From Thermoleophilia bacterium (GTDB lineage Bacteria; Actinomycetota; Thermoleophilia; Solirubrobacterales; 70-9), in assembly GCA_016650125.1 (NCBI GenBank), contig JAENWT010000019.1, positions 1 through 46,004 of the forward strand: a DNA stretch of 46,004 nt. The letters run 5' to 3'. This document shows positions 1 to 46,004 of the stretch, piece by piece. Under the pieces are notes generated by a model. The model was given only the letters and a program-made list of their open reading frames with translations. It had not been told where the DNA came from and did not search any database. Within the stretch, counting starts at the first letter, position 1; each line of letters opens with the position of its first letter. Position numbers and translations under genes: made by a program.

Positions 1-1
1 C

Positions 2-499
2 TTCATCCACCTTTCGGTCGTTTTCGGCGTAGCCGTCCTGGTGACCGGCGCGATCTGGGCCAAGGCCTCGTGGGGACACTGGTGGGTCTGGGACGAGCCG
101 ACCCTGGTCAGCTTCCTGATCGTCTTCCTCCTCTACTGCACGTACTACCCCTTCCGGTACGCGATCGAGGACCGCGACCGCCAGGCGCGTTACGCCTCGG
201 TCTTCGCGATCACGGCGGGGGCCTTCGTGCCGCTCAACTTCATGGCCGTGCGCATGGCCGAGAGCATCATCCACCCGCGGGTATTCGCCTCTGCGGAAGG
301 CAGCCTGCCCGGCTCGATGCTGTTCGCCTTCCTGGTCTGCCTGGCCGGCATCGGCCTGCTCTGGCTGACCCTGGTCAAGGTCGAGCTCGCCGGCAAGCAG
401 GCTTCCGGGCAGGTGTCCCGGCTGCGCCGCGCCCTTTCGCCCGACGGCGAGGGTGGCTCGGCCGGCGGCCGGATCGCTCCCGAGATGGAGGCGAGCTAG
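2..499 (+). CDS. ccmC: CcmC-type heme exporter / cytochrome c assembly protein, C-terminal part
   Basis: The reading frame is open from the left edge, so the N-terminus lies outside the window. The visible 165 residues hold the WWD signature of heme-handling proteins, a Trp-rich stretch reading WGHWWVWDEP, followed by at least two membrane segments with extracytoplasmic loops. CcmC/CcsA-family proteins move or present heme for attachment to cytochrome c at the outer face of the membrane. The last 35 residues are polar. The stop is directly followed by the ATG of a small CcmD-like gene and then hemA, so heme export and heme synthesis look co-transcribed. The family call is firm. CcmC rather than CcsA is favoured by the motif spacing and the CcmD-like neighbour. 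Confidence 0.88.
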   Translation, partial: FIHLSVVFGVAVLVTGAIWAKASWGHWWVWDEPTLVSFLIVFLLYCTYYPFRYAIEDRDRQARYASVFAITAGAFVPLNFMAVRMAESIIHPRVFASAEGSLPGSMLFAFLVCLAGIGLLWLTLVKVELAGKQASGQVSRLRRALSPDGEGGSAGGRIAPEMEAS

Positions 500-718
500 A
501 TGTTTGACAACGTCCCAAATGACGCCGCCGGGTACGTCATGGCGGCCTATATCTTCTTCCTGCTGATGGTCCTGATTTACATCGGCATCCTCGGCGCCAA
601 GTTCCAGCGGATCAGCCGCGAGATCGGCCAGTTGACCGACGAGGTCGAAGCCGGCAAGGTCGGCGTCAAGCCGCCAGCCGAACGGCCTGAGCCGGCCCGG
701 GAGGAGAGCAGTGTCTGA
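500..718 (+). CDS. CcmD-like small membrane protein
   Basis: A 72-residue protein with one hydrophobic helix (about residues 12-33), then a basic-acidic helix and a Pro/Glu tail. The size, the single N-terminal helix and the position right after ccmC fit CcmD, the small subunit that holds heme-loaded CcmC and CcmE together in system I cytochrome c maturation. The sequence is too short for a motif-based call, so the assignment rests on context. The ATG follows the ccmC stop with no gap and the 3' end overlaps the hemA start by 8 bases, which suggests translational coupling along the three genes. Confidence 0.7.
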   Translation: MFDNVPNDAAGYVMAAYIFFLLMVLIYIGILGAKFQRISREIGQLTDEVEAGKVGVKPPAERPEPAREESSV

Positions 719-2045
719 GCTGCTTGCCCTTGGCCTCTCCCACAAGACGGCTCCGCTGGAGCTGCGGGAACGGCTCGCCCTGACCGAAGGCCGCGCCGCC
801 GGCCTGATGGGGGAGCTGACCGACACCGACGACGTGCGCGAGGCGGCAATCATCTCGACCTGCAACCGCACCGAGCTCTACCTCGTGGTCGACGACTCGG
901 TCCAGGCTGAATCGGTAGCGCTCTCGTCCCTGTCCCGGGAGGCCGAGATCCGGCCGACCGAACTGATCAGCCACCTCTATTCACTGCGATCGAATGACGC
1001 CGCACGGCACCTCTACCAGGTGGCCGCCGGCCTTGATTCGATGATCCTCGGCGAGGCCGAGATCCAGGGCCAGGTCAAGCGTGCCTACGAACTGTCGCTG
1101 GTCGAAGGCGCCTCCGGTCCGATCCTCAACCGGCTCTTCCGAGGCGCGATCGCCGCCGGCGGCCGCGCCCGCAACGAAACCGCGATCAGCGAGAAGGGCG
1201 TGTCCGTTCCCTCGGTTGCGATCGAGCAGGCCCGCCGGGCGCTCGGCGACCTGAGCCGGCTGCACGCTGTGGTGATCGGCGCCGGCGACACAGCCGAACT
1301 GGTCGCCCGGGCACTGGTCCACCGGGGTACCGAGACCGTCTTCATCGCCAACCGCCACTACGACCGGGCGATCGGCCTGGCCGAGCGCTTCGGCGGCGAC
1401 GCGGTCCGGATCGACGACCTGCCGGCCCAGCTGGACGCGGCCGACATCGTGATCTCGGCGACCAACTCGCCCCACCACCTGGTCGGCAGCGACGAGCTCG
1501 CCGAGATCATGGCCGGACGGACGAAACGCCCGCTCTTCCTGGTCGACCTCGCGGTCCCGCGCGACATCGACCCCGGCTGCCGCGACATCGAAGGCGTGTC
1601 CCTCTCCGACGTCGACGACATCCAGAAGATCGTCGAACGCAATACGAGCGGCCGCCAGGCAGAGGCCCGGCTCGCCGAGCGCATAATCGAAGTCGAACTC
1701 GACCGGTTCGAGCGCTGGCTCGCTTCCCTCGAAGTGGTACCGACCGTGATCGCCCTGCGCGAGCGCTCGGACGAGATCGTGCGCCGTGTCATCGCCGAGA
1801 ATGACAACCGCTGGGAAGACCTCTCCGACTCCGACCGCCGCCGGGTGGAGACGATGGCCCGCGCGATCGCCAGCCGCATGCTTCACGAGCCGACCATGAA
1901 GCTCAAGGAATCGGCCGGGTCCGATGAGGCTTACGAAAACGTGAACACCCTGCGCGAGCTGTTCGGCCTCGATGTCGACACCTCGATCGAGGGCGATTCC
2001 GGCGCTTCGGTCACACCGATCCGCCAAAAATCAGAAGAGGGCTAG
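711..2045 (+). CDS. hemA: glutamyl-tRNA reductase
   Basis: Cytoplasmic enzyme that reduces glutamyl-tRNA(Glu) to glutamate-1-semialdehyde, the first committed step of C5-pathway tetrapyrrole synthesis. The 444 residues have the usual length. The catalytic domain carries STCNRTELY with the nucleophilic Cys51, His100 in the RHLYQVAAGLDSMILGE block, and GEAEIQGQVK near 114-123. The NADPH-binding Rossmann motif VIGAGDTAE is at about 188-196, and a helical dimerisation domain follows from about 310. The GTG start at 711 overlaps the upstream gene by 8 bases and follows a purine-rich GGAGAG site. hemC and the cobA-hemD fusion follow. hemB and hemL are not in the window. Confidence 0.97.
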   Translation: MSELLALGLSHKTAPLELRERLALTEGRAAGLMGELTDTDDVREAAIISTCNRTELYLVVDDSVQAESVALSSLSREAEIRPTELISHLYSLRSNDAARHLYQVAAGLDSMILGEAEIQGQVKRAYELSLVEGASGPILNRLFRGAIAAGGRARNETAISEKGVSVPSVAIEQARRALGDLSRLHAVVIGAGDTAELVARALVHRGTETVFIANRHYDRAIGLAERFGGDAVRIDDLPAQLDAADIVISATNSPHHLVGSDELAEIMAGRTKRPLFLVDLAVPRDIDPGCRDIEGVSLSDVDDIQKIVERNTSGRQAEARLAERIIEVELDRFERWLASLEVVPTVIALRERSDEIVRRVIAENDNRWEDLSDSDRRRVETMARAIASRMLHEPTMKLKESAGSDEAYENVNTLRELFGLDVDTSIEGDSGASVTPIRQKSEEG

Positions 2046-2050
2046 GCCTA

Positions 2051-2213
2051 GATGGCCGGACCCACGATTTCGCGGCGCCATGCACCCGGCGGGCGGCGCT
2101 GGGCGTCACCTGATGGCTCGAAGATGCCACCAGCATCCCCTTCGGCATCATGCAACGCCCATCATCCGCCCGCCACGCACCTGTCATCCACGAAAATCGT
2201 GGGACCGGCCATC
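2051..2213. repeat. 163-bp nearly fully self-complementary element between hemA and hemC
   Basis: The outer arms 2051-2072 and 2191-2213 are inverted repeats with one mismatch and one extra base over about 22 bp. Moving inward, the pairing continues: a 9-bp GC-rich match (near 2089-2097 and 2165-2173); 12 of 15 bases between 2101-2115 and 2146-2160; GATGGCTCGAAG (2112-2123) with CTTCGGCATC (2140-2149), which partly competes with the previous match; and an apical ATGC/GCAT hairpin around 2124-2136. Transcribed, it would fold into one long rod ending 2 bases before the hemC ATG, and it would pair the GGGA at 2201-2204, the only SD-like sequence there. It could be a MITE-like remnant or a structured leader. 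No coding ORF fits. Confidence 0.75.
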
Positions 2214-2215
2214 TG

Positions 2216-3076
2216 ATGCGCATCGCGACGCGGTCCAGCGCCCTCGCGCTGGCGCAGTCAGGAATCGTTGCCGATCAGCTGGGAGGCGCCGAGCTGATCA
2301 AGGCCGAGACGGATACCACGGCCGACGACAAGGAGCGCTTCGTCCGCGGCGTCGAGCGGGCCGTGCTGGACGGCGAGGCCGAGGCCGGCGTGCATTCGGC
2401 CAAGGACCTGCCCGGCGTGATGACTTCCGGCCTGGTGATCGCCGCGGTCCCGGACCGCGAGGACCCGCGCGACGCCTGGATCGGCCCGGGGACGAGCCTT
2501 GACGACGTGCCGGAAGGCGCCCGCGTCGGCACGGTCAGCCTGCGCCGCCGGGCCCAGCTCCTGGCGATCCGGCCGGACCTCGAGCCGGTCGCGCTCGAAG
2601 GCAACGTCGACACCCGCCTGCGAAAGCTGGAGGCGGGGGAAGCCGACGCGATCATCCTGGCCGTCGCCGGACTGAACCGGCTGGACCGCGCCGACCAGAT
2701 CTCCTTCGCCATTCCCCTTGGACAGATGACGCCGGCCGCCGGGCAAGGCGCGCTGGTCGTCCAGTCGAAGGCCGGCGACGACGAAGGCTTCCGGCAGATC
2801 AACGACCTCAAGAGTGAATGCGAACTCCTGGCCGAGCGGGCGGCGGTTGTCGGGCTCGGTGCGGATTGTTCGAGCCCGGTCGGCATCCACGCCCGCCACG
2901 AGGGCGAGCGCCTGGTGGTCGAAGGATTCGCCGGCCTGGCCGACGGCTCGGCCTGGGTCCGGGACCGGCTCGAAGGTGACCCTGCCCATCCGGAGACGGT
3001 CGGCACCGAGCTGGCGCGACGCATGTCCGTGGCCGGTGCCACAGAGATCCTTGAAACGGCGGCCGCGGCCGGATGA
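2216..3076 (+). CDS. hemC: hydroxymethylbilane synthase (porphobilinogen deaminase)
   Basis: Polymerises four porphobilinogens into hydroxymethylbilane. The ATG at 2216 was chosen because the family N-terminus (RIATRSSALAL) starts directly after it; an upstream in-frame start would fall inside the hairpin element. Seen: HSAKD with catalytic Asp64, EDPRDA at 82-87, the phosphate-binding SLRRR at 108-112, AVAGLNRL, and the dipyrromethane cofactor Cys218 in GADCSSPVG. At 286 residues it is short. The segment that in E. coli holds the mobile loop with Lys55 and GGKGLF is largely missing. The Arg of the family RGNV motif (E. coli Arg149) is Glu128 here (LEGNVDTRL). The 3' end overlaps cobA-hemD as ATGA. 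Confidence 0.93.
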   Translation: MRIATRSSALALAQSGIVADQLGGAELIKAETDTTADDKERFVRGVERAVLDGEAEAGVHSAKDLPGVMTSGLVIAAVPDREDPRDAWIGPGTSLDDVPEGARVGTVSLRRRAQLLAIRPDLEPVALEGNVDTRLRKLEAGEADAIILAVAGLNRLDRADQISFAIPLGQMTPAAGQGALVVQSKAGDDEGFRQINDLKSECELLAERAAVVGLGADCSSPVGIHARHEGERLVVEGFAGLADGSAWVRDRLEGDPAHPETVGTELARRMSVAGATEILETAAAAG

Positions 3077-4593
3077 GCGAGTCGGCCGGAATGGTCTACC
3101 TCGTCGGCGCCGGGCCGGGTGACCCGGGCCTGATGACGGCGCGGGCCCTTGAGCTGATCGGCATCGCCGACGTCATCTACTACGACCGGCTGATCCCGCC
3201 GACCGCGCTCGACGGTGCCCGGGAGGACGCCGAGCTGGTCTACGTCGGAAAGCAGCCCGGGGTGCCGAGCGTGCCGCAGGAGGAGATCGTCGAAAAGCTG
3301 ATCGAGAGCGGGCGCAAGGGCCTGAAAGTCGTCCGGCTCAAGGGCGGCGACCCGTATCTCTTCGGCCGCGGCGCCGAAGAGGCGGAAGGGCTGAAAGCGG
3401 CGGGTCTCGGCTTCGAGGTGGTCCCGGGCGTGACCGCCGGCATCGCCGCCACCGCCTACGCCGGCATCCCGGTGACCCATCGCGACGATGCGTCGGCGGT
3501 GGCCTTCGTGACCGGGCATGAAGATCCGGCCAAACCGGAGACGGCACTCGACTGGCCGGCGCTCGCTTCTTTCCCCGGCACCCTCGTCTTCTACATGGGT
3601 GTCAAGCGCCTCGCCCAGAACGCGGCGGCCCTGATCGAGGGTGGCCGGCCGGCCGATCAGCCGGCGGCGGCGATCCAGCAGGGCACGACCCCGCACCAGC
3701 GGGCCGTCACCGCGACCCTGGCCACGATCGCCGAGCGTGTCGCCGAAGCCGAGATCAAGGCGCCGGCTCTGATCGTGATTGGTGAGGTCGCCCGTCACCG
3801 CGAGAACCTCTCCTGGTTCGAGGACCGCCCGCTGTTCGGCCGAAAGGTCGTGGTCACCCGGGCCCGCGCCCAGGCCAGCGGCCTCAGTAGTCGCCTCCGT
3901 GGGCTGGGGGCCGAGGTGATCGAGCTGCCGGCGATCCGCATTGAACCGATCTCCGGCGGGGACGAACGCATCAGCCAGGCTTTCGACCGCTTCCTCGAAG
4001 ACATGTACGACCTGATCTGCTTCACCTCAGCCAATGGCGTGGACTGCTTCTTCGACCTGCTGGAGGAGGCGAAGATGGACGCGCGTGACCTCGCCGGCAT
4101 CGAGATCGCCGTGATCGGACCCGGCACCAACCGGGCCCTGGCCGAGCACGGCATCAAGGCCGACTACATCCCGGAGCGGTTCGTTGCCGAAGGGCTGCTC
4201 GAAGAACTGGAGTCAGTCAACTTCGACGGCAAGGGAGTACTGATCGCGCGGGCCGAAGAAGCGCGGGAGCTGTTGCCGGAGACCCTGCGTGACCGCAACG
4301 CCGCCGTGGTCGACGTGATGCCGCTTTACCGGACGGTCGCCGAAGCCCCGGAGCCGGCCGCCCTCGAAGCCGCCGCCTCGGCCGAGTATGTGACCTTCAC
4401 TTCGGCTTCAACCGTGAATCGCCTGATCGAAGTGATGCCGGACGGGCTGCCGGCCGGAGCGAAGCTGGTCTCGATCGGCCCGATCACCTCTGAGGCCGCG
4501 CGCGAGGCCGGGCTCGAAGTGGCGATCGAAGCAACCCGCCACGACATCGACGGGTTGCTCGAAGCCTTGCTGGACGATCTAGCCGCCGGTTGA
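3073..4593 (+). CDS. cobA-hemD: uroporphyrinogen-III C-methyltransferase / uroporphyrinogen-III synthase fusion
   Basis: A 506-residue bifunctional protein. Residues 1 to about 245 are a SAM-dependent methyltransferase of the CobA/SUMT family: GAGPGDPGL at 12-20, KGGDPYLFGRG at 90-100, then the PGVTAGIAATAYAGIPVTHR block. Residues from about 255 to the end are a HemD domain with its two alternating lobes. The HemD half cyclises hydroxymethylbilane to uroporphyrinogen III; the CobA half methylates it to precorrin-2 for siroheme or cobalamin. The ATG overlaps the hemC stop, so translation is coupled. The fusion is known in Actinobacteria and Firmicutes. The last 15 bases overlap the convergent secreted-protein gene. 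Confidence 0.95.
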   Translation: MSESAGMVYLVGAGPGDPGLMTARALELIGIADVIYYDRLIPPTALDGAREDAELVYVGKQPGVPSVPQEEIVEKLIESGRKGLKVVRLKGGDPYLFGRGAEEAEGLKAAGLGFEVVPGVTAGIAATAYAGIPVTHRDDASAVAFVTGHEDPAKPETALDWPALASFPGTLVFYMGVKRLAQNAAALIEGGRPADQPAAAIQQGTTPHQRAVTATLATIAERVAEAEIKAPALIVIGEVARHRENLSWFEDRPLFGRKVVVTRARAQASGLSSRLRGLGAEVIELPAIRIEPISGGDERISQAFDRFLEDMYDLICFTSANGVDCFFDLLEEAKMDARDLAGIEIAVIGPGTNRALAEHGIKADYIPERFVAEGLLEELESVNFDGKGVLIARAEEARELLPETLRDRNAAVVDVMPLYRTVAEAPEPAALEAAASAEYVTFTSASTVNRLIEVMPDGLPAGAKLVSIGPITSEAAREAGLEVAIEATRHDIDGLLEALLDDLAAG

Positions 4594-5073
4594 CCAGACC
4601 GCCTTGGTGTAGTGGACTTTGGCGGTGCAGCCGTCGGCCTTGAGTGTGGCCCTGAAGGCCGCTTTGTTCCTGCTCTTGAAATGGCCGGTCACCGTGCCCC
4701 TGAGCCCGGGATTGAACCGTGACCTCTTGTTCTTGACGGTGAAACTGTTCTTCCGGTCCGGCTTCGTCTTCTTCTTCGTATCGAACACCATGCTGATGTA
4801 ACCGTTGGCTTCGATGAAGCCGGCGGGCACACACTTCCTGCCGTTCCTGGTCTTGAACCTGACGTTGAAGCCCGCGCCGAACACTTTGCCGTTGGCCGTC
4901 TGGATGTATCCGTTGCCCGGCGCCCTGACACTCGTCGCGTCGTAATACACACCGGTCTTCGGCTTGATCCTGGCGTCGGCCATGGAGGCCGGGATCAGGA
5001 CCGCGGCCAGGGCCACGACCACCAGCGTCCAGAATGCGGAGCGGTTGCCACCCTTCCCAAATCGATCGATCAT
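4579..5073 (-). CDS. secreted protein of unknown function
   Basis: A 164-residue protein. The ATG at 5073 is preceded by a clear AGGGGAG site, and the start gives a clean signal peptide: a short basic N-region, a hydrophobic stretch to about residue 30 and an ASMADA cleavage site. The mature part is rich in Lys, Gly, Thr and aromatic residues in alternating patterns, with two well-spaced Cys, suggesting a small all-beta domain. I do not recognise a named family, although similar basic secreted beta proteins are frequent in Solirubrobacterales as I recall them. A good promoter lies upstream at 5105-5134. The gene faces, and overlaps by 15 bases, the cobA-hemD gene. Confidence 0.8.
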   Translation of the reverse strand: MIDRFGKGGNRSAFWTLVVVALAAVLIPASMADARIKPKTGVYYDATSVRAPGNGYIQTANGKVFGAGFNVRFKTRNGRKCVPAGFIEANGYISMVFDTKKKTKPDRKNSFTVKNKRSRFNPGLRGTVTGHFKSRNKAAFRATLKADGCTAKVHYTKAVWSTGG

Positions 5074-5104
5074 GAAAATCTCCCCTGCTCGAAGTTTCGC
5101 GTTG

Positions 5105-5134
5105 ACTATACGGCGAGTCCCGGGTCCCTGTCCA
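5105..5134 (-). promoter_or_regulatory. promoter of the secreted-protein gene
   Basis: On the minus strand, TGGACA (5134-5129), an 18-bp spacer and TATAGT (5110-5105) make a near-consensus vegetative promoter. Transcription would begin near 5098, giving a leader of about 25 bases that holds the AGGGGAG ribosome-binding site. Confidence 0.65.
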
Positions 5135-5136
5135 GC

Positions 5137-5142
5137 TAGGAT
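5137..5142 (+). promoter_or_regulatory. -10 box of birA, leaderless spacing
   Basis: TAGGAT ends six bases before the birA ATG, so a transcript would begin on the start codon. The same bases could also act as a weak AGGA ribosome-binding site. Confidence 0.5.
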
Positions 5143-5148
5143 CCGGCG

Positions 5149-5850
5149 ATGCTGATTGGTCGGCCCCATCTCCACTTCCGCTCGATCGGCTCGACCAACA
5201 CCGAGGCCCGACGACTGGCCGAGGCCGGTGCCGGGTCTGGAGCCCTGGTCACCAGCGAAGGGCAGACCGGTGGCCGCGGCCGTCAGGGACGTCCCTGGTT
5301 GTCGCCGGCCGGAGCGCTCGCCTATTCAGTGGTGCTGCGGCGGTCGGTCGAAGTCCCGAGCACCTTGCCGCTCCAGGTCGGCGTGACCGTCTGCGAGGCG
5401 ATCGAGTCGCTCGGGGTCGAACGGGCCCAGATCAAGTGGCCGAACGACGTCTGGATCGAGGGACGCAAGGTGGCCGGCATTCTGGTCGAGGCAAGTCCTC
5501 AGGACGGCTGGGCGGTGATCGGGATCGGGCTCAACGTCGCGGTCCCACAGGAGGAGTTCCCGGACGATGTCCGTGAGCGGGCGGCGTCGGTTGATCACGG
5601 GGCTACCATCCCGGCGGCGATCATCGCGCTCAACGAGAGCCTCGGCCGTCGGCTCGACTCACCGGTCTCCGAAACCCTGAAGGAGTTTTCCGCCCGTGAC
5701 GCGTTGCTCGGCAGGCGGGTGAGCTGGCAGGACGGCAACGGCACCGCGGCCGGCATCGACCGCGAGGGCAACCTGCTCGTGGAGAGCCCGGTCGGCTGCC
5801 TGTCATCGCTGAACGCGGGGGAGGTGCACCTCGATGTCGCGACTGACTGA
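5149..5850 (+). CDS. birA: biotin--[acetyl-CoA-carboxylase] ligase
   Basis: A 233-residue ligase that makes biotinyl-AMP and transfers biotin to a lysine of acyl-CoA carboxylase carrier domains. Seen: the biotin/ATP loop [10 protein letters not shown] at 41-50, [19 protein letters not shown] at 96-114 with the conserved Lys107, and a small C-terminal SH3-like domain. There is no N-terminal helix-turn-helix, so it is a monofunctional group I enzyme and not a repressor. The gene ends inside the start of the next gene (16-bp overlap). Confidence 0.95.
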
Positions 5851-6409
5851 TTCCAGCGTCGACCTCTCTCGCACGGGCGTGATCTGGCTCGAAGGCCAGG
5901 CGATTCCGGTGGAGCCGACCGGCACGGGCAAAGCGGTCGCGAGGCTGGTTGAGGGGCACGAGAGGCCGGTGGTCGCGGCAGAATTCGGTCAGCTGGTCTT
6001 CGAAGAGCCAGACCCCGGCGTGCTGTCGGTTGGCGGCGCCAGGAAGCAGGTCTTTAGAGCGATCGACCGCTGGTACCGGCGTGAAGCCCGGGAGCGGATC
6101 GGCCAGGTGGCGGCCGAAGAGGCGGAGCGGCTCGACCTCCATCCCGGCAGGATCTCGATCCGCGACCAGAAGACGAGGTGGGGATCGTGCTCGACCTCGG
6201 GCACGCTCTCTTTCAACTGGCGGCTGGTGATCGGTCCCCATCACGCCCTCCGGTACGTGGTCGTCCACGAACTGATCCACATCCGCCACCACGATCACTC
6301 CCGGAGGTTCTGGGCGGCACTCGCCGAAGCCCTGCCCGACTGGAAGTACTCGGCGACGTGGCTGCGGGCAAACGAACGCGCCCTGACCGCCTACCGGCCC
6401 CGGCTCTGA
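5834..6409 (+). CDS. YgjP/DUF45-type zinc metallopeptidase
   Basis: A 191-residue protein with the zinc-binding HELIH at 145-149 and a third ligand candidate His155 in HDHSRRFW, preceded by the family block [18 protein letters not shown] at about 114-131. This matches the YgjP-like (M48-related, formerly DUF45) peptidases, small cytoplasmic enzymes sometimes linked to restriction systems but common as stand-alone genes. The first 60 residues are a variable beta-rich region. It overlaps birA by 16 bases and is probably co-transcribed with it. No restriction genes are nearby. The substrate is unknown. Confidence 0.88.
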
Positions 6410-6437
6410 CTGAACCACCACGGATCCCGCGGCCAGA

Positions 6438-6482
6438 ACTGGCAATGAAAGTAGGCGTATATCCGCGACTTTCATTGCCAGT
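6438..6482. promoter_or_regulatory. perfect 15-bp palindrome over the -35 box of the serine hydrolase gene
   Basis: Arms 6438-6452 and 6468-6482 are exact reverse complements (ACTGGCAATGAAAGT) separated by 15 bases. The right arm contains TTGCCA, the -35 box of the downstream promoter. This suggests an operator. The arm core and loop also resemble the hairpins at 30.9-31.05 kb. It could instead end birA/ygjP transcripts, but there is no T-run. Confidence 0.55.
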
Positions 6483-6504
6483 CCTGTGTTAGGCCAAATA
6501 TGGT
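6475..6504 (+). promoter_or_regulatory. promoter of the serine hydrolase gene
   Basis: TTGCCA (6475-6480), 18-bp spacer, TATGGT (6499-6504). The -10 box ends seven bases before the ATG at 6512, which argues for that start and for a leaderless transcript. Confidence 0.6.
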
Positions 6505-6511
6505 CCTGCCA

Positions 6512-7681
6512 ATGAATCCGCCACTGAAGCCTCGTGTTCTGTCCTGCCTGGTGGCGATTGCCGCCCTGGTCATCGGTGGGTCGGTCGTGACTTCGACTGC
6601 CACCGCGAGCCAGGCGACGAGGAAGGCCCTGGTCAAGTCGATCGACGACGTCCTGGCCGTCAAGAACTCCCCTCCCGGAATCTCCGTGTTGGTGACCGGC
6701 AACGGGCGCACCCAGTTCTTCGCCCGCGGTAAGGGCAACCTCGCTACCGGCGCGGCCCCGAAGCTGAACGAGCACTTCCGCATCGCCAGCGTGGCCAAGG
6801 CTTTCAGTGGCGCCGTCGCGCTCTCGCTGGTCAGGAAGGGCAAGTTGAAGCTCAGCGACACGATCGGCAAGCTCCTCCCGGGCAAACTGCCGAAGGCAAA
6901 CAGGGTCACTCTGCGCCAGGCGCTCCATCACACCGGCGGACTGCCCGACTACATCAAGAACGACAACTTCCGCAAGGACTTCGGGTCCAACCTCAAGCGG
7001 TACTTCTCGCCGCAGCAGATCATCCGGTACGTCAAGAACACGAAGCTGACCCACAGGCCGGGAAGCACGTACGAGTATTCCGACACAGACAACATCGTGG
7101 TCGGACTGATGGCCGAGAAGGCCACCGGGGTCTCCTACAAGCGGTTGCTCAAGCGCGAGGTCTACAGGCAGCTCAACCTCACCCGCACCTCACTTCCGAG
7201 CGTCATCGCCATGCCCAGGCCGTTCATTCGAGGCTACGACATCGATCCACCGAACCCGCCGAACGACATCTCCGAGTTCGTCAACCCTTCGAGCGCCTGG
7301 GCGTCGGGCGCCATCGTCTCGACCCTGCCTGACCTCGGCCGTTTCTTCCGGGGTTACGTCGGCGGCAAGCTTTTCGGCAAGAACCTGAAGCACGCGCAGC
7401 GCAGGTGGACCCTCGGCGAGTCGCAGCCGCCCGGACCGGGCAGGAATGAAGCCGGCCTGGGCCTCTTCCGCTACACCTCGAAGTGCGGCGTCGTCTACGG
7501 CCACAGCGGCTCGTTCCCCGGTTACCGAACCTTCGCGGCTTCGAGTGCCGACGGAAAGCGCTCGATCGCCTACATGGTCAACATCCAGGTCACCCCGAAA
7601 TCGGATTTCCCCAACGGCAAGAAGATCTCAGCCCTGATCCGCAAGTCATACGTACAAGCGGTCTGCCACGCCTTTGGATAG
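6512..7681 (+). CDS. exported serine hydrolase, beta-lactamase / DD-peptidase family
   Basis: A 389-residue protein with a signal peptide of about 33 residues (hydrophobic VLSCLVAIAALVIGG, then an Ala/Ser/Thr region). The class C beta-lactamase/DD-carboxypeptidase fold is shown by SVAK (Ser93-Lys96), a YSDTDN block in the place of YxN, and HSGSFPGY near the C-terminus in the place of KTG. Such proteins cleave D-Ala-D-Ala, beta-lactams, esters or D-amino peptides, and the exact substrate cannot be read from sequence. I chose the ATG at 6512 over 6500 because the promoter spacing fits it. The gene stands alone between two inverted-repeat elements. Confidence 0.9.
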   Translation: MNPPLKPRVLSCLVAIAALVIGGSVVTSTATASQATRKALVKSIDDVLAVKNSPPGISVLVTGNGRTQFFARGKGNLATGAAPKLNEHFRIASVAKAFSGAVALSLVRKGKLKLSDTIGKLLPGKLPKANRVTLRQALHHTGGLPDYIKNDNFRKDFGSNLKRYFSPQQIIRYVKNTKLTHRPGSTYEYSDTDNIVVGLMAEKATGVSYKRLLKREVYRQLNLTRTSLPSVIAMPRPFIRGYDIDPPNPPNDISEFVNPSSAWASGAIVSTLPDLGRFFRGYVGGKLFGKNLKHAQRRWTLGESQPPGPGRNEAGLGLFRYTSKCGVVYGHSGSFPGYRTFAASSADGKRSIAYMVNIQVTPKSDFPNGKKISALIRKSYVQAVCHAFG

Positions 7682-7700
7682 GTGCGTCGGGCTTGGGTGT

Positions 7701-7809
7701 GGCGCGGGCATCCCTGTCCAGGTGCCTCGCTGTTGGATCAACCTGGGCGCAGCGCGAACGATTTCTCGTCCCGTCGACTAACCGCATCCTGGACAGGGAT
7801 GCCCGCGCC
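7701..7809. repeat. 109-bp element with perfect 22-bp terminal inverted repeats
   Basis: Bases 7701-7722 and 7788-7809 are exact reverse complements over 22 bp (GGCGCGGGCATCCCTGTCCAGG), with 65 bases between them. It lies between two convergent genes, where a terminator is expected, but the large loop and absence of T-runs fit a MITE- or REP-like non-autonomous element better. No flanking target-site duplication is obvious. No second copy is seen in the window. Confidence 0.7.
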
Positions 7810-7834
7810 GCGCCCCACGGCAATCCGATTCGTC

Positions 7835-10432
7835 TTACTGGTCGTGCTCGGGGGACCAGGCTTCCAATCCGTCGTCTCCGTCGTCCAGGACGGGGGCTTC
7901 GGTTTCGCCTTCGTAGCGGTCTTCGACTTCGGTTTTTTCCTTCTTGGCTTCTGAGCCGTTGCCAATGCCGTCCTTCTTGACCTTGCCGTTCTGCTGGTTT
8001 CCGTTGTTCTGGTTCTCCCCTCCCGCGCCCTTCTTCTTGCGGCGGCGGCGCTTCTTGCCGCCCTTCGGGAAGTTGCGCAGCAGTTCGCGGGCCACGGCGG
8101 AAGGCTTCCTCGCCATGCGCATGCGGGCACCGCGGAGGACCTCTTCGCCTTCCGGGGTGTGGGCGACCGAAGCGGCCAACAGTGAAACCGCGAGCCGGCG
8201 GTCCTGCTTGCGTGCCGCCTGGACCAGGCGGCGCGCGTTCTTGCCGTGGGCGCGGCCGGCCGAGTTGACCAGCAGGCCGAGCAGTCGTTTGGTCTCGGGC
8301 CAGCGCTGGACGGCGTATTCCTCGTGGAGCTCGCGGGTGTAGGAAGCGAGGCGCCAGACCCAGGCCTGGGCCTGGTCGCGCCGGCCGATGCGTTTGTCGA
8401 CCAGCGCCTGGAGCATCACCTTGGTACCGGCGCGCTTGTCCTCGCGGCCCCAGGTGCCGACGATGTCGATCGCGTCGTCGAAGGCCTCGGCGTCCTTGAG
8501 GTTGGCGATCTCGGTCAGCGCCTTGATCTTCAGCTGGGCGTTGCGGTTCCGCTGGACGCAGGTCAGGAGGTAGCGGCGGCGCAGTTCCTTGGTCTTGTCG
8601 TGCTGGAGCATCGCCTTCGCGCGGCGCCATCCCTGGGTGGTGACCCGGGCGCCGGCGAGGGCGGCCCAGACGTGCTGCTCGGCGTAGTCGAGGTTCTCGA
8701 CGGCGATCCGCCAGATGTCGCGCTCGAGAACTTCGATGCGCTTCTGGGGGTCGTCGGAGACGGGGACGATGCGGCGCTCGACCCGGACCTTGCGCCCGCG
8801 GCCGCGGCGGACCGGTCCGACCACGATCGCTCCGCCACGGTAGACGTCGCGGTCGAGCAGGCTGTGGAGCGTGACGATGGTCTCGTCGTGGGTGGTCGCC
8901 GGGTGGACGAAGTCGATCACCAGGCCGGCTTCCTTGCCGGGCGCGCGGCGGGTCACGCGGCCGACCCGCTGCTGGTAGATGCGCTTGGAGGCGGTCGGTG
9001 CCAGGTGCATGCAGATGGTCGCGCGGGGAGAGTTCCAGCCTTCGGCGAGCAGCTGCGCGTTGCAGAGCACGTCGATTTCTCCGCGCTCGAAGGCGGCGAG
9101 GGTCTCGGTCAGCTCGCGTTTGGGCGTCTCACCGGAGACGGCCTTGGCGTTGATATCGAACTCGCGGAAGGCGGCGGCGACGTTCTTGGCGTGCTGGACG
9201 CCGGCCGTGTAGAGCACTCCCGGCGCCTTGCGGAACCGCGACTTGTAGAGGTCGGCGATTGCCATGTTGAAAGGTGCCTGGTCGAGCAGTTTGGCCAGTT
9301 CGTCCTGGTCGAAGTCCTGGTCGACCTCGCCTTTGCGCAAGGGCACCTTGGCGATCGTCCTGACTCCGGGGCCGGGCGGGATGCGCAGGCAGCGCAGCGG
9401 CGAGATCACGCCACGGCGGGCGGCCTGGGCCAGGTCGAAACGGGAAGTCTGGGTGGGGAAGAGGTCGGCGACGTGTCGGGCGATCAGGGCGCCGGTCGCA
9501 GTCATGCCGATGAAGATCGGTCCGGTCCAGGCCCGGATGCAGGCGCTGGTCTTCTCGCCGAGAGCCGTGTGGGCCTCGTCGCAGATGACCACGGTGTAGG
9601 CGTCGGAGACGTGCTTGGCGTTACGCACGAACCACTGGTAGGTCTCGACCGTGACCGGACCATCGGCTTCGTCGCGGCCGTCGAGCAGAGGCGGGCGCAG
9701 ACGCTCCTTGTATCCGCGGTCGGAGATTTCGCCGATGAACTGGTCGACCAGGTTGCGGCGGTGGGTGAGGATCAGGACGCCGCCGGTGCGGGTGGCGTCG
9801 ATGAAGCCGACCGCGGCGACGGTCTTGCCGGCCCCGGTGGCGTGTTCGAACCAGAAGCGGCGCTCGGCGCCGGCGTCTTCGCCGGCGGCCTCGACGTCGA
9901 CGTCTTCGTCTTCGTCGCCCTTTTCTTCGGTCCAGTCCTGGGGCTCTTCGTCTTCCTCTTCGCGGGGTGCTTCGAGATCCTCTTCGGCGTCTTCGTCCTC
10001 GTCGACGTCCCCGTCTTCGTCCTCGTCTTCGTCCTCGGGCACTTCTTCGATCGCCGAGAACTCGATCGCGTCGTTGTCGGCCGCGACCTGCTGCTCGGCC
10101 AGGAGCTCGGTCAGCGTGCCGGAGAGGGCGTCGACCTGATGGGGGTTGAGCTCGGCTCCGTCGCGCAGCTTGGGCGGTTCGTCGCTGATCAGGCGTTCGA
10201 GGCCGAGCAGCAGCGAGAAGTTCCGGCGCCACTGGAGCGACGGTTCTTCGTTTCCGGCGTCGATCTCGGCCAGCGCGGCATCCAGCGCCCGCCGCCGGGC
10301 GGTTCCGGGCAGCAGCGCGTCGGCACTTTCATCGCCCAGGAGGAACGGCTCACGGGCAAATGCCGATGCTTGTTCGATGTCTGAAGCTGAAGGGGCCGTC
10401 TGCTTGACGGGCGCTGCTGTGCTCGGGGCCAT
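7835..10432 (-). CDS. SF2 DEAH-box helicase with acidic insertion
   Basis: An 865-residue stand-alone superfamily 2 helicase. Seen: a Q-like motif LNPHQVDAL near 95-103, Walker A ATGAGKT at 198-204, DEAH at 285-288, a GMTATG motif III, and QRVGRVTRRAPGK as motif VI. Between the Q-like motif and Walker A lies an Asp/Glu-dominated stretch (about 131-184). The region after the two RecA lobes is helical and rich in Ala/Arg, and the end is a Lys/Arg cluster followed by an Asn/Gln/Gly and acidic tail. Three starts are possible (10513 TTG, 10459 ATG, 10432 ATG); 10432 has an AAAGG site. The role is unknown, perhaps DNA repair or RNA remodelling. No nuclease or methylase is adjacent. Confidence 0.88.
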   Translation of the reverse strand: MAPSTAAPVKQTAPSASDIEQASAFAREPFLLGDESADALLPGTARRRALDAALAEIDAGNEEPSLQWRRNFSLLLGLERLISDEPPKLRDGAELNPHQVDALSGTLTELLAEQQVAADNDAIEFSAIEEVPEDEDEDEDGDVDEDEDAEEDLEAPREEEDEEPQDWTEEKGDEDEDVDVEAAGEDAGAERRFWFEHATGAGKTVAAVGFIDATRTGGVLILTHRRNLVDQFIGEISDRGYKERLRPPLLDGRDEADGPVTVETYQWFVRNAKHVSDAYTVVICDEAHTALGEKTSACIRAWTGPIFIGMTATGALIARHVADLFPTQTSRFDLAQAARRGVISPLRCLRIPPGPGVRTIAKVPLRKGEVDQDFDQDELAKLLDQAPFNMAIADLYKSRFRKAPGVLYTAGVQHAKNVAAAFREFDINAKAVSGETPKRELTETLAAFERGEIDVLCNAQLLAEGWNSPRATICMHLAPTASKRIYQQRVGRVTRRAPGKEAGLVIDFVHPATTHDETIVTLHSLLDRDVYRGGAIVVGPVRRGRGRKVRVERRIVPVSDDPQKRIEVLERDIWRIAVENLDYAEQHVWAALAGARVTTQGWRRAKAMLQHDKTKELRRRYLLTCVQRNRNAQLKIKALTEIANLKDAEAFDDAIDIVGTWGREDKRAGTKVMLQALVDKRIGRRDQAQAWVWRLASYTRELHEEYAVQRWPETKRLLGLLVNSAGRAHGKNARRLVQAARKQDRRLAVSLLAASVAHTPEGEEVLRGARMRMARKPSAVARELLRNFPKGGKKRRRRKKKGAGGENQNNGNQQNGKVKKDGIGNGSEAKKEKTEVEDRYEGETEAPVLDDGDDGLEAWSPEHDQ

Positions 10433-10567
10433 TAAGCCTTTGTAGGTAGTCCGGACCATGATCCTGGTCCAGCCCGGACGAGTTGGATGATGGAAAATCT
10501 CCGCCGGCGACAAATGATTGTCGGCCGCCGCAAACCTCCGTGACCTGACCCTGCAAGGATCAGATAC

Positions 10568-11188
10568 GTGTATTTAACCAGTATTGACATGTCAAAGTCG
10601 CCTCACACCCGTTTCCGCACCCTCGCGGCCGCCCTGATCGCCTCGATCTGCGCCTTCGCCCTGATCGCCTGCGGGTCCGGCGATTCCAGCGACAGTGGCG
10701 CTCCGCCGCCGGATTACGCGAAGAAGCTGGCCGGCTCCCCGCCCCCGCTGGCCGCCCTCCACAAGCAGGGTGACGAGGTCCTTGACGGCGGCAAGGAAGC
10801 GTTCGACTCTCGCATCGACGAGCTCGAAGGCTTCCCCAAGGTGGTCAACGTGTGGGGGTCGTGGTGCGGTCCCTGCCGGGCAGAGTTCCCCCATTTCCAG
10901 CAGGCGAGCGCGAACCTCGGCAAGGTCGTGGCCTTCCTCGGGGTCGATTCGAATGACGACACGGCTTCAGCCAAGGACTTCCTCGACGACCACCAGGTGC
11001 CTTACCCGAGCTACTCCGATCACGACAAGGAGATCGGCAACTCGATCGGAGTGACTGCCGGCATCCCGGCGACCGTGTTCTTCAACTCCGAAGGCGAGCA
11101 GACCTTCACCAAGTTCGGCCCGTACACCAGCCAGGAGGAGCTGGAAGCCGACATCAGGACCTACGCCATCGAAGGCAAGGGCGGCTGA
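10568..11188 (+). CDS. TlpA/ResA-like thioredoxin-fold lipoprotein
   Basis: A 206-residue exported thiol-disulfide protein. A lipobox LIAC places the lipidated Cys at residue 34 (numbered from GTG 10568), followed by a Ser/Gly/Pro linker. The thioredoxin domain has WCGPC at 98-102 and a cis-Pro motif AGIPATVFF. Such proteins reduce or oxidise thiols outside the membrane, often for cytochrome c maturation. The GTG start has an AAGGA site 8 bases upstream; the ATG at 10589 would also leave a complete signal peptide. A 12-bp palindrome TTGACATGTCAA covers that ATG (10584-10595). The gene is divergent from the helicase. Confidence 0.92.
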   Translation: MYLTSIDMSKSPHTRFRTLAAALIASICAFALIACGSGDSSDSGAPPPDYAKKLAGSPPPLAALHKQGDEVLDGGKEAFDSRIDELEGFPKVVNVWGSWCGPCRAEFPHFQQASANLGKVVAFLGVDSNDDTASAKDFLDDHQVPYPSYSDHDKEIGNSIGVTAGIPATVFFNSEGEQTFTKFGPYTSQEELEADIRTYAIEGKGG

Positions 11189-11221
11189 CGCTTCAGTCGC
11201 CTCCCGGGTGCGCCCGACCGT

Positions 11222-11227
11222 TACGCT
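11222..11227 (+). promoter_or_regulatory. -10 box of the nfeD-like gene, leaderless spacing
   Basis: TACGCT ends six bases before the GTG start at 11234. I see no ribosome-binding site, so a leaderless transcript is likely. Confidence 0.45.
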
Positions 11228-11233
11228 CAAGAT

Positions 11234-11869
11234 GTGGAGCTGACCGATCCGACTCTCGTTTTCCTCCTGATCACCCTCGGGCTGGTCGGCGTGGGGATCG
11301 AGACCCTGACTCCGGGCGGTTTCGTTTCCGGCCTGGTCGGCATCGTCGCCCTCGTCCTCGGCGTGATCGGCGCGATCGACCTGAACGCCACCGCCGGCGG
11401 CATCGGCCTGCTCATTCTTTCGGTTGCTTTCTTCATCAGCGCCGTCGCGCTGAAGCGCTACCGCCCGCTCTCGATCGCCGGCGTCATCGCGCTGATCCTC
11501 TCGGGGGTCTTCATGTTCGACCGCGATACCGACCCGACCTCGATCCCGGCGGTTGTCGCCGGCTCGGTTGTGCTCGGCGCCTTCCTGCTCTTCGTGATCG
11601 AGCGGGTCAGCGCGGTCAAGGCGACGCCGGTCCGTTACGGCCCCGAAGAGCTGGTTGGCCTGACCGGCGACGTGCGCCAGGGCCTGAGCCCCTCCGGGCA
11701 GGTCTTCATCGACGGCGCGCTCTGGCAGGCCGAGCTCTCCGAGCCTTCGCAGTCGGCGACCGTCGGCGATCGCATCCGGGTCGACGGCATTCGTGGCCTC
11801 ACACTTCTGGTCAGCCCCGAAGGGTCGGCCCCAATCTCAAGCCAAACAATTGAAGGAGCTGATTCCTGA
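11234..11869 (+). CDS. NfeD-family membrane protein
   Basis: A 211-residue protein with about four hydrophobic helices in the first 130 residues and a C-terminal OB-fold domain (about 145-200) with the NfeD pattern of a Gly-rich turn followed by [10 protein letters not shown]. NfeD proteins partner with SPFH/stomatin proteins encoded beside them in membrane microdomains. This one overlaps the SPFH gene by one base (TGATG), matching that arrangement. It lacks the N-terminal ClpP-class protease domain of long NfeD forms. Confidence 0.9.
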
Positions 11870-12741
11870 TGGAAGTCCTGGGCGCTGTTGTAGTGATCTT
11901 CGCCATCTTCCTGCTGGTGGTGCTTTTCTCGGCCATCAAGATCCTGCGCGAGTACGAGCGCGGAGTGATCTTCCGGCTGGGCCGGCTGATCGACATGAAG
12001 GGCCCGGGACTGATCCTGCTGATCCCGTTCATCGACCGCATGGTGAAGATCGACCTGCGAACGGTCACGCTGAACATCCCGCCGCAGGAGGTCATCACCC
12101 GCGACAACGTTCCGACCTCGGTCAACGCGGTCTGCTACTTCCGCGTGATCGACCCGAACCGGGCGATCACCGACGTCGAGAACTTCCTGATCGCCACCTC
12201 GCAGATCGCCCAGACCTCGTTGCGAGCGGTCCTCGGCAAGGCCGAGCTCGACGAGATCCTGGCCGAGCGCGAACGGCTCAACGAATCCCTCCAGAAGATC
12301 ATCGACGAGCAGACCGAGCCCTGGGGCGTCAAGGTCACGACGGTCGAGATCAAGGACGTCGAGATTCCCGAACAGATGCAGCGGGCGATGGCCCGTCAGG
12401 CCGAGGCCGAGCGTGAGCGCCGCGCCAAGATCATCAACTCCGAGGGCGAATACCAGGCCGCGGAGAAGCTGACCCAGGCCGCCGACATCATCAGCCGCAA
12501 CCCGGCATCGCTCCAGCTGCGTTACCTGCAGACCCTGCTCGAGATCAGTGGCAATCAGAACTCGACCGTGATCTTCCCGCTGCCGATGGACCTGATCTCT
12601 GCCTTCCAGGAAGGCATGAAGAGCCTGCCCAGCGTGGTCGGCCGCAAGGACAACCCGGCCAACCCGGATTACGAGAAGCCGGCGCCGCCTCCGCCACCCC
12701 CGCCGCCCGAGGCACCCGAAGCACCCGAGCCGCCGGCCTGA
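11869..12741 (+). CDS. SPFH/Band 7 (stomatin-like) protein
   Basis: A 290-residue protein. One N-terminal membrane helix (about 3-25) precedes a Band 7 domain that starts with [14 protein letters not shown] and includes [30 protein letters not shown] long charged coiled-coil (ERERLNES... to [12 protein letters not shown]) follows, then a Pro-rich tail with a run of eight Pro. Such proteins oligomerise into cages or scaffolds on the membrane and regulate proteases or membrane order. Translationally coupled to the NfeD-like gene. Confidence 0.94.
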
Positions 12742-12745
12742 AGAA

Positions 12746-13792
12746 TTGGCTTCGCCGGAAATCCGGATCGATCAGCTCACCGGAACCCGGGTGCTGATCG
12801 CTCCCGGCCGGGCCGAGCGGCCCGACCAGTTCGAGTTGCGTGACTGGCAGCCGCATGGTCCCGACGGTTGCCCGTTTTGCGAAGGCTCGGAGGGGCAGAC
12901 CCCGCCCGAGCTCGATGCCGACCGGCCGGACGGGTCGGCCCCCGACGGCCCCGGCTGGCTGACCCGGACCGTGCCTAACCTCTATCCGGCGCTGATCCCG
13001 GCAGAAGACGCCGAGGGCGATGCCGAGACCGAAGCCGGCGCGTTCGCCAGTACCGCCGACCCGTTGCTGGCCTCGTCGCGATCGGCCGAGCCGGACATGT
13101 TCGCCTCGAGACCGGCGATCGGGGCTCACGACGTTCTCATCAACTCACCTCGGCACATCACCTCGATCGGCCAGCTGGATCCAGCGGAGCTCGAGGTCGT
13201 GGTGGCCGCCTGGCGCCGGCGGATGAACGCGCGGTCTGACGCGCCGTACGTACAGCTGATCCTCAACGAGGGTCCCGACTCCGGCGCCTCGCTCGAGCAC
13301 AGCCACACCCAGATCGGCGCCTCGCCTTTCGTGCCGGCCGCGGTCGCGCGGGAGCGGGAGCGCTTCAACTCCTACCGCGAGCGCACCGCCGGGGCCAGCC
13401 TGCTCGGGGAGGTTCTCCGCGAAGAGATCCGCCGCGGCGACCGGCTGGTCGCGATCGACGACGAAGTCGCCCTGATCTGTCCCTGGGCCTCGCGGTTCCC
13501 GTACGAGATGCGTTTGATTCCTCGCCGACCGCGGGCGAGGTTCGAAGACGACGAGGGTGGCGCCAACATGCTCGGCCGGGCGTTCGCAGGGCTGAACGAG
13601 CTGTTCGGCCAGCAGCCCCAGCTCAACCTCTGGGTGAAGACCGCGCCGCGCGGGGTCGAGCACTTCCACTGGCACCTCGACCTGGTCCCCCGGCTCGCGC
13701 CGAGCTCCGCCTTCGAGATGGCCACCGGCGTCGACATCAACGTGATCTCGCCGGAAAAAGCGGCCGCCGGGCTGCGCGAAGCGATGTCGTAG
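12746..13792 (+). CDS. galT: galactose-1-phosphate uridylyltransferase-like protein
   Basis: A 348-residue HIT-superfamily nucleotidyltransferase. A zinc-type CPFC motif sits at 42-45. The active-site HSHTQ is at 185-189, with His187 as the expected nucleophile, and a second histidine cluster EHFHWHLDL follows. The family transfers UMP (or AMP in ADP-glucose phosphorylases) between sugar phosphates. No galK or galE is adjacent, so another hexose-1-phosphate is possible. The TTG start at 12746, 4 bases after the SPFH stop, is required for the conserved N-terminus; I see no better start. Confidence 0.87.
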   Translation: MASPEIRIDQLTGTRVLIAPGRAERPDQFELRDWQPHGPDGCPFCEGSEGQTPPELDADRPDGSAPDGPGWLTRTVPNLYPALIPAEDAEGDAETEAGAFASTADPLLASSRSAEPDMFASRPAIGAHDVLINSPRHITSIGQLDPAELEVVVAAWRRRMNARSDAPYVQLILNEGPDSGASLEHSHTQIGASPFVPAAVARERERFNSYRERTAGASLLGEVLREEIRRGDRLVAIDDEVALICPWASRFPYEMRLIPRRPRARFEDDEGGANMLGRAFAGLNELFGQQPQLNLWVKTAPRGVEHFHWHLDLVPRLAPSSAFEMATGVDINVISPEKAAAGLREAMS

Positions 13793-13795
13793 GGT
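13790..13795 (+). promoter_or_regulatory. -10 box, leaderless spacing
   Basis: TAGGGT ends six bases before the ATG at 13802 and overlaps the stop codon of the galT-like gene, giving this unknown gene its own candidate start of transcription. Confidence 0.45.
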
Positions 13796-13801
13796 CCAGA
13801 G

Positions 13802-14491
13802 ATGCCCCTAGAGAACCGTCCCATCCCGCACTTCATCGCCGACGCGTCCCAGCACGGCATCCCCCACGGCCGCTTCGCCGAGCGCCTTTCCTCCGTCTTC
13901 CGCGACGCCTGCGCCGAGATCAAGGACCTGCCGGAGGGCACCGAGGTCCCGGACGAGATCGTCTGGTTCCCCGAGCGCGCCTGGAGCGGCCGCGTCTGGA
14001 TTCCGGCAAGCGCCGGCGGCGAGGCGGTACTAGAGGAGGGCGCCGAACCGACCGGCATCGAGTTCTTCGGTTTCGTCTCCTTCGTCCAGCCGGTCGGCGA
14101 GGATCCGGTTGACTTCGAGGCGTCGGTCGACTTCACCGACGTGATCGCGGCCGACAACCCGGACTGGGCGATCGACCTCGGCGACGAAGTCATCGGCAAG
14201 TGGCAGGGCGAGAACGGGCGCGAGGCCGACATCACCCTGATCTGGGGCCGCTCCCTGATCAAGGAGGCCTTCGCGGCCACGGCCGAGCTGAACGGCTCCG
14301 CGGTCGATCAGGACCCGCTCTTCGCCGACCGTTTCACGCTTATCGCCCCGGACGCACTCAAGAACTACGGCGACGACGCCTACCTCGACATCTACCTCTG
14401 GACCTCCCGCGGCAAGCAGGTAGCCCGCGAAAGCCTCTACGACATCGAAGAGGTCGAGGCCGACACGCAGGAAGAAGCCGCGAAGGATTGA
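13802..14491 (+). CDS. conserved-looking protein of unknown function
   Basis: A 229-residue soluble, acidic protein without signal peptide or membrane segment. It has many aromatic residues in beta-like stretches (IVWFPERAWSGRVWIPAS, GIEFFGFVSF, WAIDLGDEVIGKWQGENG, ADITLIWG), and a Glu-rich C-terminus. Codon use matches the neighbours, so it looks native. I do not recognise the family. It is probably cytoplasmic. It sits between the galT-like gene and a small membrane protein gene, and neither suggests a job. Confidence 0.75.
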   Translation: MPLENRPIPHFIADASQHGIPHGRFAERLSSVFRDACAEIKDLPEGTEVPDEIVWFPERAWSGRVWIPASAGGEAVLEEGAEPTGIEFFGFVSFVQPVGEDPVDFEASVDFTDVIAADNPDWAIDLGDEVIGKWQGENGREADITLIWGRSLIKEAFAATAELNGSAVDQDPLFADRFTLIAPDALKNYGDDAYLDIYLWTSRGKQVARESLYDIEEVEADTQEEAAKD

Positions 14492-14540
14492 AAGTAGTTG
14501 TGTGAGTGACTCGAATCTGCCGATTCCCGGTCGGTGACCC

Positions 14541-14975
14541 TTGTCCCGCGACCGCGAGCCGAAACCGCCACATCGGCTGCTGAGAATGTGGGCCTGGCTG
14601 GTCGGCGGGTTTCTCGTCTTCCTGGTTCTGGCGATGGGAGCCGTGGCGTTCTACCTCCACGATTCCGGCCCCGAAAGCTGCGACAGCTACGAGTTCAATT
14701 CCGACAAATGGCTCTCCTACGACGACACCGACAACGAGGCCGGAGACATGGTCCGGTGTAAGACGCTGAACGGCATGAGTCAGGCGGACGTGCTCGACAC
14801 GCTCGGTTCGACCTGGCTCAACGACAGGTCCCGTTCGTTAAAGACGGCATGGATCTTTCGCGCGGGCGAGGTCGACGACGGTTACGGCGGAACGGAGCGG
14901 CAGCAGCTCTACGTCAACTTCAACGGCAAAGGTAATGTGACCGGCACCACCCTTGCCTATCCCGAGACAGACTGA
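14541..14975 (+). CDS. membrane-anchored small protein with BamE/SmpA-like pattern
   Basis: A 144-residue protein with an N-terminal anchor (about 16-42) and an outside domain with two Cys. The pattern 'L-N-G-M-S-x-x-D-V-L-D-T-L-G-S-T-W ... aromatic strand ... L-Y-V-N-F-N-G-K-G-N-V' resembles the small BamE/SmpA fold, which in Gram-positive bacteria occurs in orphan envelope proteins. This is a pattern resemblance, not a proven homology. The start is uncertain: TTG at 14541 gives the full basic N-terminus, and ATG at 14586 would cut into the anchor. tRNA-Arg follows 22 bases later. Confidence 0.6.
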   Translation: MSRDREPKPPHRLLRMWAWLVGGFLVFLVLAMGAVAFYLHDSGPESCDSYEFNSDKWLSYDDTDNEAGDMVRCKTLNGMSQADVLDTLGSTWLNDRSRSLKTAWIFRAGEVDDGYGGTERQQLYVNFNGKGNVTGTTLAYPETD

Positions 14976-14997
14976 GCCGGATAAAGTTGGAAGCCGA

Positions 14998-15071
<74 letters not shown>

Positions 15072-15073
15072 TG

Positions 15074-15592
15074 TCACCTCAGGACGCATCTACTGCTTGC
15101 CCGTACGATCAGGCGATTCAAGCCACTGTTCCGGGGCAAATTTCCGTTCGAGTTCGTGAACGTAGCCAGCTGGGTGGGCGTGATCTGCGGCCTCACCCTC
15201 TCGAAAGTGCACCGGGCGAGTGGCCGGGTGGGGAGGAGGTACGCTTCTTTCAGAGTTCTCGTGATCGCCGCCTTTTGCCGAACCATGTACGCAGAAGCCT
15301 GGGCTTCGGTCGGTCGGTCGGTCAGAATGTTCATGCCCGGTTCATTTCGGCAAGCGAGCATCGACTTCTCGTCCATTTTCTTCGCCTCGCCGACATCTTC
15401 GGCCTGGGCTGCGTTCTTGTTCGCGGCCTCGGCAGCACAGTCGACCAGTTCTTCGCTGAAGCCGTAACGATCTGCCAGCCGGTGGAACATCGCGGTCGTA
15501 GCCGCGCTGTCCGTGTCCGCTTCTCCAGAACCGCATGCGGACAGGATCAGGAGACTGATCGCCCCCAGGGTGGCGGTTGCTCTGATGTTCAC
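15074..15592 (-). CDS. lipoprotein of unknown function
   Basis: A 172-residue protein with a lipoprotein signal peptide (hydrophobic residues 7-19, lipobox LSAC with Cys20) and an acidic, Ala-rich mature part containing four more Cys at irregular spacing. An AGGAGG ribosome-binding site (complement of 15599-15604) lies upstream of the ATG, unlike most genes here. The tail after about residue 115 is polar and basic. I do not recognise a family. The stop lies against the 3' end of tRNA-Arg. Confidence 0.72.
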   Translation of the reverse strand: MNIRATATLGAISLLILSACGSGEADTDSAATTAMFHRLADRYGFSEELVDCAAEAANKNAAQAEDVGEAKKMDEKSMLACRNEPGMNILTDRPTEAQASAYMVRQKAAITRTLKEAYLLPTRPLARCTFERVRPQITPTQLATFTNSNGNLPRNSGLNRLIVRASSRCVLR

Positions 15593-15720
15593 TGGTGACC
15601 TCCTGATGGATTGATTCAGCCGAGACGAAGGGCACGATATCTACCGCAGGGCTACCGCGATGGCGACGGGCCCGGCCGGGATGCGCGTTAGGCTCGTTGC
15701 TCCCGCCGTTAATCGACCGA

Positions 15721-16062
15721 ATGTTGAGCATGACGCCCGTCAAACGAATGACCTTGGTCGCGGCTCCGTTCCTCGCAGCGTTGCTCCTGGGAGCCTCGTG
15801 TAGCGAGAGCGTCGAGATCGGTGACAACACGGTCTCGAAGAGTGAGATCGAATCCAAGGCCACCGAAGTGTTGTCGGCCAAGGTCGGTCAGACCCCGAAG
15901 TCAATCGTCTGTCCGGGCGACCTGGAGGCCAAGGCGGGCAAAAGCGAAGAATGCACCCTGACCGCCAAGGATGGCACCGCGTACAAGATGTCCGCCACAA
16001 TCAAGTCAGTCAAGGGCGATACGGTCGACTTCGACTTCCAGGTGGCCAGTAAGCCTGAATAG
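15721..16062 (+). CDS. DUF4333-type lipoprotein
   Basis: About 113 residues. A signal peptide ending in a lipobox-like GASC is followed by a DUF4333-like domain: a helix with S-K-S-E-I-E, a conserved CPGDLEAKAGKSEECTL block with two Cys likely to pair, and a terminal strand DTVDFDFQVA. DUF4333 proteins are small actinobacterial exported proteins of unknown role. Start uncertain among ATG 15721, 15730 and 15748, all of which keep the signal peptide. A TAGGCT box at 15689-15694 may be the -10. Confidence 0.8.
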   Translation: MLSMTPVKRMTLVAAPFLAALLLGASCSESVEIGDNTVSKSEIESKATEVLSAKVGQTPKSIVCPGDLEAKAGKSEECTLTAKDGTAYKMSATIKSVKGDTVDFDFQVASKPE

Positions 16063-16100
16063 GGCGCCGCCTTCAGGTCCGATCCAGGCCGACCCTATAT

Positions 16101-17411
16101 TCACCCGAGGATCGTGTCGAAGATCAGGTAGGTATTCAGGGCGATGATGATCGCCGCGATCAGGCAGGCGACCACCGTCGTCTTGGTGTCGTTGACCAGG
16201 GTTCCCATCAGCTCGGTCTTCCTGGTGACGATGATCAGGGGGACCAGGGCGAAAGGAATGCCGAAGGACAGGATGACCTGGGAGAAGACCAGGGTCTGGG
16301 TGGTCGGCAGGCCGATCGCGAGCACGACCAGGGCCGGCGTCATGGTGACCAGCCTTCTGACGTAGAGCGGGATCTTTCGCTGGATGAAGCCCTGCATCAC
16401 GACCTGGCCGGCGTAGGTGCCGACGCTCGAGGACGAGAGGCCCGACGCGAGCAGGGCGACCGCGAAGGCCATCGCGGCCCCGCCGCCGACCACGGTCATC
16501 AGGCCGGCGTGAGCGCCTTCGATCGAATCGATGTCGAGGTTGCCGGTCCTCTTGAAGAGTGCCGCGGCGACGAAGAGCATCGAGAGGTTGATCACGCCGG
16601 CGATGCTGAGGCCGACGATGCAGTCGATCTTGGTGAAGCGCAGGATCTTCTGGCGCTCCTCCTCGTTCTTCGGAACGATCCGGCGCTGGACCAGGGCGGA
16701 ATGGAGGTAGACCACGTGCGGCATGACCGTGGCACCGATGATGCCGATCGCGAGCAGGACCGACTCCGAACCTTCGAAACCGGGGATCAGCCCTTCGGCT
16801 ATTCCCGACGCCGACTGGTCCCCGACCGCGATGATGTCGTAGAGGAAACCGAGCGCGACCAGCCCCAGCAGGCCGATGATCGCCAGTTCGAACTTGCGGT
16901 ATCCGCGCTGCTCGAGAGTGAGGATGCCGATCGCGATCACCGCCGTGATCAACCCCGCCGGGAACGGCGGAATGCCGAAGAGCAGGTTCAGCCCGATCGC
17001 CGCGCCCAGGAATTCGGCCAGGTCGGTGGCGATCGCGACGATTTCGGCCTGGATCCAGAGGAAGAAGTTGGTGGTCCGGGGAAAGGTTTCGCGGCAGAGT
17101 TCCGGCAGGCTGCGCCCCGACGCCAGGCCGGCCTTGGCCGAGAGGTACTGGACCAGCATGGCCATCAGGTTGGCCATCACGATCACCCAGGTGAGGGTGT
17201 AGCCGAACTTGGCACCGGACTCGAAGTTGGTCGCGAAATTGCCCGGGTCGATGTAGGCCACGGCGGCCACGAATGCGGGACCGAGCAGGCCGAGCCGCCC
17301 GCGGATCTTTCCACGGGATTCGATGCGTTCGAGCGCCGATTGCGGCAGGTCCAGCTGGGGACCCGGACCCGCCGGTTCGCCGCTGCCTTCTTCGGGAGGG
17401 GGAGCTGTCAC
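16101..17411 (-). CDS. mntH: NRAMP-family Mn(II)/Fe(II) transporter
   Basis: A 436-residue membrane protein with about 11 helices, importing divalent metal with protons. The metal site in helix 1 is DPGNFAT (Asp55, Asn58) and in helix 6 ATVMPH (Ala227, Met230). Met230 marks a transition-metal rather than a Mg-type NRAMP. The usual MPHN reads MPHV here. The signature YLHSALVQRR follows. The GTG start at 17411 fits the promoter spacing. No metal-responsive regulator is adjacent, and it is convergent with the DUF4333 gene. Confidence 0.95.
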   Translation of the reverse strand: MTAPPPEEGSGEPAGPGPQLDLPQSALERIESRGKIRGRLGLLGPAFVAAVAYIDPGNFATNFESGAKFGYTLTWVIVMANLMAMLVQYLSAKAGLASGRSLPELCRETFPRTTNFFLWIQAEIVAIATDLAEFLGAAIGLNLLFGIPPFPAGLITAVIAIGILTLEQRGYRKFELAIIGLLGLVALGFLYDIIAVGDQSASGIAEGLIPGFEGSESVLLAIGIIGATVMPHVVYLHSALVQRRIVPKNEEERQKILRFTKIDCIVGLSIAGVINLSMLFVAAALFKRTGNLDIDSIEGAHAGLMTVVGGGAAMAFAVALLASGLSSSSVGTYAGQVVMQGFIQRKIPLYVRRLVTMTPALVVLAIGLPTTQTLVFSQVILSFGIPFALVPLIIVTRKTELMGTLVNDTKTTVVACLIAAIIIALNTYLIFDTILG

Positions 17412-17417
17412 CAGCCT

Positions 17418-17423
17418 ATTTTA
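17418..17423 (-). promoter_or_regulatory. -10 box of the NRAMP gene, leaderless spacing
   Basis: On the minus strand TAAAAT ends exactly six bases before the GTG start; no ribosome-binding site is present. It is one of the best -10 matches in the window. Confidence 0.6.
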
Positions 17424-17502
17424 TGGTTTGTGCCGAAAAAAGTTGTGGCATGCCTAATCCTTGAAGGTCTACGAGCCAGGCATCGAATTGGATGTCTGCG
17501 GC

Positions 17503-17508
17503 TACCAT
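17503..17508 (+). promoter_or_regulatory. -10 box of the aminotransferase gene, leaderless spacing
   Basis: TACCAT ends six bases before the ATG at 17515, supporting that start over the TTG at 17461. Confidence 0.45.
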
Positions 17509-17514
17509 GGGCCA

Positions 17515-18879
17515 ATGACCACCGGAACCGTGATCGATCGCGCCCGTCTCACCGATTGCCTCGACCACGAACTGAAGGTGTTCGTCGAGTCCAACCCGAA
17601 GTCGAAGGCGCTCTACGAACGGGCGCAGAAATCACTGGTCGGCGGCGTGCCGATGCCCTGGATGATGCGCTGGGCCGGTGGCTTCCCGGTCTTCGCGAAG
17701 ATCGCGATCGGCGCCCGCATCATCGACGTCGACGACCACACCTACATCGACTTCTGCCTCGGCGACACCGGAGCGATGCCCGGCCACGACCCCGAGCCCG
17801 TGGTCCGTGCGATCACAGCCCAGGAGCAGATGGGCATCACGACGATGCTGCCGACCGAGAACGCGGCCTGGGTCGGGGAGGAGCTTCAGCGGCGCTTCGG
17901 ACTCGACCGCTGGATGTTCACGCTCACCGCCACCGACGCCAACCGTGCCGCGCTCAGGATCTGCCGCCAGATCACTGGCCGGCCGAAGGTTCTGGTCTAC
18001 AGCTACAGCTACCACGGCTCGGTTGACGAGTCCTTCGCTGTGGCCGGCCCTGACGGCAGCACCGTCTCGCGGGCCGGCAACGTCGGCCCGCCGGTCGACC
18101 CCGCGGTGACCACGACCGCGGTCGAATTCAACGACCTCGTCGCTCTGGAAAAGGCTCTGGCCACCGGTGAGATCGCCTGCGTGCTGGCCGAGCCGGCGAT
18201 GACCAACATGGGCATCGTGCTGCCCGACGAGGGATACCACGAAGCGCTGCGGGAGCTCACCGATGAGCACGGCACCCTGCTGATCATCGACGAGACCCAC
18301 ACCTTCTCGGCCGGGGCCGGCGGCTGCACGAAGGCCTGGGACCTCGAGCCCGACCTCTTCACGATCGGCAAGGCGATCGGCTCCGGAGTCCCGGCCGGCG
18401 CGCTCGGGATGACCGATGAAGTGACCGAGCGGCTCTTCGACCAGGCCGATGCCGACTACGAGGACACCGGCGGCGTCGGTGGCACCCTGGCGGGCAACGC
18501 GCTCTCGATGGCGGCGGTCCGGGCGACCCTGTCCGAAGTGCTCACCGACGAGGCCTTCGAATACACGATCCCGCTGGCGACCCGGTTCACCGAAGGGGTT
18601 CAGTCGGTGATCGACGAAAACGACCTGCCCTGGAGCGTCACCCAGTTGGGCGCCCGGGCCGAATACCGCTTCGAGGCAGTGCCGGCCCGGAACGGCACCG
18701 AAGCCCACGAGGCCTGTGACGCCGACCTCGAGCGGTTCCTCCACATCCACGCACTCAACCGCGGCGTGCTGATCACGCCCTTCCACAACATGGCGCTGAT
18801 GTCGCCCTCGACCACGCAGGCCGATGTCGACCGCCACACCGAAGTCTTGTCCGAAGCGGTCCGGGACCTGCTGGCGTAG
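17515..18879 (+). CDS. class III PLP-dependent aminotransferase (GSA-aminotransferase-like)
   Basis: A 454-residue fold-type I enzyme. IIDETHTF carries the PLP-ring Asp, and DLFTIGKAIGSGVPAGALG carries the Schiff-base Lys286. SYSYHGSVDE lies in the cofactor pocket. The closest well-known relative is glutamate-1-semialdehyde aminotransferase (HemL), but the N-terminal active-site part differs (GGVPMPWMM instead of GGVNSPVR), so a role outside heme synthesis is likely, with an amino or keto acid substrate I cannot name. Start chosen at 17515 from promoter spacing. The SDR gene follows after 10 bases. Confidence 0.88.
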   Translation: MTTGTVIDRARLTDCLDHELKVFVESNPKSKALYERAQKSLVGGVPMPWMMRWAGGFPVFAKIAIGARIIDVDDHTYIDFCLGDTGAMPGHDPEPVVRAITAQEQMGITTMLPTENAAWVGEELQRRFGLDRWMFTLTATDANRAALRICRQITGRPKVLVYSYSYHGSVDESFAVAGPDGSTVSRAGNVGPPVDPAVTTTAVEFNDLVALEKALATGEIACVLAEPAMTNMGIVLPDEGYHEALRELTDEHGTLLIIDETHTFSAGAGGCTKAWDLEPDLFTIGKAIGSGVPAGALGMTDEVTERLFDQADADYEDTGGVGGTLAGNALSMAAVRATLSEVLTDEAFEYTIPLATRFTEGVQSVIDENDLPWSVTQLGARAEYRFEAVPARNGTEAHEACDADLERFLHIHALNRGVLITPFHNMALMSPSTTQADVDRHTEVLSEAVRDLLA

Positions 18880-18882
18880 GCT
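18877..18882 (+). promoter_or_regulatory. -10 box of the SDR gene, leaderless spacing
   Basis: TAGGCT overlaps the aminotransferase stop and ends seven bases before the SDR ATG at 18890. Confidence 0.4.
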
Positions 18883-18889
18883 CCCGCGT

Positions 18890-19717
18890 ATGGAGAACCG
18901 GCCGATCACCGCACTCATAACCGGCGCCTCGAGCGGAATCGGAGAGGCCACGGCGTGGCGACTTTCCCAGATTCCCGGCGCCAAACTCGTCCTCGTCGCC
19001 CGTCGGGAGGACCGGCTGCGCGAACTCGTCAGCAAGCTTCCGGTGTCGGCCACGTACGTCGCGGTCGACCTGACCGAAGAAGACGCTCCCGGGCGGGTCC
19101 TCGCCCACGTCCAGGAGCACCACGAGCGGCTCGACCTGCTGGTCAACAACGCCGGCGCCTCGTGGCGCGGCACCTTCGCCGACGAGGGGTACGACAACGT
19201 GCGCCGCACGATGGACCTGAACTTCGACTCAATGGTCCGACTGACCGAAGTCATGCTGCCCCTGCTCCGGGACTCGGCTCCGAGCTCGATCGTCAACGTC
19301 GCCAGCACCGCGGCCCGGATCTCCCGGGCCGGCGACGGCGCCTATTCGGCCTCGAAGTACGCGGTTGCCGGATGGACCGATTCGCTCTACCTCGAGGAGC
19401 AGCCGAACGGCGTGCACGTCGGCCTCGTCCTGCCCGGTTTCGTCAAGACCGAGGGCTTCCCGGCCGACGAGCTGACCGGCAAGATCGCGACCCGCTGGAT
19501 GGTCACCTCAGCCGACAAAGCGGCCGAAGCGATCTACGACGCCGGGCCAGGCGGCAAGGCTGAACGGTACGTGCCGCGGCCCTACGCACTGATCGCTGTG
19601 CTGAAGATCCTGATGCCAGGACTCATCCGCCGGGTCCTCGGCGGTGCAGCCGGCAAAATCGTCGTGACCAAGACCGGGGCCGACGCGGCGGACCGGGCGA
19701 AGCAGAACCAGAACTGA
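18890..19717 (+). CDS. short-chain dehydrogenase/reductase
   Basis: A 275-residue NAD(P)-dependent oxidoreductase. The nucleotide loop TGASSGIG is at 11-18, NNAG at 86-89, catalytic Asn111, Ser139 in NVAST, and YSASK (Tyr152, Lys156). Arg residues after the second strand (VARRED) favour NADPH. The C-terminal 50 residues hold a hydrophobic helix, as in SDRs acting on lipid-like substrates at the membrane. The substrate is not readable. The ATG at 18890 follows the aminotransferase by 10 bases; earlier in-frame starts lie inside that gene. Confidence 0.92.
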   Translation: MENRPITALITGASSGIGEATAWRLSQIPGAKLVLVARREDRLRELVSKLPVSATYVAVDLTEEDAPGRVLAHVQEHHERLDLLVNNAGASWRGTFADEGYDNVRRTMDLNFDSMVRLTEVMLPLLRDSAPSSIVNVASTAARISRAGDGAYSASKYAVAGWTDSLYLEEQPNGVHVGLVLPGFVKTEGFPADELTGKIATRWMVTSADKAAEAIYDAGPGGKAERYVPRPYALIAVLKILMPGLIRRVLGGAAGKIVVTKTGADAADRAKQNQN

Positions 19718-19721
19718 ACCT

Positions 19722-19779
19722 GAGGTCTGGCAAGCATCCCCGGCGTGGGGCGCCGGACATGCACGCCAGACCGGACCTC
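19722..19779. terminator. bidirectional hairpin between SDR gene and pyrE
   Basis: Arms 19722-19745 and 19751-19779 pair (GAGGTC ... GGCG with CGCC ... GACCTC, plus TCTGGC/GCCAGA) with small bulges. It occupies nearly the whole 63-bp gap between two convergent genes. There is no strong T-run on either strand. Confidence 0.6.
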
Positions 19780-19780
19780 G

Positions 19781-20344
19781 TTACTTGTCCGGCCGGTCCG
19801 GGTAGACGTCGTCGATCGTGGTCAGCGCCTCGTAAGGAGCCCCAGCCGCTTCAGCGATCTTCTCGGCGCCGCCGGCCAGGCGGTCGACCACACTCAGGAC
19901 CCCGGCGATCTCGAAGCCTTCGTCCCGGATCCGCTCGATTGCCGAGACGGTGGAACCGCCGGTCGTGACCGTGTCTTCGACGACCAGTACGCGGTCGCCC
20001 GGCTGGGCGGCACCTTCGACCCAGCGCTGAAGTCCGTGTTCCTTCCGTTCCTTACGTACGAAGAAGCCGTTCAGGCCCCGGCCCTCGGGCACGGCGATCG
20101 CCGCGCAGGCCAGCGGGATCGCGGCCATGACCGGGCCGCCGACCGCGCTGCAGTCGAGGGCCGTGGCGTGGATCGCGATCAACTTGCCGGCCGCGGTGAG
20201 ACCGGCGGGCTGCATGATCGTCCGGCGCACGTCGACGTAATACGAAGCGGTCGCTCCGCTGGAGAGGGTCACCTCGCCGAGCACCAGCGAATGCTGGCGC
20301 AGAAGTTCGATCAAATGGTCGCGGGTTTTGCTCAGTCGGTCCAT
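19781..20344 (-). CDS. pyrE: orotate phosphoribosyltransferase
   Basis: A 187-residue enzyme that joins orotate and PRPP to orotidine-5'-phosphate in pyrimidine synthesis. The PRPP-binding motif VLVVEDTVTTGGS is at 119-131; FVRKERKEHG (96-104) is the flexible catalytic loop; FTLSSG-like VTLSSGATASYYVD is at 25-38. The length is typical of the short form. ATG 20344 was preferred to GTG 20347 because the upstream TAGGAT lies six bases away. Other pyr genes are absent from the window. Confidence 0.95.
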   Translation of the reverse strand: MDRLSKTRDHLIELLRQHSLVLGEVTLSSGATASYYVDVRRTIMQPAGLTAAGKLIAIHATALDCSAVGGPVMAAIPLACAAIAVPEGRGLNGFFVRKERKEHGLQRWVEGAAQPGDRVLVVEDTVTTGGSTVSAIERIRDEGFEIAGVLSVVDRLAGGAEKIAEAAGAPYEALTTIDDVYPDRPDK

Positions 20345-20350
20345 CACCGG

Positions 20351-20356
20351 ATCCTA
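20351..20356 (-). promoter_or_regulatory. -10 box of pyrE, leaderless spacing, inside a palindrome
   Basis: On the minus strand TAGGAT ends six bases before the ATG. It overlaps the palindrome CCTAGAGG-C-CCTCTAGG (20353-20369), a possible operator that also covers the stop codon of the CPBP gene. Confidence 0.5.
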
Positions 20357-20364
20357 GAGGCCCT

Positions 20365-21120
20365 CTAGGAGTTCAGGGCGACCAGGGCGATGCCGTTGTT
20401 CATGGCATGCATGATGATCGCGGGCCAGATCGAATCGGTCTTCTCGAAGACCACGGCGAGGATGGCGCCGAAGACGATCAGCATCGGAACCGTGGACCAG
20501 CCGGTGGAATAATGGAGCAGGCCGAACACGGCGCCGGCGGCGAGTGCCGCGAACGGCAGCGGCAGCCGCGTGCGGATCCCGCCGAAGAGCATGCCGCGGA
20601 AGCAGACCTCTTCGGTTATCGGGGCGATCACCGCGATCATCAGGATCTGGAGCGGGATCGGGCCGAAATCGCCGGCGATGTCGTCTTGATCCGGCGTGCC
20701 GATGAGGATCGAGTAGACGTAGGCGAACACGATGTAAGACACGGTCCCGATGGCGATCCATTTGGCCGCTTTCGCCACGCTGAACGCCTTGAACCCGAGA
20801 CGCCCGAGGGCTGCCCTGGGGCCGCCGCCGGGCATCAGGGCCAGCAGGAAAGGAATCCCGATGAAACCGATGGCGGTGCAGATCTGGATCGCGATCGTGG
20901 TGGCGAGCGCAAAGTCGTCGGGGTCGCCGCCGTCGACGATGATGAAGGGCAGGCTGATCGACAGGCCGGCGATCAGGGCCGCGACTGTCGCGCCGAGCGC
21001 ACTCCAGGGTCCCCAGGTCGCAAATGGGAATACGCCGGGATCCCTGGTGGCTTCCGGCTCGGCCGGTGGGTCGGGAGGCGGGAGAGGTGGCGGGGCAGCT
21101 GGGGGGAGGGTTGCTTCCAT
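20365..21120 (-). CDS. CPBP-family intramembrane metalloprotease
   Basis: A 251-residue membrane protein with a Pro-rich N-terminus (first 25 residues) and about seven helices. The CAAX/CPBP (Abi) motifs are all present: EEVCFRG with Glu170/Glu171 and Arg175, FGLLHYS with His203, and HAMNN with His238. Members act as CAAX-type proteases, in bacteriocin self-immunity, or in processing membrane peptides, and no bacteriocin genes are seen here. It lies 20 bases upstream of pyrE on the same strand, but pyrE seems to have its own promoter. Confidence 0.92.
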   Translation of the reverse strand: MEATLPPAAPPPLPPPDPPAEPEATRDPGVFPFATWGPWSALGATVAALIAGLSISLPFIIVDGGDPDDFALATTIAIQICTAIGFIGIPFLLALMPGGGPRAALGRLGFKAFSVAKAAKWIAIGTVSYIVFAYVYSILIGTPDQDDIAGDFGPIPLQILMIAVIAPITEEVCFRGMLFGGIRTRLPLPFAALAAGAVFGLLHYSTGWSTVPMLIVFGAILAVVFEKTDSIWPAIIMHAMNNGIALVALNS

Positions 21121-21171
21121 CGGCTCGGGGCATTCTCACAGTTGAGACAATCCGGCGGATCCGGACAGCTC

Positions 21172-21212
21172 TGGCCGCGGTTTCCTATCGTGATCACGGG
21201 AAATCGCGGCCA
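21172..21212. repeat. 41-bp palindrome between divergent CPBP and PBP1 genes
   Basis: TGGCCGCGGTTTCC (21172-21185) pairs with GGAAATCGCGGCCA (21199-21212) with one mismatch, and the centre CGTGATCACG (21189-21198) is itself a perfect palindrome, so nearly the whole 41 bp folds back. It lies 52 bases from the CPBP start and 72 from the PBP1 start, so it may be an operator for either divergent gene. Confidence 0.6.
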
Positions 21213-21270
21213 AAGATGCAATCCCGGGTGCTGATCCGCTGCCTTTACCCGGTGCAAACCTTGTCGTCGC

Positions 21271-21276
21271 TACTCT
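21271..21276 (+). promoter_or_regulatory. -10 box of the PBP1 gene, leaderless spacing
   Basis: TACTCT ends seven bases before the ATG at 21284. Confidence 0.4.
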
Positions 21277-21283
21277 TTTAACC

Positions 21284-23431
21284 ATGACCAGGCGCCAGAG
21301 ACGTGTGCGCCGGCGCCAGGGCGGTCCGCGAAAGAAGATTGTCGCGGCCGCTGCGGTAGTCGGTGGATTGCTGCTGACAGCAGTGCTTGCAGGCGGCGGC
21401 TGGGTCTTCAGCATCGCCAGTGACGCCCCGGACGTCTCCCGCCTGAAGCCGATCGACAAGGGCCAGAACTCGGTCATCTACGCCGGTGACGGCACCAAGC
21501 TAGGCCTGATCGATTCGGATGAGGTCCGCACCCCGGTCAAGCTCGACAAGATTCCGGAGAGCCTCCGGCAAGCGACGATCGCGATCGAGGACAAGCGTTT
21601 CTACAAGCACAACGGCGTCGATATCGAGGGCGTTTTGCGTGCAGCGACAAAGAACCTCGAATCCGGGGAGATCTCCGAGGGTGCCTCGACACTGACCATG
21701 CAGCTGATGCGCAACCTCTACATCACCAATCCGGAGCGCGATTACAAGCGGAAGATCAAAGAAGCCCAGATGGCCCTCGACTACGAGAAGGACCACACCA
21801 AGAAGCAGATCCTCGAGTCCTATCTGAATACCGCTCCTTACGGCACCAACCAGGGACGCACCGCGATCGGCGCGGAAGCCGCCTCGAGGGTCTACTTCTC
21901 GAGCAAGGTCGAGAAGCTGTCGCTGCCTCAGGCCGCTTTGCTCGCCGGCCTGCCGCAGGCCCCGACCGACTACAACCCGATCCAGAACTCCCGGGGCGCG
22001 CTCCAGCGGCGCAACGAAGTCCTCGACTCGATGGCCGAAAACGACTACATCACCAAGGCCCGGGCCAAGGCCGCCAAGAATGCCGGACTGCAGCTCGATC
22101 CGGTCGAGGGCCTTTTCGACCGCCAGGAACCGTTCTTCTTCGATTACGTCGAATCCGAGCTGATCAAGAAATACGGCGTGAACACGGTCCGGCGCGGCGG
22201 CCTCAAGGTCTACACGACGATCGAGCCCGCGATGCAGGAAGCCGGCCTCTCCGCGATCTCTTCAGTCCTCTACACCGGCGGCCCCTCGGGCGCACTGGTG
22301 GCGATCGACCCGCGCAATGGCAACGTCAAGGCGATGGTCTCCTCGGCCTCATACGACGAGAGCCAGTTCAACCTTGCGGCCCAGGGCCACCGCCAGCCGG
22401 GATCGACCTTCAAGGTGTTCGCCCTGACCGAAGCGATCAACGAAGGCATCGACCCGAACTCCACTTTTTACGAGTCCAAGCCGCTCGATTTCTTCGACCC
22501 GAACTACGGCCAGATCGACGTTTCCACCTACGCCGACTCGTACTCCGGCACGATCAGTCTGTTCGACGCGACGCTGGCCTCGGACAACACGGTCTACATG
22601 CAGCTTGCGCTCGACCTCGGCCCGGACAAGGTGGCCGAGATGGCCAAAACGCTCGGCATCAAGACCAAGCTCGACGGTTTCCCGGCCGAGACCCTCGGTG
22701 GTCTCAAGCTCGGCGTCACCCCGCTGGAGATGGCCTCCGCGTATTCGACCCTCGCCGCCGGCGGAGTTCGCCGCGAGCCCACCGCGATCAAGAAGGTCAT
22801 GTTCCCGAACGGGGACGAGGACCGGCCCGGCGAAGGCCAGTCCAAGCGTGTGCTGGCGGAACCGGTGGCCTACGAGGTCTACAAGGTCCTCAGCGCGAAC
22901 ATCACGGGCGGCACCGGCGTCGGTGCCTACACCGGATGCTCGGGTCAGGCCGGCAAGACGGGTACCACCGACAACTTCACAGACGCCTGGTTCGTCGGCT
23001 ACCAGCCGAACCTCGCCACGTCGACCTGGGTCGGCTACCCCGAGTCGAACAGCATCAGCATGCCCGGGGTTGCCGGTGGCACCCTGCCGGCCGATATCTG
23101 GAACAACTTCTATACGAACGCCGCGGTCCCCTGTGTGTCGTACCCGGTTCCGGACGAGCCGATGGTCTTCGGCGATTTCGGTGGCGAATACACGGTCTCC
23201 GCGGGCTCGTCGAGTGAATACGACGACTCCGCAGAAACCGATGCCACCACCGACACCGGCGGTGAAAAGAAGAAGGATTCAAACGCCTACACCGAGGGCG
23301 CCGGAGGCCAGGAGCCTGCTGGAACCGGCAACGGAACACCAGCGCCAGCCGCACCGGCAGCACCCGCCGCGCCAGTCAGCCCACCCGGAGGCGGAATCTC
23401 CCCCGGCGGCGGAGCCTCACCACCGGGCTAA
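21284..23431 (+). CDS. bifunctional class A penicillin-binding protein (transglycosylase/transpeptidase)
   Basis: A 715-residue peptidoglycan synthase. A basic cytoplasmic N-terminus is followed by one membrane anchor (about 18-45). The GT51 domain has IEDKRFYKHNGVD with catalytic Glu102, GASTLTMQLMRN and the KRKIKEAQMAL block. The transpeptidase domain has STFK (Ser374-Lys377), SDN at 433-435 and KTG at 558-560. The last 90 residues are a low-complexity Ser/Asp/Glu then Pro/Gly/Ala tail, probably spanning the wall. It polymerises lipid II and cross-links stem peptides on the outer face of the membrane. Confidence 0.96.
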   Translation: MTRRQRRVRRRQGGPRKKIVAAAAVVGGLLLTAVLAGGGWVFSIASDAPDVSRLKPIDKGQNSVIYAGDGTKLGLIDSDEVRTPVKLDKIPESLRQATIAIEDKRFYKHNGVDIEGVLRAATKNLESGEISEGASTLTMQLMRNLYITNPERDYKRKIKEAQMALDYEKDHTKKQILESYLNTAPYGTNQGRTAIGAEAASRVYFSSKVEKLSLPQAALLAGLPQAPTDYNPIQNSRGALQRRNEVLDSMAENDYITKARAKAAKNAGLQLDPVEGLFDRQEPFFFDYVESELIKKYGVNTVRRGGLKVYTTIEPAMQEAGLSAISSVLYTGGPSGALVAIDPRNGNVKAMVSSASYDESQFNLAAQGHRQPGSTFKVFALTEAINEGIDPNSTFYESKPLDFFDPNYGQIDVSTYADSYSGTISLFDATLASDNTVYMQLALDLGPDKVAEMAKTLGIKTKLDGFPAETLGGLKLGVTPLEMASAYSTLAAGGVRREPTAIKKVMFPNGDEDRPGEGQSKRVLAEPVAYEVYKVLSANITGGTGVGAYTGCSGQAGKTGTTDNFTDAWFVGYQPNLATSTWVGYPESNSISMPGVAGGTLPADIWNNFYTNAAVPCVSYPVPDEPMVFGDFGGEYTVSAGSSSEYDDSAETDATTDTGGEKKKDSNAYTEGAGGQEPAGTGNGTPAPAAPAAPAAPVSPPGGGISPGGGASPPG

Positions 23432-23432
23432 T

Positions 23433-24476
23433 TCAACCCGCCTGAGTCTCTTCTTTGAGGGCCTCGACCACGTCCTCATCGCCTGAACGCCGTGCGAACA
23501 GGGTCACCACTCCGACGTAGATCAGCTCGACCACAGTCTGGGTTGCCCGGACCGCGATCGCGATCGCCGCGCCGACGCCGAAGTCACCGCTCGGCAGCGT
23601 CGTCTTGACCGCCCAGGCGAAGGCCGCATCACGCACGCCCAGTCCGGCCGGGGTCACGGCCGAGATGACCGCGGCGAGGAATCCGATCATCTGTGAGGCG
23701 GCGACGATCGGCAGATCGCTGATGTCGAGGAAATGGACCGACCTCGCGGCGAAGTAGACACCGAGGCCCATGATGCACCACAGGGCGACGTAACTGACGA
23801 AGATGGTCAGCACGCCGCCAAAGGACATCGTCTTCGGCAGCGGCTCCCTCCCGAGGGCGGTCAGCACCTTGGTCGAAAACGGCCCGAAGATACGCGGGTG
23901 GAGGAACAGCACCAGCAGCGGTGTTACCAGCAGCGGGATCCACCGGAAAGGGTTGTCCTGCAGGTCAGGGTGGGCGATCAGGAAGTAACTGGCAATCGTC
24001 AGCGCGGCCGCGATCGAGACCGCCTGCTCGTAGACGATGCCGGCGGTCGAGACCCTTCTTGACACACCGACCTTCTCGGCCATGATCACGCGGGCCAGCA
24101 CGAAGAGCACGCTGCCCGGGATGTAGCGCACCAACAGCGGCTGGGCCCAGATCTTCTGGGTCTCGCCGGGCGACACCGGAGTTCCCATGAACTTGAGGAT
24201 CAGGCCCCAGACCGAGGCGCTCAGCGTGTAGTAGGTCAGCATCGCCAGAATCGCCGGCAGCAGCCAGATCAGGTTGAATTCGACACCCTTCTCCCGCAGC
24301 TCCGACCATTGGGAGACAACCGTGAAGACGAGGAAGGCGAAGATCAGGAAGGCGAATCCGCCCTGGAGGATCAGCTTCGTAGAGCGCTTCTGCGGGGCCT
24401 TCTTGCCGACCGTGGAGCCAAAATGCCCGACGCGGTGGAGAAGGCTTTCTTTTTCGTCGCCCATTCGACTGGTCAT
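23433..24476 (-). CDS. LPG-synthase-TM (UPF0104) family membrane protein, flippase-like
   Basis: A 347-residue protein with about eight membrane helices and no soluble domain. It matches the lysylphosphatidylglycerol-synthase transmembrane region family by its blocks YEQAVSIAAAL, SQMIGFLAAVISAVTPAGLGVRDAAF and the final VELIY. Proteins with only this part are thought to move lipids or lipid-linked sugars across the membrane. The aminoacyl-transfer domain of MprF is absent. The start could be 24476 or 24464. Its stop is one base from the PBP1 stop (convergent), and it is divergent from thiL. Confidence 0.85.
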   Translation of the reverse strand: MTSRMGDEKESLLHRVGHFGSTVGKKAPQKRSTKLILQGGFAFLIFAFLVFTVVSQWSELREKGVEFNLIWLLPAILAMLTYYTLSASVWGLILKFMGTPVSPGETQKIWAQPLLVRYIPGSVLFVLARVIMAEKVGVSRRVSTAGIVYEQAVSIAAALTIASYFLIAHPDLQDNPFRWIPLLVTPLLVLFLHPRIFGPFSTKVLTALGREPLPKTMSFGGVLTIFVSYVALWCIMGLGVYFAARSVHFLDISDLPIVAASQMIGFLAAVISAVTPAGLGVRDAAFAWAVKTTLPSGDFGVGAAIAIAVRATQTVVELIYVGVVTLFARRSGDEDVVEALKEETQAG

Positions 24477-24490
24477 AGTGTCAAAGAGCC

Positions 24491-25483
24491 ATGGATGACG
24501 ACACCACAGAATCCGAATTGATCGATCTCCTCCGATCCGGCAGCGGCCGCTCAGCCCGCCTCGATGTCGGCATCGGGGACGACGCGGCGGTCACCCTGCC
24601 CGGTGGGGCCACTGCCACTTCGGTCGATGCCGTCGTGGAAGGTGTCCACTTCCGGAGGGAGTGGAGTTCGCCCGAGGAGGTCGCCCACAAGGCCCTGGCC
24701 ACGGCGCTCTCCGACCTCGCGGCGATGGCCGCGGAGCCGGGCGAGGCCTACGTGACCCTCGGAATCCCGCCCGGGACCGGTGACGGATACCTCGAGGATC
24801 TGGCCGCCGGCTTCATGACCGCCGCCGATTCTTTCGGGGCGGTGCTCGCCGGCGGCGACACGGTCTCCTCGCCGGTGCTCTTCGCGGCCGTGACCGTCGT
24901 CGGGCATGCGGCAGGAGTGTCCGATTTTGTCCTGCGATCGGGCGCTGAGCCCGATGATGTGGTCGCGGTCACCGGTGGGCTCGGCGGGGCCGCTGCGGGG
25001 CTCTGGCTGCTGGAAAACGACGCCGCGGCCGTTGAAGGCCTCGACCCCGCGGCCCGGACGGCGCTGCTCGAGCGCCAGCTTCGACCCAATCCGCGGCTCT
25101 ATGCGGGGCGGATACTCGGACGCCTCGGCGCCAGGGCGATGGTCGACGTGAGTGACGGCCTGGCCCAGGACCTCGGCCACATCGTGGACATGTCTGCGGT
25201 CGCGATCTCGTGCGATGCCCGGCTTGTTCCCGCTCAGGCCGGAGTAGCCGAGGTCGAGTCGGCGGCCGGCCGGGCTTCCGGCGACTTCGCGCTCGCCGGC
25301 GGCGAGGACTACGAGCTGGCCGTGACCATGCCGGAGCCGGATTTCGAGCCCGCCCGCGAGGCCCTCCGGGCACTCGATCTGGATCTGACGGCGATCGGCC
25401 GGGTCGCCGCGGGGACCGGGTTCACGCTGGTTGACGAAGGCGGGCACCGCGAGGCGCCGGCCGGCTTCGACCACCTCGCCTGA
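24491..25483 (+). CDS. thiL: thiamine-monophosphate kinase
   Basis: A 330-residue enzyme that phosphorylates thiamine monophosphate to the diphosphate. It belongs to the PurM/ThiL ATP-binding superfamily: DVGIGDDAAV near 25-34, the metal-binding DAVVEGVHF near 52-60, HKALATALSDLAAMAAEP, and GGDTV. The second half has GGLGGAAAG, VDVSDGLAQDLGHI and LAGGEDYEL. A CATAGT box lies 11 bases before the ATG. Other thi genes are not in the window. Confidence 0.95.
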   Translation: MDDDTTESELIDLLRSGSGRSARLDVGIGDDAAVTLPGGATATSVDAVVEGVHFRREWSSPEEVAHKALATALSDLAAMAAEPGEAYVTLGIPPGTGDGYLEDLAAGFMTAADSFGAVLAGGDTVSSPVLFAAVTVVGHAAGVSDFVLRSGAEPDDVVAVTGGLGGAAAGLWLLENDAAAVEGLDPAARTALLERQLRPNPRLYAGRILGRLGARAMVDVSDGLAQDLGHIVDMSAVAISCDARLVPAQAGVAEVESAAGRASGDFALAGGEDYELAVTMPEPDFEPAREALRALDLDLTAIGRVAAGTGFTLVDEGGHREAPAGFDHLA

Positions 25484-25505
25484 GGGCCCGGCCCGGCCAC
25501 CTGCG

Positions 25506-25511
25506 TATCCT
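25506..25511 (+). promoter_or_regulatory. -10 box of the HtrA gene, short-leader spacing
   Basis: TATCCT ends eight bases before the ATG at 25520; no ribosome-binding site is visible. Confidence 0.4.
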
Positions 25512-25519
25512 CAGCGGTC

Positions 25520-26749
25520 ATGCCTTCTGCCCCCGATAGCCGAAACCGCCGCGCCGGTCTCCCGATGCGCTGGCCGCTGCTGATCACCCTCATCGTCCTG
25601 CTCGGACTGCTGATCGCTTCCTGTGGCTCGAATGACGGCCTCAATGACGACGACGGCCTCGACGCAAAGCCGCCCGCGGCCACCGCCCCGCCCGAGAAGT
25701 CGGGCGATCCGGTGGTCATCGACACCACCGGTGAAGCGTTCAACGCGGCCCGGATCTATCGCGACGCCGTTCCCGGCGTGATCTCGGTCCGCTCGATCTT
25801 CAGTGGTTCCAACAGTCCGTTCGGCGTCCAGGTGGCCGGTGGGTCCGGCTTCGTACTGAACGACGACGGCGAGCTGATCACCAACGCGCACGTGATCTCC
25901 GACGGCGAAGGCGAGAACCGGACCCCGGCGAAAGAGGTCTACGTCGAGTTCTACGACGGCAACGTCCTGCCGGCCGAGATCCTCGGATTCGATCCGTTCG
26001 CCGACGTCGCTCTGCTCAAGGTCGACCCGAATGAATTCGACCTGAAGCCGCTCGAGCTCGCCGACAGCGACAACGTCGTGGTCGGCCAGCCGATCGCCGT
26101 GATCGGCTCACCATTCGGCGAGGATCATTCGCTCTCGACCGGTGTCGTCTCCCAGACCAACCGGTCGGTCAGGTCCCTGACCGACTTCCAGATCGAGGGC
26201 GCGATCCAGACCGACGCCTCGATCAACCCCGGTAGTTCGGGCGGCCCCATGCTCGATGGCCAGGGCCGGGTCATCGGCATCAGCCAGCAGATCAAGGGCG
26301 GCTCCGGGGCGAGCGACGGCGTCGGATTCGGCGTGCCCTCGAACGCGATCGAGTATTCCTCGAAGCAGCTGGAGGAAGACGGCGAGGCGAACTACGCCTA
26401 CATCGGGGTCAGCACCCAGCCGCTCTACCCGCAGCTCGCCGAGAAACTCGGCATCGAGGCCGACTCCGGCGCCCTGGTCGCCAAGGTGATCCCGGATGGC
26501 CCGGCCGACGATGCGGGCATCAAGGGCAGCGACGACCGGATCTCCTTCCAGGGTTCAGTGTTCGACACCGGCGGCGACGTGATCGTCTCGATCAACGGTG
26601 AGCGGATTGAGAAGGCAGAAGACCTCGGCCGTATCGTCGGCGGGCTCGAGCCCGGCGAGACGGTCGATCTCGGAGTCGTCCGTGATGACCGCGAAGTCAA
26701 CGTCAAGGTCGATCTCGAAGAGCGCCCGACAGCGATCACCGCTCCCTGA
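25520..26749 (+). CDS. HtrA/DegP-type serine protease lipoprotein with PDZ domain
   Basis: A 409-residue envelope protease. A lipobox-like IASC (Cys35) follows a long hydrophobic segment, so it is anchored by lipid or by the uncleaved helix. A Pro/Asp-rich linker follows. The trypsin-like domain has His124 (TNAHV), Asp162 (FADVALL) and Ser240 (GSSGGP). A single PDZ domain occupies about 295-400. It would degrade or refold damaged exported proteins. The gene is monocistronic by spacing. Confidence 0.94.
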   Translation: MPSAPDSRNRRAGLPMRWPLLITLIVLLGLLIASCGSNDGLNDDDGLDAKPPAATAPPEKSGDPVVIDTTGEAFNAARIYRDAVPGVISVRSIFSGSNSPFGVQVAGGSGFVLNDDGELITNAHVISDGEGENRTPAKEVYVEFYDGNVLPAEILGFDPFADVALLKVDPNEFDLKPLELADSDNVVVGQPIAVIGSPFGEDHSLSTGVVSQTNRSVRSLTDFQIEGAIQTDASINPGSSGGPMLDGQGRVIGISQQIKGGSGASDGVGFGVPSNAIEYSSKQLEEDGEANYAYIGVSTQPLYPQLAEKLGIEADSGALVAKVIPDGPADDAGIKGSDDRISFQGSVFDTGGDVIVSINGERIEKAEDLGRIVGGLEPGETVDLGVVRDDREVNVKVDLEERPTAITAP

Positions 26750-26792
26750 CCGCGTCGCCGGCCCGGATTCCAACGGGCCAAATCCGGGGACG

Positions 26793-26798
26793 TAGACT
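26793..26798 (+). promoter_or_regulatory. -10 box of otsA, short-leader spacing
   Basis: TAGACT ends eight bases before the GTG start at 26807. The same hexamer precedes purA. Confidence 0.4.
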
Positions 26799-26806
26799 CT
26801 GAACCA

Positions 26807-28309
26807 GTGAGTACGTTCGCCGAGAACGAAACGCAGCCCCTGATCATCGTGTCGAACCGCGGCCCCGCGCAGTTCGAGCGCGATGAGAACGGCAACCGTG
26901 TGCTCGCCCGCGGCGGCGGCGGTCTCGTGACCGCCCTTTCCGGCCTTGCCGCGGACCGCGACACCCTCTGGATCGCCTCGGCGATGACCGAAGAGGACAT
27001 CGCCGTCACCGAGGAGAACGACCACCGCCCGGTCGAAATCGACGTCGACGGCGTCGAATACAAGGTGCTGATGGTCGAGAGCGACCCCTGGGCCTACGAC
27101 AACTTCTACAACGTGATCGCCAATCCGATCCTCTGGTTCATCCAGCATTACCTCTGGGACCTCTCGAACGCCCCGGACATCCGGGAGGCCGAGTTCCAGG
27201 CCTGGGACGAGGGCTACCAGGCGGTCAATCGAGACATCGCTGACTGTGTGATCAAGCAGATCGAAGGGCTGGACGAGCCGCTGGTGATGCTCCACGACTA
27301 CCACCTCTACACGGCGCCGGCGATGATCCGCGAGGCCCGCCCCGATGCCTTGATCCACCACTTCGTCCACATCCCCTGGTCGCAGCCGGACAGCTGGCGG
27401 GTCCTGCCGACCCGGATCCGCGAGGAGCTGTTCGCCGGCATACTCGGCAACGACATCATCGGCTTCCACACCTCGACCTATTGCCACAACTTCCTCTCCT
27501 GCTGCAAGCGGCTGATGGGTTACCAGGTCGACTACGACGAGCTGAGCGTCACCCACCCCGGTGGCAAGACGATCGCCCGTGCATATCCGCTCTCGATCGA
27601 TGCTGCCCGGCTGGAGCGCACCGCCGAAACACCGGTCGTGGCCCTCGCCGAGAAAGAAGTGCTCGCGCGGCGCCGGGAGCACCTGATCCTGCGGGTGGAC
27701 CGGGCCGACCTCTCGAAAAACATCCTGCGCGGTTTCACCGCCTTCGATACCTTCCTCGCCCAGCACCCCGAGTTCCGGGAGCGGGTCACCTTCATCGCCC
27801 ACCTCCAGCCTTCGCGCCAGGACGTGCCCGAGTACGCCGAGTACCTCGAGCGGATCGAGGCCCTGGTCGCCGTGGTCAACCACCGCCACGGCACGACTGA
27901 CTGGATGCCGATCGACCTGCGGGTCTACGAGAACTTCCCCGAGGCGGTGGCCCGCTACAAGCACTTCGACCTGCTCATGGTCAACGCGATCTTCGACGGC
28001 ATGAACCTGGTCGCGAAGGAAGCCCCGGCGATCAACCTGCGCGACGGCGTCGTCATGCTCTCCGAGAACACGGGCTCGCACGAAGAGCTCGAGGAACACG
28101 TACTGTCGGTCAATCCGTTCGACATTCAGGACCAGGCCGACACGATCTACCGGGCGCTGACCATGGCGCCCGAGGAACGGCGCCGCCGGGCCGAGGGCCT
28201 TCGCAAGGTAATCGTTTCGCGCACCCCGGGCGACTGGATCGACGAGCAGGTGGCCGACATCGACCGGCTGATCGAGCGGCGATCACAGGAAGCCCTCGCC
28301 CCCGAATAG
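26807..28309 (+). CDS. otsA: trehalose-6-phosphate synthase (GT20)
   Basis: A 500-residue glycosyltransferase of family 20 that joins UDP- (or ADP-/GDP-) glucose and glucose-6-phosphate. Seen: IIVSNRGP near the N-terminus, GGGGLVTAL, HDYHLYTAPAMIRE, HFVHIPWSQPDSWRVLP, IGFHTSTYCHNF, VDRADLSKNI in the place of the VDRLDYIKGI phosphate-binding segment, and SENTGSHEEL near the C-terminus. The GTG start lies just before the SNRGP block. No trehalose-6-phosphate phosphatase (OtsB) domain is fused or adjacent, so the second step must be encoded elsewhere. Confidence 0.93.
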   Translation: MSTFAENETQPLIIVSNRGPAQFERDENGNRVLARGGGGLVTALSGLAADRDTLWIASAMTEEDIAVTEENDHRPVEIDVDGVEYKVLMVESDPWAYDNFYNVIANPILWFIQHYLWDLSNAPDIREAEFQAWDEGYQAVNRDIADCVIKQIEGLDEPLVMLHDYHLYTAPAMIREARPDALIHHFVHIPWSQPDSWRVLPTRIREELFAGILGNDIIGFHTSTYCHNFLSCCKRLMGYQVDYDELSVTHPGGKTIARAYPLSIDAARLERTAETPVVALAEKEVLARRREHLILRVDRADLSKNILRGFTAFDTFLAQHPEFRERVTFIAHLQPSRQDVPEYAEYLERIEALVAVVNHRHGTTDWMPIDLRVYENFPEAVARYKHFDLLMVNAIFDGMNLVAKEAPAINLRDGVVMLSENTGSHEELEEHVLSVNPFDIQDQADTIYRALTMAPEERRRRAEGLRKVIVSRTPGDWIDEQVADIDRLIERRSQEALAPE

Positions 28310-28312
28310 GGT
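28307..28312 (+). promoter_or_regulatory. -10 box of the alpha/beta hydrolase gene, leaderless spacing
   Basis: TAGGGT starts on the otsA stop codon and ends six bases before the ATG at 28319. The GGAGG that follows it is only one base from the ATG, too close for a normal ribosome-binding site. Confidence 0.4.
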
Positions 28313-28318
28313 GGAGGC

Positions 28319-29746
28319 ATGAGCGGCAAGCTGCGTATCACGGCTGGATCGATCGTCCTGGTTCTCGTCTGCCTTTTGCTTCCGGCGACGGCGGCGACCG
28401 CGGATGACACAGCCATGACCTCGGCGCGGCCGAAGCTCCACAGCTGTGACATCGGCGCCAACCGGCCATTTCGCTGCGGCCAGATCAAGGTGCCGGCGGT
28501 CCGCGGCCTGCCCCGGCTCGGCAAGCAGAAGATCGGTTTCGCGATCCGGCCCCGCGGCGACCGGTCACGTCCATCGAAGGGCGCGATCGTCTTCATCGAG
28601 GGCGGACCCGGCTATGCCGCGACCAACTTCGATTCGATCAAGCCCACCGGCGCCGTCTTCGCGCCCTTCCTCAAGCGGCACGAGCTGATTGCGATCGACC
28701 AGCGTGGTACCGGCCGCTCCAGCCCGCTCTACTGCAAGGAACTCCAGCGGGGACGGGTGCCGCAGCAGAAGGCGCTGAAGGCCTGCGCGAAACAGCTGGG
28801 ACCGAAGTACCAGGGCTATACGACCGCGGATTCGGCGGCCGACATCGACGCCGTCCGCAAGTCCCTCGGCCTGCCGAAGCGCAAGATGATCCTCTACGGC
28901 GATTCCTACGGGACCTACCTCGGTCAGTCCTACGCCGTCCGTTACGGCAAGGGACTCAGGGCGCTGATCCTCTCTTCGGCCTACCCCGCGACCGAGCCTT
29001 TCTGGCGCACGCTCTACCCGGCCGCGAAGAACGCCGTGCGGCTGGCCTGCAAGCGCTTCCCGGAGTGCTCGGGCAATTCCCTCGGTCGCCTCAAGCGGAC
29101 GATGAAACGCGCCGGGGTCAAGTCGGCCTTCGTCAGCAACATCCTCGGCTACCTGATGGGCGACGCCGCCAGCTACGCCCCTAACGGCTACCGCAACCTG
29201 AACACCGCGGTCTCGGCCTGGCTTCGGGGCCGCCGCAAGGAGCTCCACGAGCTGGTCGACCCTGGGCCTCCGGGTTCCGGACCGGCCAGTTACTTCTCCG
29301 AAGGCATGTACGAGGCCGTCATCTGCAACGACTATCCGACTCCGTGGAACCGGAAGGCCGGGATTCCCGAGCGCCGCCGCCAGTTTCGGAAGGCGATGGC
29401 CGATTTCCTGCCGCGGGACCTCTTCGCACCGATCCCCCGGGAGACCTGGATGAGGGATCCGGCGAGCGACATCGCCAACTGCATCACCTGGCCGGCGCCG
29501 ACCAACCGGATCAAGCCGCCGTTCCCACCGGGCCGGAAGATGCCGGGCAAGCTCAAGACGCTGGTCCTCGCCGGCGAGTTCGATTCGATCACCTCGGTCA
29601 AGGAAGGCCGTCAGGTTACCCGCCGCTTCCCGCGTGGCCACCTCTTCGTGGTGCCCAACCGCGGGCACGTTTCCGAGCTGTACTACCCCTTCAAGTCACC
29701 GGCGACGGGACGCATCCGCCACTTCGTGGGGAATCTGGGCAAATAA
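28319..29746 (+). CDS. exported alpha/beta hydrolase, proline-iminopeptidase/TAP-like
   Basis: A 475-residue protein with a signal peptide (about 1-29, cleavage after ATAATA). The hydrolase fold is shown by EGGPGYAATN (oxyanion loop), IDQRGTGRS, the nucleophile elbow GDSYGTYL with Ser196, a late LAGEFDSIT carrying the acid Asp, and NRGHVSE with the catalytic His. The arrangement and the C-terminal TAP-like segment match exported S33 peptidases of Actinobacteria (tripeptidyl aminopeptidase type). Several Cys may form disulfides outside the cell. Confidence 0.92.
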   Translation: MSGKLRITAGSIVLVLVCLLLPATAATADDTAMTSARPKLHSCDIGANRPFRCGQIKVPAVRGLPRLGKQKIGFAIRPRGDRSRPSKGAIVFIEGGPGYAATNFDSIKPTGAVFAPFLKRHELIAIDQRGTGRSSPLYCKELQRGRVPQQKALKACAKQLGPKYQGYTTADSAADIDAVRKSLGLPKRKMILYGDSYGTYLGQSYAVRYGKGLRALILSSAYPATEPFWRTLYPAAKNAVRLACKRFPECSGNSLGRLKRTMKRAGVKSAFVSNILGYLMGDAASYAPNGYRNLNTAVSAWLRGRRKELHELVDPGPPGSGPASYFSEGMYEAVICNDYPTPWNRKAGIPERRRQFRKAMADFLPRDLFAPIPRETWMRDPASDIANCITWPAPTNRIKPPFPPGRKMPGKLKTLVLAGEFDSITSVKEGRQVTRRFPRGHLFVVPNRGHVSELYYPFKSPATGRIRHFVGNLGK

Positions 29747-29753
29747 GGCGCGG

Positions 29754-30275
29754 TTATCGCGGCGCGAATTCCTGAGAGCCGTCGCCGGGAGTCGGACTCG
29801 GGGCCGGTGGCGCCGGGGCCGGAGTTGGCGCGGGCGTGACTGGCGCCGGCGCGGGGGCCGGTTGAGCCGCGGTCGCCGGAGGGGCCGCGGTACTGACGGG
29901 CGGCGGCGTGGTGGAAGCGGGCGCCTTTGCCCGTTTGCGAGCGGGTATATCGGGCTTTCCGGGCTTCCGGGGACCCTTGCGACCGGTTCCGTGGCGGTGC
30001 TTCCGGCCGGCATCCCCGCTGTCCGCGACGCCCTTGCCGTGGTCGCCGTTTCGGGCAGACTTTTTGGTGCCGGAGTGGGACTTGGCCGCTTTGCCGGGGA
30101 CCGGGAGCAGAGTCGCGGGACCGGTCTCGGCCGCGGTGAAACCCACGTCCGGTGGCAGTTCCGGAGCCTCGGGCGTCTTCAGCAGGCCGGGCAGGACCGA
30201 GAGGCCGAGCACGACCAGGCCGGCCACCGCGGCGACCTTGATCGCCCGCTCACGATCGATCCGGAGCTCCTTCAT
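29754..30275 (-). CDS. single-helix protein with Pro/Ala-rich extracellular tail
   Basis: About 173 residues. A basic start (MKELRIDRERAIKV) leads into one membrane helix (about 13-32), followed by a short ordered part, a Lys/His/Gly-rich stretch, and a Pro-Ala-Thr tail typical of wall-spanning linkers. No catalytic motif is present. The ATG at 30275 was chosen over TTG 30314 because the conserved-looking part begins there. It is divergent from rpsF. Function unknown. Confidence 0.6.
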   Translation of the reverse strand: MKELRIDRERAIKVAAVAGLVVLGLSVLPGLLKTPEAPELPPDVGFTAAETGPATLLPVPGKAAKSHSGTKKSARNGDHGKGVADSGDAGRKHRHGTGRKGPRKPGKPDIPARKRAKAPASTTPPPVSTAAPPATAAQPAPAPAPVTPAPTPAPAPPAPSPTPGDGSQEFAPR

Positions 30276-30321
30276 GCCGGTTTCAGGCCGGGGTCGGGAA
30301 GTCTCTCCCCCCAAAGCTCGT

Positions 30322-30327
30322 TATAGT
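30322..30327 (+). promoter_or_regulatory. -10 box upstream of rpsF
   Basis: TATAGT ends 12 bases before the TTG start of rpsF; I see no -35 box and no ribosome-binding site. A transcript would carry about five leader bases. Confidence 0.4.
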
Positions 30328-30339
30328 CCCGCGTCGATT

Positions 30340-30750
30340 TTGTCTGAAGAACCCCGCCAATACGAACTGGTCCTCATGCTCGATCCCGATCTGGCCGAGG
30401 AAAACCGCGAGAAGCTGGTCACCGAGACCAAGTCTTCGATCGAGTCATCCGGAAAACTCCTCCATGAAGACAACTGGGGAGTCCGCGAGATGGCTTACGA
30501 GATCAATCGCAAAAAGGAGTCGGACTACCGCTGGTTCCGTTTCGACGCTCCCCGTGAGCTCCTGACCCAGCTGGACCACACTCTGAAGATCACCGACGGC
30601 GTCGTCCGCTTCCGCGTCTTCAAGGTCGACCCCGAAGCCCCGGTACTCCCCGCCCCTCCGGCCACAGCCGCGATCATGCAGCCGACCGGAGACGACGACG
30701 AGCGCCGAGGCGGCCGAGGCGGCCGAGGCGGCCGTTACCGCGACGACTGA
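30340..30750 (+). CDS. rpsF: 30S ribosomal protein S6
   Basis: A 136-residue protein; residues 4 to about 98 are the S6 fold (YELVLMLDPDL, ... WGVREMAYEINRKKESDYRWFRFDA, ... VVRFRVFKVD). It binds S18 and the central domain of 16S rRNA. The TTG start at 30340 is set by homology; the frame is open far upstream but without S6 sequence. The C-terminus is longer than usual, with a linker and an RGG-rich end. It is separated from ssb, its normal operon neighbour, by 778 bases and a strong terminator. Confidence 0.95.
   Translation: MSEEPRQYELVLMLDPDLAEENREKLVTETKSSIESSGKLLHEDNWGVREMAYEINRKKESDYRWFRFDAPRELLTQLDHTLKITDGVVRFRVFKVDPEAPVLPAPPATAAIMQPTGDDDERRGGRGGRGGRYRDD
30706..30732 (+). repeat. three tandem 9-bp repeats encoding RGG in rpsF
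   Basis: CGAGGCGGC is repeated exactly three times in frame, giving Arg-Gly-Gly three times at the end of S6. Repeat-number change would alter the tail without a frameshift. Confidence 0.8.
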
Positions 30751-30783
30751 GTCGCGCCGAGCGGTCGGTAGCAAGTTACTTCC

Positions 30784-30810
30784 GAAAGGGCGCCCACCGG
30801 GCGCCCTTTC
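30784..30810 (+). terminator. rho-independent terminator after rpsF
   Basis: A perfect 12-bp stem (30784-30795 with 30799-30810, GAAAGGGCGCCC), three-base loop, then TCGTT. It begins 33 bases after the rpsF stop and would end rpsF transcripts before ssb. Confidence 0.8.
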
Positions 30811-30886
30811 TCGTTAAGACCTGAGGTGGCGGGCGGCACCCGCTTCCGTGGACAGAAACTGCCGAGTAGCGAGAGCCTTCGGTTGC

Positions 30887-30931
30887 CGAGATCCGGAAAG
30901 TGAGCGCTATGTGGCCACTTCTCCGATCTCG
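30887..30931. repeat. hairpin H1 (45 bp)
   Basis: Arms 30887-30902 and 30916-30931 pair at 13 of 16 positions, with ends CGAGATC/GATCTCG and a 13-base loop AGCGCTATGTGGC. The same-size unit H2 starts exactly 62 bases later. Confidence 0.6.
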
Positions 30932-30948
30932 CGAACTTCAACGGGCAT

Positions 30949-30993
30949 CGAGATCCTCGAAACCGCAGATAGTCCACGGTTTCCAGGATCTCG
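30949..30993. repeat. hairpin H2 (45 bp)
   Basis: Arms 30949-30965 and 30977-30993 pair at 16 of 17 positions (CGAGATCCTCGAAACCG), 11-base loop CAGATAGTCCA. It shares the outer stem and the following CGCGA with H1, but the inner stem differs while staying paired. Confidence 0.7.
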
Positions 30994-31012
30994 CGAGCCA
31001 GAAGGCTTCTAG

Positions 31013-31049
31013 ACCACGAAAGTCCCCGATAATGCCGGACTTTCATGGT
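31013..31049. repeat. hairpin H3 (37 bp)
   Basis: Arms 31013-31025 and 31037-31049 pair at 12 of 13 positions (ACCACGAAAGTCC), 11-base loop CCGATAATGCC. The loop resembles that of H2, and the GAAAGT/ACTTTC stem core matches the palindrome at 6438-6482. Confidence 0.65.
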
Positions 31050-31086
31050 TTCGGTTCGAACGCATGCGGTTTGATGGATTGCCTAT

Positions 31087-31218
31087 ATGCGACAAAAGCA
31101 CCGGACTTCTATCTGGATGATCGTCGCGGGGGTGTTCCTGGGCATCTTGACGATCGCGGTGGCTTATCTCCTCGTGGTGCTTGCCATGAATTTACTGCTG
31201 AGTGGCAGTACCGACTAG
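31087..31218 (+). CDS. possible 43-residue single-pass membrane peptide
   Basis: The ATG at 31087 opens a 43-codon frame: a basic N-terminus (MRQKHRTS), one clean hydrophobic helix (about 9-38, rich in Val, Leu, Ile, Ala) and a polar end (SGSTD). The order of basic, membrane and polar parts is hard to get by chance in non-coding DNA, and a hairpin follows 9 bases after the stop. Against it, no clear ribosome-binding site or -10 box precedes it. It is too short for family recognition; it could be a toxin-like, regulatory or relic peptide. Confidence 0.4.
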   Translation: MRQKHRTSIWMIVAGVFLGILTIAVAYLLVVLAMNLLLSGSTD

Positions 31219-31227
31219 ATACAAAAA

Positions 31228-31244
31228 GGTCCTCCCGAAGGACC
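31228..31244. terminator. hairpin after the small ORF; strong terminator on the minus strand
   Basis: GGTCCT (31228-31233) and AGGACC (31239-31244) with loop CCCGA. On the plus strand only ATTCCT follows. On the minus strand the stem is followed by TTTTT, so a leftward transcript would end here, although no leftward gene is known. Confidence 0.55.
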
Positions 31245-31291
31245 ATTCCTCAATAAAGTGCTCGCGTGGATTGGAAGCCCTCGGATATTCA

Positions 31292-31339
31292 GTTCTTTGC
31301 CGCGTTGGGTGCATATGGAACCCAAGGGCGGCAAAGAAC
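31292..31339. repeat. hairpin H5, long perfect inverted repeat
   Basis: GTTCTTTGCCGC (31292-31303) pairs perfectly with 31328-31339, and inside it TTGGGT (31305-31310) pairs with ACCCAA (31320-31325) around a 9-base loop. Total 18 pairs with a 1/2-base internal loop. No T-run follows on either strand. Confidence 0.7.
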
Positions 31340-31430
31340 CGGGGGACTGCGGCAGGAACCACCAACTACTCCCCGGAAAATGCGCTTTTGGGGGGCGAGA
31401 AATTCCGGCTGACCCCTTTTTCGGTCATCA

Positions 31431-31501
31431 CGTCTCGTTAGATTTGACGTCTTCGTGCCGACTCTCTGCTCGGCAACGATTAAAACCAGTCTGTTGAGAC
31501 G
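31431..31501 (+). promoter_or_regulatory. structured leader upstream of ssb
   Basis: CGTCTC (31431-31436) pairs with GAGACG (31496-31501), enclosing the hairpin CGTGCCGA (31454-31461) / TCGGCAACG (31470-31478, one bulge). The ssb ribosome-binding site GAGGAG (31513-31518) lies just downstream. It may be an autoregulatory leader. I cannot place the promoter. Confidence 0.4.
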
Positions 31502-31528
31502 AAAAGAACTACGAGGAGCGAATACGCA

Positions 31529-31990
31529 ATGGCTGAGAACATCAACAGAGTCACGATCACCGGCAACCTGACCGCCGACCCCGAACTGCGCCACACCGGC
31601 AGCGGCACCGCCGTCTGCCAGCTTCGTGTCGCGGTCAACGGCCGTCGCAAGGATCAGAGCGGCCAGTGGGTCGACAAGCCCAACTACTTCAACGTCACCG
31701 TCTGGGGCGCCCAGGGCGAGAACGCCAACACTTATCTCTCCAAGGGACGGCCGGTCGCGGTCGACGGCCGTCTCGACTGGCGGGAGTGGGAAGCCAAGGA
31801 CGGATCCGGCAAGCGGCAGTCAGTCGAGATCGTGGCCGACAACGTCCAGTTCCTCGGATCCCGGGACGGTTCGGCTCCGGGCGGAGGCGGCGACAACGGT
31901 GGCGGCTTCACCCCGTCATCCGACGTGCCAGCCGATACCGGTGACTTCACCCCGGCTGCCGGCGGCGCCGATGACGACATTCCGTTCTAG
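31529..31990 (+). CDS. ssb: single-stranded DNA-binding protein
   Basis: A 153-residue protein. The OB fold runs to about residue 108 (INRVTITGNLTADPELR, ... NYFNVTVWGAQGENANTYLSKG, ... VAVDGRLDWREWE, ... VEIVADNVQFLG). A Gly-rich linker leads to the acidic tip DDDIPF that docks repair and replication proteins. It coats single-stranded DNA as a tetramer. GAGGAG lies 10 bases before the ATG. It heads the ssb-rpsR-rplI-dnaB block. Confidence 0.97.
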   Translation: MAENINRVTITGNLTADPELRHTGSGTAVCQLRVAVNGRRKDQSGQWVDKPNYFNVTVWGAQGENANTYLSKGRPVAVDGRLDWREWEAKDGSGKRQSVEIVADNVQFLGSRDGSAPGGGGDNGGGFTPSSDVPADTGDFTPAAGGADDDIPF

Positions 31991-32016
31991 CGCGAACCTC
32001 TCCGCTCTGGCCGAAC

Positions 32017-32098
32017 CCGGCAGTCGCACCCGTGCGGCTGCCGGAAACGGGCTCAAACCGTTAGGATCACGAGTCCGTCAATGCCCGGTCGTCCGGGC
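32017..32098 (+). promoter_or_regulatory. three hairpins in the ssb-rpsR gap
   Basis: H-a: 32017-32029 with 32032-32044, 13 pairs including one G-U, two-base loop. H-b: AACGG/CCGTT (32046-32050, 32058-32062). H-c: GCCCGG-TCGT-CCGGGC (32083-32098). A TAGGAT at 32062-32067 could be a -10 giving an mRNA that starts just before H-c. They may be a ribosomal-protein leader or an attenuator controlling S18/L9. Confidence 0.5.
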
Positions 32099-32127
32099 TA
32101 GAACTACGTAAGGCACCGGAAAGCAAG

Positions 32128-32388
32128 TTGGCAAAGACACGAGAAGCAGGATCATCGCGCAAGGGACGCCGCTTCAGCGAGCGCGTCCGTCCGCGCAAGT
32201 ACACGAAGATCACCGCTGAGGACATCGACTTCAAGGACCTGACGCTGCTGCGCCGGTTCATCTCCGACAAGGGCAAGACCAGGTCCCGCCGGGTCACCGG
32301 CCTGTCCCGCAAGCACCAGGCCCAGCTGGGAGTCGCCGTCAAGCGCGCCCGCGAAGTGGCACTGCTCCCGTACGTGGGTGAGCGGTAA
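32128..32388 (+). CDS. rpsR: 30S ribosomal protein S18
   Basis: An 86-residue basic protein that pairs with S6 on 16S rRNA. Typical blocks: [58 protein letters not shown] (33-83 in parts). The TTG start lies 15 bases after an AAGG site. No N-terminal Cys cluster, so it is a zinc-free form. The stop overlaps the rplI ATG as TAATG. Confidence 0.97.
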
Positions 32389-32840
32389 TGGCCCAGGCCA
32401 TCCTCCTTGCCGACGTCGAAGGACTCGGTGAGAACGGAACCGCGATCGAGGTGTCCCCGGGATACCTCCGCAACTTCCTTCAGCCCCGCGGGCTGGCCCA
32501 GCCGGCCACCCCGGGAGCCCTCGAAGAGGCGATCCGCCGGAAGGTTCAGGCCGATCGTGTCGAGCGCGAAGCCGTCGCCCGCGCCGCCGAATCGGCATCA
32601 CTGCTCTCGAGGACCGTCCTGACGATCAATCACCGTGCTGGTGAAGACGGCAAGCTCTATGGCTCGGTCACGACCAAGGAAATCGCCGAGGCGATCCGCG
32701 ATGCCCGCGGCATCAAGGTCGACCGGCGGAAGATCCGTTTGGATGCGCCGATCCACCAGGTCGGTACCTACATGATCGACGTCGAAGTAACCGGCGGCGC
32801 CACGGCTTCGGTCAAGACGATCGTCGCCGAAGAGAAATAA
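32388..32840 (+). CDS. rplI: 50S ribosomal protein L9
   Basis: A 150-residue two-domain protein. The N-terminal domain carries the L9 signature (GLGENGTAIEVSPGYLRNFLQPRGLA), followed by a long charged connecting helix and the C-terminal RNA-binding domain (LYGSVTTKEIAEAI... VDRRKIRLDAPIHQVGTYMIDVEV). The length is standard. Its stop TAA sits inside ATAAG, where the dnaB frame appears to begin. Confidence 0.97.
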   Translation: MAQAILLADVEGLGENGTAIEVSPGYLRNFLQPRGLAQPATPGALEEAIRRKVQADRVEREAVARAAESASLLSRTVLTINHRAGEDGKLYGSVTTKEIAEAIRDARGIKVDRRKIRLDAPIHQVGTYMIDVEVTGGATASVKTIVAEEK

Positions 32841-34234
32841 GCGCCCAGGTACCACCGCAGAACATCGAAGCCGAGGAATCCGTCCTCGGCGCGATGCTGG
32901 TCAGCGATCCCGCGGTCAACCGAGTAATCGATGACGCCCGGCTGAATGCCGGTGATTTCTACCTTGACCGCCACCGTCTGATCTACACGGTCATGCTCGA
33001 GCTCTACAGCTCGGACAAGCCCTGTGACGAGTTGAGCGTGAACGAAGCGCTGACTTCGGCCGGGCTGGTCGAAGAGGTCGGTGGGAAGAACTACGTCTCG
33101 GAGCTGGCCGCCAAGGTACCGGCCCCGGGCAACGCCAGCCACTACGCCAGGATCGTCCAGGAGAACGCACTGCTGCGTCGTCTGCTCGACACCAGCCACC
33201 AGATCGGCGCCTGGGTCAACGAGCGTGAGGGCAGCGGCCACGAACTCTCCGAGCGGGCCGAGCAACTGCTGTTCGAAGTCGCCCACAAGGAGCAGTCCGG
33301 CGACTTCCGGGTGGTCCGGCAGGTGATCGACGACGAAGTCGCCCGCCTCGAGAAGATCCAGTCGGGCGAGCTCAAGGAAACGGGGGTGCCGTCCGGGTTC
33401 AAGCACCTCGACGGAATGACCGGTGGCTTCCAGCCCTCGAACCTGATCATCATCGCCGCGAGGCCCTCGGTCGGCAAGAGTGCCTTCGTCGCCAACATCG
33501 CCGAGAACGTGGCGATCAAGGAAGGCCGCCCGGTCGCCTTCTTCTCGCTCGAAATGTCAGAGATCGAATTGGCCCAGCGATTCATTGCTTCCCAGTCAGG
33601 GGTCTACGGCGACAACCTGCGGCGGGCGAAGATCAGTGAGCGGGACTGGCGGAAAATCGCCGCCGCCGGCAACAAGCTGGACACCGCGCCGCTCTGGGTC
33701 GACGTGACCTCGGACCTCAGCCTCCTCGACCTGAGGGCGAAGGCACGCCGCCTCCACATCCAGGAAATGGAACGCGGTGGACTCGGGCTGATCATCGTCG
33801 ATTACCTGCAGCTCATGCGGATGGACGAGACCCGCACCAGCATGGTTGAGAAGGTCGGCCAGATCAGCCGTGGACTGAAGCTGCTCGCCAACGAACTCGA
33901 AGTTCCTGTGATCGCTCTATCGCAGCTTTCGCGCGCCAGCGAAAACCGGCCGATCAGCGACCGGCGTCCCCTGCTCTCCGACCTCCGTGACTCGGGCAAC
34001 ATCGAACAGGACGCCGACCTCGTCGCCTTCCTCTACCGCGAAGACGTCTATAGACAGGAAGCGGAGCGGGACGGTTCGGCCGAAGTGATCATCGCCAAGC
34101 ACCGAAACGGGCCGATCGGCAAGTCCGAGCTGACCTTCCTGCCGCACTTTCCGAAGTTCGCCGACCGTGCCCCTGACCATCCGACCGGCGAAGGATCACC
34201 GGCCGCCGAACGTGCTCGCGCCGAGCAGGCCTGA
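32837..34234 (+). CDS. dnaB: replicative DNA helicase DnaB, apparent ATA start
   Basis: A RecA-fold ring helicase that unwinds DNA at the fork, 465 residues if started at ATA 32837. Homology to DnaB (VPPQNIEAEESVLGAML) begins at 32849, yet no ATG, GTG or TTG lies in frame before the internal ATG at 32894, which would remove that block. ATA overlaps the rplI stop as ATAA, where this genome normally uses ATGA. Walker A ARPSVGKS lies near 208-215, Walker B LIIVDYLQLM and the Arg-finger region SQLSRASENRP follow. No intein is present. Confidence 0.93.
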   Translation: MSAQVPPQNIEAEESVLGAMLVSDPAVNRVIDDARLNAGDFYLDRHRLIYTVMLELYSSDKPCDELSVNEALTSAGLVEEVGGKNYVSELAAKVPAPGNASHYARIVQENALLRRLLDTSHQIGAWVNEREGSGHELSERAEQLLFEVAHKEQSGDFRVVRQVIDDEVARLEKIQSGELKETGVPSGFKHLDGMTGGFQPSNLIIIAARPSVGKSAFVANIAENVAIKEGRPVAFFSLEMSEIELAQRFIASQSGVYGDNLRRAKISERDWRKIAAAGNKLDTAPLWVDVTSDLSLLDLRAKARRLHIQEMERGGLGLIIVDYLQLMRMDETRTSMVEKVGQISRGLKLLANELEVPVIALSQLSRASENRPISDRRPLLSDLRDSGNIEQDADLVAFLYREDVYRQEAERDGSAEVIIAKHRNGPIGKSELTFLPHFPKFADRAPDHPTGEGSPAAERARAEQA

Positions 34235-34271
34235 TGAAGAACAACTTCGCCACCAGGGAAAAGCACTGAAT

Positions 34272-34997
34272 ATGGCCAATGGGTTTGCCGAGAACGGTAA
34301 TTCGCTCACCTGCCCCTTGGGCCGGTGCGACGGTGGCGGCTGGATCCTCGGCGAGGACAACCTCGCCTACAAGTGCGACTGCCTCGAGCCTCGGCTGGCC
34401 AAGGCTCGCAATTCCGGCATCAATTCTGTGATCCCCGCGCGGTACCGCGGTGTCTCGTTCGACCGGCCACCGGTGACCGAGATCGACGCGGTCGTGGTCA
34501 ACGCGGTGCGCGACTGGCTCGATTCGCTCGATGTCAATCTCGGCGAAGGCCACGGCCTCTGGCTGATGGGTGACACCGGCACTGGCAAGACCACCCTGGC
34601 GATGCTGGTCTCCAAGGAGACGCTGAAGGCCGGCCACTCGGTCGCGATTTACTCCCTGCCGAAGCTGCTCGCCCGGATCCGCGCCACTTTCGACGCCGCG
34701 GTGGGCGAGGAGTCGTATTCCGAGTTCTTCGAACGCCTCTGCGATGTCGATCTGCTCCACATCGACGACCTCGGAGCCGAGAAGCAGACCGAATGGGTAC
34801 TCGAGCAGCTTTACGCCCTGATCAACGAGCGTTACGAGCGGAAGCGGCCGATCGTGGTCACGACCAACCTCAGCCACGACCAGCTGGAGGCGCAGATCGG
34901 CGAGCGGACCGTCTCCCGGCTCGTCGAAATCTGCGGCGAGGCCCTGCCCCTGATGGGCGAAGACGCAAGACTCAAGCCGCGTCTCCGGAATGAGTGA
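34272..34997 (+). CDS. DnaC/DnaI-like helicase-loader ATPase
   Basis: A 241-residue AAA+ protein. The N-terminal part has a Cys cluster (Cys14, Cys19, Cys35, Cys37) like the zinc region of DnaI/DnaC-type loaders. Walker A GDTGTGKTT is near 98-106, Walker B LLHIDDLG near 163-170, sensor I VVTTNLS near 199-205 and an R-finger-like region ERTVSRL follows. Position directly after dnaB supports a role in loading DnaB. The ATG at 34272 was chosen because the conserved part starts there; a frame opening at 34167 overlaps dnaB. IstB-type ATPases are related, but no transposase is near. Confidence 0.88.
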   Translation: MANGFAENGNSLTCPLGRCDGGGWILGEDNLAYKCDCLEPRLAKARNSGINSVIPARYRGVSFDRPPVTEIDAVVVNAVRDWLDSLDVNLGEGHGLWLMGDTGTGKTTLAMLVSKETLKAGHSVAIYSLPKLLARIRATFDAAVGEESYSEFFERLCDVDLLHIDDLGAEKQTEWVLEQLYALINERYERKRPIVVTTNLSHDQLEAQIGERTVSRLVEICGEALPLMGEDARLKPRLRNE

Positions 34998-35050
34998 TCC
35001 GCCCGGCGCCTTTGCGCCACCGGGACAGGGTCCGGTCCGGTTCACCTCCG

Positions 35051-36403
<1,353 letters not shown>

Positions 36404-36742
36404 AAAGCCGTTCATGGTGTACACTGCCGTCTTAGCTAGTTCATCACTGGACGTGAGAACTGCATATACATCGTTGACTGGGGTCCCTCCCTACCCTCAG
36501 CAACGCTTCGTCGGTAACAGGCGAGTCGGCTCACTCTCCCTTGAGTCGACTTGCCGGCCGACATTTTTTTTGCTCTGATACAGGGATTGCGGCTCTGGTA
36601 GTCGCGTTCCAGGAGACCCCTTCCAGCTTGTCTGGAGCGGTTCCAGTCGGCCTTTCAGGGACTGATCCGGGTATCCGGTGCGGTGGTACAGGCGTGTTTT
36701 TAATTGATAGCCACCGCCGTACCATTTTCGGGACAACTCTGT
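36404..36742. other. 339-base intergenic region, lower GC, with several inverted repeats
   Basis: No convincing gene. Contents: a T-run terminator (36525-36571); TCCAG-CTTGT-CTGGA near 36622-36636; a direct repeat ATCCGG at 36665 and 36673; and GCGGTGG (36680-36686) pairing with CCACCGC (36711-36717) around an AT-rich 24-base loop. Open frames on both strands have non-protein composition. It could hold an uncharacterised RNA, or be a decayed insertion. Confidence 0.6.
36525..36571 (+). terminator. terminator with alternative pairings after purA
   Basis: Eight T (36564-36571) follow GTCGACTTGCCGGCCGAC (36545-36562), a short imperfect hairpin. GTCGGC (36525-36530) can pair with GCCGAC (36557-36562), or GTCGGCTC (36525-36532) with GAGTCGAC (36543-36550), which would disrupt the first. 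The competing stems resemble an attenuator, but only the terminator role is well supported. Confidence 0.55.
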
Positions 36743-37480
36743 TTATGGTGCCGGGACTGCCAGGGTGCCGTCGAGCTTGGGAATCTCTCCTGCTTCTTCC
36801 TGATGGCGCTCGCCGCGTCCGAGGATCCGCAGGGTGAGGATGGTGATGCCGAGTGTCGCCATCGTGCCCAGGCTGAGCTGCACGCTGAGCAGCCCTTCCC
36901 GGGTCCAGTAGACGTCGCGCATGTCGAGCAGCAGGGCTGCCTCGTCGAAGGTCAGGCCCATGCCGATGCCCATCGACACTGCGATCCGTTTGTCTCCGAT
37001 CTGGCCTCTGACCACAAGCGCCGCGATCCCGGAGGCGAAGGCGATCAGGATGCCGGGCACAAAGTGGTGGATGTGGCGGCCGCCCACCTTGACGTTGCGG
37101 AACGGGCCACGGTTGTCCTTGATCATCCAGGTGGTCAGCCGCACCAAAGCGAAGCTGCCGAGGAAACCGGCGAGCAGGTTGAAGAGGACGAGTTCGCTGC
37201 GCGAAGCGGTGCCGAAGCCATCGACCGCCACGTTGACCGTGTCGACGGCGGCCGCCGGGGCGGCGGTCAGAAGGTCGGAGGGTGCCGCGGTCGTGTCAAC
37301 TCCTGCGCTCTGCTCGTGGGTCCGGCGGGTCAGCAGCCGGCCGTACTGTGCGGCGAGCACGGCGCCGGCGATCGCCAGCGTCGATACCGCAAGGGCGAGC
37401 GTGGACTTGTCGGTCTTGATCTCCTGCCAGTGCGAATGCTTTGGCCGTCGCCTCAGTCCGGGCAGGTGCAGGCGCGCCAT
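36743..37480 (-). CDS. integral membrane protein of unknown function
   Basis: A 245-residue protein with about five membrane helices. A single helix near 30-48 is followed by an Ala/Thr-rich outside loop; then come helices with the motif GGRHIHHFVPGILIAF and GLTFDEAALLLDMRDVYWTREG. The His pair and the buried acidic residues look functional, perhaps a metal or proton site. I recognise the pattern from actinobacterial unknown membrane proteins, not from a characterised family. It begins 5 bases after the nucleotide-sugar dehydrogenase stop, so the two form an operon. Confidence 0.8.
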   Translation of the reverse strand: MARLHLPGLRRRPKHSHWQEIKTDKSTLALAVSTLAIAGAVLAAQYGRLLTRRTHEQSAGVDTTAAPSDLLTAAPAAAVDTVNVAVDGFGTASRSELVLFNLLAGFLGSFALVRLTTWMIKDNRGPFRNVKVGGRHIHHFVPGILIAFASGIAALVVRGQIGDKRIAVSMGIGMGLTFDEAALLLDMRDVYWTREGLLSVQLSLGTMATLGITILTLRILGRGERHQEEAGEIPKLDGTLAVPAP

Positions 37481-37485
37481 CCTGG

Positions 37486-38733
37486 TCAGAGCCGGGTCAC
37501 GTTGTCGGCGTCGATGCCCCGGGTGACGCCCCGCAGGTCGAGCACCAGGTCGCTGCGCTCCACGATGTCTTTGATGTCGAACTCGGGGTGGGCCGTGACG
37601 ATCACCGTGAGTTCCGCTGCTTCGAGCGCCGGGGTCAGCTCGGAGTTCACAAGTCCCGCTTCGACCAGCTCGGGCACGTGCGGGTCGTGGTAGCTGAGGT
37701 CGGCTCCCAGCTCGGACAGCAGCCGGGTGATCTTCAGCGACGGCGATTCGCGTACGTCACCGACACCGGCCTTGTAGCTCACGCCGAGGATCAGGATCTT
37801 CGTGCCGTTCACCGGCCGGCGGTTGTCGTTCAGGACGCGCTCGACCCGGTTGACGCAGAACAGCGGCTGGGACTGGTTGATCTTTCCGGCGAGCTCGATG
37901 AACTCCGGGTAGAAGTCATGCTCGCGGGCGCTGAAGGCGAGGTAGAACGGATCGACCGGCAGGCAGTGCCCGCCCATGCCGGGGCCGGGATCGAAGCGCA
38001 TGAATCCGAAGGGCTTGGTCGCCGCGGCGTCAATCACTTCCCAGACATCGACCCCGAGGCGGTCACAGAGCTGGGCCAGTTCGTTGACGAGGGCGATGTT
38101 GACCGAACGGAAGATATTTTCGAGCAGCTTCGAGAGCTCGGCCGCCTCCGGACCGGACAGCGGGATGACCCGGTCGCAAATCTTCTCGTAGAGCGCGACG
38201 CTGCGCTCGGTGCAGGCAGGGGTCAGGCCGCCGACCAGCTTCGGGGTCGTGCGCACGGTGAAATCGGTGCGGCCCGGGTCGATCCGCTCGGGCGAGAACG
38301 CCAGGTGAAAGTCCGTGCCGGCCTTCTTTCCTCCGGCCTCGAGGGTGGTTGCCATCAGGTCGCGGGTCGTTCCGGGGTAGGTAGTCGATTCGAGCACCAC
38401 CAGCTGACCGTCGGTCAGGACCTCGGCCAGATGGCTCGCGGCCGACTCGAGGAAGCTGAGGTCGGGTTCGCGGGAGCCGGTGAGCGGCGTTGGCACGCAG
38501 ACGATCACGGCCTCGCAGGCGCCCAGCTCCGCGTATTCGGTGGTGGCGCTGATCCGGTCGCTCAGCGCTTCCAGCGTGGCAGAGGGCACGTCCTCGATAT
38601 AACTGTCGGCCGCGTTCAGCCGGTCGACCTTGCTCCCGTCCGAGTCGAGGCCGATCACGTCAACGCCTGCTTCGGCGAACGCCACCGCCAACGGCAGGCC
38701 GACGTATCCGAGGCCGATGATCCCGATGCTCAT
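37486..38733 (-). CDS. nucleotide-sugar dehydrogenase (UDP-ManNAc/UDP-glucose dehydrogenase family)
   Basis: A 415-residue NAD-dependent enzyme that oxidises a UDP-hexose to the uronic acid in two steps. The Rossmann start IIGLGYVGLPLA is at 5-16, STTYPGTT near 116-123, the substrate Lys/Asn region ELSKLLENIFRSVNIALVNE at 199-218, and the catalytic Cys257 in GPGMGGHCLPVDPFYL. The SPERIDPG block resembles WecC/TuaD-like enzymes making UDP-ManNAcA or UDP-GlcA, which cannot be separated here. The product would feed surface polysaccharide, in line with the O-antigen-ligase gene at the window end. Confidence 0.92.
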   Translation of the reverse strand: MSIGIIGLGYVGLPLAVAFAEAGVDVIGLDSDGSKVDRLNAADSYIEDVPSATLEALSDRISATTEYAELGACEAVIVCVPTPLTGSREPDLSFLESAASHLAEVLTDGQLVVLESTTYPGTTRDLMATTLEAGGKKAGTDFHLAFSPERIDPGRTDFTVRTTPKLVGGLTPACTERSVALYEKICDRVIPLSGPEAAELSKLLENIFRSVNIALVNELAQLCDRLGVDVWEVIDAAATKPFGFMRFDPGPGMGGHCLPVDPFYLAFSAREHDFYPEFIELAGKINQSQPLFCVNRVERVLNDNRRPVNGTKILILGVSYKAGVGDVRESPSLKITRLLSELGADLSYHDPHVPELVEAGLVNSELTPALEAAELTVIVTAHPEFDIKDIVERSDLVLDLRGVTRGIDADNVTRL

Positions 38734-38872
38734 GTTGGGGGCCGATCGGCCGGGGGTCTGGTCACCGCAGGGATTCTAGGCTGCGGGCCCGGCAGCCGGG
38801 TGAACCATGAATTCCCGCGGAAGAGTCTTTGATCCGAACGAGGGACGGTATGGCTATCATGAACCGGAGGGT

Positions 38873-38885
38873 ACTGAGACTCAGT
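38873..38885. promoter_or_regulatory. candidate TetR operator
   Basis: ACTGA-GAC-TCAGT is a perfect 5+3+5 palindrome, 7 bases upstream of the -10 box of the first tetR gene, inside the promoter spacer. This is a usual place for an autorepression site. Confidence 0.45.
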
Positions 38886-38892
38886 CCGGCGA

Positions 38893-38898
38893 TAGGAT
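38893..38898 (+). promoter_or_regulatory. -10 box of the first tetR gene, leaderless spacing
   Basis: TAGGAT ends seven bases before the ATG at 38906. Confidence 0.45.
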
Positions 38899-38905
38899 CT
38901 AACGA

Positions 38906-39595
38906 ATGCAGCAGGCACAGGAGGAACTGGACCCCTTCGGAACTGGCAAGCTCCCGAGCGGCAGACACGGCCTTTCACGAGAGGTAGTCGTGCGGACCCA
39001 GCGCGAGCGCATGGTCGAATCGATGATCGCCGTGGTCGCCATGAAGGGCTACACCGAGACCACCGTCGCCGACATCATCTCCAACGCGGGCGTCTCCCGC
39101 GCCACCTTCTACGAGCAGTTCGCCGACAAGGAGGACTGCTTCATCGCCGCCTACAGCGCCGTCATGGAGCGCCTGCTGGCCTTCGTCGCCCAGGGCTTCG
39201 CGATCGAGACCGATGACTGGATCGTCCAGATCCGGAGCGGAATCGGCAACTTGCTGATCTACCTTGCCCACAACCAGGTGGCTGCCCGGGTCGGGATCGT
39301 CGAGGGCTTCGGCGCCGGCGCCCGGGCCCGCGAACGCTACCAGCAGGCGGTCAGCTCGTTCTTCCCCTTCCTCGATGCCGGCCGCGCACACACACCCGAC
39401 CCCGATCGCATGCCGCCGCAGACCGCCCGCGTGATCGTCGGCGGCGTCTCGGCGCTGATGTTCAACGAAGCCTCGGCGGGTAACGCCGCCAGTTTGCCCA
39501 CCCTGCTGCCAGAGATGATTTACGTCGTCGTGGTTCCGTATCTGGGCCACGAAGCGGCGATGAAGGCGATGGCGGAGACCCCGATCCCCGAATGA
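38906..39595 (+). CDS. TetR-family regulator (first of tandem pair)
   Basis: A 229-residue regulator. An N-terminal arm LPSGRHGLSREVVVRTQRERM precedes the TetR helix-turn-helix (TTVADIISNAGVSRATFYEQFADKEDCFIAAY, about 50-82). The rest is a helical ligand-binding and dimer domain. The ligand is unknown. The stop overlaps the second tetR start as ATGA. The two proteins share the N-terminal arm and HTH, so they look like an ancient duplication and could form a heterodimer. Confidence 0.93.
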   Translation: MQQAQEELDPFGTGKLPSGRHGLSREVVVRTQRERMVESMIAVVAMKGYTETTVADIISNAGVSRATFYEQFADKEDCFIAAYSAVMERLLAFVAQGFAIETDDWIVQIRSGIGNLLIYLAHNQVAARVGIVEGFGAGARARERYQQAVSSFFPFLDAGRAHTPDPDRMPPQTARVIVGGVSALMFNEASAGNAASLPTLLPEMIYVVVVPYLGHEAAMKAMAETPIPE

Positions 39596-40278
39596 CCGAG
39601 ACCGCCCCTTCAAGACTGCCTTCGGGTCGCCACAACCTGCCGCGTGAGTTCGTGGTCAGCTCGCAGCGCGACCGCCTGCTCGATTCGATGGCCCAGGCCT
39701 GCGCCGAAAAGCGCTACGCCGAGGTCAGCGTCGCCGACATCGTGTCGCGGGCAAGGGTCTCCCGCTCGACCTTCTACGAGATCTTCCCGGACAAGGAAGC
39801 CTGCTTCCTCGCCGCCTACGACGCGATCCTCGGCCGGTTCGTGACCGAGGTCATCAAGGCCTGCTCGGACCCCGACCTGACCTGGCCGGAGCAGATCGAA
39901 CTCGGCATCGAGGCCAGCATGAGTTTCCTCGCGGCCGAGCCCGCCTTCGCCCGCATGTGCATCGTCGACATGTTCTCGGCCGGCCCATCGGCCCTCGAGC
40001 GTTACCTCTCGGCAGTCCGGCTGATCGGCGCCTTCGTCGACGTCGGCCGCACCGAGATGCCAGGGCGCGAAGACGTGCCGGAATCCGTGGCCGGCATGGT
40101 GGTCGGCGGCGCCGCCGTGGTGATCCGGGCCGAGATCGTCGACGAGCGCGCCGAGTACCTGCCCGACGTCGGGCCGGACATCCTCTACTCGCTGCTGGTT
40201 CCTTACATGGACCAGGAAGAGGCGCTCGAGCGATCCGAGCGCTACGCGGAGCGCCTCGCCCACCAGCTGGCCGGCTGA
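39592..40278 (+). CDS. TetR-family regulator (second of tandem pair)
   Basis: A 228-residue paralogue of the preceding regulator: arm LPSGRHNLPREFVVSSQRDRL, HTH VSVADIVSRARVSRSTFYEIFPDKEACFLAAY. The C-terminal domains are much less alike than the DNA-binding parts, which suggests different ligands on similar DNA sites. Translationally coupled to the first gene. No enzyme or pump gene is co-oriented right next to the pair, so the target genes are not evident. Confidence 0.93.
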   Translation: MTETAPSRLPSGRHNLPREFVVSSQRDRLLDSMAQACAEKRYAEVSVADIVSRARVSRSTFYEIFPDKEACFLAAYDAILGRFVTEVIKACSDPDLTWPEQIELGIEASMSFLAAEPAFARMCIVDMFSAGPSALERYLSAVRLIGAFVDVGRTEMPGREDVPESVAGMVVGGAAVVIRAEIVDERAEYLPDVGPDILYSLLVPYMDQEEALERSERYAERLAHQLAG

Positions 40279-40339
40279 CCGCCGCCGCCCAATCGTCACG
40301 GCTTGGTGACGTATGGTCGCCGAATTACCCGTTTTTCAG

Positions 40340-40360
40340 CAAAATGCGGCCAAAATGCGG
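40340..40360 (+). repeat. two direct repeats with 11-bp period upstream of pafBC
   Basis: CAAAATGCGG at 40340-40349 and 40351-40360, one helical turn apart, between the tetR pair and pafBC, 43 bases before the pafBC -10 box. A possible same-face activator site. A hairpin CGTCAC/GTGACG lies upstream at 40294-40311. Confidence 0.4.
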
Positions 40361-40402
40361 GATTAAAGGCCGCTGCGAAGCGGGCCGCCGAGCCGCCGCA
40401 GG

Positions 40403-40408
40403 TATCCT
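40403..40408 (+). promoter_or_regulatory. -10 box of pafBC, short-leader spacing
   Basis: TATCCT ends nine bases before the ATG at 40418. Confidence 0.35.
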
Positions 40409-40417
40409 CCGTCGCTG

Positions 40418-42466
40418 ATGGCAAAGGACACTGAGAAGCTCATCCGTCAGCTCTCTCTGATCTCCTTTCTGATGGCTCAGGGCCGCCCCGTTTCGGCTCT
40501 GGAGATCAAGAGGGAGGTGGAGGGCTACAGCGTCATGAACGAAGACGCGTTCGCCCGCCGTTTCTATGCCGACCGCGCCGAACTCGACAGCCTCGGCATC
40601 GAACTTCAGGTCGACCGGCCGGGCGAGGGCTTCTTCGAGGCCGAGCTCTACTCGCTGCCGCCGGAGAACTTCTACCTGCCGGAGATCGAGTTTTCCGACG
40701 ACGAGCTCGCGGCGCTGCGGACCTCGCTCAGCCTCCTGACCGAAGGTGAGTTCGCCTACGCCGAGCCGCTGCGGCTCGCGCTCCAGCAGGTCGCATGGGG
40801 ACACCCCAACCCGCTCGTCGACCCGGACAACACCCCGGTGTCGATGGCCAAGTTCGCCTCGACCTCGTCCCGCGACCTGACCCAGCGCCTGGCCCGCATC
40901 GAAACCGCGATTTCGCGCCACAAGACGGTCACCTTCAGGTACCACACGATGCAGCGCGACGAGACGGCGGAACGCAAGGTCGATCCGTACCACCTCGTCT
41001 TCCGCGGCGGGCAGTTCTACCTGATCGGCTACGCCCACGAACGCGAGGCGGTGCGGGTGTTCCGGCTTTCCCGGATCAAGGGCAAGGTCGGATACGCGAC
41101 CAAGTCCGAGCACGACTTCACGCCACCGGAGGAGTTCGAGCGCCGTGACTACGCCGACCTCGCCGACTGGCAGCTGGGCGAGACCGCCGGAACCGCCCGC
41201 ATCTTCTTCCGCGACCGCATCGCCTGGCTGATCGAGCGTGACTTCAGCCGTCACGGCACGATCACCCGCCAGGAGGGCGACGGCGACCAGGAAGGCGGCG
41301 TCATTCTCGAGACCACCTACGCCAGCGACCGCGAGCTGCTCGCCTGGGTCCTGCGCTGGCGCCAGAACGCCGAGGTCCTCGACCCGCCCGAGCTGCGCGA
41401 CCTGGCCGCCGAACGGATACGTCTGCTGCGCGACCGGCACATCAACGGCTTCGAGATCGCCAAGACCAGCGAAGGCATCGTGCCGCCGGTCAAGGAACGC
41501 CGCCAGCGCAACAAGGAACGGGCGTCCGCGGCGATCCGGCCCGAGCGTTTCGGCCGCCTGGTCACCCTGGCCGGAATGCTGATCGGGGCCGCCAAGGAGG
41601 AAGGGAAGCTTTCCGTCAGCGATCTCTGCCGCCGGCTCGAGTTGTCAGAGGAAGAGCTTCGCGACGACGTCGACGTGCTCAACGTAGTCAACTTCGGCGG
41701 CGGCACCTACGTGCTCTACGCCGAGATCAAGGGCGACGTGATCGAAGTCGATTCCGAGCCCTACGGCGATTCGTTCGCCCGCCCGGCGAGGCTCCTGCCG
41801 CTCGAGGCCAAGGCCCTGGTCGCGGCGATCGACCTGGTCGGTGACTACCTGCCGCAGACCCGGCTTGATTCAGCCCGCAACAAGATCATTGAAGCCCTCG
41901 GTCACGATCCGGCCCGCGAGGGTCTCGCGATCGCGCTCGATCCCGGTGGCGCCGAAGCGTCGCGGATCGTCAACGAGGCGATCGCAAAGAGGCGCGTCCT
42001 TGAGCTCGTCTACTACAAGGAGAACGAAGACAAGTACTCCGACCGGCGGGTCGAGCCGTACCGCCTCGAAAATGGACGCGAAGGCTGGTACGTCGAGTGT
42101 TATGACCTCGAGCGCGAGGCGATCCGTCACTTCAAACTGGACCGGATCAAAGAAGCGACGATCTCCGACGAGTCCTTCGACCGCCGTCCCGAGGCCGTGG
42201 AGATGGCCGGAGTCGAGGGCTGGATGAGCGACGGCGAGGTGCCCGAAGCCTCGGTCGCGCGCGTCTGGGTCTCACCCGAACGGTCGCGCTGGCTGCGCGA
42301 GGAGCGCAACGTCGTCGAGGAACTGAACGACGGCTCGGTCGTGATCGAACTGCCTTACGCCGGCACCTCCTGGCTGGTCCGCGAGATCCTGCGCGGCGCC
42401 GGTGACCTGGTCGTGCTCGAGCCGGCCGAAGCCCGCGCGGCGATCGCCCAGGAGCTCGCGGCCTGA
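40418..42466 (+). CDS. pafBC: fused PafB-PafC WYL-domain transcription regulator
   Basis: A 682-residue protein made of two similar halves. Each half has an N-terminal winged-helix part, a WYL domain and a WCX-like end. The WYL cores are VDPYHLVFRGGQFYLIGY near residues 189-206 and VEPYRLENGREGWYVECY near 545-562; the motifs read FYL and WYV. In mycobacteria PafB and PafC form a heterodimer that activates the LexA-independent DNA-damage response, probably after sensing single-stranded DNA. Here they are one chain, known from several actinobacteria. No proteasome genes are adjacent in the window. Confidence 0.9.
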   Translation: MAKDTEKLIRQLSLISFLMAQGRPVSALEIKREVEGYSVMNEDAFARRFYADRAELDSLGIELQVDRPGEGFFEAELYSLPPENFYLPEIEFSDDELAALRTSLSLLTEGEFAYAEPLRLALQQVAWGHPNPLVDPDNTPVSMAKFASTSSRDLTQRLARIETAISRHKTVTFRYHTMQRDETAERKVDPYHLVFRGGQFYLIGYAHEREAVRVFRLSRIKGKVGYATKSEHDFTPPEEFERRDYADLADWQLGETAGTARIFFRDRIAWLIERDFSRHGTITRQEGDGDQEGGVILETTYASDRELLAWVLRWRQNAEVLDPPELRDLAAERIRLLRDRHINGFEIAKTSEGIVPPVKERRQRNKERASAAIRPERFGRLVTLAGMLIGAAKEEGKLSVSDLCRRLELSEEELRDDVDVLNVVNFGGGTYVLYAEIKGDVIEVDSEPYGDSFARPARLLPLEAKALVAAIDLVGDYLPQTRLDSARNKIIEALGHDPAREGLAIALDPGGAEASRIVNEAIAKRRVLELVYYKENEDKYSDRRVEPYRLENGREGWYVECYDLEREAIRHFKLDRIKEATISDESFDRRPEAVEMAGVEGWMSDGEVPEASVARVWVSPERSRWLREERNVVEELNDGSVVIELPYAGTSWLVREILRGAGDLVVLEPAEARAAIAQELAA

Positions 42467-42488
42467 CCGGTTTCGTTGCAGGCCGGGT

Positions 42489-42494
42489 TAGGGT
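42489..42494 (+). promoter_or_regulatory. -10 box of the MBL hydrolase gene, leaderless spacing
   Basis: TAGGGT ends six bases before the ATG at 42501. Confidence 0.45.
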
Positions 42495-42500
42495 TGGTCG

Positions 42501-43235
42501 ATGGAAGTAGGCGACGAAGCGGCGCCCCGGCATCCGGAGATCTTCCGGCTGGTCGCGCAGAACCCCGGACCGATGACCCTGACCGGGACCAACACCTACC
42601 TCTACGGGTCCGGTCCCTGCTGGGTGATCGACCCCGGACCCGAGGACCGGGCCCACATCGATTCGGTGAAGGCGGCGGTCGAGGACCGGGGCGGGCTGGG
42701 CGGCACCCTGCTCACCCATTCCCACAACGACCACTCCGGCGGAATCGTCCTCTTCGGCGATGCTCCAGTCTCGATCATCGATGGAGAAAGCTACGGCGGC
42801 CTTGAGACGGTCGCGACGCCTGGGCACTCGATCGACCATGCCTGCTTCTTCACCGAGGACAACGTCTGCTTCAGCGGCGACCTGATCCTCGGCTGGGGCT
42901 CGACCTACGTACCGCCAGACGGCGGATCGCTGGCCTCCTACATGGAATCGCTGAGAGTGGTCCAGGAGCGCGAACCCACCCTCATCTGCCCCGGCCACGG
43001 CCCCTTCATCACCGATCCGGCGGCCAAGGTCGCCGAGTACATAGAGCACCGCGAATCCCGCGAGCAGGGACTGATCGAAGCGATGGACCGCGGGGTGCGC
43101 TCGCGCATGGCGCTGCTCGACGAAGTCTGGTCGGACGTCCACATCCAGCTGCGCCCGGCCGCGAACGTGGTGATGGAGGCCCACCTCCAGAAGCTCGAAG
43201 CCGAAGGACGGCTGCCTTTCGACCTCGGCGAGTAA
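42501..43235 (+). CDS. metallo-beta-lactamase-fold hydrolase (LACTB2-like)
   Basis: A 244-residue cytoplasmic metallo-hydrolase. The binuclear metal motif HSHNDH is at 73-78; ATPGHSIDH, FSGDLILGW and CPGHGP provide the other ligands. The N-terminus NPGPMTLTGTNTYLYG and the C-terminal helical domain match the LACTB2-like group, which includes endoribonucleases and thioester hydrolases. The substrate cannot be read. Followed by 236 bases without a gene that hold a perfect palindrome TACTTC-CCT-GAAGTA (43263-43277) and an 8-bp inverted repeat (43299-43306 with 43346-43353). Confidence 0.9.
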   Translation: MEVGDEAAPRHPEIFRLVAQNPGPMTLTGTNTYLYGSGPCWVIDPGPEDRAHIDSVKAAVEDRGGLGGTLLTHSHNDHSGGIVLFGDAPVSIIDGESYGGLETVATPGHSIDHACFFTEDNVCFSGDLILGWGSTYVPPDGGSLASYMESLRVVQEREPTLICPGHGPFITDPAAKVAEYIEHRESREQGLIEAMDRGVRSRMALLDEVWSDVHIQLRPAANVVMEAHLQKLEAEGRLPFDLGE

Positions 43236-43471
43236 CCGCAACTCTCCTCCGGCCCGCGGTTTTACTTCCCTGAAGTACCCGAGTCGCCACCAGTCAGTCC
43301 AAGAGGAGATGGTTTGGCTTCGTCCAGTTGTTCCAGGGGAGTTCACCTCTTGGCGTTGTCGACCGCGTTCACCCGCTGCATCGCCATGCTCGGGGCCGTG
43401 TTCGCCCCGTCCGCGCCGGCGGCATTTGTCGCATCGATCGGGCCGTTGAGGGGTTTTGTGATCATTCTCTG

Positions 43472-44554
43472 ATGCGAACCGGCTCCCCGACATCACCGAC
43501 CACGCTTCTCGCCCTCGCGGCGGTGGTTCTGGCCGGGCTTTTCACGGCAGGTTCCGGTAGGGCTCAAGCGGGTGATGCTGACCCGTTTTTCGGAGTGACT
43601 TCCCAGAATTCGATGTCGGACGATGATTTCGACACGATGAAATGGGGCCGGCTCGGCTCCTATCGTGTGCCGGTCAACTGGGGCAATGTGGTTTCCGCCG
43701 ACGGCGAAATGAACTGGGGTCCCATTGACCGGGTGGTCGGTGCCACGGCCCGGCGCGGGATCGAGCTCCTGCCGGTGCTCTACCTCACCCCGGAATGGCT
43801 GGCCGGCGACCGCCGCCGCCTGCCGATCTGGAGTCCCCATTCGATCGCGGTCTGGAAGGACTTCGTAAAGGCCGCGGTCCTGCGTTACGGATCAGACGGT
43901 GAATTCTGGGTCGAGCACCCCGGCATTCCGGTCGAGCCGGTCACGTCCTGGCAGATCTGGAACGAGCCCAACATCAGGAACTTCGCCTGGCCGGTCTCCC
44001 CGAGGCGGTATGCCAGGCTAGTCAAGATTTCGGCCCGCGTGATCCGGAACTATGACCCGGACGCAGAGACAGTTCTCGCCGGGCTCTATGCGCACATGCC
44101 GCATCGCTCGGGCATGGACTCGGGTCCTTTCCTCAACCGGGCCTACCGGGTCGAGGGTTTCCGCTCGTCCTTCGATGCCGCGGCGATTCACCCCTACGCG
44201 AGTACCACCAGGGGATCGATACGGCGGACCTACCCGGTGCGACGGGTGCTGGACCGGCGCGGCAATTCCGGCCGGGAGTTGCTGGTCACCGAGCTCGGAT
44301 GGGGTTCGGACTCGGCCACCGTATTCGGCATGGGTTCACAGGACGGTCAGGGAAAACAGCTCACCTCGGCCTACAACGCTTTCCTGAAGCACAGGAAGCA
44401 GCTCAACCTCAGGTCCGTCTACTGGTTTGCCTGGGACGATCTGCCGGAAGGGGGGCGGGCTTGTGCCTTCTGCAAGGAGACCGGCCTGTTCGACAACCAG
44501 GGCGGGGCGAAACCGGCCTGGTACCGGTTACTAGACTTCACTCATGACGTCTGA
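43472..44554 (+). CDS. secreted TIM-barrel glycoside-hydrolase-like protein (clan GH-A type)
   Basis: A 360-residue protein with a signal peptide (to about residue 33, cleavage after AQA). The (beta/alpha)8 fold of clan GH-A is suggested by a general acid Glu165 in WQIWNEPN and a nucleophile Glu274 in LLVTELGWGS, with AIHPY between them and WFAWDD near the end. Related families include GH39 and GH5; I cannot choose. It probably acts on an extracellular or cell-surface glycan, in line with the surface-polysaccharide genes around it. The ATG at 43472 was chosen for the signal peptide; the frame is open further upstream without protein-like sequence. Confidence 0.88.
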   Translation: MRTGSPTSPTTLLALAAVVLAGLFTAGSGRAQAGDADPFFGVTSQNSMSDDDFDTMKWGRLGSYRVPVNWGNVVSADGEMNWGPIDRVVGATARRGIELLPVLYLTPEWLAGDRRRLPIWSPHSIAVWKDFVKAAVLRYGSDGEFWVEHPGIPVEPVTSWQIWNEPNIRNFAWPVSPRRYARLVKISARVIRNYDPDAETVLAGLYAHMPHRSGMDSGPFLNRAYRVEGFRSSFDAAAIHPYASTTRGSIRRTYPVRRVLDRRGNSGRELLVTELGWGSDSATVFGMGSQDGQGKQLTSAYNAFLKHRKQLNLRSVYWFAWDDLPEGGRACAFCKETGLFDNQGGAKPAWYRLLDFTHDV

Positions 44555-46004
44555 TCAACTGGTCCCGTCGGCCTTGGCCTGCTTGGCCACGTTCTTGTCG
44601 GTCCAGTAATTCGAATTAGGGTTGAGGGCTTGCGCCGTGAGTATCGACAGGACGGCTGGGGTCGTCAGACCGTCCCGTTGCTGCAGCTGTCCGAGCAGCA
44701 GCCAGTAGCCGTCGTTTTGCGAGGCACGAACGGTTGCTTCTTCAGCCGACGCGAGTGCCGCACCGCGGTTGCCGGTCTTTTCCTGGACCGAGGCGAGCTG
44801 GGCGTAGGTCGCAGCGGCCCAGGGGGTCGCTGAAATCGCCTGCTCGGCTTCGTCCAGAGCCTTCTGACCGTCGCCCGACTCGAAAGCCGAACGGGAAGCG
44901 GCGATGCTCCTGCTCGCTTCGTACTGGCGGGCGGAAGCGACGATGATGACGCCGGCCACGAGCATCGAAGCGACGACTGCGACCACCGGCAGGACCGACG
45001 ACCGGCTGGCTCGGCGGCGTTGCCGGGCGGGCGCCGCATAGAGCGGTCCGGCGAGAGCGGCGAGGAAAACCATCATTGCCCCGAAGATCACCGGCAATTC
45101 GCCGGTCCAGTCGATCGAGACCCCGAAGATGCCGATCGCAAACAGGGCGAAGAACAGACCTATCTCTTCCCGGCTGCTGCTGTTCCGCTCTTCGGCGTTG
45201 AGGCTCACGCCGAGGCTCCGGTAGCGGCGAATTCCCGCCACGAGAGCGAAACCGGTCACGCCGGCAAGCAGCAGGAAACCGACCAGGCCGAGCTCGGCAA
45301 GGAACTCGAAAGGCGTTGAGTGGGGGTCGATCGTCTTCATCCAGAATGATCCGTTTACCTTGAAGTAAGCCTCGAAACCACCCGACCCGATGCCGCGGAG
45401 CGGCTCGTCGCGGAAGGCGTCCAGCGAGGTCTCCCAGAGCTGCCACCGGCCGTTGCCGCTTTCGCTCAGCAGGTGCTGGGTGGCGTAGGTCGAGCCGTCG
45501 GACTCGACGCCGTTGACCGGAATCGAAGTGAAGGAGCTGATCCGGTCGGTCGGGTTCGAAGCGATCAGGACGACCAGGGCGACGACGCCGACGCCGAGCG
45601 CGATTCGCAGCGTTGTGCGCTGATTGAAGTCCGAGCTTTCGATCCGTTGCAAGGTGGGCACCCTGGCCCAGCCGACGGCAGAACAGATGATCACGGTTGC
45701 CGCGAGCAGAACGAGCCCCTGCACCACGGCGTCGCCGCCGGTTCCGGCATGGACGGCCTCGCCGAGCCGGGACGCCAGCAAAACCAGGGGAATCGAGCCG
45801 GCGACACCGAGCACGAGGCTGCCCGCGAAGGCCTTGCGGGTGGGACCCAGCGCGACGACGATCAGGACACCGATCACGGCGGCGACGATCGAGCCGCACG
45901 ACGAACAGAGGTAGAGCAGCAGCGCGGCCAGCGGCAGGCACGCGGTGGCGATGTCGCGGACGCGATCCCGCCGGGCCAGGCCCGAGTGCCAGAGGCTGAG
46001 CACC
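44555..46004 (-). CDS. O-antigen ligase-like membrane protein with TPR domain, C-terminal part
   Basis: The frame runs off the right edge, so the N-terminus is missing. The visible 483 residues have several membrane helices, then the Wzy_C block: WETSLDAFRDEPLRGIGSGGF, and DPHSTPFEFLAELGLVGFLLL with the conserved His-Ser. More helices follow, and a C-terminal stretch with TPR-like helical repeats (about the last 110 residues). Such proteins polymerise or attach surface glycans; in Gram-positives they may modify polysaccharide or teichoic-acid-like chains. It converges with the glycosidase-like gene with no gap between stops. Confidence 0.88.
   Translation of the reverse strand, partial: VLSLWHSGLARRDRVRDIATACLPLAALLLYLCSSCGSIVAAVIGVLIVVALGPTRKAFAGSLVLGVAGSIPLVLLASRLGEAVHAGTGGDAVVQGLVLLAATVIICSAVGWARVPTLQRIESSDFNQRTTLRIALGVGVVALVVLIASNPTDRISSFTSIPVNGVESDGSTYATQHLLSESGNGRWQLWETSLDAFRDEPLRGIGSGGFEAYFKVNGSFWMKTIDPHSTPFEFLAELGLVGFLLLAGVTGFALVAGIRRYRSLGVSLNAEERNSSSREEIGLFFALFAIGIFGVSIDWTGELPVIFGAMMVFLAALAGPLYAAPARQRRRASRSSVLPVVAVVASMLVAGVIIVASARQYEASRSIAASRSAFESGDGQKALDEAEQAISATPWAAATYAQLASVQEKTGNRGAALASAEEATVRASQNDGYWLLLGQLQQRDGLTTPAVLSILTAQALNPNSNYWTDKNVAKQAKADGTS

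What the first reader, a model, noticed from the sequence alone, without database searches (positions are those of the whole stretch)
2051..2213. 163-bp rod-like palindrome directly in front of hemC
The element is complementary over almost its full length, with a 22-bp outer stem and a neat apical hairpin, and stops two bases before the hemC start codon. It would hide the only SD-like GGGA. Either it is a MITE-like insertion tolerated in the heme operon, or it controls HemC translation or mRNA stability between the hemA and hemC parts of the transcript.
Basis: partly seen in the sequence, partly recalled or inferred. Interest (0 to 1): 0.6.

Follow-up and report, generated by a model that had tools for sequence, protein, structure and literature searches.

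The report
Mobile palindromic repeat before hemC
The hairpin in front of hemC is one copy of an apparently undescribed family of about 169-base mobile palindromic repeats, scattered through the bacterial class Thermoleophilia, that sit between operon genes without breaking them and keep their fold while their sequence changes.

Summary
It spans 2048-2216 (CTAG...CTGA) and is one copy of a family of about 169-nt rod-like palindromes. Covariance models found the family in 86 of 232 genomes of the order, at about nine places in this genome, and almost only in class Thermoleophilia. In relatives the hemA-hemC gap is -4 to 23 nt, so this is an insertion. One genome holds more than ten near-identical copies with unrelated flanks, so the family has been mobile. 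Abutting copies, and copies next to IS701-type insertion sequences, share one CTAG, pointing to a 4-bp target duplication. No transposase with these terminal repeats was found. One strand (antisense to hemA-hemC here) folds far better; 48 of 54 base pairs show compensatory changes. Between co-directional genes that strand is antisense in 51 of 66 cases, and many copies fit exactly between stop and start codons of essential operons (atp, ribosomal). Most likely effect (inferred): tolerated insertion, the rod keeping the hemA stop close to the hemC start.

The parts
711..2045 (+). hemA (glutamyl-tRNA reductase); stop codon TAG at 2043-2045
   Evidence: ORF; Pfam GlutR_N, Shikimate_DH, GlutR_dimer
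2048..2216 (-). the palindromic element (169 nt, CTAG...CTGA); structured strand is the minus strand
   Evidence: fold -117.9 kcal/mol, z -10.8; matches model R2 over positions 1-169, 81.7 bits, E 6e-15
2048..2051 (.). left CTAG, presumed copy of the target
   Evidence: sequence; CTAG ends in family copies
2050..2071 (+). left arm (terminal inverted repeat)
2123..2137 (.). core GATGCCACCAGCATC forming the apical hairpin, also present in a homologous copy of G100
2193..2214 (-). right arm (terminal inverted repeat)
2213..2216 (.). right end CTGA, presumed altered copy of the target; with TG it makes the hemC ATG
   Evidence: sequence; same CATCTGATG junction in other copies
2216..3076 (+). hemC (porphobilinogen deaminase)
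   Evidence: Pfam Porphobil_deam from residue 1; relatives align from residue 1

Best explanation
The element is a non-autonomous mobile palindromic repeat (about 161 nt between its CTAG ends) that inserted at the hemA stop / hemC start junction; it belongs to a family spread through Thermoleophilia. Shown: homologous copies, insertion relative to relatives, CTAG ends, spread of near-identical copies in one genome, a conserved strand-specific fold, an antisense bias in operons. Inferred: a transposase acting in trans pastes it into rare CTAG sites and duplicates the four bases. TAG of CTAG can serve as a stop codon and CTAG+TG or CTGA+TG as a start, so insertion at a stop/start junction leaves both neighbours intact. 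Also inferred: in the hemA-hemC mRNA the rod folds back and brings the hemA stop to within a few bases of the hemC start, so translational coupling can survive; the mRNA strand has A-C mismatches where the other strand has G-U pairs, which would make it a poorer RNase III target and explain why the other orientation is rarer.
For: Relatives have hemA-hemC gaps of -4 to 23 nt in 27 of 28 readable loci against 170 here. Three homologous 164-165-bp copies in G100. R1 hits in 86 of 232 genomes of the order, nearly all close to 169 nt; R2 finds further copies in this genome and 12 of 13 positive genomes of a phylum sample are Thermoleophilia. G049 has more than ten near-identical copies with unrelated flanks and contig breaks inside copies. 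Head-to-head copies on C8 share one CTAG; palindromes abutting IS701-type elements share one CTAG. Covariation: 94.8% of cells paired against 34-42% when slid, 48 of 54 pairs with double changes. Antisense 51 to sense 15, 49 to 14 after collapsing homologous sites. Exact fit between stop and start codons in 16 copies, most downstream genes confirmed by Pfam.
Against: No autonomous element or transposase with the terminal repeat ATGRTTGATTCC or ATGGCCGGWCC was found; the IS701-type elements have another terminal repeat and are absent from this genome and from G049. The window copy has CTAG on one side and CTGA on the other, so its own target duplication is not exact. Its sub-family is single in this genome. 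Fold-back coupling and the RNase III argument were not measured, and gene calls for the context statistics are heuristic.
Confidence: 0.85

Rival explanations
1. A regulatory element specific to the heme operon: the rod hides the hemC ribosome site, or sets hemA and hemC mRNA stability, in response to a signal.
For: It ends exactly at the hemC start and pairs the only GGGA. ERIC and Correia elements do affect stability of neighbouring transcripts (PMC2229807, PMC10969869).
Against: Relatives lack it at this junction; the same element sits before atp, ribosomal-protein, pdh and other genes; no Rfam match.
Confidence: 0.08
2. A mobile element moved as single-stranded DNA by an HUH (Y1, REP/IS200-type) transposase, which would explain why only one strand folds well.
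For: S strand folds better in 105 of 105 copies; CTAG next to the hairpin on both sides; net insertion would look the same as a 4-bp duplication.
Against: No Y1 transposase (PF01797) in any of the 15 copy-bearing genomes searched, this one and G049 included; the two positives (G044, G028) gave no element hit. IS701-type DDE elements in the same group use the same CTAG.
Confidence: 0.1
3. A domesticated structured RNA: the S strand is transcribed and has a cellular role, and the DNA repeats are its gene copies.
For: Strong covariation and conserved unpaired internal stretches; homologous resident copies in two species keep pairing through double changes (46 double changes and 22 broken against 6-11 and 80-91 when slid, both directions counted); G-U pairs kept on one strand.
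Against: No promoter seen at the window copy; S is usually antisense to its operon, so it would need its own promoter; template switching can perfect palindromes without selection; most genomes of the order gave no hit, so no essential role.
Confidence: 0.2
4. A one-off inverted duplication or chance palindrome, unrelated to other loci.
For: No DNA-level second copy in its own genome.
Against: Same length, terminal repeat and core in G100; R2 matches it over its full length with E 6e-15, although R2 was built with it included; R1 likewise.
Confidence: 0.01

Closest known systems
ERIC / IRU / RU-1 elements of enterobacteria (PMC2229807, PMC10969869)
   Same: short non-coding mobile palindrome, mostly intergenic and co-transcribed, transcripts fold into long stem-loops, orientation matters for effect
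   Different: 127 bp, TA ends, enterobacteria; here about 169 nt, CTAG ends, GC-rich, Thermoleophilia, fold conserved on one strand with covariation
Correia / NEMIS elements of Neisseria (PMC2229807)
   Same: hairpin-forming miniature insertion sequences next to genes; RNase III processing reported for them
   Different: about 107 and 155 bp, TA ends, terminal repeats of about 24 bp; other host; no sequence match tested
YPAL / RU-2 elements of Yersinia (PMC2229807)
   Same: 168 bp, not A+T-rich, palindromic, recently mobile
   Different: target duplications of 3-26 bp and no fixed end; here fixed CTAG ends
REP / REPIN with TnpA-REP (RAYT) (PMC3116915, PMC3733652, by title and abstract)
   Same: palindromic repeats with a fixed tetranucleotide tag, strand-specific hairpin
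   Different: 20-40-bp units tagged GTAG or CGTC; Y1 transposase absent here
IS701-type insertion sequences (PF13546) of the same family of bacteria
   Same: flanked by the same CTAG at both ends, abutting the palindromes and sharing one CTAG with them
   Different: terminal repeat TAGTGCTCYGKTAG, unlike ATGRTTGATTCC; about 1.45 kb with a transposase gene

Membership tests
MITE (miniature inverted-repeat transposable element), general kind | short, with terminal inverted repeats, no protein of its own | tested here: met
   169 nt, arms of about 22 bp; no ORF inside, only an in-frame ATG at 2150 that would extend hemC
MITE (miniature inverted-repeat transposable element), general kind | multiple dispersed copies | tested here: met
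   family copies in this genome and across the order; the window's own sub-family is single here
MITE (miniature inverted-repeat transposable element), general kind | target-site duplication and empty sites | tested here: inconclusive
   shared CTAG in abutting elements and one empty site with a single CTAC; at the window CTAG/CTGA, and no close enough relative for an exact empty site
MITE (miniature inverted-repeat transposable element), general kind | terminal repeats shared with an autonomous transposon | tested here: not met
   DDE_5 elements in 12 genomes have other repeats; other transposase families not searched
REP / REPIN-RAYT | GTAG or CGTC tag | tested here: not met
   ends are CTAG
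REP / REPIN-RAYT | Y1 (HUH) transposase in the genome | tested here: not met
   0 of 15 copy-bearing genomes
ERIC | 127-bp consensus with TA ends, enterobacteria and relatives | tested here: not met
   length 165-172, CTAG ends, Thermoleophilia; direct sequence comparison not made
Known Rfam RNA family | match to a curated covariance model | tested here: not met
   window: only a tRNA at gathering score; nine loci with family copies: nothing at E up to 1

The most novel reading that the evidence does not exclude
The family is a conserved structured RNA that spreads as DNA and is then domesticated at stop/start junctions of essential operons across Thermoleophilia; its fold, on the strand antisense to the genes, is kept by selection after insertion and tunes or insulates expression of the downstream cistron.
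Probability: 0.2. Interest if true: 0.8.

Novelty: new variant of a known kind. Interest (0 to 1): 0.56.

Why it matters
The small mobile palindromes best described so far are from enterobacteria, Neisseria, pneumococcus and a few others. This one is order-wide in a poorly studied actinobacterial class and has no Rfam entry. It combines three unusual things: a fold conserved on one strand only, CTAG ends that let it sit between a stop and a start codon without damage, and an antisense bias that grows with divergence. It gives a natural set of more than 100 insertions for asking how a 169-nt rod between two cistrons affects coupling and mRNA cutting, and it explains contig breaks in genomes of this group.

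Tried and rejected
DNA search for further copies in the own genome: only short matches. Terminal-repeat pattern in the order: most one-mismatch hits were lone matches without a partner arm; only the window and G100 gave true pairs. Genome-contig scan: one true hit (AVDCRST_MAG45, the G100 record); no full element in the other three. IS701-type transposase as direct partner: same target, different terminal repeat. HUH/Y1 transposase: absent from copy-bearing genomes. Phage carriage: 13 viral contigs hold the 16-mer; in the eight scored there was no model hit. Intrinsic terminator or sigma-70 promoter: none. In-frame ATG at 2150 inside the element as hemC start (308-aa ORF): rejected because the Pfam match and relatives begin at 2216. 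Empty sites: only one of four compared loci (G086:C5 against G038) was clean enough to read. Literature: no description of such a repeat in Thermoleophilia in the held library, which does not prove there is none; papers on IS701 targets did not settle the CTAG question.

Full report
OBSERVATION. The palindrome is real. The two arms match with two differences, and 0.01 such matches are expected by chance. The region folds better than every shuffle on either strand. I read the unit as 2048-2216: CTAG, then ATGGCC...GGCCAT, then CTGA, whose A starts the hemC ATG. The hemA stop (TAG, 2043-2045) lies two bases upstream. The minus strand folds 23 kcal/mol better than the plus strand (-117.9 against -94.5), because G-U pairs on it are A-C mismatches on the other. 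hemA, hemC and the downstream methylase/HemD fusion are confirmed by Pfam.

INSERTION. In relatives the end of hemA and the start of hemC overlap or are up to 23 nt apart in 27 of 28 loci where both genes could be read, against 170 nt here (the exception, L045, has a diverged hemC N-terminus). The closest relatives share about 70% protein identity, so the exact empty sequence cannot be read, but the extra DNA is specific to this lineage.

A FAMILY. No second copy of this DNA exists in its own genome. A distant relative of the same order (G100; the same contig appears in the public collection as AVDCRST_MAG45, an uncultured Solirubrobacterales bacterium) has three copies of 164-165 bp with the same terminal repeat and core. 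A covariance model from these four (R1) found matches in 86 of 232 genomes of the order, almost all full length and close to 169 nt. A second model from 38 copies (R2) finds in this genome C26, C13, C12, two abutting copies on C8, the window copy, one cut at a contig end (C14) and a short one (C8:112164); one more arm ends contig C5. The other palindrome of this window (7695-7815) is not hit, so the model does not simply report any long hairpin. In an even sample of 396 genomes of the phylum, 12 of the 13 with hits are Thermoleophilia, and the thirteenth is weak. The class name rests on the AVDCRST_MAG45 record plus the taxonomy look-up and the kinship labels of the tool.

MOBILITY AND TARGET. 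G049 carries more than ten copies that are identical or nearly so with unrelated flanks, and most of its lone arms sit at contig ends, as expected of a recent multi-copy repeat in a fragmented assembly. Of 105 copies, 34 have CTAG at both ends and most others have it at one end. CTAG is rare: 19 in this window against 146 expected from base composition. On C8 of this genome two copies lie head to head and share one CTAG. In G062 two IS701-type insertion sequences, each with CTAG at both ends, abut palindrome sequence and share one CTAG with it; G054 has a third such IS. In G038 the site that is filled in G086 has a single CTAC. These facts fit a 4-bp CTAG target duplication. The mobiliser is unknown: the IS701-type terminal repeat differs, and neither DDE_5 nor Y1 transposases were found in this genome or in G049.

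STRUCTURE. In a MAFFT alignment of 38 copies made without structure (A4), the RNAalifold structure is paired in 94.8% of cells against 34-42% when one side is slid; 48 of 54 pairs have double changes and no shuffle reaches any measure. Two cautions. The copies were found with a model that includes structure. And imperfect palindromes can be perfected by template switching during replication (general knowledge), which gives compensation without selection. Against the second as a full account, G-U pairs persist on one strand (mean 7.9 against 2.2; S more stable in all 105 copies) and unpaired internal stretches are conserved. The strand call itself leans partly on pairing, but the conserved unpaired sequence gives the same orientation.

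RESIDENT COPIES. Four pairs of copies lie at homologous places in two species. With the structure of one member applied to the other, in both directions, there are 46 double changes that keep pairing and 22 broken cells; sliding gives 6-11 and 80-91. The fold is therefore kept after insertion, whatever the reason.

CONTEXT. With heuristic gene calls for 105 copies, the structured strand is antisense to both neighbours in 51 and sense in 15 co-directional cases (p 1e-5; 49 to 14 after collapsing homologous sites), with 20 convergent and 10 divergent. The bias grows with divergence of the terminal repeat from the mobile consensus: 18:10, 14:4, 19:1; divergence may reflect sub-family as well as age. 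In 16 antisense cases examined the downstream gene starts within one base of the element end, as CATCTGATG, CATCTAGTG or CATCTAGATG and the like. Pfam confirms downstream genes such as ATP synthase gamma and epsilon, ribosomal proteins L6, L4, L1 and S3, a pyruvate-dehydrogenase-type transketolase, a penicillin-binding protein and CcmF. The hemA-hemC copy is one more case of this pattern.

MECHANISM (inference). The element is tolerated at such junctions because the CTAG ends supply or preserve a stop on one side and a start on the other, and because the rod folds back so that the terminating ribosome finds the next start close by. The antisense bias would follow if the G-U form in an mRNA is cut by RNase III or blocks expression while the A-C interrupted form is not. 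None of this was measured. A hemC-specific switch is unlikely, since relatives lack the element and the same element precedes many unrelated genes.

COMPARISON. In kind it works like ERIC, NEMIS or YPAL elements (PMC2229807, PMC10969869). It is not a member of these by length, ends or host, is not a REP/REPIN by tag or transposase, and has no Rfam match. As a MITE in the broad sense it meets the tested features except a known autonomous partner; the target duplication is well supported for the family and inexact at the window copy.

Noticed in passing
window 7695-7815: A second, unrelated long palindrome (28-bp arms, 93% complementary, 65 nt between; fold z -6.3) in the convergent gap between a beta-lactamase-fold gene and a helicase. 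Not hit by model R2.
   Followed up: partly
L136 (G000:C8) 1336-1668: Two elements head to head sharing a single CTAG; the two belong to different sub-families.
   Followed up: yes
L183 (G062:C29) 1345-2968; L194 (G062:C65); L192 (G054:C203): IS701-type insertion sequences with terminal repeat TAGTGCTCYGKTAG and CTAG at both ends; two of them abut palindrome sequence.
   Followed up: partly
L134 and L320 (both G056:C37): Two copies on one contig in a ribosomal-protein region, one directly before rplF (after a gene ending like rpsH) and one directly before rpsC.
   Followed up: partly
L210 (G049:C81) about 1049-1125; L215 (G062:C115) 1968-2049: Shortened derivatives of 77-82 nt that keep both terminal repeats but lack the middle.
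   Followed up: no
window, whole: CTAG is strongly under-represented (19 against about 146 expected from base composition).
   Followed up: no
L051 (G013:C200), contig end: A same-genus contig breaks off inside DNA similar to the window element (86% over 37 nt), probably another copy.
   Followed up: partly
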